38,601 bases of DNA from Rhodothermus sp. (lineage in GTDB: Bacteria > Bacteroidota > Rhodothermia > Rhodothermales > Rhodothermaceae). The stretch covers positions 1 through 38,601 of the forward strand of contig JALSJJ010000242.1 in assembly GCA_026989375.1 (NCBI GenBank). Direction: 5' to 3'. This document shows, in pieces, positions 1-38,601 of this stretch; position 1 is the stretch's first letter; each line of letters opens with the position of its first letter. Below the pieces are notes generated by a model, which saw only the letters and a program-made list of their open reading frames with translations, was not told the DNA's origin and searched no databases. Position numbers and translations under genes: made by a program.

Positions 1-600
1 CCGACGGCGCGCCGGATAACTCGACGTTTCATCCAGCAATCCCAGAAACTCAAAAATCTGCAGGAATCCCTCGTAAGGACGGGCCGTCAGCTCCTCCATC
101 CTGAGCTCCAGAATGTTCGGATGCCCGTAGGGCCACGTGCCAAGATCCCGAAGCTCCTGCGCCGAAAAGTCCATCTCCAGCAAAAGCCCCTCCTCCTTCG
201 AAACCTGCTGCAACCGCCGCCGATGCGCCGCCAGATGCGGCAACCCCTCCGTCGGATGACTGTTGCGGTGCGAAAAATAAGCTGACACAATGATATCCCG
301 CGGATCCCGAATCACATGAAAACCTCGAAAGGGCACCGCTTCCAATCCTTCGACGTGCGCCCGATCGGCTGTAATGCAGCAGGCAAAATCGACCTGCTCA
401 TGCACCAGATAGGTCCCCAGCTCTTCTCGCCGGATGTCCCACCGCCGGTAATCGGTCAACGGCCCGTGCGCGTGTGGCGTAAGCGGGTCGACCAGCAGCC
501 GCTTGCGCAGCCCGGCCTCCCGACACACCTGGCCAATGATCTCATGGATCCAGGTAGACGCACACTTGTGATGGCCGAAATAAACATACAGCATACGCAT
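1..600 (-). CDS. Sulfotransferase family protein, partial (C-terminus beyond window edge)
   Basis: The frame is open from an ATG at 600 to the window edge, giving 200 residues with no stop. Residues 10-17 (HHKCASTW) fit the 5'-phosphosulfate binding loop of PAPS-dependent sulfotransferases. Residues 98-102 (RDPRD), followed by an IIVSAYFSHRNSH stretch, fit the 3'-phosphate binding motif. The family moves a sulfuryl group from PAPS to a hydroxyl or amine; the acceptor here is presumably a sugar of the exopolysaccharide built by the upstream genes (inference). It is clearly paralogous to the preceding gene: both carry VSKEEGL and a TARPYE..L.IF.FLGLLDE block. The start is set by a 1-base TAATG overlap with that gene's stop codon, which suggests translational coupling. 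A second ATG two codons later is possible. The missing C-terminus prevents full domain checking. Confidence 0.8.
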   Translation of the reverse strand, partial: MRMLYVYFGHHKCASTWIHEIIGQVCREAGLRKRLLVDPLTPHAHGPLTDYRRWDIRREELGTYLVHEQVDFACCITADRAHVEGLEAVPFRGFHVIRDPRDIIVSAYFSHRNSHPTEGLPHLAAHRRRLQQVSKEEGLLLEMDFSAQELRDLGTWPYGHPNILELRMEELTARPYEGFLQIFEFLGLLDETSSYPARRR

Positions 601-1472
601 TACCCTGTCCATTCGTTGGGAACAGCCTGGGATGCAAGGGTCCAGTTATCATCTGGCTCATAGCCCAGCTTCACCAGGAGGCCTGGATAGCGCTCTTTAA
701 AGAGCGCCACGTGTTCTTCGGTAAAATGATTCCGCCAGTCGCCCGGCTGCCCCTTCCGATAATGGCTCCGCGGATCCTCCTGGCCTCTGGGACGGCGGGC
801 CAGTCGAGAAAACTGGAGCGCATGCACAATGCCCAGCAGTTTTTCGGCCGGGATCGTGCGGCGTGGCCAACGTCCGAAGCCTCCCCAACGCCGCGTCGCC
901 CTGTTCCAGACAAAGCGAGGCGTGTCAATAAGCTGCTGCCACCACGGCCATTCCTCCTCGTCCAGCAACCCCAGAAATGAAAAAATCCGCAGCACCGACT
1001 CGTAAGGCCGCGCCGTCACTTCTTCAAATTTCAGTTCCAACACGTGCGGCATTGAGAAATCCCAATCGGCAATTGGCCGAAGATACCGCTCGCTGAATTC
1101 GATCTCCAAGGCCAGTCCCTCTTCTTTCGAGACGCGTCGCAGACGCTCCTGGTGGGCATGTTCTTCCGTTCCAGGCTTAAACCAGTGACTGTTACGATGT
1201 GAAAAATAGGCTGACACAATAAGATCTCGGGGGTCTCGAACAACATGTACACCACGAAAGCCTTCAAGCTGTCGTATCTCTTTAATTTCCGGATTAGCAC
1301 ACCCTATGACTGGATAATATGTTTGTCGATAGAACGTAGCAAAATTCCATCCCCAACGGCTACTTTTAAAAAAATAAACGTATGGCTTTCCTATCATAGA
1401 ACATATGCGCTCTGCTATCGCACTGAGCCACATAGAAGCACATTTATGACGAAGGAAAAGTATAGCACGCAT
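600..1472 (-). CDS. Sulfotransferase family protein (PAPS-dependent)
   Basis: A 290-residue protein. Residues 8-15 (RHKCASMW) are the phosphosulfate loop and residues 79-83 (RDPRD), with Ser87 following, the 3'-phosphate motif of cytosolic-type sulfotransferases. It probably sulfates a glycan made by the operon (inference). The ATG at 1472 is chosen over one 11 codons upstream because it overlaps the previous stop as TAATG and because the protein then aligns end to end with its downstream paralogue. Base composition is mosaic: the N-terminal ~75 codons (about 1250-1472) are AT-rich like the upstream gene, while the rest is GC-rich like the genome. This suggests a recombination junction inside the gene. 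The specific acceptor cannot be told from sequence. Confidence 0.85.
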   Translation of the reverse strand: MRAILFLRHKCASMWLSAIAERICSMIGKPYVYFFKSSRWGWNFATFYRQTYYPVIGCANPEIKEIRQLEGFRGVHVVRDPRDLIVSAYFSHRNSHWFKPGTEEHAHQERLRRVSKEEGLALEIEFSERYLRPIADWDFSMPHVLELKFEEVTARPYESVLRIFSFLGLLDEEEWPWWQQLIDTPRFVWNRATRRWGGFGRWPRRTIPAEKLLGIVHALQFSRLARRPRGQEDPRSHYRKGQPGDWRNHFTEEHVALFKERYPGLLVKLGYEPDDNWTLASQAVPNEWTG

Positions 1473-2371
1473 TACACCAAATAACCCATTTTTTCCATTC
1501 CCCAACTACAATATTTTTCTATCTGTCTAATTTCATCTTCAGAAAGATATTTTTTATATTCGTTTATTTTATTTTGAATAATAGGCATTCCTATTTTAGC
1601 ATTTTTATCTCCTCGCCCTTTTATAGGCTTTGGATTTGTTATAGATTTTTCGAATTCAATCTTTAAATAATCACAAGCCTTTTTTAGAGTCCCAGAAGGC
1701 TTGCTCAAAATATCTTCATATTTTACATAAAAAACATTACTTTCTAATATCCACTGCACTAAATCATTCCATGACTCCATAAACTTTATAGTGAGCTTTC
1801 CTTTCTTTTCTGGATGCTTTTGTATTATAGATTTCCATATCTCCCTAGGATCTCTTACAATCCCAATTGTCAATATTCCATTGATATAATTTTTCTTAAA
1901 AAAATAATGATTACTATAATGTCCATGAGAACGACTATAGTATATTTCCTTAAAGCCAATCAATTTCTTTTTTTCATTAATAGAAATTTGCTTGATCAAC
2001 AAACCTGGATGTTTTCTCCATACTTTTGAGCCTAAAAGCTCTGCAAAATCTGTAATATCAACAAAGCCATCGTATTTCCACTGATGATAAGGTTCGCTCA
2101 AGCAAATCACTTTGGAATGCGAAGCCAAAAGAGCACAAAGCAAGGTTGTCCCTGATCTAGGGACACCCACAATCTGAAACAATCGATGATCCCTACCATC
2201 TAAGGGGAAGGCATGCCATAGATAATAAGAGGATAGATATTCCCATGCTTTTATCAGCTCAATTTCTCCTAACAAGCGCCGTATTGCTCGATAGCTCAAA
2301 GAGCCTTTAGGTATTTGCGCTTTTAGCATCTTTTTTATGTCATCTGATATTGCGTGTGATAATACTTCCAT
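1472..2371 (-). CDS. Sulfotransferase, AT-rich, probably horizontally acquired
   Basis: A 299-residue protein with VGVPRSGTTLL (residues 68-78) as the PAPS 5'-phosphosulfate loop and IVRDPREIWKSII (171-183) as the 3'-phosphate motif. This is the Sulfotransfer_1/3 type, more distant from the two sulfotransferases downstream. The gene is very AT-rich, with many AAA, ATA and TTT codons, unlike the GC-rich neighbours on both sides. That points to transfer from a low-GC donor. The ATG at 2371 has GGGAG at a good distance but makes the gene overlap the ABC transporter 3' end by 37 bases. An ATG at 2329, just past the transporter stop, is the alternative and lacks a clear ribosome site. The stop overlaps the next start as TAATG. 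A role in polysaccharide sulfation is inferred from operon context. Confidence 0.82.
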   Translation of the reverse strand: MEVLSHAISDDIKKMLKAQIPKGSLSYRAIRRLLGEIELIKAWEYLSSYYLWHAFPLDGRDHRLFQIVGVPRSGTTLLCALLASHSKVICLSEPYHQWKYDGFVDITDFAELLGSKVWRKHPGLLIKQISINEKKKLIGFKEIYYSRSHGHYSNHYFFKKNYINGILTIGIVRDPREIWKSIIQKHPEKKGKLTIKFMESWNDLVQWILESNVFYVKYEDILSKPSGTLKKACDYLKIEFEKSITNPKPIKGRGDKNAKIGMPIIQNKINEYKKYLSEDEIRQIEKYCSWGMEKMGYLV

Positions 2372-4170
2372 AGATGCTCCCGGTGCGCCAACAGCTCTTC
2401 ATACGTCCCCTGCTCCACAATTCGCCCGGCGTCCAGCACCACAATCCAGTCGGCGTTTTCAATGGTCGAAAGCCGGTGCGCGATCACGATCACCGTGCGG
2501 CCGGCCATCAGGCGCTCAAGGGCTTCCTGCACCAGCCGCTCGGAAATGCTGTCGAGCGCACTGGTGGCCTCGTCCAGCACCAGAATGTCGGGGTCGCGCA
2601 GCAGCGCCCGCGCAATGGCGATCCGCTGACGTTGCCCTCCGGAAAGCCGCGTCCCCCGATCGCCCACCACCGTGTCGAATCCCTCGGGCAGTTGCTCAAT
2701 AAACTCCAGCGCGTTGGCCTGCGCCGCCGCCCAGCGGATGCGCTCCTCCGGGACGTCTTCCATACCGTAGGCGATATTCGCCCGGATCGTATCGTGAAAC
2801 AGAAAGGTGTCCTGGCTCACCATGGCCACCCGACGCCGGAGCGTGTCGAGCCGGTATTGGCGCAGATCGACGCCATCGTAGAGAATCTGTCCTTCATCCG
2901 GATCGTAGAGACGCACGATCAGGTCTGCCAGCGTGCTCTTGCCAGCGCCTGAAGCGCCCACAAACGCTACGGTCTGTCCCCTGCGAATGGTCAGATTGAT
3001 GTCGTGCAGCACGCGCTGGCCGGGCTCGTACCCGAAAGACACGTGCCGCAGCACGATCGCCTCGCGCAACCCCTCAAACGGAAGCGTGCCATCCGGCAGA
3101 TAAGGCTTATCGTCCCGGCGCAGGATGGCCGCCACCGCATCTATGGCCCCTCGTTGCTTGGCCCACATGGCGCGCAACCCGTTGATATTCTGCACCATGG
3201 GGAGCATGCGGAAAAAAGCAAACAAAAACGTGATCAGCACGGCCATGCTCATGCGCCCGGGCAGCACGAAAAACTGCACGGCCACAATGATCAGTCCGAT
3301 CAATGCAGCCGAAGCGACCGCCTGCGAAAGCGGTCCGATAAGCGACTGCTTTCGGCTGAGCCGCACCACCACATCGGCCGCCTCTCGACTGACCTGCTTG
3401 AACCGGGCCGACTCAAAGGATTGGGCACCGTGCGTCAGCACCGTACGAATGCCGGCAATCAGCTCCTGCGCCCGCGAGGCAATCCAGCTGTTTGTCTGCG
3501 TAATCGCATTGCCCTCCCGCTTCAGTCGGGTAATCAAAGCGCGCACCACCACAAACAGCCCGAGCGTCAGGCCAATGGCCACCAGCGCCAGTGGCCACGA
3601 AAGCGCAAAGATGGCCGTGCCGTACACCACGAGCAGGAATCCATTGATCAGGATCGCGCTGGAGGTGCCGAAAAGAAAGCGCAGCCGCTGAATCTCGGCC
3701 GTGAGTACGTTCAGCAGATCGCCAGCGCGGCGATGCGCATAGAACTTGAGCGAGACAGCCTGTAGCTGGTCGATGACCTGACAGCGCAACCGATGCAGGA
3801 TGGACTCCTGCAATCGGATGCTGAACTGCTGGGCCGCATAGCCCAGTCCTCCCCGCAACAGAATCGTCAGCAGAATCAAACCGGAAAACCAGTACAGACG
3901 CGTCATGACCGGCGCATCGACGCGCAGCAGGTGTTGATCGACCCAGCTCCATCCTGTCGCAAACGCCTTTGCCTCCGGGTTCATCAGGCTGTCCAGAAAC
4001 GGCACCAGCAGTCCCAGCCCGACGCCTTCGAAGGCGGCTCCCAGACCCGTCAGCACCACGGTCAGCACAAAAAGCCGCCGATGCTCCCAGAGCTGGCGCA
4101 GCACCAGGCGCGCGCCTTCGTCGGTGCGCCAGAAGTGACGGCGCAGGTGCGTGCGAAGCCACTGTTTCAT
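2335..4170 (-). CDS. ABC exporter with fused membrane and ATPase domains (MsbA/PglK-like)
   Basis: A 611-residue half-transporter that would act as a homodimer in the inner membrane. An N-terminal six-helix ABC transmembrane domain (about residues 30-330) precedes a nucleotide-binding domain. Visible motifs are Walker A GASGAGKST (around 409), Q-loop VSQDTF, signature LSGGQRQRIAIARAL (around 509), Walker B ILVLDEATSALD (around 533) and the switch histidine in IAHRLSTI. The type matches lipid or lipid-linked-oligosaccharide flippases such as MsbA and PglK. Placed between export and sulfation genes of an EPS operon with no Wzx-like protein in view, it may flip the lipid-linked repeat unit (inference). 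It follows the SLBB gene by 7 bases, with GAGG just upstream of its ATG. Confidence 0.88.
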   Translation of the reverse strand: MKQWLRTHLRRHFWRTDEGARLVLRQLWEHRRLFVLTVVLTGLGAAFEGVGLGLLVPFLDSLMNPEAKAFATGWSWVDQHLLRVDAPVMTRLYWFSGLILLTILLRGGLGYAAQQFSIRLQESILHRLRCQVIDQLQAVSLKFYAHRRAGDLLNVLTAEIQRLRFLFGTSSAILINGFLLVVYGTAIFALSWPLALVAIGLTLGLFVVVRALITRLKREGNAITQTNSWIASRAQELIAGIRTVLTHGAQSFESARFKQVSREAADVVVRLSRKQSLIGPLSQAVASAALIGLIIVAVQFFVLPGRMSMAVLITFLFAFFRMLPMVQNINGLRAMWAKQRGAIDAVAAILRRDDKPYLPDGTLPFEGLREAIVLRHVSFGYEPGQRVLHDINLTIRRGQTVAFVGASGAGKSTLADLIVRLYDPDEGQILYDGVDLRQYRLDTLRRRVAMVSQDTFLFHDTIRANIAYGMEDVPEERIRWAAAQANALEFIEQLPEGFDTVVGDRGTRLSGGQRQRIAIARALLRDPDILVLDEATSALDSISERLVQEALERLMAGRTVIVIAHRLSTIENADWIVVLDAGRIVEQGTYEELLAHREHLWKYYHTQYQMT

Positions 4171-4177
4171 CCTCGCC

Positions 4178-4684
4178 TCAGAATTCCCGCCGGATGAGGA
4201 GATAAAGGGTCAGCATCTGGGCGATAGTGCGCGTGATCTCGAAGGCGGTCCGCCACCCAAAGCGGGTCCGCTGCCGCATCTCCACGACCAGAATATCCCC
4301 TTCCTGGAGCGGCGGATAGGGGCGGGCGCCACCGCGGACCAGCTTTTCCAGGCGTTCCTGGTAGATTTCGCGGCGTCCTCCACCGGTATCTCGAAAAATA
4401 CGGACCAGGTAGTGTTGTCTAACTCCCTGCGGGCTGGTCCCCACCCCCGGCACCCGGGCGGCAGACAGCAGGGGAATCAGATCAACGCCACGTTCCACCC
4501 GCCAGATACCGGGTTGCCCGACCGCCCCCCAGATATATACAATCATCGTGGGCCTTCCCGGCCGGTAGAATTCGAATTCGAACGAACTGCTACCTCCCCC
4601 CAGTCCACCAATGGGCTGTGCCTGTACCCCCCCCAGCAGTCCCCATCCCAACAGCAACAACCACCATCCTGTTTTATAGTGCAT
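4178..4684 (-). CDS. Small exported SLBB-domain protein, polysaccharide export type
   Basis: A 168-residue protein. The ATG at 4684 is preferred because it is followed by a signal peptide (MHYKTGW, then a leucine/glycine-rich core ending near VQAQ) and preceded by AGGAAAG. The longer frame upstream has no such features. After a Gly/Ser linker, residues ~50-120 (VYIWGAVGQPGIWRVERG..LIPLLSAARVPG) resemble the SLBB fold found in Wza-like outer membrane export proteins. The N-terminal polysaccharide-export (PES/Wza barrel-ring) domain is absent, so on its own it is unlikely to form a complete export channel. A hydrophobic stretch near the C-terminus (TIAQMLTLYLLI) may touch the membrane. It lies between the Wzc-like kinase and the ABC exporter. 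Periplasmic or outer-membrane-associated assistance in export is inferred. Confidence 0.7.
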   Translation of the reverse strand: MHYKTGWWLLLLGWGLLGGVQAQPIGGLGGGSSSFEFEFYRPGRPTMIVYIWGAVGQPGIWRVERGVDLIPLLSAARVPGVGTSPQGVRQHYLVRIFRDTGGGRREIYQERLEKLVRGGARPYPPLQEGDILVVEMRQRTRFGWRTAFEITRTIAQMLTLYLLIRREF

Positions 4685-4742
4685 CGGTTTGACTTTCCTG
4701 GTTGACGGAACTAAGAACGGGGTTGCCCGTCCTCCGCACTGC

Positions 4743-7112
4743 TTATCCGGCCGCCGCTTCCCGGGCATAGTAGCCGTAGCTTTTATGGTATCGGCGACCG
4801 TAACCATACCCATAAGCATAGCCTTTGCGCTTGTCAGCCCGGTATCGGTTGAAGACTACGCCGGCAATCGATACGTTCACCGACTCCAGGGTCTGCCGCG
4901 CAATATCCAGCGCTTTCGCATCGGTGCGGCCGGCCGAAACCACCATCAGTGTTGCATCACAGCACTGTGCCAGCAACACGGAATCGGTAACCGCCAGCAC
5001 TGGTGGAGAATCCATCACAATCACATCGAAGTGCTTGCGCAGAAACTCCAGCAGTTGCGTCATGCGCTGTGATCCGAGCAATTCGGGTGGGGGTTGTTCG
5101 ATCACACCGCTCGGCAGAAAATACAGGTTAGGTACATCGGTGGCCCAGCTTTCCGGATCAGGCCGGGCCTTTCCTTCCAGGATTTCGGCCAACCCGGGCC
5201 GATCAGCAAATCCCAGCATTTCATGGGCCCGGGGTCGTCGCATATCGGCATCCATCAGCAAGGTACGCTGGCCTCCGTGCGCCGTCGCTACCGCCAGGTT
5301 GACGGCTACCACCGTTTTGCCGTCCCCCGTCTCCGGGCTGGTCACCAACCACGTCGCCGCACGTCCCTTGACCTGCGTATGCTGCAGGTTCATTCGAATC
5401 AGCCGGAAGTTTTCGGCGACAGGCGACCAGGGATCCAGCAGCGTGATCAGCGTGGTGCTGCGCGGCCGATCATCTACTTCGACGACCTTCCGCCCGCGAA
5501 AATGCTTGCGGATGTACGGCTCCATGGCCGGCACCACCCCCAGCAGCGTATAGCCATGCGCTCGCACCTGCTCGGGATCGTCGAGCTGCGTGTGCATCGC
5601 CTGTCGCAGAAAGGCCAGGCCGAGCCCCAGCCCCAGACCGATCAGAATACCCAGAACAATGTTCTGTGCCCGGTTTGGCCGCACCGGTACGGTAGGCACA
5701 AACGCACTGCTGACGATCTTCACATAGCCAAGCTCGGACTGTTCGGCGATCATAATCCGCTGCAACTCCTGCACGAAGGTCGTGTACCACTGCTCGGCCA
5801 TGTTCCGGCGACGCTCCAGCTGCTCCAGCTCAATCCGCTGACGAGGCAGGCGGGCAAGTCGATCTTCGTACTTGGCCAGCTCCTGATTGAAGGCCTCGAC
5901 CTGACGCTCCAGCTCCCGGATGGCCAGCTGCTTTTCGATACGGCGTGCCCGCAACTGCTCTACGTAACTCATAGGCTCCGAAGGCGACGACTGACCATCG
6001 CGGCCAATCATCTCTTTGACCAGTTGCTCCTGCAGCGCCGCTCGTTGCTGCTCAAAATGCTCAATCTGCCGCACAATCTCGATCAACTGCTGATCCCCCA
6101 GCTTTTCCTCATTCCCCCGCAGCTTGGGATTGAACACATAGTATTGCTCGGCCTGCACCTTCAGCTCGGCAATCTTCTTCGAAAGCGCATCAATCTGGGC
6201 TTCCAATGTCGAGACCTGCCGGCTTTTGACCAGCTCGTTAACCAGTCCGGGTTCCAACTTCTGGAGTTCCTGTTCAATAAACTGCAGGGCTGACTTTTCC
6301 TGCTCCAGCTGAAAACGGGCAGCATCCCGTTGGGCTTCAAGCTGGGCCACCTCGGCCACCAGGCGTTCCCCTTGCGGTCCCAGCCGCACGACCTGTCGGG
6401 AACGCGCGAACGCCTCCCACTGCCGCTCCAGCGCCTCCAGCTCCTGCCGACGCTGTTCGACCTGCTTTTCGACGAACGCGCGGGCGGCGGCTAAACTTTC
6501 CCGGCTGCGCTCCCGGCTATACTTTTCGTACTCCTCGGCATAGCGGTTGGCAATCACAGCCGCCTCTTCGGGCGTTGTGCTCTCGGCCGTGATCACGATC
6601 ATGTCCTGATCTGACAGCGGCTGGAAGCGCACGCGTTCCCGTAACCGCAGGGCAATTTCCCGAATACTGGGTTCCCGGCCGTCTTCGGTCGGGGCCAGAA
6701 TCGGAAAACGTTCTCTGGCTCCGGCCGTCTCCGCCGTTGCCACGATCGCCTTGGCCACACGCGTGGCCAGCTCAGCCGAATTGCGCAGAATGCCCAGTTC
6801 GTTTGAGAGCGCTCGCCGCTCAAGCGGCGTGAAGGCGGCTACACTGACCGGCGCGTTGCCACCGCCACGCGTATCCACAAAAACAATGGCACGGGACTCA
6901 TACACCGGCGGCAGTGTGTAGGTGTAGGCCGCGATCAAACCGGCCACCACCAGTGTGGTCAGCAGAATGATCCACTTACCACGTCGGATCGTGTGCCAGA
7001 TTTCCGCAAAGTTGATACGACCTTCGTCGCGCGGTTCTCCGGAAGCGGGGGGCAATCCTCCCCGTTGTCCGCTCCGGGCTACGATCAGCGAATGATGTCG
7101 ATAGTGTGCCAT
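4743..7112 (-). CDS. Wzc-like polysaccharide co-polymerase / BY-type tyrosine autokinase
   Basis: A 789-residue inner membrane protein. Near the N-terminus is a Wzz-type domain with a first membrane helix (about 47-65), followed by a long periplasmic coiled coil rich in Glu, Gln and Arg. A second helix (ILIGLGLGLGLAFL, about 485-500) leads to a cytoplasmic BY-kinase domain with Walker A TGDGKT (about 590-597), Walker A' LLMDADMRRPR (about 615-625) and Walker B VIMDSPP (about 700). The C-terminal tail has eight tyrosines (GYAYGYGYG..YHKSYGYY), the usual autophosphorylation cluster. Such proteins set chain length and couple polymerisation to export. The ATG at 7112 behind GGGGGG is preferred to a GTG six codons earlier. 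It lies 28 bases after the sugar transferase gene. Confidence 0.92.
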   Translation of the reverse strand: MAHYRHHSLIVARSGQRGGLPPASGEPRDEGRINFAEIWHTIRRGKWIILLTTLVVAGLIAAYTYTLPPVYESRAIVFVDTRGGGNAPVSVAAFTPLERRALSNELGILRNSAELATRVAKAIVATAETAGARERFPILAPTEDGREPSIREIALRLRERVRFQPLSDQDMIVITAESTTPEEAAVIANRYAEEYEKYSRERSRESLAAARAFVEKQVEQRRQELEALERQWEAFARSRQVVRLGPQGERLVAEVAQLEAQRDAARFQLEQEKSALQFIEQELQKLEPGLVNELVKSRQVSTLEAQIDALSKKIAELKVQAEQYYVFNPKLRGNEEKLGDQQLIEIVRQIEHFEQQRAALQEQLVKEMIGRDGQSSPSEPMSYVEQLRARRIEKQLAIRELERQVEAFNQELAKYEDRLARLPRQRIELEQLERRRNMAEQWYTTFVQELQRIMIAEQSELGYVKIVSSAFVPTVPVRPNRAQNIVLGILIGLGLGLGLAFLRQAMHTQLDDPEQVRAHGYTLLGVVPAMEPYIRKHFRGRKVVEVDDRPRSTTLITLLDPWSPVAENFRLIRMNLQHTQVKGRAATWLVTSPETGDGKTVVAVNLAVATAHGGQRTLLMDADMRRPRAHEMLGFADRPGLAEILEGKARPDPESWATDVPNLYFLPSGVIEQPPPELLGSQRMTQLLEFLRKHFDVIVMDSPPVLAVTDSVLLAQCCDATLMVVSAGRTDAKALDIARQTLESVNVSIAGVVFNRYRADKRKGYAYGYGYGRRYHKSYGYYAREAAAG

Positions 7113-7140
7113 GGTACCCCCCCGAGACACTTCCCAATAG

Positions 7141-8652
7141 TTAGCAAGCTCCTTCCCCGGTCAGGACGACCGGCACCGTACGGGCCAGGATATATAGATC
7201 CAGCCAGGGTGTCCAATTATGAATATAATGTACATCCATGCGAACGCGATCTTCAAATGTCAGGCCGTTACGGCCCGACACCTGCCACAGGCCGGTCACG
7301 CCGGGACGCTTCTGTAGAATGATTCGATCCATACCATCCATCTGAAAGCGTTCTTCCGGCATGTAGGCCCGTGGTCCAACCAGGCTGAGGTCGCCCCGCA
7401 GCACATTCCAGAGCTGGGGCAGTTCGTCGATGCTGAACCGTCGCAGATAGCGGCCCACCCGGGTAACGCGTGGATCGTTACGCAACTTGTGAAATACCTC
7501 GTATTCCTCCCGTAGATCCGGACGTTTCTGAAGCAATTCCTGCAGCCGGCGCTCGGCGTCCTGATACATGGTCCGGAACTTCAGGAGCGGGAAGCAACGT
7601 CCCCCACGCCCCATGCGCATCTGCCGATAGAAGACGGGCCCCGGCGAGTCGAGCTTGATCATCAGGGCCACTACCGCAAAGAGCGGCAACAGCAACAACA
7701 GCAACACCGAAGCTCCCAGAATGTCCATGGCCCGTTTGAGCATCCGTGACCGCAAGTTCCAGTAGGAATGCTGCACGCCATAGCCGAGCAACCCCTCAAA
7801 CGACCGGGCCGTACTCCAGAAAGCAATCATGCCTGGATTTTCGGGCAGTACGAAAAGCTGCCGGAAATAGCGACTGTAACGTTCCAGGAGCTCCAGCACC
7901 TCACGGTGACTCTGCCCGGCCAGGGCCACGATAGCATGCCGGACGCCGTAGCGAAGCCCAGCCTGTGGTGCGTCTTGGATGCGGCCCACAATTGGCACCT
8001 CATCCAGCCTGTCGCCGACCGGATAATAATCCGAAAGTATGCCGACAGGACGCAACCCCAGCTCGGGCCAGCGCCGCATGGTCTGCACGGCCAGCTCACC
8101 GGCTCCGCCGGTGGCCAGAACCAGCACAGGTACGCCCCACCACTCGGTCCGCGCCAGGAGTAGCCGGGCAAACAGATGCCCCAGCGGCAATGCTACGAGA
8201 GCAGCCAGCCAGTATCCTCCCAAGAACAGCCCGTGCGATGTGCTCAGCGGCATGGCAATCAGCATACTACCAACAGGCAGCGCATAGACCAGACCAGTCA
8301 GGACGGTCAGGCGCCGCAACTCCGCCGCTGGATGCATCACCACCGTGCTGTAACAGCCCAGCAGGGAAATGCCCAGCAGCATCAGGCCAACTGTTACCCA
8401 GGCAGCCCGCTCGAAAACGGCATATGCTTCTCCCAGAACTTCCTGCCCTATACTCTGAGCCAGCAACGTAAAGGCCACCAGCAGCACCACATCAGCGCCC
8501 AGCAACGCCAGTCCCGAAAGGATCTGTCGGGGATAGAGGCGTCGATACCGGGCTGGACGTGACCAGACCGCTTTACGAACCGGTGCCACTTCGACGGTAG
8601 AAATGCCCTCACGCCCGTCGCCCCCCGCTTCGGTCAGTACCAGATCCTTCAT
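7141..8652 (-). CDS. Polyprenyl-phosphate sugar-1-phosphate transferase (EPS priming enzyme)
   Basis: A 503-residue membrane protein of the WbaP/WcaJ (polyprenyl glycosylphosphotransferase) type. Four N-terminal helices (about residues 45-168) lead to a Rossmann-like middle domain (VLVLATGGAGELAVQTMRRW). A fifth hydrophobic segment (about 308-335) introduces the catalytic domain, with KFRTM, DELPQLWNVLRGDLSLVGPR and PGVTGLWQVSGRN, all hallmark motifs of the family. It transfers a sugar-1-phosphate from a nucleotide sugar to undecaprenyl phosphate, starting each EPS repeat unit. The sugar (glucose or galactose) cannot be told. The start overlaps the previous stop as ATGA (8649-8652), a sign of coupled translation. 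Confidence 0.93.
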   Translation of the reverse strand: MKDLVLTEAGGDGREGISTVEVAPVRKAVWSRPARYRRLYPRQILSGLALLGADVVLLVAFTLLAQSIGQEVLGEAYAVFERAAWVTVGLMLLGISLLGCYSTVVMHPAAELRRLTVLTGLVYALPVGSMLIAMPLSTSHGLFLGGYWLAALVALPLGHLFARLLLARTEWWGVPVLVLATGGAGELAVQTMRRWPELGLRPVGILSDYYPVGDRLDEVPIVGRIQDAPQAGLRYGVRHAIVALAGQSHREVLELLERYSRYFRQLFVLPENPGMIAFWSTARSFEGLLGYGVQHSYWNLRSRMLKRAMDILGASVLLLLLLPLFAVVALMIKLDSPGPVFYRQMRMGRGGRCFPLLKFRTMYQDAERRLQELLQKRPDLREEYEVFHKLRNDPRVTRVGRYLRRFSIDELPQLWNVLRGDLSLVGPRAYMPEERFQMDGMDRIILQKRPGVTGLWQVSGRNGLTFEDRVRMDVHYIHNWTPWLDLYILARTVPVVLTGEGAC

Positions 8653-9857
8653 ATCGTTACCCCTGAATCAACCTGGTGTCCGCGTTTTTTCTTCAGAAAC
8701 TTCTGATAGGCGCGCTCTACCAGACGGCCAAATGCCCTCTGGAACCGCGCCACCGAAAACTGCTCAGCCTGTAGCCGAATGCGTTCGAAGCTCAGCGACT
8801 GCTCCAGCGCTTCAAAGCGTTCAATCGCCGCAATCAATGCCTGGGGTGTCTGTTCGTAGAAAAAGAGCCCGGTTTCCCCTTCGATCACCGTCTCCCGTAC
8901 CCCACCGCGTCCGTAGGCGATCACCGGCGTCCCGCAGGCCATGGCTTCGACCGGCACGATGCCAAAATCCTCCTCTGCCGCAAAGACGAAAGCACGTGCC
9001 CGCTGCAGATAGGAACGCATCACTTCGAAAGGCTGATAGCCCAGCAGCTCTACGTTGGGTGGGGCCATCCGAGCGATCTGGTCCATCTCTGGGCCGTCGC
9101 CGATCACCATCAGCCTGCGCTGGGGCATGCGGGCAAACGCCTGTACGATCAGGTCCACCCGTTTGTAAGGGACCAGCCGCGAAACGGTCACGTAAAAATC
9201 TTCCTTTTCTGCCGTGGGCGTAAACGCATCCGTATCGACCGGGGGGTAGATCACATGTGCCCGACGCCGATAGGTTTTCCAGATACGCCGAGCTACATGG
9301 TGCGAGTTGGCCACCAGCACGTCCGGACGGCTGGCCGTGGTGGCATCGTAAAGCCGCAGGTAGTGCAGAATCAGTCGGGCCAGCCAGCTACGCACGCCGC
9401 GCGTCAATCCCCCCTGCTCCAGATACTGGAAGTACAGGTCCCAGGCATAACGAATCGGACTGTGCACATAGCTGATATGTAGCTGGTCTGCTGTGGTCAA
9501 CACGCCCTTCGCCACCACGTAGCTGGAAGAGATCACCACCTCATAGTCCCGCAGGTCGAACTGCTCAATGGCCAGCGGGGCCAGCGGCAGGTAGTATCGA
9601 TAAGCCCGACGCGCAAACGGCAATTGTTGAATAAACGAAGTCCGAACGGGTCGCCCCTGCAAAAACGTCCGCTGATCGGGGGGCAGAAATTCGATCAGGC
9701 TGAACAGATCCGCATCGGGAAAAAGATGGAGCATCTGTTCCAGCACGCGCTCGGCGCCGGCATAGACGGGCAACCAGTCGTGCACCAGGGCCACCCGTGC
9801 CTTCCCGTTTTCGTTGACATGGCCTGCGCCGTTTACCCGGACGCCTGTGCGCTGCAT
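8649..9857 (-). CDS. GT4-family glycosyltransferase
   Basis: A 402-residue GT-B fold glycosyltransferase. The N-terminal domain opens with RVALVHDWLPVYAGAERVL. The C-terminal donor-binding domain has FYVTVSRLVPYKRVDLIVQAF, LMVIGDGPE and the family signature PVEAMACGTPVIAYGRGG with the conserved acidic residue. It probably adds a sugar to the lipid-linked EPS intermediate; donor and acceptor are unknown. The ATG at 9857 with AAGAAGG just before it is chosen over a TTG at 9914. It is the first gene of the leftward operon in this window and overlaps the priming transferase by 4 bases. Confidence 0.9.
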   Translation of the reverse strand: MQRTGVRVNGAGHVNENGKARVALVHDWLPVYAGAERVLEQMLHLFPDADLFSLIEFLPPDQRTFLQGRPVRTSFIQQLPFARRAYRYYLPLAPLAIEQFDLRDYEVVISSSYVVAKGVLTTADQLHISYVHSPIRYAWDLYFQYLEQGGLTRGVRSWLARLILHYLRLYDATTASRPDVLVANSHHVARRIWKTYRRRAHVIYPPVDTDAFTPTAEKEDFYVTVSRLVPYKRVDLIVQAFARMPQRRLMVIGDGPEMDQIARMAPPNVELLGYQPFEVMRSYLQRARAFVFAAEEDFGIVPVEAMACGTPVIAYGRGGVRETVIEGETGLFFYEQTPQALIAAIERFEALEQSLSFERIRLQAEQFSVARFQRAFGRLVERAYQKFLKKKRGHQVDSGVTI

Positions 9858-9911
9858 ACCTTCTTTCCCCTGTCGTGAGAGCACTGCCTGCTCTGTTACC
9901 GCCAGCCTACG

Positions 9912-9919
9912 CAAAGATA
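9912..9919 (-). promoter_or_regulatory. Possible Bacteroidota-type -7 promoter element for the EPS operon
   Basis: On the minus strand the bases read TATCTTTG, an exact match to the Bacteroidota -7 consensus TAnnTTTG, about 55 bases before the glycosyltransferase ATG. No clear TTTG -33 element stands at the expected distance, so the call is weak. Confidence 0.22.
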
Positions 9920-10007
9920 CCTATTGGCCAGCTCTGTGGACGTCCGGTTTCAGCGCCTTTGGCGACGGCAAGTGGCCCAACAAAAGTGCGCCAGTGGATT
10001 GTACAAA

Positions 10008-10048
10008 AAAGTAGAAATGGCGCATAGATTTCATGCTTTATACGCCAT
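10008..10048 (-). terminator. Rho-independent terminator after the response regulator gene
   Basis: On the minus strand an ATGGCGTATA arm pairs with TATGCGCCAT (10 pairs with one G-U) around a 12-base loop. It is followed by TTCTACTTTTTT. It lies just past the stop at 10056 and separates the two-component genes from the EPS operon. Confidence 0.7.
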
Positions 10049-10055
10049 AAGCGTA

Positions 10056-10784
10056 CTATTCCTGCCGCGTATGCTGATAAGTCCACTGCACAGCAAACTG
10101 CAGCAATTCACTGACCGATGAAAATCCGAGTTTTTCTTTGGCGCGGCGTCGGTAGGTCTCGACCGTCTTCCGGCTCAGGTTCAGTCGCTGCATAATCTCT
10201 TCGATCGAGTATCCCTGCCCGAGCAGTTGAAAGACCGCCATCTCCCGGTCGGTCAGCGTATCAAGGGACACCATGTGATGCTGCACGCTTCGCCCCCGTA
10301 CCACTTTGCTCAGAATACGCGAGGCCATGCGGTGGCTCAGATACACCTCGCCCTGCATCACCGTACGGATCGCCTCAACCACACTCTGCGTCGATTCGCT
10401 TTTCATCACATAGCCCATGGCACCGGCCCGAATGGCCCGCTCGGCATAAGCCACTTCATCATACATGGAGAAGACCACCACCTGCGTTTCCGGCAATTCG
10501 GAACGGATCTGATGCACCAGATCCAACCCATGGGCATCTTCGAGCGAAATATCGACCACCACCACATCCGGCCGGAGTTCGCGGATCTGCTCCATCCCTT
10601 CCGTTGCCGTACGCGCACTGCCTACCAGCTCCAGATCCGATTCACTCCCAACCGTCGCCGCAAGCGCCTCCTGAATAGCAGGATGATCATCCACCACGAA
10701 AATGCGAATAGGAGCCTGCCGAACGTGGGGCGTATCTTTCAGCTCGGGATCGGAACGTTGGAATAAGGCCTCTAATGTCATCAT
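10056..10784 (-). CDS. NarL/LuxR-type response regulator (copy 1)
   Basis: A 242-residue two-component regulator. The receiver domain spans about residues 26-140, with acidic pair D32/D33, phosphoacceptor D78 in VVVVDISLEDAHG, a switch region at FSMYD and conserved K128. A C-terminal LuxR helix-turn-helix follows (about 175-232: LTDREMAVFQLLGQGYS, then LNLSRKTVETYRRRAKEKLG). It should bind DNA when phosphorylated. It is a paralogue of the upstream regulator at 11073-11789 (receiver core and helix-turn-helix nearly identical), pointing to a tandem gene duplication. The partner kinase is probably the one at 11867-13744. Its targets are unknown; the neighbouring EPS operon is an attractive guess only. 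Confidence 0.93.
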   Translation of the reverse strand: MMTLEALFQRSDPELKDTPHVRQAPIRIFVVDDHPAIQEALAATVGSESDLELVGSARTATEGMEQIRELRPDVVVVDISLEDAHGLDLVHQIRSELPETQVVVFSMYDEVAYAERAIRAGAMGYVMKSESTQSVVEAIRTVMQGEVYLSHRMASRILSKVVRGRSVQHHMVSLDTLTDREMAVFQLLGQGYSIEEIMQRLNLSRKTVETYRRRAKEKLGFSSVSELLQFAVQWTYQHTRQE

Positions 10785-11072
10785 GCGCCTGCCTGCTTCA
10801 AAATCATAAAGCCAATATTCGTTGCAACAAGGATGACGCTGATACTTCTCCCCCGCTCACTTCACAGATGTTTCCCTCAGGGAGATGGTTAGGAATTTAA
10901 AGGCAGACGCTCTCGTCCAATTCTAAGCTTTAGCGGAAACGGGTATGTAGTTTCAGCGCATGACAATGCGCCAGAGACTGAAAGAGGCGACAACACTACC
11001 CCGGCCCAATAAATAAGGCTGTATGGTCACAGTACCCGTAGGCGGCCTTACGCTCTTTTCTTTAAGATTTGT
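10785..11072. other. 288-base gap between the two response regulator genes
   Basis: No coding frame is convincing here. A perfect inverted repeat, GCGCAT-gaca-ATGCGC, lies at 10956-10971 and could be an operator or small hairpin. A weak stem (TAAGGC at 11014-11019 with GCCTTA at 11045-11050), followed on the minus strand by T-rich bases, may end transcription of the upstream regulator. The gap probably carries a separate promoter for copy 1 (inference). Confidence 0.4.
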
Positions 11073-11789
11073 TCACAATTTACTTCCACGTCCCTGGGCA
11101 TGCGTCCATTGCACAGCAAACTGGAGCAACTCGGCTACCGAATCGAAGCCGAGTTTCTCTTTGGCCCGGCGCCGATAGGTCTCGACCGTCTTCCGGCTCA
11201 GGTTCAGTCGTTCGGTAATCTCATCGATCGTATAGCCCTGTCCAAGCATCTGAAAGACGGCCATTTCCCGATCCGTCAGCTCATCAATGGCAAAGCCCGG
11301 TCCTGGAGCGCGTCCCATGGCCACCTTGCTCAGGATGCGGGACGCCATTCGGCGGCTTAGATATACTTCTCCCCGCACGACCGCGCGAATGGCCTCCACG
11401 ACGCTCTGCGTGGGCTCACTCTTCATCAAATAGCCAGAAGCACCAGCGCGAATGGCTCGTTCGGCATAGACACTCTCGTCATACATAGAAAAGATAACGA
11501 TCTGCACCTCGGGAAACTGTGCCCGAATGTTCTGGACGAGATCCAGACCATGAGCATCCTCCAGCGAAATATCGACCACCGCCACAGTGGGACGCTCTTT
11601 TTCGATCAACCGAAAGGCTTCAGCCGCCGTGCTGGCCTGTCCCACCACTTCCATCCCCATGGCGCTGTTGATCGTATCGGTGAGCGCCTCGCGGATGGCC
11701 GGATGGTCGTCAACAACCACCACGCGAATCCGGTCGCTGCTGCCTGATGAGCCCGAGCCTTCCCGTAAAAGGGTCTCGCTATGCATCAT
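11073..11789 (-). CDS. NarL/LuxR-type response regulator (copy 2)
   Basis: A 238-residue receiver plus LuxR helix-turn-helix protein. Acidic pair D27/D28 (VVVVDDHPAIREAL), phosphoacceptor D73 (VVDISLEDAHGLDL) and the output helix LNLSRKTVETYRRRAKEKLG are all present. The ATG at 11789 is preferred to one 16 codons upstream because AGAGGTGA precedes it at a good distance. A Gly/Ser-rich N-terminal tail (GSGSSGSS) before the receiver distinguishes it from copy 1. It lies 77 bases downstream of the histidine kinase in the same direction, so it is the most likely direct partner of that kinase. Confidence 0.93.
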   Translation of the reverse strand: MMHSETLLREGSGSSGSSDRIRVVVVDDHPAIREALTDTINSAMGMEVVGQASTAAEAFRLIEKERPTVAVVDISLEDAHGLDLVQNIRAQFPEVQIVIFSMYDESVYAERAIRAGASGYLMKSEPTQSVVEAIRAVVRGEVYLSRRMASRILSKVAMGRAPGPGFAIDELTDREMAVFQMLGQGYTIDEITERLNLSRKTVETYRRRAKEKLGFDSVAELLQFAVQWTHAQGRGSKL

Positions 11790-11866
11790 CGCCGTCACCT
11801 CTTTATTTGCCAATTTCTTCAACAGAATATACAACAAACGTTGCTATCTCTGCATCACTTAGTACA

Positions 11867-13744
11867 TTATACTTTCTCGATACACCTACCTGCAGGCAGA
11901 CGACAGCAGATCGTGGTACCCTGGCCGGGCCGGGACTGTATATGGAGCGTGCCCCCGATGGTGCGTGCCCGGTAATACATGGTTTTTAGGCCCAGTGAGT
12001 CTGGACGAGCCTGCGCGGGATCCATTCCACGGCCGTTATCGGCCACGCAGAGTTCGATCGCCCCATCCCGATAGCGTAACGTCAGCAGTATCTCCGAAGC
12101 CTGGGCATGCTTCAACGCATTGTTGATGGCCTCCTGGGCTATGCGATACAGATGCAATTTAGCTTCCGGGTCTGCAATCGACACCCGTCCATCCGTTTCA
12201 AAACGACAGCGGATATCGGGCAGGGCGTTGGTGTTATAAGCCAGCTCTTCCAGTGCCAGCGTCAGATCTTCCGTGTAGAGCTGCGCGGGCGTCAGCCCCC
12301 GATAAATGGCCCGTACTCCTTCGGCCGCTTCCCGGGCAAAACGTACCACTTTCTGCGCCAGCTCACTCAGCGCATGCTGTTCATCTTGCAACCGGCGCGC
12401 CAGGTTTTCACTGAGCATGCGAATGCTGGTCAGGAGCTGTCCGACCCCGTCGTGCAGATCCCGCCCGATAGCCTGTTGCTGTTGTTCAAGGGTTTGTACC
12501 ATGCGGCGTTCCAGCTCTACCCGTTCGGTCACCTCAATAGCGCTTCCCCAGATACGTACCAGTCGGTCACGCTCCACCGTTCCCACAGCATTGACCATGA
12601 AATAACGTGTGCCTTGCTTGCCCGGCAACGCATATTCCTCGCCGTGAAGCTGATAGCCCCGTCGCACAAATTCCCATAAATAGCGTGGCGGGAAATGATG
12701 CCGGAGCGAATCCAGCGAACGTCCGGCCACTTCCGACGGATCGGAGGCCCCCAGCCAACGGGCCATTACCGCGTTACACTCGGCCAGCACGCCATGGCGA
12801 TAGAGATGCGCTACCTGCAGTTCGGGCAGGGTGGTAATGGCCACCGGTTGGCGCAGCTCAATCCGCCAGATCCCTTCGGTAATGGTGTTAACAAACGAAC
12901 GATACCGCTCCTCGGCCCTCCGTCGCTCCGTCAGGTCACGCAGCATGATCTGCACAACAGGCTGCCCCTCAAAAACCACCCGCGCAGCCGTCATCTCGAC
13001 AATGCGCTCTTCTCCATCCAGACGAACCACCGAGCATTCAAAGGGTGGTACCGACTCCCCGGCTTCCACGCGCCGAATCCGCCGGGCCACTGCCTCATAC
13101 TGGTCGGCCGAGAAAAAGTCCAGCAGCGAACGTCCCGTCAGGTCTTCTGCTTCATCGGCGCCCAGCAGCTTCCGTCCCGCCGGATTTAAGTAGACCACAC
13201 TATCCTGCGCTATCAGCAGGATGGGCTCCGGTAGCTGCTCCATGAGCAGCCGCCAGCGTTTTTCACTCTCCCGACGAGCGGCTTCAGTCGCCTGGCGATC
13301 AAAGTACGCTGCCAATAGCCCGCCCAGTACCTCCAGCAGCCGGGCTTCCGCTCGACGCGTCACCGACGATCCTTCCGAAAACTCCAACCCCAGGTATCCG
13401 TAAAATCGATCCTCTGTGGACAGTACAGGGACCACCAGCAGCTTGTCGCCCAGATACTGCACCTCGTCCCGAACTGCTGAGGTCTGAAAATATTGTCGGA
13501 TGCGCGCCTCCAACTCCTGCCACCAGTGATGAGGCTTCCGGTCCTGCCGATGCCAGACTGTATAGGTATACTCCTCGTGCTCGTCGCCGGCCTGAGGTGT
13601 CCCCACAAAGTACACAGCTTCTGCACCGGTGGTCTCACCCAGCAGCCGCAGGAGCACCTGCATATCAAGGGGATCCGGCGCAACCAACAAACGAGCAGCT
13701 TCTACAATGGCGTGCTCTACCTGGGCACGCCGCGTCACTTCCAT
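11867..13744 (-). CDS. Cytoplasmic GAF/PAS sensor histidine kinase, HisKA_3 (NarX/LiaS) class
   Basis: A 625-residue kinase with no membrane helix. The order is a GAF-like domain (about 1-150), PAS (about 170-290, LMEQLPEPILLIAQDSVVYL), a second PAS-like domain (about 300-415), then HisKA_3 with phosphoacceptor His431 in GRDLHDGVGQLL. An HATPase_c domain ends the protein (N-box EAINNALKHA, G-box VADNGRGMD, and SRPGQGTTI). This class pairs with NarL-type regulators, and two such genes follow directly. The ATG at 13744 is chosen because AAAGAGGAT stands in front of it. ATGs at 13762 and 13852 would lengthen the protein by 6 or 36 residues without good ribosome sites. The signal is unknown; the absence of membrane segments suggests an intracellular cue. 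Confidence 0.92.
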   Translation of the reverse strand: MEVTRRAQVEHAIVEAARLLVAPDPLDMQVLLRLLGETTGAEAVYFVGTPQAGDEHEEYTYTVWHRQDRKPHHWWQELEARIRQYFQTSAVRDEVQYLGDKLLVVPVLSTEDRFYGYLGLEFSEGSSVTRRAEARLLEVLGGLLAAYFDRQATEAARRESEKRWRLLMEQLPEPILLIAQDSVVYLNPAGRKLLGADEAEDLTGRSLLDFFSADQYEAVARRIRRVEAGESVPPFECSVVRLDGEERIVEMTAARVVFEGQPVVQIMLRDLTERRRAEERYRSFVNTITEGIWRIELRQPVAITTLPELQVAHLYRHGVLAECNAVMARWLGASDPSEVAGRSLDSLRHHFPPRYLWEFVRRGYQLHGEEYALPGKQGTRYFMVNAVGTVERDRLVRIWGSAIEVTERVELERRMVQTLEQQQQAIGRDLHDGVGQLLTSIRMLSENLARRLQDEQHALSELAQKVVRFAREAAEGVRAIYRGLTPAQLYTEDLTLALEELAYNTNALPDIRCRFETDGRVSIADPEAKLHLYRIAQEAINNALKHAQASEILLTLRYRDGAIELCVADNGRGMDPAQARPDSLGLKTMYYRARTIGGTLHIQSRPGQGTTICCRLPAGRCIEKV

Positions 13745-14146
13745 GGATACATCCTCTTTCATACGAAAAGCGACAGAATAACGGATTGCTGGCGGCAGGT
13801 CTACTTGCCTTGCCCTGAAAAATAAAGTACGAAACGGCTTGCGCGACAACATGCTTGCTTCAGGTTATCGTCAAAGAATCTATTTTTTAAAGACACCTGA
13901 ATTTATCGGTTGTAACGGATGACCTGAAAAAAGTCGTTCTTGCCTCTTTGAGGTATTGGCTCATCGCCTTGCATTGCACAACCAGTAGCCTGGAATTCGG
14001 CAAGCCTCTTCCCCATAGCCATGGTCGGAATGATTTGCCTCACGCTTATGGACAGCGTCTACAGCAAAAAAGTGCTTTGAGCAGAAAGACAACCCTTGCC
14101 CCTGTTCCGCGCTTTCCTCCAATCAGCAAGGATAAGCAGGGAGACG
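13745..14146. other. Non-coding stretch upstream of the histidine kinase
   Basis: About 400 bases with no convincing gene. It should hold the kinase promoter, but I cannot place -35/-10 or -33/-7 boxes with confidence. Short frames here lack ribosome sites and recognisable protein character. Confidence 0.5.
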
Positions 14147-14720
14147 TCCCTCCTCCGGGGAGAGCCTCATAGATACACGCCCTGCACTGTCCCCGGGCTT
14201 GCGCTCGACGTCCACATCAAAGCTGCCAACTACACAAAAAATTTGCCCCCCCTTTGAGGGGGAGCTGTCGCAAAGCGACTGAGGGGGTGTTGGGAAAGAC
14301 GCCAGGGTACGGAGCCGTGGCGAGAAGGGGTGAGTCAGGCCCCTCCCCGGAGGGAGGAGCTCAAGGAAAAAAGGCTTTGCTCGGGATTAGGCGATCGTGC
14401 CGGTGTAAGCGTCATGTCGCTAAACCAGAAAATTTGCTCCCCCTTTGAGGGGGAGCTGGCCCAAAGGGCCTGAGAGGGTGTTTGTTGGGGCAGCGTCGCC
14501 GCCCAAAACAGCTCGGCAACTGGATCGGCGGGTTGGTTGGAGCCCCTCCCCCTGTCCCCCTCCCCAGAGGGGAGGGGGGACCCATCAATACACACCTTGC
14601 GCTGTTTCCGAACTGGTCGCTCACAGCCCACGCAGAAATTGCAACCATACAGAAGAAAAATTTGCTCCTCCTTTGAGGGGGAGCGGCCCGCAGGGCCTGA
14701 GGGAGCGCTGTGTCCGACAG
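14147..14720 (+). repeat. Left modular repeat array (alternating palindromic modules)
   Basis: Two GC-rich modules alternate, separated by variable spacers. Module 2 (CCCTCCCCGGAGGGGAGGG type) lies near 14147-14165, 14339-14361 and 14545-14583. Module 1 lies near 14242-14289, 14431-14480 and 14661-14712. It has hairpin CTCCCCCTTTGAGGGGGAG, then a second hairpin, then TGAGGGGGTG. The second hairpin is GTCGC-AAA-GCGAC in the first copy, GGCCC-AAA-GGGCC in the second and GGCCC-GCA-GGGCC in the third, so pairing is kept while sequence changes. Spacers end in an A-rich run before TTTGC. Apparent frames here are by-products of the repeats. No transposase or tRNA-like feature is attached. Confidence 0.85.
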
Positions 14721-14899
14721 AACGCCAGCATATGGCACAGGAGAGATACAGGCAAACCACCACCTCCCCCACAGAAGCGGAAAAGACCCACAGCAAAACT
14801 TCCCAGCTCTTCGCAAGCGAGCTTTCTGCGGCACCAACGCTCGTTTCAGGAAAGAAAGCCTGCGGAATTGAGGCGGTCGGTATGTTTCTGGAATACCGG

Positions 14900-15415
14900 T
14901 TACAGAATCGAACGAAACGTGGGCGGTAGTACGGACGGATCGTATGTGGTTACTTCTGGCATTTCAGGTCCGTCTTCGGGCATAGTGTCCGTACCACAGT
15001 ATTTTTGAAAAGCCTGCACCAGATCCGATGCAATCGCACTGGCACTTCGGCCTTCGATATGGCGACGTTCCAGTACATATACGGGCTCACCATACTTGAA
15101 CAGCGCAATAAACGGCGATGACGGCGGAATACCGGCCAAGTACTTCCGCGCTTGGGCTGTTGCCTCCACGTCTTGGCCAGCAAATACGGTCACCCAGCGA
15201 TCCGGCTTAGCGACCGGCGCCTGCAGGGCCATGGCCACTGCCGGTCGTGCATTGGCTGCCGCGCAGCCACATACCGAGTTGATAATCAGCAGGAGCGTTC
15301 CTTCTTTTGTCGCCGTGAACGCTGCGTCAACGGCTGCCGCATCTCGCAATTCTTCAACGCCCAGTCGCGTAAGCTCTTCACGCATGGGCCGTACCAGTTC
15401 CTCAGGATAAGGCAT
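14900..15415 (-). CDS. BrxA/BrxB family bacilliredoxin (DUF1094/YphP type)
   Basis: A 171-residue thioredoxin-fold protein with the family's CGC motif (Cys49-Gly-Cys51 in SVCGCAAANARPA). N-terminal MPYPEELVRPMREELTRLGV and the HIEGRSASAIASDLVQAF helix match BrxA/BrxB proteins, which remove bacillithiol from oxidised protein thiols. Usual length is about 145 residues; this one has a ~25-residue C-terminal extension after KYCGTD, rich in Pro, Glu and Asp. Its presence suggests that the organism makes bacillithiol (inference). AAGG precedes the ATG. It follows the YtxH-like gene by 75 bases on the same strand, possibly as one transcript. Confidence 0.9.
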   Translation of the reverse strand: MPYPEELVRPMREELTRLGVEELRDAAAVDAAFTATKEGTLLLIINSVCGCAAANARPAVAMALQAPVAKPDRWVTVFAGQDVEATAQARKYLAGIPPSSPFIALFKYGEPVYVLERRHIEGRSASAIASDLVQAFQKYCGTDTMPEDGPEMPEVTTYDPSVLPPTFRSIL

Positions 15416-15490
15416 CGGTCTGCCTTCTGTTTGGTTTACTGCAACCTCGCTACCGCCTTCGAACGTACGGTACCGTTAAGAGATCCGGTT

Positions 15491-15781
15491 TCAGCCATGA
15501 GGCATACGTGGCAACTCCTGAGCGATGTCCTGGCGCTGCAACTGCCAGGAAGCGGCCTCGCCAGCTTTACGGAACCGCTCACCCAGTACCTTGAGCTGTT
15601 GCTCCAGGTGTTGGAGATGCACGTCTAACTGACGCAGTTGCTCCTCCACACTGTGCAACCGGGCACGCGCTTTGCTTGCCAGTTCCCGACGGGTTTCATG
15701 CCCCGCTTTCGGCGCCATTAACAGACCGGCTACCACGCCGGCGGCAAACGAACAGAGAACCACTGGCCAGGATACACGCAT
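15491..15781 (-). CDS. YtxH-like small membrane protein
   Basis: A 96-residue protein. One N-terminal membrane helix (WPVVLCSFAAGVVAGLLMA) is followed by PKAGHETRREL, the glycine/lysine-rich turn typical of YtxH proteins. A helical, charged tail (HSVEEQLRQLDVHLQHLEQQ) likely forms a coiled coil. The function of the family is poorly known, with links to general stress. The ATG at 15781 is chosen because the conserved core begins just after it; the upstream extension of the frame is low-complexity and overlaps the divergent gene. No clear ribosome site is visible. It is divergent from the NlpC/P60 gene. Confidence 0.75.
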   Translation of the reverse strand: MRVSWPVVLCSFAAGVVAGLLMAPKAGHETRRELASKARARLHSVEEQLRQLDVHLQHLEQQLKVLGERFRKAGEAASWQLQRQDIAQELPRMPHG

Positions 15782-15809
15782 GATTGGATCGATTTCGATT
15801 TCACAAGCA

Positions 15810-16346
15810 ATGCTATCAGTTATACGAGCTGCTGGCCTTCGGTTCCACGGGTTACTGATAGGCTGGCTGGTGTTGGCCGGTTGCCGCACAACCGCTCCTC
15901 TACCTGCTTCGCCGTCAACCATGACCGACGTGCGCGAACGCCTGCTGGCCGAGCTGGCCTACTGGCAAGGTACACCGCATCAATGGGGAGGCCTCGACGA
16001 ACGGGGTATCGACTGTTCAGGCCTGGTCGTCCGCGTCTATCAGAATGCCTTTGGCCTTACCCTGCCTCGCACCACTGAAGCCCAGGTGCAACTGGGACAC
16101 CCCATCTCGCAGCAGGAATTACAGGCAGGCGACCTTGTATTCTTTCGTCTGGATCGTAAAAATCGCCATGTAGGAATCTATCTGGGAGAGGGACGCTTTC
16201 TGCATGCCGGCAGCTCCACCGGGGTAACCGTCTCACAGCTCGACGATCCTTACTGGCAGCGTCACTACTGGACGGCTCGGCGGATCCTGGATCTGGAGGA
16301 TGACGCTTCGCCAGTCCATATCTCCTCCCCAACAATTGGATGGTAG
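15810..16346 (+). CDS. NlpC/P60 family lipoprotein, cell-wall endopeptidase
   Basis: A 178-residue protein with a lipoprotein signal: a hydrophobic core ending in the lipobox LAGC (Cys25). The NlpC/P60 domain has catalytic Cys69 in GIDCSGLVVRVYQ, His120 in NRHVGIY and a third polar position near His132 (FLHAG), as in Spr/MepS and YafL-type peptidoglycan hydrolases. These cut peptide stems between D-Glu and DAP or cross-links. The ATG at 15810 gives a normal signal length. An ATG at 15780 is possible but overlaps the divergent YtxH start codon. No strong ribosome site is seen. It is likely anchored in the outer membrane facing the wall. Confidence 0.88.
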   Translation: MLSVIRAAGLRFHGLLIGWLVLAGCRTTAPLPASPSTMTDVRERLLAELAYWQGTPHQWGGLDERGIDCSGLVVRVYQNAFGLTLPRTTEAQVQLGHPISQQELQAGDLVFFRLDRKNRHVGIYLGEGRFLHAGSSTGVTVSQLDDPYWQRHYWTARRILDLEDDASPVHISSPTIGW

Positions 16347-16477
16347 ACGGATCTCTCCACAATTACAGGCGTTAGTGAGATGACCCACTGCCCCTTCCAG
16401 ATCGCCGCAGCCGCAAGGCCGTGGCGTTCTCTTTTTCTGTACCAATACAGTGGACCCTAAAAATAGCCGCGGTATCT

Positions 16478-16957
16478 ATGCAGGATCCGAAACCCGTTTA
16501 TTTAACTAAGGAAGCACTCCAGAAACTGAAGGAGGAACTCCACGAGCTCAAAACCAAAGAGCGCGCACGCATTGCCCGGGCTATCGCCGAAGCTCGGGCA
16601 CATGGCGACCTGTCTGAAAACGCCGAATACGACGCCGCCAAAGAAGCCCAAGGACGTCTGGAGGCTCGTATTGCACAGATTGAGCAAACCATCGCCAACG
16701 CCCGGATTGTTGACGAAAACAAAATCGACACCAGCAAAGCTTACATTCTGTCAAAAGTGCGTGTCAAGAATCTGCAAACAGGTACTGAGCAGGTCTTTAC
16801 CCTGGTTTCTCCACAGGAGGTCGATCTGAATGAAGGCAAGATTTCGGTGAACAGTCCCATTGGTAAGGGACTGTTGGGGCGTTCCGTGGGTGATGTCGTA
16901 GAAATCAAGGTTCCGGCCGGCAAGGTCAAACTGCAAATCCTGGAAATTTCGCGCTGA
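16478..16957 (+). CDS. greA: Transcription elongation factor GreA
   Basis: A 159-residue protein, nearly the same length as E. coli GreA (158). The N-terminal coiled coil carries the tip motif GDLSENAEYDAAKE (about residues 42-55), whose acidic residues reach into the RNA polymerase secondary channel to trigger transcript cleavage in backtracked complexes. The C-terminal FKBP-like domain includes SVNSPIGKGLLGRSVGDVVEIKVPAG. The ATG at 16478 (MQDPKPVYLTKEALQKLKEEL) fits the family start; an upstream ATG at 16421 adds 19 unrelated residues. It is followed by a strong terminator at 17074. Confidence 0.97.
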   Translation: MQDPKPVYLTKEALQKLKEELHELKTKERARIARAIAEARAHGDLSENAEYDAAKEAQGRLEARIAQIEQTIANARIVDENKIDTSKAYILSKVRVKNLQTGTEQVFTLVSPQEVDLNEGKISVNSPIGKGLLGRSVGDVVEIKVPAGKVKLQILEISR

Positions 16958-17073
16958 GTAATGCCGTCCACACCTGTGTTTATTCCTGAGTCGTAAGACG
17001 TAAAACAATACCATGCGGGCTGTGGAGGGGCTGGAATCTATCGCTTGGGAGTACATCGACCATAGCATACTGT

Positions 17074-17115
17074 AAGCCTTCGGTATCCTTGCGACCGAAG
17101 GCTTGTCTTGTTTTT
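17074..17115 (+). terminator. Rho-independent terminator downstream of greA
   Basis: A perfect 11-base stem (AAGCCTTCGGT with ACCGAAGGCTT) around a 9-base loop is followed by GTCTTGTTTTT. It stands about 115 bases past the greA stop. Confidence 0.85.
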
Positions 17116-17458
17116 ATGGGCGCGTAAGTGGTCACACAGAAAGCTGTCGCCTCAGGTCCGGTGCAGGCAACCGGCACCAGTACTTATTGGAACACACTAC
17201 TCAACGGCTAAAGCTTACCTGCAGGCTTGTTTTTTTACCGAGGACGTGGTCAGTATCCGACTGCCACATCAAGGTTGTGCGACCATACCCCTCATTGCTG
17301 CACGGTCCCGAGTGCTGGTGCTATGACAGGGAATCAACCCCTCAACCCCTATGGGTCCGCTTCCCCTCAAATGGGGAGCAAACTTTTTGTGTAATTGGCA
17401 GCTTTGATGTGGACGTTGAGCAGGCTCGGGAACAGCGCAAGGTGTGTATTGATGTGTC

Positions 17459-17603
17459 CCCCCTCCCCTCCGGGGAGGGGGACAGGGGGGGGGGCCTGAC
17501 TCAACCCTTATCGCCTTTGCTCTGTAAGCTGGCGCTCTGTTCGGAATAGAGCACCCCCTCAGTCGCTTTGCGACAGCTCCCCCTCAAAGGGGGAGCAAAT
17601 TTT
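17459..17603 (-). repeat. 145-bp direct repeat, copy A
   Basis: Identical to 17730-17874 except for one base (G at 17490 against A at 17761). It spans module 2, one full spacer and module 1 of the array. Near-identity implies a recent duplication or gene conversion. Confidence 0.93.
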
Positions 17604-17729
17604 TTGAATTTTACAGCAGTGCCTGTACCAACACCACCCATTTCCCAAACGCCGATGCTGACACCGGCTTTCAAGTTCGGAAAAGGCAAATCAATCCTAA
17701 GGCCCAAGCAAGACCTTCTTCTTTGAGTT

Positions 17730-17874
17730 CCCCCTCCCCTCCGGGGAGGGGGACAGGGGGAGGGGCCTGACTCAACCCTTATCGCCTTTGCTCTGTAAGC
17801 TGGCGCTCTGTTCGGAATAGAGCACCCCCTCAGTCGCTTTGCGACAGCTCCCCCTCAAAGGGGGAGCAAATTTT
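17730..17874 (-). repeat. 145-bp direct repeat, copy B
   Basis: Second copy of the element at 17459-17603, offset by exactly 271 bases, with a single mismatch. The 126 bases between the copies are a different spacer. Confidence 0.93.
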
Positions 17875-17965
17875 CTGGTTTAGCGACATGACGCTTCCAT
17901 CAGCACGATCGCCTCATCCTGGGCAAAGCCTTCTTTCATTGGCTCTCTCCTCCGGGGAGGGGGCA

Positions 17966-18410
17966 TTCCACCCACCAGCCCCCTCGTTCCAGGCACTGGT
18001 GCTCCGCACGCAATAAATCACCTATTCAGACACTCCGCCAGCACTCCCTGCAAGCGGAAGCAGCGTTTCGGAGTACTGTTACTTTGTCAGCGTAACTGTC
18101 GTCTCACGTACGGCCTCTGTCCGGCAGGTCTCCTCCTGTAGCTTGACACAGCCATCCGATGTAAACAGCGACTTTTCGCCCACCGCATCCTCCCTTCTCA
18201 GAGTCAGGACGCTCTTCCTGACCGTTGGTGCTACCCCTTCAGACACCAGCGCTCCACCAGTACATTATGTTTTCCCCTTCCAGGGTCTACCCATTGCTGC
18301 TATTTGCTTATTTTATGCTGCCAGAGCTATGAGACCGACCTGCTGTCTGCTACCTATCGCCAACATTCGTTCCAGGTGCGGTCAGGTCATACACTGAAAA
18401 TTAAAAAAAT
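17966..18410. other. Non-coding stretch before the threonine aldolase gene
   Basis: No supported gene. On the minus strand a short frame (about 18079-18263) ends in a protein-like VRETTVTLTK tail but has no good start; it may be a remnant or chance. The last ~20 bases before 18411 are A-rich (GAAAATTAAAAAAAT), an SD-less leader of the kind common in Bacteroidota. Confidence 0.4.
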
Positions 18411-19445
18411 ATGCTGATTGACCTCCGAAGCGACACAGTTACCCGCCCTTCGCCCGGCATGCGTCGGGCCATGTACGAAGCGGAAGTGGGTGACGACGTC
18501 TTTGGGGAAGATCCAACCGTGCGACGCCTGGAAGCGTGTGTGGCTGAACTATTAGGCAAGGAAGCAGCGCTTTTTGTTCCCTCTGGCGTCATGGGCAACC
18601 AGCTCGCCATTAAGGTGCTGACGCGCCCCGGCGACGAAGTACTCCTCGGACGCGAAAGCCATATCTTCAACTATGAGTCAGGGGCACCGGCCCTGATCTC
18701 CGGTGTGCAGCTACATCCGCTGGATGACACGCCCGGATGGTTCACGCCTGCAGCGATCGCCCGGGCCGTACGCCATGGACACGACTGGGAACCGCGCTCC
18801 CGGCTGGTATGCCTGGAAAACACGCACAATCGGGCCGGTGGGGTAGTTATCCCACCAGAGACGCTTGATGCCGTGACGGCAGAAGCACGCCGCCACGGCC
18901 TCGCCCTGCACCTGGACGGTGCGCGCCTCTGGCATGCCAGCGTCGCACTGAACCTCCCCGAGCACCGACTGGCTGCTCCATTCGACACCGTGAGCGTCTG
19001 CCTTTCCAAGGGATTAGGTGCGCCGGTCGGCTCCGTGCTGGCCGCTTCGGCGGATTTGATCGCTGAAGCCCGACGGTTCCGCAAGCTGCTGGGGGGCGGC
19101 ATGCGTCAGGTAGGCGTGCTGGCTGCTGCCGGCCTCTATGCCTTAGAGCACCACCGTCCCCTACTGGCTGAAGACCACGCCAAAGCCCGCCGGCTGGCTG
19201 AAGGCATCGCCGAACTACCGGACTTTGAAATTGACCTGAACCGTGTGCAGACCAATATCGTGCGTTTTGAAGTCCGTCAGGGCACTGCCGAGAGCGTCCT
19301 GGCGCAGTTGCGTGCCGAAGGTATCCTGATGGTGCCGTTCGGCCCGCGGACGATCCGCGCCACCACGCACCGGGATGTGTCGATGCAGGACATCGACCGG
19401 GCTCTTACCGTCCTGCATCGCCTGTTCGGTCGAACAGTTGCCTGA
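18411..19445 (+). CDS. ltaE: Low-specificity L-threonine aldolase
   Basis: A 344-residue PLP enzyme of the beta-eliminating lyase fold that splits L-threonine or L-allo-threonine to glycine and acetaldehyde. It opens with the family motif [27 protein letters not shown] and [10 protein letters not shown] (substrate/PLP region) follow, with [14 protein letters not shown] carrying the pyridine-binding Asp. [15 protein letters not shown] holds the Schiff-base lysine (Lys200). Length is normal. The ATG lies directly behind an A-rich leader without an SD sequence. It is a single-gene unit by context, flanked on both sides by repeat arrays. Phe/aryl-specific relatives are possible but less likely. 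Confidence 0.94.
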
Positions 19446-19564
19446 CTGACCTCCTGTCCAACACGTCAATAACCTGCTCACAGCGTTCGGGCTGACACAA
19501 AGAATGGTTACGCCCATGGTTCCTGGCAAAAGTGCGTGATTGCAAAGCGGGAGCAAGCCCTACC

Positions 19565-20041
19565 GCCTCCTCTCTCTGCCCTCTCCCCCAAGGACAAAGA
19601 AGATGCCAGGAAAAGGCCCCGCTATGATCAATTGGATTGACGACATGGACCGTGTTAACCACAAAACCGGTTCCCCTTCCTGGAGGAGCTGTCCGAAAGA
19701 CAGCAGGGGGTTGTACGGAGGTCCATACGGTGGTCAGAAAAAGCATGGCGATTGGGGTGGGAGGAGTGGTCCACCTCTCCAGAGAGAAGGACTTCTGAGA
19801 AGCGGGTTGGCCGGCTGTCAGGTGTATGGGATGGATGTTGCTATGAAAGCCCAATTTCTTTTGCTGCCCCTGGCAGGGGAAGCTGGCCCGAAGGGCCTGA
19901 AGGGGTGCCAGCCAGACCACCAACGTCTCGAACGCCAACGCCCGGAAGTTTCCCTGCTCGGAGACGAAGAGGGACACAAAATGGACGAGATCCGCCTCAT
20001 GAACTTCGTCGCCCTGCTTCCCTCCCCGGAAGGAAGGGGGT
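19565..20041 (+). repeat. Third modular repeat array (diverged)
   Basis: The 696-base gap between the convergent ltaE and FAH-family genes holds diverged copies of the same modules. Module 1 is near 19672-19712 (second hairpin CTGTC-CGAAA-GACAG) and 19853-19906 (GGCCC-GAA-GGGCC). Module 2-like stretches are near 19565-19590, 19776-19790 and 20019-20041 (CCCTCCCCGGAAGGAAGGGG). The order alternates as in the other arrays. No gene is supported between 19446 and 20141. Confidence 0.65.
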
Positions 20042-20141
20042 GAAAGCGCAGGGCATAAGTCCTCGGATCATGTCGTTGGCTTCGCTGGGGGGTGGCTCGG
20101 CTGTTGCCAACACGTTCACACGCTTCGGGGGCGAGATGGCA

Positions 20142-20801
20142 TCAAATCCGCTGCACGCTTACCTGGAACCCCGGCAGTATATCGCTTTCGGCCTCTAACA
20201 CATCGCCCTCCCGTACCGGCCCCACCCCTTCCGGCGTGCCGGTAAAAAGCAGATCGCCAGGCTGCAGCGTAAAGATCTCCGAGCAGTAGGCTATCAGGCG
20301 GGCCACCGAAAACACCATATCGGCCGTTGTTCCGTCCTGGCGCACTGCCCCATTGACCTTGAGTCGAAACCGCACCTGCTGTGGGTCGGGCACAGACATC
20401 GCCGGTACGATAGGCCCCAGTGGGGCGAACGTGTCGAACCCTTTGGCGACCGTCCAGGGATGCCCGGCTGCCTTGGCTTTCTGCTGGAGATCCCGGGCCG
20501 TCATGTCCAGCCCCAGCGCATAGCCGGCCACATAGTCGAGCGCTTCATTTTCCGAGATATGCTTACCCTCACGGCCGATCACCACGACCAGTTCTACCTC
20601 GTGATGCACTTCACGCGACTGCGGGGGTAGCAGCACGGTCCCGCCTGGACCAATCAGTGCCGTCGGGGGTTTCAAAAACAAAATGGGCTCCTCCGGTACC
20701 TCGCTGTTCATCTCGGCGGCGTGCTGCGCATAATTTTTGCCCACGCAGATGAGCTTGCGGGGTACAAGACGTAGTCCTGTGTCAGGCAGTATAATCTCCA
20801 T
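20142..20801 (-). CDS. Fumarylacetoacetate hydrolase (FAH/FAHD1) family protein
   Basis: A 219-residue single-domain FAH fold protein. KLICVGKNYAQHAAEM, the metal-site glutamates in HHEVELVVVIG, the metal Asp in GLDMTARDLQ, KGFDTFAPLGP and LLFTGTPEGVGPV are the family's ordered motifs. Members are Mg2+/Mn2+-dependent acylpyruvate hydrolases, oxaloacetate decarboxylases or HHDD isomerases; the exact substrate is not decidable here. It is divergent from rplU across 130 bases and convergent with ltaE. There is no strong ribosome site. Confidence 0.92.
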   Translation of the reverse strand: MEIILPDTGLRLVPRKLICVGKNYAQHAAEMNSEVPEEPILFLKPPTALIGPGGTVLLPPQSREVHHEVELVVVIGREGKHISENEALDYVAGYALGLDMTARDLQQKAKAAGHPWTVAKGFDTFAPLGPIVPAMSVPDPQQVRFRLKVNGAVRQDGTTADMVFSVARLIAYCSEIFTLQPGDLLFTGTPEGVGPVREGDVLEAESDILPGFQVSVQRI

Positions 20802-20931
20802 CAGCGTTTGACAACTTTAGCTGGCATGGAACGTTGAAGCGTCGTAACTTTTAAAGCTACCATTTTTTTCCTGAACGATCTGTGAACTCTCGCGTCGGTA
20901 CCCAATCCGGCGCCCCAAAGCAGAGGAAGCC

Positions 20932-21297
20932 ATGTATGCGATTGTCGACATTGCCGGTAAGCAGTTTCGCGTAGAGGAAGGGAGGTACCTCTACATCCCC
21001 TATCATGAGAAGGCACAACCGGGTGATGAACTGGTTTTTGATCGGGTTTTGCTGGTAGTTGATGGCGATCAGGTGTATCTGGGCCGTCCGGTCGTAGAAG
21101 GAGCCCAGGTCAAAACCCGGGTGCTGGAACATGTAAAAGCCGACAAAGTGCTGGTCTTCAAGAAGAAGCGACGCAAGCGTTACAAGGTAAAGCGTGGGCA
21201 TCGCCAGCGTTACACGAAGGTGCAGATTGAAGCGTTGGCATTGCCCCAAGATGCCCGGCCGCTTGCGGCCGAAGCGACCGAAGAGGCAAGCGCGTGA
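20932..21297 (+). CDS. rplU: 50S ribosomal protein L21
   Basis: A 121-residue protein starting MYAIVDIAGKQFRVEEG. It includes the conserved basic block KKKRRKRYKVKRGHRQ and has a short acidic C-terminal extension (AEATEEASA) beyond the usual ~103 residues. It binds 23S rRNA domain VI and contacts L20. AGAGGAAGCC precedes the ATG. It is followed 34 bases later by rpmA, the usual order. Confidence 0.97.
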   Translation: MYAIVDIAGKQFRVEEGRYLYIPYHEKAQPGDELVFDRVLLVVDGDQVYLGRPVVEGAQVKTRVLEHVKADKVLVFKKKRRKRYKVKRGHRQRYTKVQIEALALPQDARPLAAEATEEASA

Positions 21298-21331
21298 AGT
21301 GTTTGTTTAACGGCCAACCAGCGAGGGTGTC

Positions 21332-21592
21332 ATGGCGCATAAGAAAGGCATGGGGTCGACCCGGAACGGCCGGGATTCCAACCCGAAGATGCTGGGTGTC
21401 AAAGTCTTCGGAGGCCAGTTTGTCACGGCCGGCAGTATCCTGGTCCGTCAGCGCGGGACCAAGTTTCATCCGGGTCTGAATGTAGGTCGCGGTAGTGACG
21501 ACACGCTGTTTGCCAAGATTAACGGCGTGGTGCGCTTTTCCCGCGGCCGCGGCGATCGGCGCTACGTGCACGTCGACCCTGTGGAAGCCTGA
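21332..21592 (+). CDS. rpmA: 50S ribosomal protein L27
   Basis: An 86-residue protein opening [17 protein letters not shown]. There is no Firmicutes-type N-terminal prepeptide, so the mature N-terminal tail that reaches the peptidyl transferase centre is encoded directly. The family core [22 protein letters not shown] follows. It ends 27 bases before a strong hairpin. Confidence 0.97.
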
Positions 21593-21618
21593 CCTGTGTC
21601 AGGTTATCGCATCCGAGG

Positions 21619-21655
21619 GAAGGGGCTGGCCCGAGAGAGCCAGCCCCTTCCTTTT
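21619..21655 (+). terminator. Terminator after rplU-rpmA
   Basis: A perfect 12-base stem (GAAGGGGCTGGC with GCCAGCCCCTTC) and 8-base loop are followed by CTTTT. It sits between the convergent rpmA and DUF255 genes and may slow transcription from both sides, though the T run is only on the plus strand. Confidence 0.8.
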
Positions 21656-23754
21656 CAAGCCGGCTGACTGATGGGCAACGTATCAAGCTGCTGGGCCAGC
21701 GCTTCTGGATCTGTAACGGGCTGTTCGCATCGGTAGTTGTGGCACACGTAGGCTGTAGCCTGACCGTCGATGGGTACCTGTGCGGCTACAAACGGCGCCA
21801 GCTTGACCAATCGGTTGCCAGCGTCCCCGAGTCGACGCAACATCAGCACCTTACGCGGCAGATAGCGCTGGTGAATCGTGCGGAGCATAGCCTTGAGTGT
21901 TGAATCGGTCGGGTCGCCTGCCAGCACCAGCTCATAGATAGGCCCAAAAGCCAGATCAATACTGATAAGCATGCCCGTAAAGCTGGGTGGCTGCTGCTTG
22001 ACCGGTCCGGAAAAGAAGCGAATCATGGCTTCGGCATGCTCCTCATAAGCTGTCCGGCCGGTCATATGCCCCAGCCGTACCAGGTTCATAAGCGCAACCG
22101 CATTGCCTGAAGGCAGCGCACTATCCAGCGTCTCCCGTGGCCGCACAATCAACGGCTCGCCATCGTCGGGCGTCATGTAGAACACACCTCGTGGATCCCA
22201 GAAGTGCTGCAGCATCTCCTCGGTCAATGCCAGGGCCGTCTCCAGATAGGCCTCTTCAAACGTCATCTCATACAGGTCCAAAAGCCCCCAGCTCAGAAAA
22301 GCATAATCGTCCAACAACCCCGGAATACCGGCTTCACCTTCCCGATACCGATGCCACAGGCGTCCTTCTGGAGTGCGCATGGTGCACAGCAGGAAATCAG
22401 CGGCTGTCTGCGCGGCTTCCGTGTACGCGGGTTCGTCGAACACCTGAGCTGCCCGAGCCAGCGCAGCGATCATCAGGCCGTTCCAGTCGGTCAGAATCTT
22501 CTCATCCCGACCGGGACGCACGCGACGAGCACGATAGGCAAACAGCCGCTGCCGAATCGCTTCCAGCTTCGTTGCCAGCTCCTCCGGACGCCATCCCCGT
22601 TCCCGGGCCAGCGCTTCTGGTGGCTTGCTCAGATAAAGGATGTTGCGCCCCGTGCGTTCGCCCGTTGCTTCTTCTTCGTAATTACCTTCCGGCTGTACCT
22701 GAAATAGCTCGATAGCCAGCGAGGCCAGCTCAGGGTCAAGCGCTTCGCGCAGTTCCGCAACGGTCCACACGTAAAACCTGCCTTCTTCCCCTTCACTATC
22801 GGCGTCTTCCGAGCTGTAGAAGGCTCCTTCTGGCGCCCGTAGATCTCGCAACACATAGGTCAGAATTTCTCGGGCCGTCTCACCATAGAACGGCTTGCCG
22901 GTTACCTGATAGGCTTCGGTATAAGCCATCGTGAGGAGCGCCTGATCATAAAGCATCTTTTCAAAATGGGGTACGCGCCAGGCCTCGTCCGTCGCATACC
23001 GGTGGAATCCAAATCCGATCTGGTCGTAGATCCCCCCCAGCCGCATCTGGGTCAGTGTATGTTCGACCATCTGCAGGGCGTGCGCTTCACCGCTCCGTTG
23101 CCAGTAGCGTAGCAGAAACAGCAGCGTATGGGGGGTAGGAAATTTCGGCGCGTGCCCGAAGCCCCCGTATTTTGGATCGAAGAGATCGTCCAACCTTCGG
23201 TAGGCAATCTCCAACCATTCCGCATCAATGATCTGGCTGGGTGCCTCAAAGGACATGACCTTCTGCAGCGTGCTGGTCAGCTTGTCCGCCGACGCAATGA
23301 TCTCGTTGCGATGTCGCCGCCAGGCTTCCTTAATACGCGGGATGATCTCAAGCAGTCCTGGTCGTCCATAGCGACTGCGTTTCGGGATGTACGTGGCGGC
23401 AAAAAACGGTTTTTTGTCAGGCGTCATGATGATGGTCAGGGGCCAGCCGCCGTGCCCTGTTACCATCTGGCAAACGGTCATGTAGAGCTGGTCGATGTCC
23501 GGCCGTTCCTCTCGGTCCACCTTGATGTTGATGAACGTCTCGTTCATCAGGCGAGCCACCTCCTCGTCCTGAAACGACTCGTGTGCCATCACGTGGCACC
23601 AGTGACAGGCCGCATAGCCGATCGACAGAAACACCGGTTTGTCCTCGGCTTTTGCCTTTTCAAAGGCTTCCTCACACCAGGGCCACCAGTCGACCGGATC
23701 GTCTCTGTGCTGTTGCAGATAGGGGCTCTTTTCAAATTGAAGACGGTTCGGCAT
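21655..23754 (-). CDS. DUF255 / YyaL-type thioredoxin-fold protein with (alpha/alpha)6 domain
   Basis: A 699-residue protein of the YyaL/SPATA20 family. The N-terminal thioredoxin-like domain (about 1-165) has CHWC at residues 50-53 ([11 protein letters not shown]), [15 protein letters not shown] and [14 protein letters not shown], all strongly conserved in the family. The rest is a helical barrel related to N-acylglucosamine epimerases and glycosidases ([38 protein letters not shown]). Biochemical function is not established. The ATG at 23754 has AAGAAGG just ahead. No signal peptide is visible, so it is likely cytoplasmic. Confidence 0.93.
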
Positions 23755-23777
23755 GACCTTCTTTGGTGCTTGGTACC

Positions 23778-23815
23778 AAAAAAAAAAGCGTAGCAGCCGT
23801 TCAGCTGCTACGCTT
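23778..23815 (-). terminator. Terminator after the M14 peptidase gene
   Basis: A perfect 12-base stem (AAGCGTAGCAGC with GCTGCTACGCTT) and 6-base loop are followed on the minus strand by a run of ten T. It lies 30 bases past the peptidase stop and before the DUF255 start. Confidence 0.92.
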
Positions 23816-23844
23816 AAGCCCGAGCCGCCAATTTGTGCCCGCGT

Positions 23845-26427
23845 TCAGAACGTATCGCCCAGAAAGATCGCGTTCATAAACAGGCGGCTGGAGCCTATCC
23901 AGAAAGCCCGGAAGTTCGGGTTGTCCATGATCAGGATCACCCGGCCCTGTCCATAACGTTGCGCTACCACCGCGGCCGCACCGGGCGCCAGTTGCCGACG
24001 GGCCGCCGAAAGATAGCCGCTGAGTAATGGCTGCTCGGTATAGACCGCCACGTTGGCCCCGGGGACTTCCGAGGGATCGTAGAAGGTTTCTTCGGTGCGG
24101 AAGACCGGCAGCGTCGCTTCCAGGCCAAAAGTCAGCGGATGACTGGTATCTAAGCGTGCTTCCAGAATGGCTCCGCCGATGACCTGCGCACCACGGGCAC
24201 GCCGCAGCTGTCCATATGGATAAGGACGCAGCAGCGAATCCAGGTCGAAAGGACGGGCTTTGAGCTTAACGAACCCCTGTTCGATGACCCAGTCGACCGC
24301 ACTGGTCAGCGCGATCAACACTCCCCCCTGCTGCACCCAGTTTTTGATTTTTTCGGCCGGTAGCGATGCATACGATCCCCCGGCCAGCACCAGTCGATTG
24401 TAGCGGCTCAGGTCAGCCCAAGCGACGTTTGCCACATCCAGTAGGGAGACGGGTATGTGCATGCGTTCGGAGAGGAGATGCCACACCTCGCCGGCGTTGT
24501 AGGCGCGCGTCCCTGCACCGGTCAACAGTGCGATGCGCGGTTGCTCCAGCACACGTCCGTAATCGCGCGTGCCCAGATCGGGCCCTTCTTCGGTCAGTCC
24601 CGTTTCGACAGCATAGAAGCGCACATGGTAGGTCTGCGCCAGCTTCTGGATCAGTGCCTGCAGGGAGTCGCTGTCGGGGCCTTTACCATCGCGCGATACG
24701 ACGGGAATCAGCACGGTGCCGGGAAGGAACGTCCGACGAGTACCAGCTACAGGGAGCGTAACCGCCTCGGTAAGCAGGCGTGCTCGCACGCCGGCCTGCT
24801 GGAGCTGATAGAGCGCAGCCGGCGCGAAATAGCGGTCCCAGGTCATCAGGTACGCATAGTCGGAGCGTTCACCGACCAGCTCACCGCCATCCAGCCGCAC
24901 CGAGTCTACAGGCGTTCCCAGCAGCGCCGAAGGATCCCGACGCCATTCGGCCCAGACCACATCGTAGGCCAGCGGCAGCGTCCATGCCGAAACGTCATAA
25001 AAGAGCGAGTCTTCAAACGTCGTGCGTCGCTCCATCAGCGCCTGGAGCATCCGGACCTGGGGTTGCTGCACGGGCACAACGTAGGCTGCGCCAGCCCGAA
25101 ACGTCTTCCCATTAACCGTCACGTCCTGCGCCAGTGTATACACGCGGATACGGTGGCGACGGAGCACCTGAGCCAGTAATTGTGCGCGCGTGCGGCCTGG
25201 CTCTAAGGCGATGAGATAGGCTTTGACCGGAAGTTGGCGAGCGAGCTCCTCCGCCTCCAGGTAAAAGTCGCGCTGATAACGCAGCAACTCCACGCGCAGC
25301 GCACGCAACGCTTTCAATGTGGAAAGCGAAGTAGTGAAGTGGTTTCGGATGGTAAACGCATAGGAGAGCACACCATCGCGGGTCTCCCGCAGCAGGGCAC
25401 GCGAGGAAGCTTGCTCGAAGAGAATACCTACCGCACCGTTGGCGTCAGGATAGGTAGAGCCTTTGCCGTAATAAAAATCGTCATAGCCTTCTTTTGAGTA
25501 GTAGAGCGAACCAATCTGATCAAGCGCTTCGGCGTGATAGCGGGCGATCGCCGCTGTCAGCTCCTGGTTCCGTGCCGGTGTCAACGGATGCGTCCGACTC
25601 GGCACGCCCGGCATAAAAAAGTACGTGGCTTCGCTGCCCATTTCGTGGTGATCTGTCAGCAACTGCGGACGCCAGTAGTGGAAAAGCCGCAGGCGTCCCT
25701 GGGATTCAGGATGCTGACCGGTGAGCCAGTCGCGATTCAGATCGAACCAGTAGTGATTGGTGCGTCCGCCAGGCCACGGCTCGATATGCTCGCGGTCCTG
25801 CGGATCGGCCACCGGCACACGCCCCCGATTCCGGTTGACCCAATCCACGAAACGATCCCGACCGTCTGGATTGAGCATGGGATCAATGATCAGCACGGCT
25901 TCTTTCAGCAGCGAGTCGATAGCCGGCCCCTGAGCAGCGGCCAGGTAGTACAGCACGAGCAGAGACGCCTCGGAGCCACTGGCTTCGTTGCCGTGGATGC
26001 TGTAGCCCAGGTAGGCGACCACCGGCAGGCGAGCCAGCTCGGCGTCGGTAACCGATGACGGGTCCTCCGAAAGCCGCAGGTTGGCCTGCCGGATTGTTTC
26101 CAGACGAAGCAGATTCTCCGGCGCTGAAACGATCGCATGAATCAGCGGCCGTCCCTCATAGGTGCGGCCGTGTTCTTCGACCAGCACCCGATCACTGGCC
26201 GCTGCCACTGCCTGAAAATAAGCCACAATCTGGTGGGGAGCTGTATGACGGGTACCGATAACATGCCCGATCACTTCTTCAGGGCGGGGGATAGAGGGAT
26301 CATAAGCAATCGCCGCCGTCTGCGGTAATGGAAGCGGAAAAGCAGGCTGGCTCTGCACCACAGGCGCTTTCCCTATACCCAGCCCCAGCAGCAAGCCGAC
26401 GAGCAGATACGTAACGCGCAAATACAC
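23845..26427 (-). CDS. Exported M14-family zinc carboxypeptidase-like protein
   Basis: An 860-residue protein. The GTG at 26427 follows CCGGAG at proper spacing and gives a signal peptide (MYLRVTYLLVGLLLGLGIG..VQSQ). A TTG 14 codons earlier is less likely. The M14 domain shows the zinc motif His145-x-x-Glu148 (SIHGNEASGSEA), NPDGRDRF, FDLNRDW, a further His in TDHHEMGSEA and a probable catalytic Glu in GILFEQASSR. The C-terminal half includes a GATase1-like or DUF-type region (YNRLVLAGGSYASLP, NWVQQGGVLIAL), as in some large Bacteroidota M14 peptidases. It probably trims peptides in the periplasm or outside the cell. It has its own terminator and is a single-gene unit. Confidence 0.9.
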   Translation of the reverse strand: MYLRVTYLLVGLLLGLGIGKAPVVQSQPAFPLPLPQTAAIAYDPSIPRPEEVIGHVIGTRHTAPHQIVAYFQAVAAASDRVLVEEHGRTYEGRPLIHAIVSAPENLLRLETIRQANLRLSEDPSSVTDAELARLPVVAYLGYSIHGNEASGSEASLLVLYYLAAAQGPAIDSLLKEAVLIIDPMLNPDGRDRFVDWVNRNRGRVPVADPQDREHIEPWPGGRTNHYWFDLNRDWLTGQHPESQGRLRLFHYWRPQLLTDHHEMGSEATYFFMPGVPSRTHPLTPARNQELTAAIARYHAEALDQIGSLYYSKEGYDDFYYGKGSTYPDANGAVGILFEQASSRALLRETRDGVLSYAFTIRNHFTTSLSTLKALRALRVELLRYQRDFYLEAEELARQLPVKAYLIALEPGRTRAQLLAQVLRRHRIRVYTLAQDVTVNGKTFRAGAAYVVPVQQPQVRMLQALMERRTTFEDSLFYDVSAWTLPLAYDVVWAEWRRDPSALLGTPVDSVRLDGGELVGERSDYAYLMTWDRYFAPAALYQLQQAGVRARLLTEAVTLPVAGTRRTFLPGTVLIPVVSRDGKGPDSDSLQALIQKLAQTYHVRFYAVETGLTEEGPDLGTRDYGRVLEQPRIALLTGAGTRAYNAGEVWHLLSERMHIPVSLLDVANVAWADLSRYNRLVLAGGSYASLPAEKIKNWVQQGGVLIALTSAVDWVIEQGFVKLKARPFDLDSLLRPYPYGQLRRARGAQVIGGAILEARLDTSHPLTFGLEATLPVFRTEETFYDPSEVPGANVAVYTEQPLLSGYLSAARRQLAPGAAAVVAQRYGQGRVILIMDNPNFRAFWIGSSRLFMNAIFLGDTF

Positions 26428-26481
26428 GGCTGTTCTCCGGGTTGGTTGACGATTGGTCAAAAGATACAAAGGCCCCTTTAC

Positions 26482-26518
26482 AAAAAAAGCCCTGGCGGGC
26501 CGATTGCCCGCCAGGGCT
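26482..26518 (-). terminator. Terminator of the rpoBC operon
   Basis: A perfect 13-base stem (AGCCCTGGCGGGC with GCCCGCCAGGGCT) and 5-base loop are followed on the minus strand by seven T. It stands 27 bases past the rpoC stop. Confidence 0.95.
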
Positions 26519-26544
26519 CATAGCTTTTCGCTTGAATGTCCGGC

Positions 26545-29500
26545 TTAGCTGGTCCCGACCGACTCGGTAGCCCCATCGCCGGCACCGTTGCCGGCGGCTG
26601 CGCTTTCGCTGACAGCAGCCTGCAGGGCTTCCAGCTCCTTGCGCGAGCCAACAACCAGGTGTTGGAAACGCCGCTGTCCTGTGCCGGCCGGAATCAGGTG
26701 CCCGACGATCACGTTTTCCTTCAACCCATAGAGGGGATCGGTCTTGGCCGCAATAGCCGCTTCAGAGAGCACCTTGGTGGTCTCCTGGAACGAAGCGGCC
26801 GAGATGAACGAGTCGGTCGAAAGCGCGGCCTGCGTAATGCCCAGCAGCACGGGCTCCGCCACGGCGGGTTGCGCTTCGCGCACTTCTACCGGACGCAGGT
26901 CACGCCGTTTCATTGCCGAATTCACTTCGCGCAGGCGGCGACGGTCGATAATATCGCCCACCTTCAGCTCCGAATCACCCGGATCGACCACCACGAAGCA
27001 GTCGTAGAGCTTGTCGTTGAGGGCGTCCAGCGTGTAGCGGTCGATCAGGTCGCCTTCAAGCAGGTGCGTGTCGCCCGGATCGGTGACGCGCACCTTCTGC
27101 ATCATCTGGCGCACGATCACCTCAATGTGTTTGTCATTGATCGACACGCCCTGCAGTCGATAGACTTCCTGGATTTCGTTCACCAGGTACTCCTGTACCC
27201 TGCGCGGTCCCAGGATGCGCAGGATATCCTGGGGCGACACCTGACCGTCAGAAAGCTGCTGCCCGGCCTGCACATAGTCGCCCGGATGTACCAGAATATA
27301 CTTGCTAAGTGGAATCTGATAGGTGCGCGACTCGGAGCCGTCCGGGCTGGTAACGATCACTTCCTGTGCGCCGCGCTTCCGGGCACCGTACTCGACGTAT
27401 CCCTCAATTTCCGACACAATAGCCGGATCGGAAGGCGTACGGGCCTCGAACAGTTCGATCACGCGCGGCAGCCCGCCGGTGATGTCGCGCGTCTTGACCG
27501 TCTGACGTGGCAACTTGGCCAGGACCTGACCGGCCTGTACCACGTCTCCCTCGTCCACCTGGATACGCGACCGTACCGGCAGCGCATATTCACGCACGGA
27601 GCCGTCCGGCAATTCAATCAAAATAGCCGGCGTAAGCGAACGGTCGCGACTTTCAATGATCACCTTTTCGCGGTAGCCGGTCTGCTCGTCCGCTTCTTCG
27701 CGATAGGTGACCCCTTCGATCACATCCTGATAGCGGACGGTCCCGCCCACTTCCGTGAGGATCACGCTGTTGTAGGGGTCCCAGGTAACCAGCACCTGGC
27801 CTTTCGCTACCTGATCACCTTCCTGGACAAGCAGCTCGGCACCGTAGGGCACGTTTGCCCGCCAGAGCTCCCGACCGTCCCCTTCCGGATCCATGATTTT
27901 AATCATGCCCTGGCGAGAGAGCACCACTTCTTTGGGCCCCTCGTCTGATTCATAGGTAACGGTGCGCAGGTTTTCGAAGACCACACGGCCCCCGAACTTT
28001 GCGTTGAGCGTACTTTCGGCCTCAATACGCGCAGCCGTTCCTCCTACGTGGAAAGTGCGCAGCGTGAGCTGCGTACCCGGCTCACCGATCGATTGCGCTG
28101 CCACAACCCCAACCGCTTCGCCCACCTCTACCATCCGGCCTGTGGCCAGATTGCGGCCGTAGCAGAGGGCACATACACCACGCGGGGCCTCGCAGGTGAG
28201 CACCGAACGGATCTCCACTTCTTCGATCGAGGTCTCTGCAATACGCTGGGCTTTTTCTTCGTCAATCAGCTCGTTGGCCGCCACGATCAGCTCGCCGGTG
28301 AGCGGGTCGTACACGTCGTGAAGCGACACGCGTCCGAGGATGCGATCGTCCAGCGGCTCGACGATCTCCTCATTGTCTTTCAGAGCGCCTATCTTGATGC
28401 CACGCAGCGTGCCGCAGTCATACATCGTGACGGTCACATCCTGGGCCACATCCACCAGACGGCGCGTGAGGTAGCCGGCATCCGCCGTCTTGAGGGCCGT
28501 GTCGGCCAGTCCCTTACGGGCACCGTGCGTCGAGATGAAGTACTCGAGCACGGAGAGCCCTTCTTTGAAGTTCGAGATGATCGGGTTCTCGATGATCTCG
28601 CCGGCCGACCCGACCATGCTCTTTTGCGGCTTCGCCATCAGGCCACGCATGCCGCCGAGCTGACGAATCTGCTCTTTTGAACCACGCGCGCCCGAGTCGG
28701 CCATCATAAAGATGGCATTGAAGCCTTCTTTGTCGTTCTTGAGCGTTTCAAAAAGGATTTCCGAAAGACGGTTGTTCGTGCGCGTCCAGATGTCGATCAC
28801 CTGGTTGTAGCGTTCGTTGTCGGTGATCACACCCATCTCATAGTTCTGACGCGCCCGAGCCACCGCCTGGTTGGCCTCTTCGATGAGCTGTTGTTTCTCT
28901 TCTGGAATGATGATGTCTTCGAGCGAAAACGTCAGTCCGGCTCTGGTGGCCTGCTCAAAGCCCAGCGCCTTGAGATCATCCAGGAAGCGAGCGGTTCGCG
29001 GATAGCCGGTAGCTTTGAGCACCCGGCCGATGATAGTTTTCAGATTCTTCTTCGTGAGCACCTCGTTGATGAAGCCCACCTCATCGGGCACGATCTCGTT
29101 GAAGAGCACGCGGCCGACGGTTGTGTCGATTAGCTGACCGTCTTTGAGGCGCACCTTGATGCGCGCGTGCATATCGACCACGCCCTGGTCATAGGCCTGC
29201 CGCACCTCATCGGTGCTGGCAAACCGCATCCCTTCGCCCCGGGCTCCACTTTTCGCCTTCGTCATGTAGTAGAGCCCCAGCACCATGTCCTGCGTGGGCA
29301 CGGCGATGGGATCTCCGTTGGCCGGGCTGAGAATGTTGTGGCTGGAGAGCATCAGAATCATGCTCTCCAGGCAGGCTTCATGTGAAAGCGGTACATGCAC
29401 GGCCATCTGGTCGCCATCGAAGTCGGCGTTGTAGGCCGTGCAGACCAGCGGGTGGAGCTGAATCGCCTTGGCCTCGGTCAGCACGGGCTGGAAGGCCTGG

Positions 29501-30843
29501 ATCCCCAGGCGATGCAACGTGGGCGCCCGGTTAAGCAGAACCGGTCGTCCCTGGATCACCTTTTCCAGAATGTCCCACACTTCGTCAGTGCGCCGGTCCA
29601 CGACACGCTTGGCGCTTTTGACCGTACGCACAATCCCACGCTCGATGAGCTTGCGGATGATAAAGGGCTTGAAAAGCTCGACGGCCATCTCCTTGGGCAG
29701 GCCGCACTGATGCAGTTCGAGCTCCGGCCCGACCACAATCACCGAACGTCCGGAGTAGTCAACGCGCTTTCCGAGCAGGTTCTGACGGAACCGCCCCTGT
29801 TTGCCCTTGAGCATGTCAGAGAGCGACTTCAGGGCGCGGTTCGAGTCGCTACGTACAGCGTTCGCCTTGCGCGAGTTGTCAAAGAGCGAGTCGACGGCCT
29901 CCTGCAGCATGCGCTTTTCGTTGCGCAGGATGACCTCGGGCGCCCGAATGTCGATCAGCCGCTTGAGCCGGTTGTTGCGAATGATGACGCGCCGGTACAG
30001 GTCGTTCAGGTCGCTGGTGGCAAAACGACCGCCTTCGAGCGGAACCAGCGGGCGCAGCTCCGGCGGGATCACCGGAATGACCCGCATGACCATCCACTCA
30101 GGACGGTTCTCCAGCTTCCGGTTGGCCTCCCGAAACGCCTCGACGACCTGCAGCCGCTTGAGCGCCTCTTCTTTGCGCTGCTGGCTTGTTTCGGTCTTGA
30201 CCTGGAAACGCAACTCCTTGGAGAGCGCATCCAGGTCCAACCGCTTGAGCATCATCTCGATCGCCTCACCGCCAATCTTGGCGATGAACTTTTCCGGATC
30301 GTCGTCGTCGAGGCGGTTGTTGTCCTCCCGGATCTGATAAAGAATGTCGTAATATTCCTCTTCCGTGAGCAGTTGATTCTTCTCAATGCCGAGCTTCTCA
30401 GCACAGCCGGGCTGAATGACGATGTAGTTTTCGTAATAGATGATCTTTTCCAGATCTTTCGACTTCAGCCCCAGCAGATTACCGATCTTGTTCGGGACGG
30501 TCTTGAAGTACCAGATATGAACGACCGGGACGGCCAGCGTAATGTGGCCCATGCGCTCGCGGCGCACTTTCTTTTCGGTTACTTCGACGCCGCAGCGGTC
30601 GCAGACGATGCCGCGGTAGCGAATCCGCTTGTACTTACCGCAGTGGCACTCATAATCCTTAACCGGCCCGAAGATCTTCTCGCAGAAAAGCCCATCCTTC
30701 TCCGGCTTGAACGACCGGTAGTTAATGGTCTCGGGCTTGAGCACTTCGCCGTAGGAGCGTTCGAGAATGCTTTCCGGCGAAGCCAGGCTCAGCGTAATGC
30801 TGGTGAAGTCGCGCTTGATCTTGAGCGTCTTCCCTTGCGGCAT
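26545..30843 (-). CDS. rpoC: DNA-directed RNA polymerase subunit beta'
   Basis: A 1432-residue largest catalytic subunit. The N-terminal zinc ribbon ([20 protein letters not shown], about 65-90) and the active-site Mg2+ loop NADFDGD (about 470-480) are intact. So are the bridge-helix and trigger-loop regions ([21 protein letters not shown]) and the second zinc site ([14 protein letters not shown]). The length is close to E. coli (1407). The low-complexity C-terminal tail ([18 protein letters not shown]) is a small lineage-specific end. It lies 53 bases after rpoB in the same transcript and is followed by the operon terminator. Confidence 0.99.
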
Positions 30844-30896
30844 GGCGTATATCGGAGGGTTAGTGTCAAATCTGTGGAGAACGATCGGGACGACAT

Positions 30897-34736
<3,840 letters not shown>

Positions 34737-34843
34737 AGGCGGGTGCAACTTCGATGGTTAAGTGACGCGTTGCGCAAACCCAATAAACCGAACAGCTTGT
34801 GCCTGCAGATTTGGAGGTGGATGACGCCACAGTAACGCTATGG

Positions 34844-34864
34844 CACGGAGCTTGTTTCTCCGTG
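34844..34864 (-). promoter_or_regulatory. Hairpin 1 in the rplL-rpoB gap
   Basis: A perfect 7-base stem (CACGGAG with CTCCGTG) around a 7-base loop, with no T run after it. It is likely a structured part of the rpoB leader, acting in attenuation or RNase processing (inference). Confidence 0.5.
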
Positions 34865-34917
34865 AAATAGCAGACTTTTTGAAACATCATGCTTGGCGTG
34901 CAGGCTACAAGCAGGGA

Positions 34918-34948
34918 AAGCCGACGCCCTCAGGCGAGGGGTCGGCTT
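34918..34948 (-). promoter_or_regulatory. Hairpin 2 in the rplL-rpoB gap (attenuator or processing site)
   Basis: The 8-base stem AAGCCGAC / GTCGGCTT has an inner CCTC-GCCT-GAGG stem. On the minus strand it is followed by TCCCTGC, with only a short pyrimidine run, so termination should be partial at most. Its position just after rplL matches the attenuator or RNase III site of other rplJL-rpoBC operons. Confidence 0.6.
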
Positions 34949-35009
34949 ACCTTGCAAGCTATGGCGTTCGAGGCAAGAATGCTGGTAAAAGGCGTAGGTT
35001 CCCGGGGAT

Positions 35010-35390
35010 TTACTTGATTTCCACCTCGGCACCGGCCTCTTCCAGCTTGGCCTTGATCTGTTCGGCCTCTTCTTTGCTGACCCCCTCCTTGATCGGCTTG
35101 GGGGCGCTGTCAACCAGCTCTTTAGCTTCCTTGAGGCCGAGTCCGGTGATGGCGCGCACCTCTTTGATGACGGCAATCTTGTTGCCACCGACCGCTTTAA
35201 GGACAACGTCAAACTCTGTCTTTTCCTCTGCCTGGGCGGCGCCGTCACCACCGGCCGGACCAGCGGCAACCGCAACGGCCGCGGCCGCCGGCTTGATGCC
35301 ATACTCTTCCTCCAGAATCTTGGCGAGCTCGTTTGCCTCTTTGATCGTCAGGTTAACCAGCTGCTCAGCGAGTGCTTTCAGGTCTGCCAT
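35010..35390 (-). CDS. rplL: 50S ribosomal protein L7/L12
   Basis: A 126-residue stalk protein. The N-terminal dimerisation helices ([20 protein letters not shown]) bind L10. An Ala/Gly-rich hinge ([19 protein letters not shown]) and the factor-binding C-terminal domain ([20 protein letters not shown], then [20 protein letters not shown]) follow. A strong AAGGAGG stands upstream of the ATG. The gene is 100 bases after rplJ. Confidence 0.99.
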
Positions 35391-35411
35391 GGTTCTTCCT
35401 CCTTGTTTTCC

Positions 35412-35445
35412 CGCAGCGGTCTCTGCCCCTGAGGGCTGCGCTGCG
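35412..35445 (-). promoter_or_regulatory. Hairpin between rplJ and rplL
   Basis: A 7-base stem (CGCAGCG with CGCTGCG) has an inner GCCC-TCAG-GGGC-like stem. It lies about 20 bases before the rplL ATG and just upstream of its SD. It could tune the higher translation of rplL relative to rplJ (inference). Confidence 0.45.
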
Positions 35446-35490
35446 CATTAAGGAATATGGTGCGATCCAGATACAGGTTATTGCCAAAGG

Positions 35491-36021
35491 TCAGGCAGCC
35501 TCCTTCTCGGCTATGGCCTGCACACAGGCAGCCAACGTCTGCCCAGGCCCCTGCAGGGCCCCCACTACCTGCTGCGCCGGTGCCAGAAGCAGTCCGACAA
35601 TGTCGGCAATCAGCTCGTCCTTCGACTTCAGCGCGGCCAGCGTGTCAAGGGCATCGGCACCGTAAACAGCGCCGTCAATATACGCCGCCTTCAAGCGCGG
35701 CAACGCGACGCCCTCTTCTTCAATAAATTTTTTGATCACACGGGCCGGCGCAGCGGGCTCATCGCTGATCGCTACCGCAGTGGGGCCGTTCAGTACCGGT
35801 AACAGCTCATCGTACCCCCCGCGCTGCTCCATAGCAATACGGAGCAGCGTATTCTTGACCACCTTGAATTCGACACCGGCCTCTCGGAACCAACGCCGGA
35901 GCTTGGTGATCTGGGCGACATTCAGCCCCATATAGTCGGTCAGATAAATAACCGGGGCCGTTTCCAGCCTGGCGCTGATCTCTTTCAGGATGGCCGCTTT
36001 CTGGACTCTTGTCAAAGGCAT
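35491..36021 (-). CDS. rplJ: 50S ribosomal protein L10
   Basis: A 176-residue base of the L7/L12 stalk. MPLTRVQKAAILKEISARLE, VIYLTDYMGLNVAQITKLRR and FKVVKNTLLRIAME are typical, and the C-terminal helix (QTLAACVQAIAEKEAA) is the L7/L12 docking segment. AGGAGG precedes the ATG. Only 36 bases separate it from rplA, too short for the long L10-binding leader known in other bacteria, so autogenous control must use another site if present. Confidence 0.99.
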   Translation of the reverse strand: MPLTRVQKAAILKEISARLETAPVIYLTDYMGLNVAQITKLRRWFREAGVEFKVVKNTLLRIAMEQRGGYDELLPVLNGPTAVAISDEPAAPARVIKKFIEEEGVALPRLKAAYIDGAVYGADALDTLAALKSKDELIADIVGLLLAPAQQVVGALQGPGQTLAACVQAIAEKEAA

Positions 36022-36057
36022 GGCTCACTTCCTCCTATTGGGCATCGGTGTACGGGC

Positions 36058-36765
36058 TCAGCGAAGCGTGTGCAGCACGCTCAAGCTCACCGGTACCGGC
36101 GGCCCCATGGTGGTCGAAAGCGTAATGGAGCGCACATAGGCGCCTTTTACTGACGGCGGACGCAACCGCAACACCTCGCGCAGGAACGCTTCGGCATTTT
36201 CTCGAATCTGCTCGCTCGTAAAGGAGGCCTTCCCGATCGAGGTGTGCAGGTTACCCGCTTTGTCCACACGAAAGTCAATACGGCCGGCCTTCACCTCACG
36301 AACCGCCTCGGCCACATTTTGTGTCACGGTGCCACTCTTGGGATTGGGCATAAGCCCACGTGGACCCAGGATGCGTCCCAACCGCCCCACCTTGCTCATC
36401 ACCTGCGGTGTGGCAATCACCACATCAAACTCCAGCCAGCCGTTTTGGATCTTTTCAATGTACTCATCCAACCCTGCATAATCAGCACCTGCCTCCAGAG
36501 CCTCCTTCCAGCGCCCCTCGTCAGCCAGCACCAGCACCCGCACTTTTTTGCCCGTGCCATGGGGCAGGGCTACCGTCCCTCGCACCATCTGATCAGCATG
36601 CCGGGGATCCACCCCAAGGCGTACGTCTATATCGACCGATTCGTCAAACCTGGCCAGGGCTGTTTTTTTGACCAGGTCGGCCGCCTCCTCCAGAGTAAAC
36701 GGCCCTTTTCCGGCCTCCTGAATAATCTCAAGCGCTTTCCGATACCGTTTTCCTCGTTTGGGCAT
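36058..36765 (-). CDS. rplA: 50S ribosomal protein L1
   Basis: A 235-residue L1-stalk protein, near the standard length (234). [32 protein letters not shown] and [15 protein letters not shown] are diagnostic. L1 binds 23S rRNA at the E site and, in other bacteria, represses its own operon by binding the rplK leader. It lies 58 bases after rplK; only a weak ribosome site (AGAG) precedes the ATG. Confidence 0.99.
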
Positions 36766-36823
36766 GGCTCTATTGGGTTAAGCGGTTCAACCGCCTGCGC
36801 AGGGCAGACTCCCGCAGCAACGT

Positions 36824-37264
36824 TCAGAGATGTTCGGGCTTCCCCTCGACAACAATACCCATCGAACGTGCCGTGCCGGCAATCATCGAAGCCGCCTTCT
36901 CCAGATCGTATGCGTTCAGGTCGGCCATCTTTTGCTTGGCAATCTCCAGACAATCCTGCCACGTCACTTTGCCGACCTTCTGACGGAGAGGGTCGCCCGC
37001 TCCTTTCTCAATACCCGCTGCCTTTTTAAGCAGCTCGGCCGCCGGCGGACTCTTGACGACAAAAGTGAACGACTTGTCTGAGTAAACCGTGATTACGACC
37101 GGCAGCAGCACGCCCATGCGGTCCTGGGTGGCCGCATTGAACTGCTTGCAAAACTCCATAATGTTGACGCCAGCCTGGCCGAGCGCCGGACCAATCGGCG
37201 GAGCAGGTGTTGCCTGCCCCCCTTTAATCTGGAGCTTGATAACCTTTTCAACCTTCTTTGCCAT
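36824..37264 (-). CDS. rplK: 50S ribosomal protein L11
   Basis: A 146-residue protein. The N-terminal proline-rich domain ([20 protein letters not shown]), where thiostrepton acts together with 23S rRNA, and the C-terminal rRNA-binding domain ([20 protein letters not shown]) are complete. It is needed for stringent-factor activation by stalled ribosomes in other bacteria. AGAGGAGGTGCT gives a strong ribosome site, preceded by a candidate regulatory hairpin. Confidence 0.99.
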
Positions 37265-37278
37265 AGCACCTCCTCTTT

Positions 37279-37315
37279 GCGGTTCAATCGCCTGGAACGT
37301 TGCTCAGGCTCCCGC
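37279..37315 (-). promoter_or_regulatory. Candidate L1-operator hairpin in the rplK leader
   Basis: On the minus strand a lower stem GCGG / CCGC, an asymmetric internal loop (GA / GATTGAA) and an upper stem GCCTG / CAGGC with a 10-base loop directly precede the rplK ribosome site. The layout (two short stems around an unequal loop beside the SD) resembles L1-binding mRNA sites. The assignment is an inference from shape and position. Confidence 0.4.
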
Positions 37316-37412
37316 GAATTCAGGTGTCTCAGCGTTACAAAGCGCCTCTCCTATGCTCCCATACAGGAAAGGTTTCCAGGCCGTATTTACCCTGTCGTTT
37401 TTCACAGAAAGC

Positions 37413-37973
37413 CTACGACTCCCGTTCTACCTGCAGATAATCGACCTCCAGCGGGGTCTTCCGCCCGAAAATGGAGACCATCACCTTGAGCTTCAGCTTG
37501 TCGGGATAGACCTCCTCTACCACGCCTGTAAAGTTGTTGAAAGGCCCCTCAATGATACGTACGATATCGCCGGGCTTGAATGGAATTTCCGGTTGCTCAC
37601 CCAGCTCCCGAGCTTCGTCCACCTTCCCCAGAATACGTCGGACTTCTTCTGGACGCAGTGGCGTGGGCTGATCGCCGCTTCCCAAAAAACCCACCACAGA
37701 TGGCATGTTAGAGATCAAATGCTGCAACTCACGATCAAGGATGGCCTCAATCAGGACATAGCCCGGGAAGAACGTGCGCTCACGCGTTCGTTTCTTCCCT
37801 CCCCGCAACTCAAAAACGGTTTCCGTAGGAATCAGCACCTCTCCAACTCGGTCCTGTAGACCCAGCCGTTCAATTTCCCGCTCCAGGTATTGCTTGACCT
37901 TTTTTTCGTGTCCGGAAAAGGTGCGTAGCACATACCACTTACGCACCTTCTCTTGCTTCTTCTCTTCGGCCAT
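37413..37973 (-). CDS. nusG: Transcription termination/antitermination factor NusG
   Basis: A 186-residue protein. The NGN domain (KWYVLRTFSGHEKKVKQYLE, FFPGYVLIEA) binds the RNA polymerase clamp, and the KOW domain (GDIVRIIEGPFNNFTGVVEE) contacts Rho or ribosomal protein S10. The spacing and length are standard. It lies 25 bases after secE and about 150 bases before rplK, a gap that may hold a separate ribosomal-protein promoter. Confidence 0.98.
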   Translation of the reverse strand: MAEEKKQEKVRKWYVLRTFSGHEKKVKQYLEREIERLGLQDRVGEVLIPTETVFELRGGKKRTRERTFFPGYVLIEAILDRELQHLISNMPSVVGFLGSGDQPTPLRPEEVRRILGKVDEARELGEQPEIPFKPGDIVRIIEGPFNNFTGVVEEVYPDKLKLKVMVSIFGRKTPLEVDYLQVERES

Positions 37974-37998
37974 GGTCCCGATTCAGCTTGCGTGCTGC

Positions 37999-38187
37999 CT
38001 ACAGCGAATAGATAAATTCCAGCACCGTGGCAATCACCCGATCGGCCAGAAAAATGAACAGGGCCAGTACGGCAGAGGCTACCAGCGTCAAAATGGTATT
38101 GTTGATCAACTCCTGACGCGAGGGCCAGCTCACTTTCTGCATTTCTCGCAGGACTTCCTGCAGGTATGCCCGTACTTTTGCAAACAT
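37999..38187 (-). CDS. secE: Protein translocase subunit SecE
   Basis: A 62-residue short-form SecE with a single membrane helix (ILTLVASAVLALFIFLADRVI). The conserved amphipathic segment EVLREMQKVSWPSRQELINN precedes it. It clamps SecY in the translocon. The position between tRNA-Trp and nusG is the classical one. Confidence 0.97.
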   Translation of the reverse strand: MFAKVRAYLQEVLREMQKVSWPSRQELINNTILTLVASAVLALFIFLADRVIATVLEFIYSL

Positions 38188-38228
38188 GACCGATCCAGGC
38201 TATGTGACGGTACCGGTTACGACAAAGA

Positions 38229-38256
38229 GGAAGGGCGAACCCGCGTTCGCCCTTCC
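38229..38256 (-). terminator. Hairpin/terminator after tRNA-Trp
   Basis: A 12-base perfect stem (GGAAGGGCGAAC with GTTCGCCCTTCC) and 4-base loop lie between tRNA-Trp and secE. On the minus strand a short TCTTTGTC follows, so termination may be partial. It could instead act in tRNA 3' processing. Confidence 0.6.
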
Positions 38257-38269
38257 CTTTATATCTCAG

Positions 38270-38342
<73 letters not shown>

Positions 38343-38418
38343 GTGCGCCGGAACCCTCAGGCCCTTTTACGCCGCTCGGCCCTCAGGATCCCGGACGTTT
38401 TTATTCAATAGATTTACG

Positions 38419-38601
38419 TCAGTCGAGGATTTTGGTGACGACGCCGGCCCCCACCGTCCGACCTCCCTCGCGAATCGCAAAACGCAAACCCTCCTCCATC
38501 GCCACCGGATATATCAACTTCACCCGAAAACGCGCATTGTCCCCAGGCATCACCATCTCCACCCCCTCCGGCAACATAATATCCCCCGTCACATCCGCCG
38601 T
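38419..38601 (-). CDS. tuf: Elongation factor Tu, C-terminal end (5' part beyond window)
   Basis: The frame is open from the window edge to a TGA at 38419-38421, giving 60 residues. The text [20 protein letters not shown], followed by [20 protein letters not shown] and [19 protein letters not shown], is the end of EF-Tu domain 3. EF-Tu delivers aminoacyl-tRNA to the ribosome. It is upstream of tRNA-Trp and secE in the same direction. Confidence 0.98.

Follow-up and report, generated by a model that had tools for sequence, protein, structure and literature searches.

The window, by which is meant the whole analysed stretch of 38,601 nucleotides from the heat-loving bacterium Rhodothermus sp., harbours two arrays of short GC-rich palindromes lying in mutually inverted orientation. 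The left and right arrays bound a disulphide-isomerase-family gene, which is presumably brxB-like, a YtxH-like gene, an NlpC/P60 gene and greA. The YtxH-like (15491-15922, minus strand) and NlpC/P60 (15672-16346, plus strand) open reading frames, which face in opposite directions, have 251 bp in common, and therefore at least one of the two starts has probably been placed too far out. An Rfam scan of the window returned one tRNA and nothing else. The window's own genome, an assembly of 257 contigs, is denoted G000 and was compared with six other Rhodothermus genomes, G001-G006. The features are as follows:

14238-14703, minus strand: left array, inverted relative to the right array and with related blocks in common (repeat and profile searches)
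14238-14288, 14429-14479, 14544-14581 and 14657-14703, minus strand: left-array modules B, B, A and B, respectively (profile matches)
14663-17593, no strand assigned: segment reversed in G004 (gene order and alignment)
17338-17386, plus strand: palindrome B, first module of the right array (profile match)
17456-17492, plus strand: palindrome A of copy 1, holding the mismatch at 17490 (profile match)
17459-17603, plus strand: first A-inner-B copy (script comparison)
17553-17603, plus strand: palindrome B of copy 1, with mini-hairpin, strong hairpin and AAATTTT, terminator-like (profile match, terminator scan)
17604-17726, plus strand: outer spacer separating the copies, 123 bp, unlike other outer spacers (spacer comparison)
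17727-17764, plus strand: palindrome A of copy 2 (profile match)
17730-17874, plus strand: second A-inner-B copy (script comparison)
17824-17874, plus strand: palindrome B of copy 2 (profile match)
17944-17968, plus strand: degenerate A-like terminus of the right array, recognized by eye and lacking a profile match (inverted-repeat arm at 17945-17968)
19671-19906, minus strand: two more B-like modules past the threonine aldolase gene, at 19671-19700 (weak) and 19859-19906 (profile matches)

The arrays follow a common plan in which palindromes A (∼38 bp) and B (∼51 bp) alternate, separated by spacers of mostly 53-75 bp. Palindrome A combines one C-rich and one G-rich stem with a further G-rich tail; in palindrome B a mini-hairpin precedes a strong hairpin, after which comes AAATTTT. 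Because A shares its plan with reverse-complemented B, the two are inverted relatives of each other. Profile searches, run iteratively over the window and 33 further G000 regions and giving counts that are not whole-genome totals, recovered 177 modules (75 A and 102 B), including 37 arrays of at least two modules; the G000 array regions were drawn from at least 100 places, and 40 of the 69 first-look candidates were scored. Within arrays of at least three modules, 164 of 166 modules occupy the same strand and A and B alternate at 122 of 133 neighbouring steps. Spacer families recur across different arrays and spacer length ranges from 45 to 186 bp, which, together with the presence of two kinds of repeat, rules out a CRISPR array. 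The A-inner-B block is more stable than its shuffles (z of -3.8 as DNA and of -4.3 and -4.4 as RNA on the two strands), and its predicted fold comprises hairpin A, a stem that closes the tail of A to the head of B, and two hairpins in B.

The right array contains the 145-bp direct duplication with one mismatch to which the earlier note had drawn attention. A script comparison reproduces it: 17459-17603 and 17730-17874 are identical at 144 of 145 positions with an offset of 271, and the spacers flanking and separating the two copies do differ, as had also been claimed. The sole mismatch, G17490 versus A17761, falls in the G-rich tail of palindrome A. Exact extension of the edges ends at 17459 and 17603, and a repeat search returned a wider pair, 17453-17606 and 17724-17877, at 97%. 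The copied block is exactly one A-inner-B unit, its limits coinciding with the outer edges of A and B. Among all same-array A-inner-B pairs this is the closest, at 98.6% over 148 bp. The identity of the copies exceeds what relatedness among A-inner-B units gives, because the mean identity of such units is 73.5% for different-array pairs (1731 pairs) and 74.5% for same-array pairs (39 pairs).

The comparison of units, restricted to those with a spacer shorter than 90 bp, places the duplication in a wider pattern. A-inner-B units at least 95% alike account for 2 of 39 same-array pairs and 0 of 1731 different-array pairs (60 units), and the corresponding figures for B-outer-A units are 1 of 25 and 0 of 1353. 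With both kinds pooled, 3 of 64 same-array pairs and none of 3084 different-array pairs reach this level. The earlier note had inferred very recent copying or conversion and elements that might be active or repeatedly homogenized: these whole near-identical units speak for recent copying or homogenization, and the notion that transposing elements produced this pair fares worse: in G000 no Y1/RAYT transposase was found, and a lone, weak IS630-family match is interrupted by a stop codon. At a threshold of at least 70 bp and at least 95% identity, 13 near-identical blocks were found including the window pair, seven within arrays and six between arrays, and both kinds of spacer are represented. 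In 10 of the 13 both ends lie in a module or no more than 16 bp from one in at least one copy; the other three end 28-31 bp out into a spacer. The six between-array blocks mean that copying is not purely local; in one of these pairs both copies sit at contig ends, and the assembler may have divided a single place into two. Copies of whole units were observed exclusively inside arrays, and shorter exchange may take place between arrays.

The 145-bp duplication is thus likely to be the product of recent copying by recombination inside a mosaic, BIME-like array of A and B. A plain duplication of a whole tandem period would have taken an outer spacer along, and in the window none was copied; this would favour a process with A and B as its anchors, be it conversion, unequal exchange or template switching, although conversion, unequal exchange and insertion of a doublet are all compatible with the data. 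According to such a scheme the palindromes would act as short homology anchors and, being foldable, might in addition stall replication. Events between copies of A and B, whether gene conversion, unequal exchange or template switching, would then duplicate and shuffle spacer segments, mostly inside one array and sometimes between arrays, and the DNA between inverted arrays would occasionally be flipped. Pending long reads, the pair looks like the genuine outcome of recombination of a fairly ordinary kind, set in a mosaic array that is itself unusual.

A flip of this kind may have occurred at the same locus. The gene segment between the arrays has the order of the window in G001, G002, G003, G005 and G006 and is reversed in G004, where, by alignment, one breakpoint of the inversion falls in 14181-14663 and the other in 17593-18027, each inside an array or at its margin. 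No arrays were detected at the window's two sites in G001, G002, G003, G005 and G006, and for the last four the gaps themselves were also read. These observations suggest the arrival of the arrays on the branch of G000 and G004, followed by array-to-array recombination in G004, and are also compatible with other histories. A PF00912 transglycosylase-family gene lies between greA and the threonine aldolase gene in G002 (L083:3972-4643, minus strand), and the same stretch is recognizable by eye in G005 (L084). The gap between greA and the aldolase gene is too short for such a gene in G006 and G003, and none was seen there in the window or G004; in the G001 stretch the threonine aldolase gene was not found.

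Modules A and B are also found in a miniature inverted-repeat element (MITE) of ∼300 bp. This element has a B-outer-A core, inverted ends of 26 bp and a TA target duplication, and it is as B-outer-A inside inverted ends, not as A-inner-B, that it occurs as a solitary copy in G006, G005 and G002. Several elements of G005 and G006 have paired inverted ends, a pattern for which the reversed control gave 0. Matches to the ends with up to three mismatches number 38 in G006, 18 in G002, 14 in G005, one each in G000 and G004, and none in G001 and G003; reversed ends gave 0 in all seven Rhodothermus genomes. Both G005 elements tested, at loci L133 and L138, have an empty site in G002 with a 2-bp TA overlap, the signature of target duplication. 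The L133 element is also absent from G006, G003, G000 and G004, with less exact junctions, and the L138 element from G003, G000 and G004, G006 being without a usable flank for this comparison. Elements L141, L139, L150 and L145 of G005 and G002 display the same left inverted end, and where A and B would stand they contain different palindromes, of the GTAGGGGCGG type; the ends may therefore carry interchangeable cores. Some of the end matches counted in G002 and G005 come from elements with such different inner palindromes. Three B elements lie 1.87 and 1.83 kb apart in L089 (G002:C1:1029500-1036000), a spacing that suggests a larger tandem repeat in R. marinus.

Mobilization of the MITE by an IS630-type transposase is rather probable. 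An IS630-family element on an R. marinus plasmid (L189), which encodes DDE_3 and HTH domains, has inward-facing ends that match those of the MITE at 19 of 26 and 18 of 26 positions; no exact partner insertion sequence was found. None of 300 simulated sequences contained an end match with up to eight mismatches. Matches at eight mismatches did turn up in seven other fetched loci, corresponding to four distinct places, all of which bear elements. Given this background a single match is weak evidence, and the pair of ends in L189 carries more weight than either end. MITE ends were absent from the IS630 matches L183, L184, L185, L186, L187 and L188, the best in L188 having 11 mismatches. The single IS630-family match in G000 is weak and contains an internal stop codon. 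Plausibly, the MITE is an IS630-type passenger that is perhaps no longer mobile in G000.

Whether the arrays descend from the MITE is a close call: such a descent is conceivable, with the balance tilting slightly towards doubt. At the locus L049/L137 a distance of 82 bp separates a degenerate MITE end from an array of seven modules spanning ∼660 bp in G000, and between the same aligned flanks G004 has 27 bp, so that the number of modules varies at an orthologous place, a BOX-like property seen at this one locus. A search of the G000 array regions for MITE ends with up to eight mismatches gave four matches, one beside an array and three at distances of 446-838 bp, and reversed ends gave 0. Most G000 arrays have no MITE end nearby, the genome containing one clear end with up to three mismatches, and the window has no match to the ends with up to eight mismatches around its arrays. 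When the outer spacers of the arrays were set against that of the MITE, 1 of 53 G000 spacers scored above the best shuffle. The arrays would, on the proposed scheme, have been founded at MITE insertions, the putative IS630-type transposase being the mover, and would have expanded afterwards.

Other explanations of the duplication deserve consideration. Short reads might have led the assembler to place one A-inner-B copy twice, or to misjoin the order of outer spacers. The fragmentation of G000 lends some credence to this, as 21 of the 37 arrays are located within 200 bp of a contig end, for which reason many breaks in the assembly are probably due to arrays, and 145 bp is near a common read length. 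Nevertheless, the copies differ at one base, their flanks are different on both sides, and similar within-array blocks with other offsets exist in other contigs, all of which renders an artefact unlikely. A further alternative regards the A-inner-B doublet itself as a REPIN-like mobile unit, a second copy of which a transposase acting on hairpins placed next to the first. The copied block is indeed exactly one inverted palindrome pair that folds as a unit, and REPINs are doublets of inverted REPs (PMC3116915). However, PF01797, the Y1/RAYT type of transposase (Y1_Tnp), gave no match in G000 with controls working, and across the six genus mates it gave one marginal match, in G001, which itself has no element match, and none in the other five. 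Moreover, B-outer-A blocks were copied too, and the solitary element has that same arrangement. Since no Y1_Tnp was found in G000 and both kinds of spacer were copied, a RAYT-driven REPIN is set aside as the main reading, and the insertion of a mobile doublet is judged quite unlikely.

Selection could instead preserve the arrays as RNA structures with a regulatory or terminator function, with copying maintaining their uniformity. B does resemble an intrinsic terminator, and four terminator-like matches occur in 17300-18050 as opposed to a shuffle mean of 1.1. Compensatory changes are also evident: among 52 distinct B modules, out of 54 chosen by hand and mostly scoring at least 40 bits, 39 cells are changed on both sides, 38 of them in the mini-hairpin, and 0 of 500 shuffles reach 39. 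Compensatory change is, however, also expected in copies derived from structured mobile sources, and no arrays were detected at the corresponding sites in five other genomes of the genus. Nor is there any orientation bias: by a rough longest-ORF rule the upstream gene is on the same strand in 15 cases and on the opposite strand in 14, and the downstream gene in 9 and 14, respectively. This lack of bias speaks against termination as what explains the arrangement, and preservation by selection is a very improbable account as a whole. Recombinational copying within the array is retained as the preferred reading of the duplication.

The arrays can be set beside several known repeat systems. BIMEs consist of regularly spaced REPs in alternating orientations (PMC2817692), and REPs have a tag tetranucleotide of the GTAG or CGTC superfamilies (PMC3733652). 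The Rhodothermus arrays resemble BIMEs in being dispersed, intergenic and regularly spaced, with palindromes of 20-60 bp in alternating orientation and with spacer families. They differ in that the palindromes are of two kinds, one of 38 bp and the other of 51 bp, that spacers measure ∼65 bp, that no RAYT was found, and that a related MITE exists whose inverted ends are long and which duplicates a TA target. The REPINs of Pseudomonas fluorescens SBW25 offer a parallel as inverted palindrome pairs that fold as a unit and form tandem clusters, and a pair of almost identical arrays facing opposite ways is reported from that strain; these REPINs are RAYT-associated (PMC3116915), whereas in G000 no RAYT was found and both kinds of spacer were copied. 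The BOX elements of Streptococcus pneumoniae are modular, with an inner boxB number that varies between strains and with IS-like ends, and the ends of RUP resemble IS630-Spn1 (both PMC3049150). Unlike in BOX, the inner repeats of the Rhodothermus arrays are two inverted GC-rich palindromes with changing spacers, and most arrays have lost recognizable ends. The Rhodothermus MITE shares with RUP, Correia elements and ERIC a short, non-coding structure with inverted ends, and differs from all three in a GC-rich core containing two REP-like palindromes. RUP, Correia elements and ERIC likewise duplicate a TA target. The best reading of the Rhodothermus arrays is that of a BIME/BOX-like mosaic which has modules in common with a TA-type MITE and is reshuffled by recombination. 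Among the open-access papers listed by literature searches, none was seen to describe this element.

A different likeness links the palindromes to GC-rich triplex motifs. The C-rich stem, G-rich stem and second G-rich tail of A recall the TMECO motif (PMC4666352); by eye, A is one position off the exact pattern, and B exceeds the length permitted there for the second loop. A purine-motif triplex rule (a C-stem, its complementary G-stem and a mirror G-stem, with stems of at least 8 and loops of 1-6) fits 52 of 65 A modules and gave 0 in 20 rounds of shuffling. At a stem of at least 7 a direct-repeat control fits A as often as the mirror rule, in 56 and 54 of 65 modules, respectively. B fits with loops of 8-22, longer than that of the published rule, in 74 of 93 modules by the mirror and 55 of 93 by the direct version. 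The likeness of A and B to triplex motifs is real in composition, and any triplex formed by them is putative.

The distribution of these palindromes extends, in part, beyond the genus. A search with a 154-bp unit gave matches in 9 of 40 genomes: 6 of the 7 of the genus, including G000, and 3 of 33 others with one or two weak matches. A looser B pattern is present in 5 of 395 genomes of the phylum, namely G000, G002, G004, G005 and G297. The last of these belongs to another class of the same phylum, and its loci L190 and L195 contain eight exact B-pattern matches among other short repeats. In a contig collection that perhaps does not include G000 or close records, the B pattern occurs in three stretches from two Clostridia metagenome-assembled genomes. 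A 321-bp query from Clostridia matches the genome it comes from, G041, at 67 or more places and G040 at 51 or more; a B-like segment of ∼50 bp recurs in both genomes, and many of the G041 matches are to other repeats within the query. Three Y1_Tnp matches were found in G040 and none in G041.

A broader proposal, advanced tentatively, is that GC-rich palindromes of the triplex type, with close forms in some Clostridia and in Rhodothermus, have been carried between Rhodothermus sites by IS630-type MITEs, have grown into mosaic arrays and have then become standing recombination sites at which gene blocks are copied, shuffled and flipped between species. GC-rich hairpin motifs capable of triplex formation are abundant in many bacteria and have been linked to unstable loci, and no mobility functions around them are reported (PMC4666352). 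Rhodothermus joins similar palindromes in a TA-type MITE with empty sites, in recently copied arrays and in arrays that bracket an inversion, which renders spread, amplification and rearrangement testable in a single genus, one that includes the cultivable R. marinus. If true, the proposal would provide a missing link between triplex-type motifs, mobility and genome instability.
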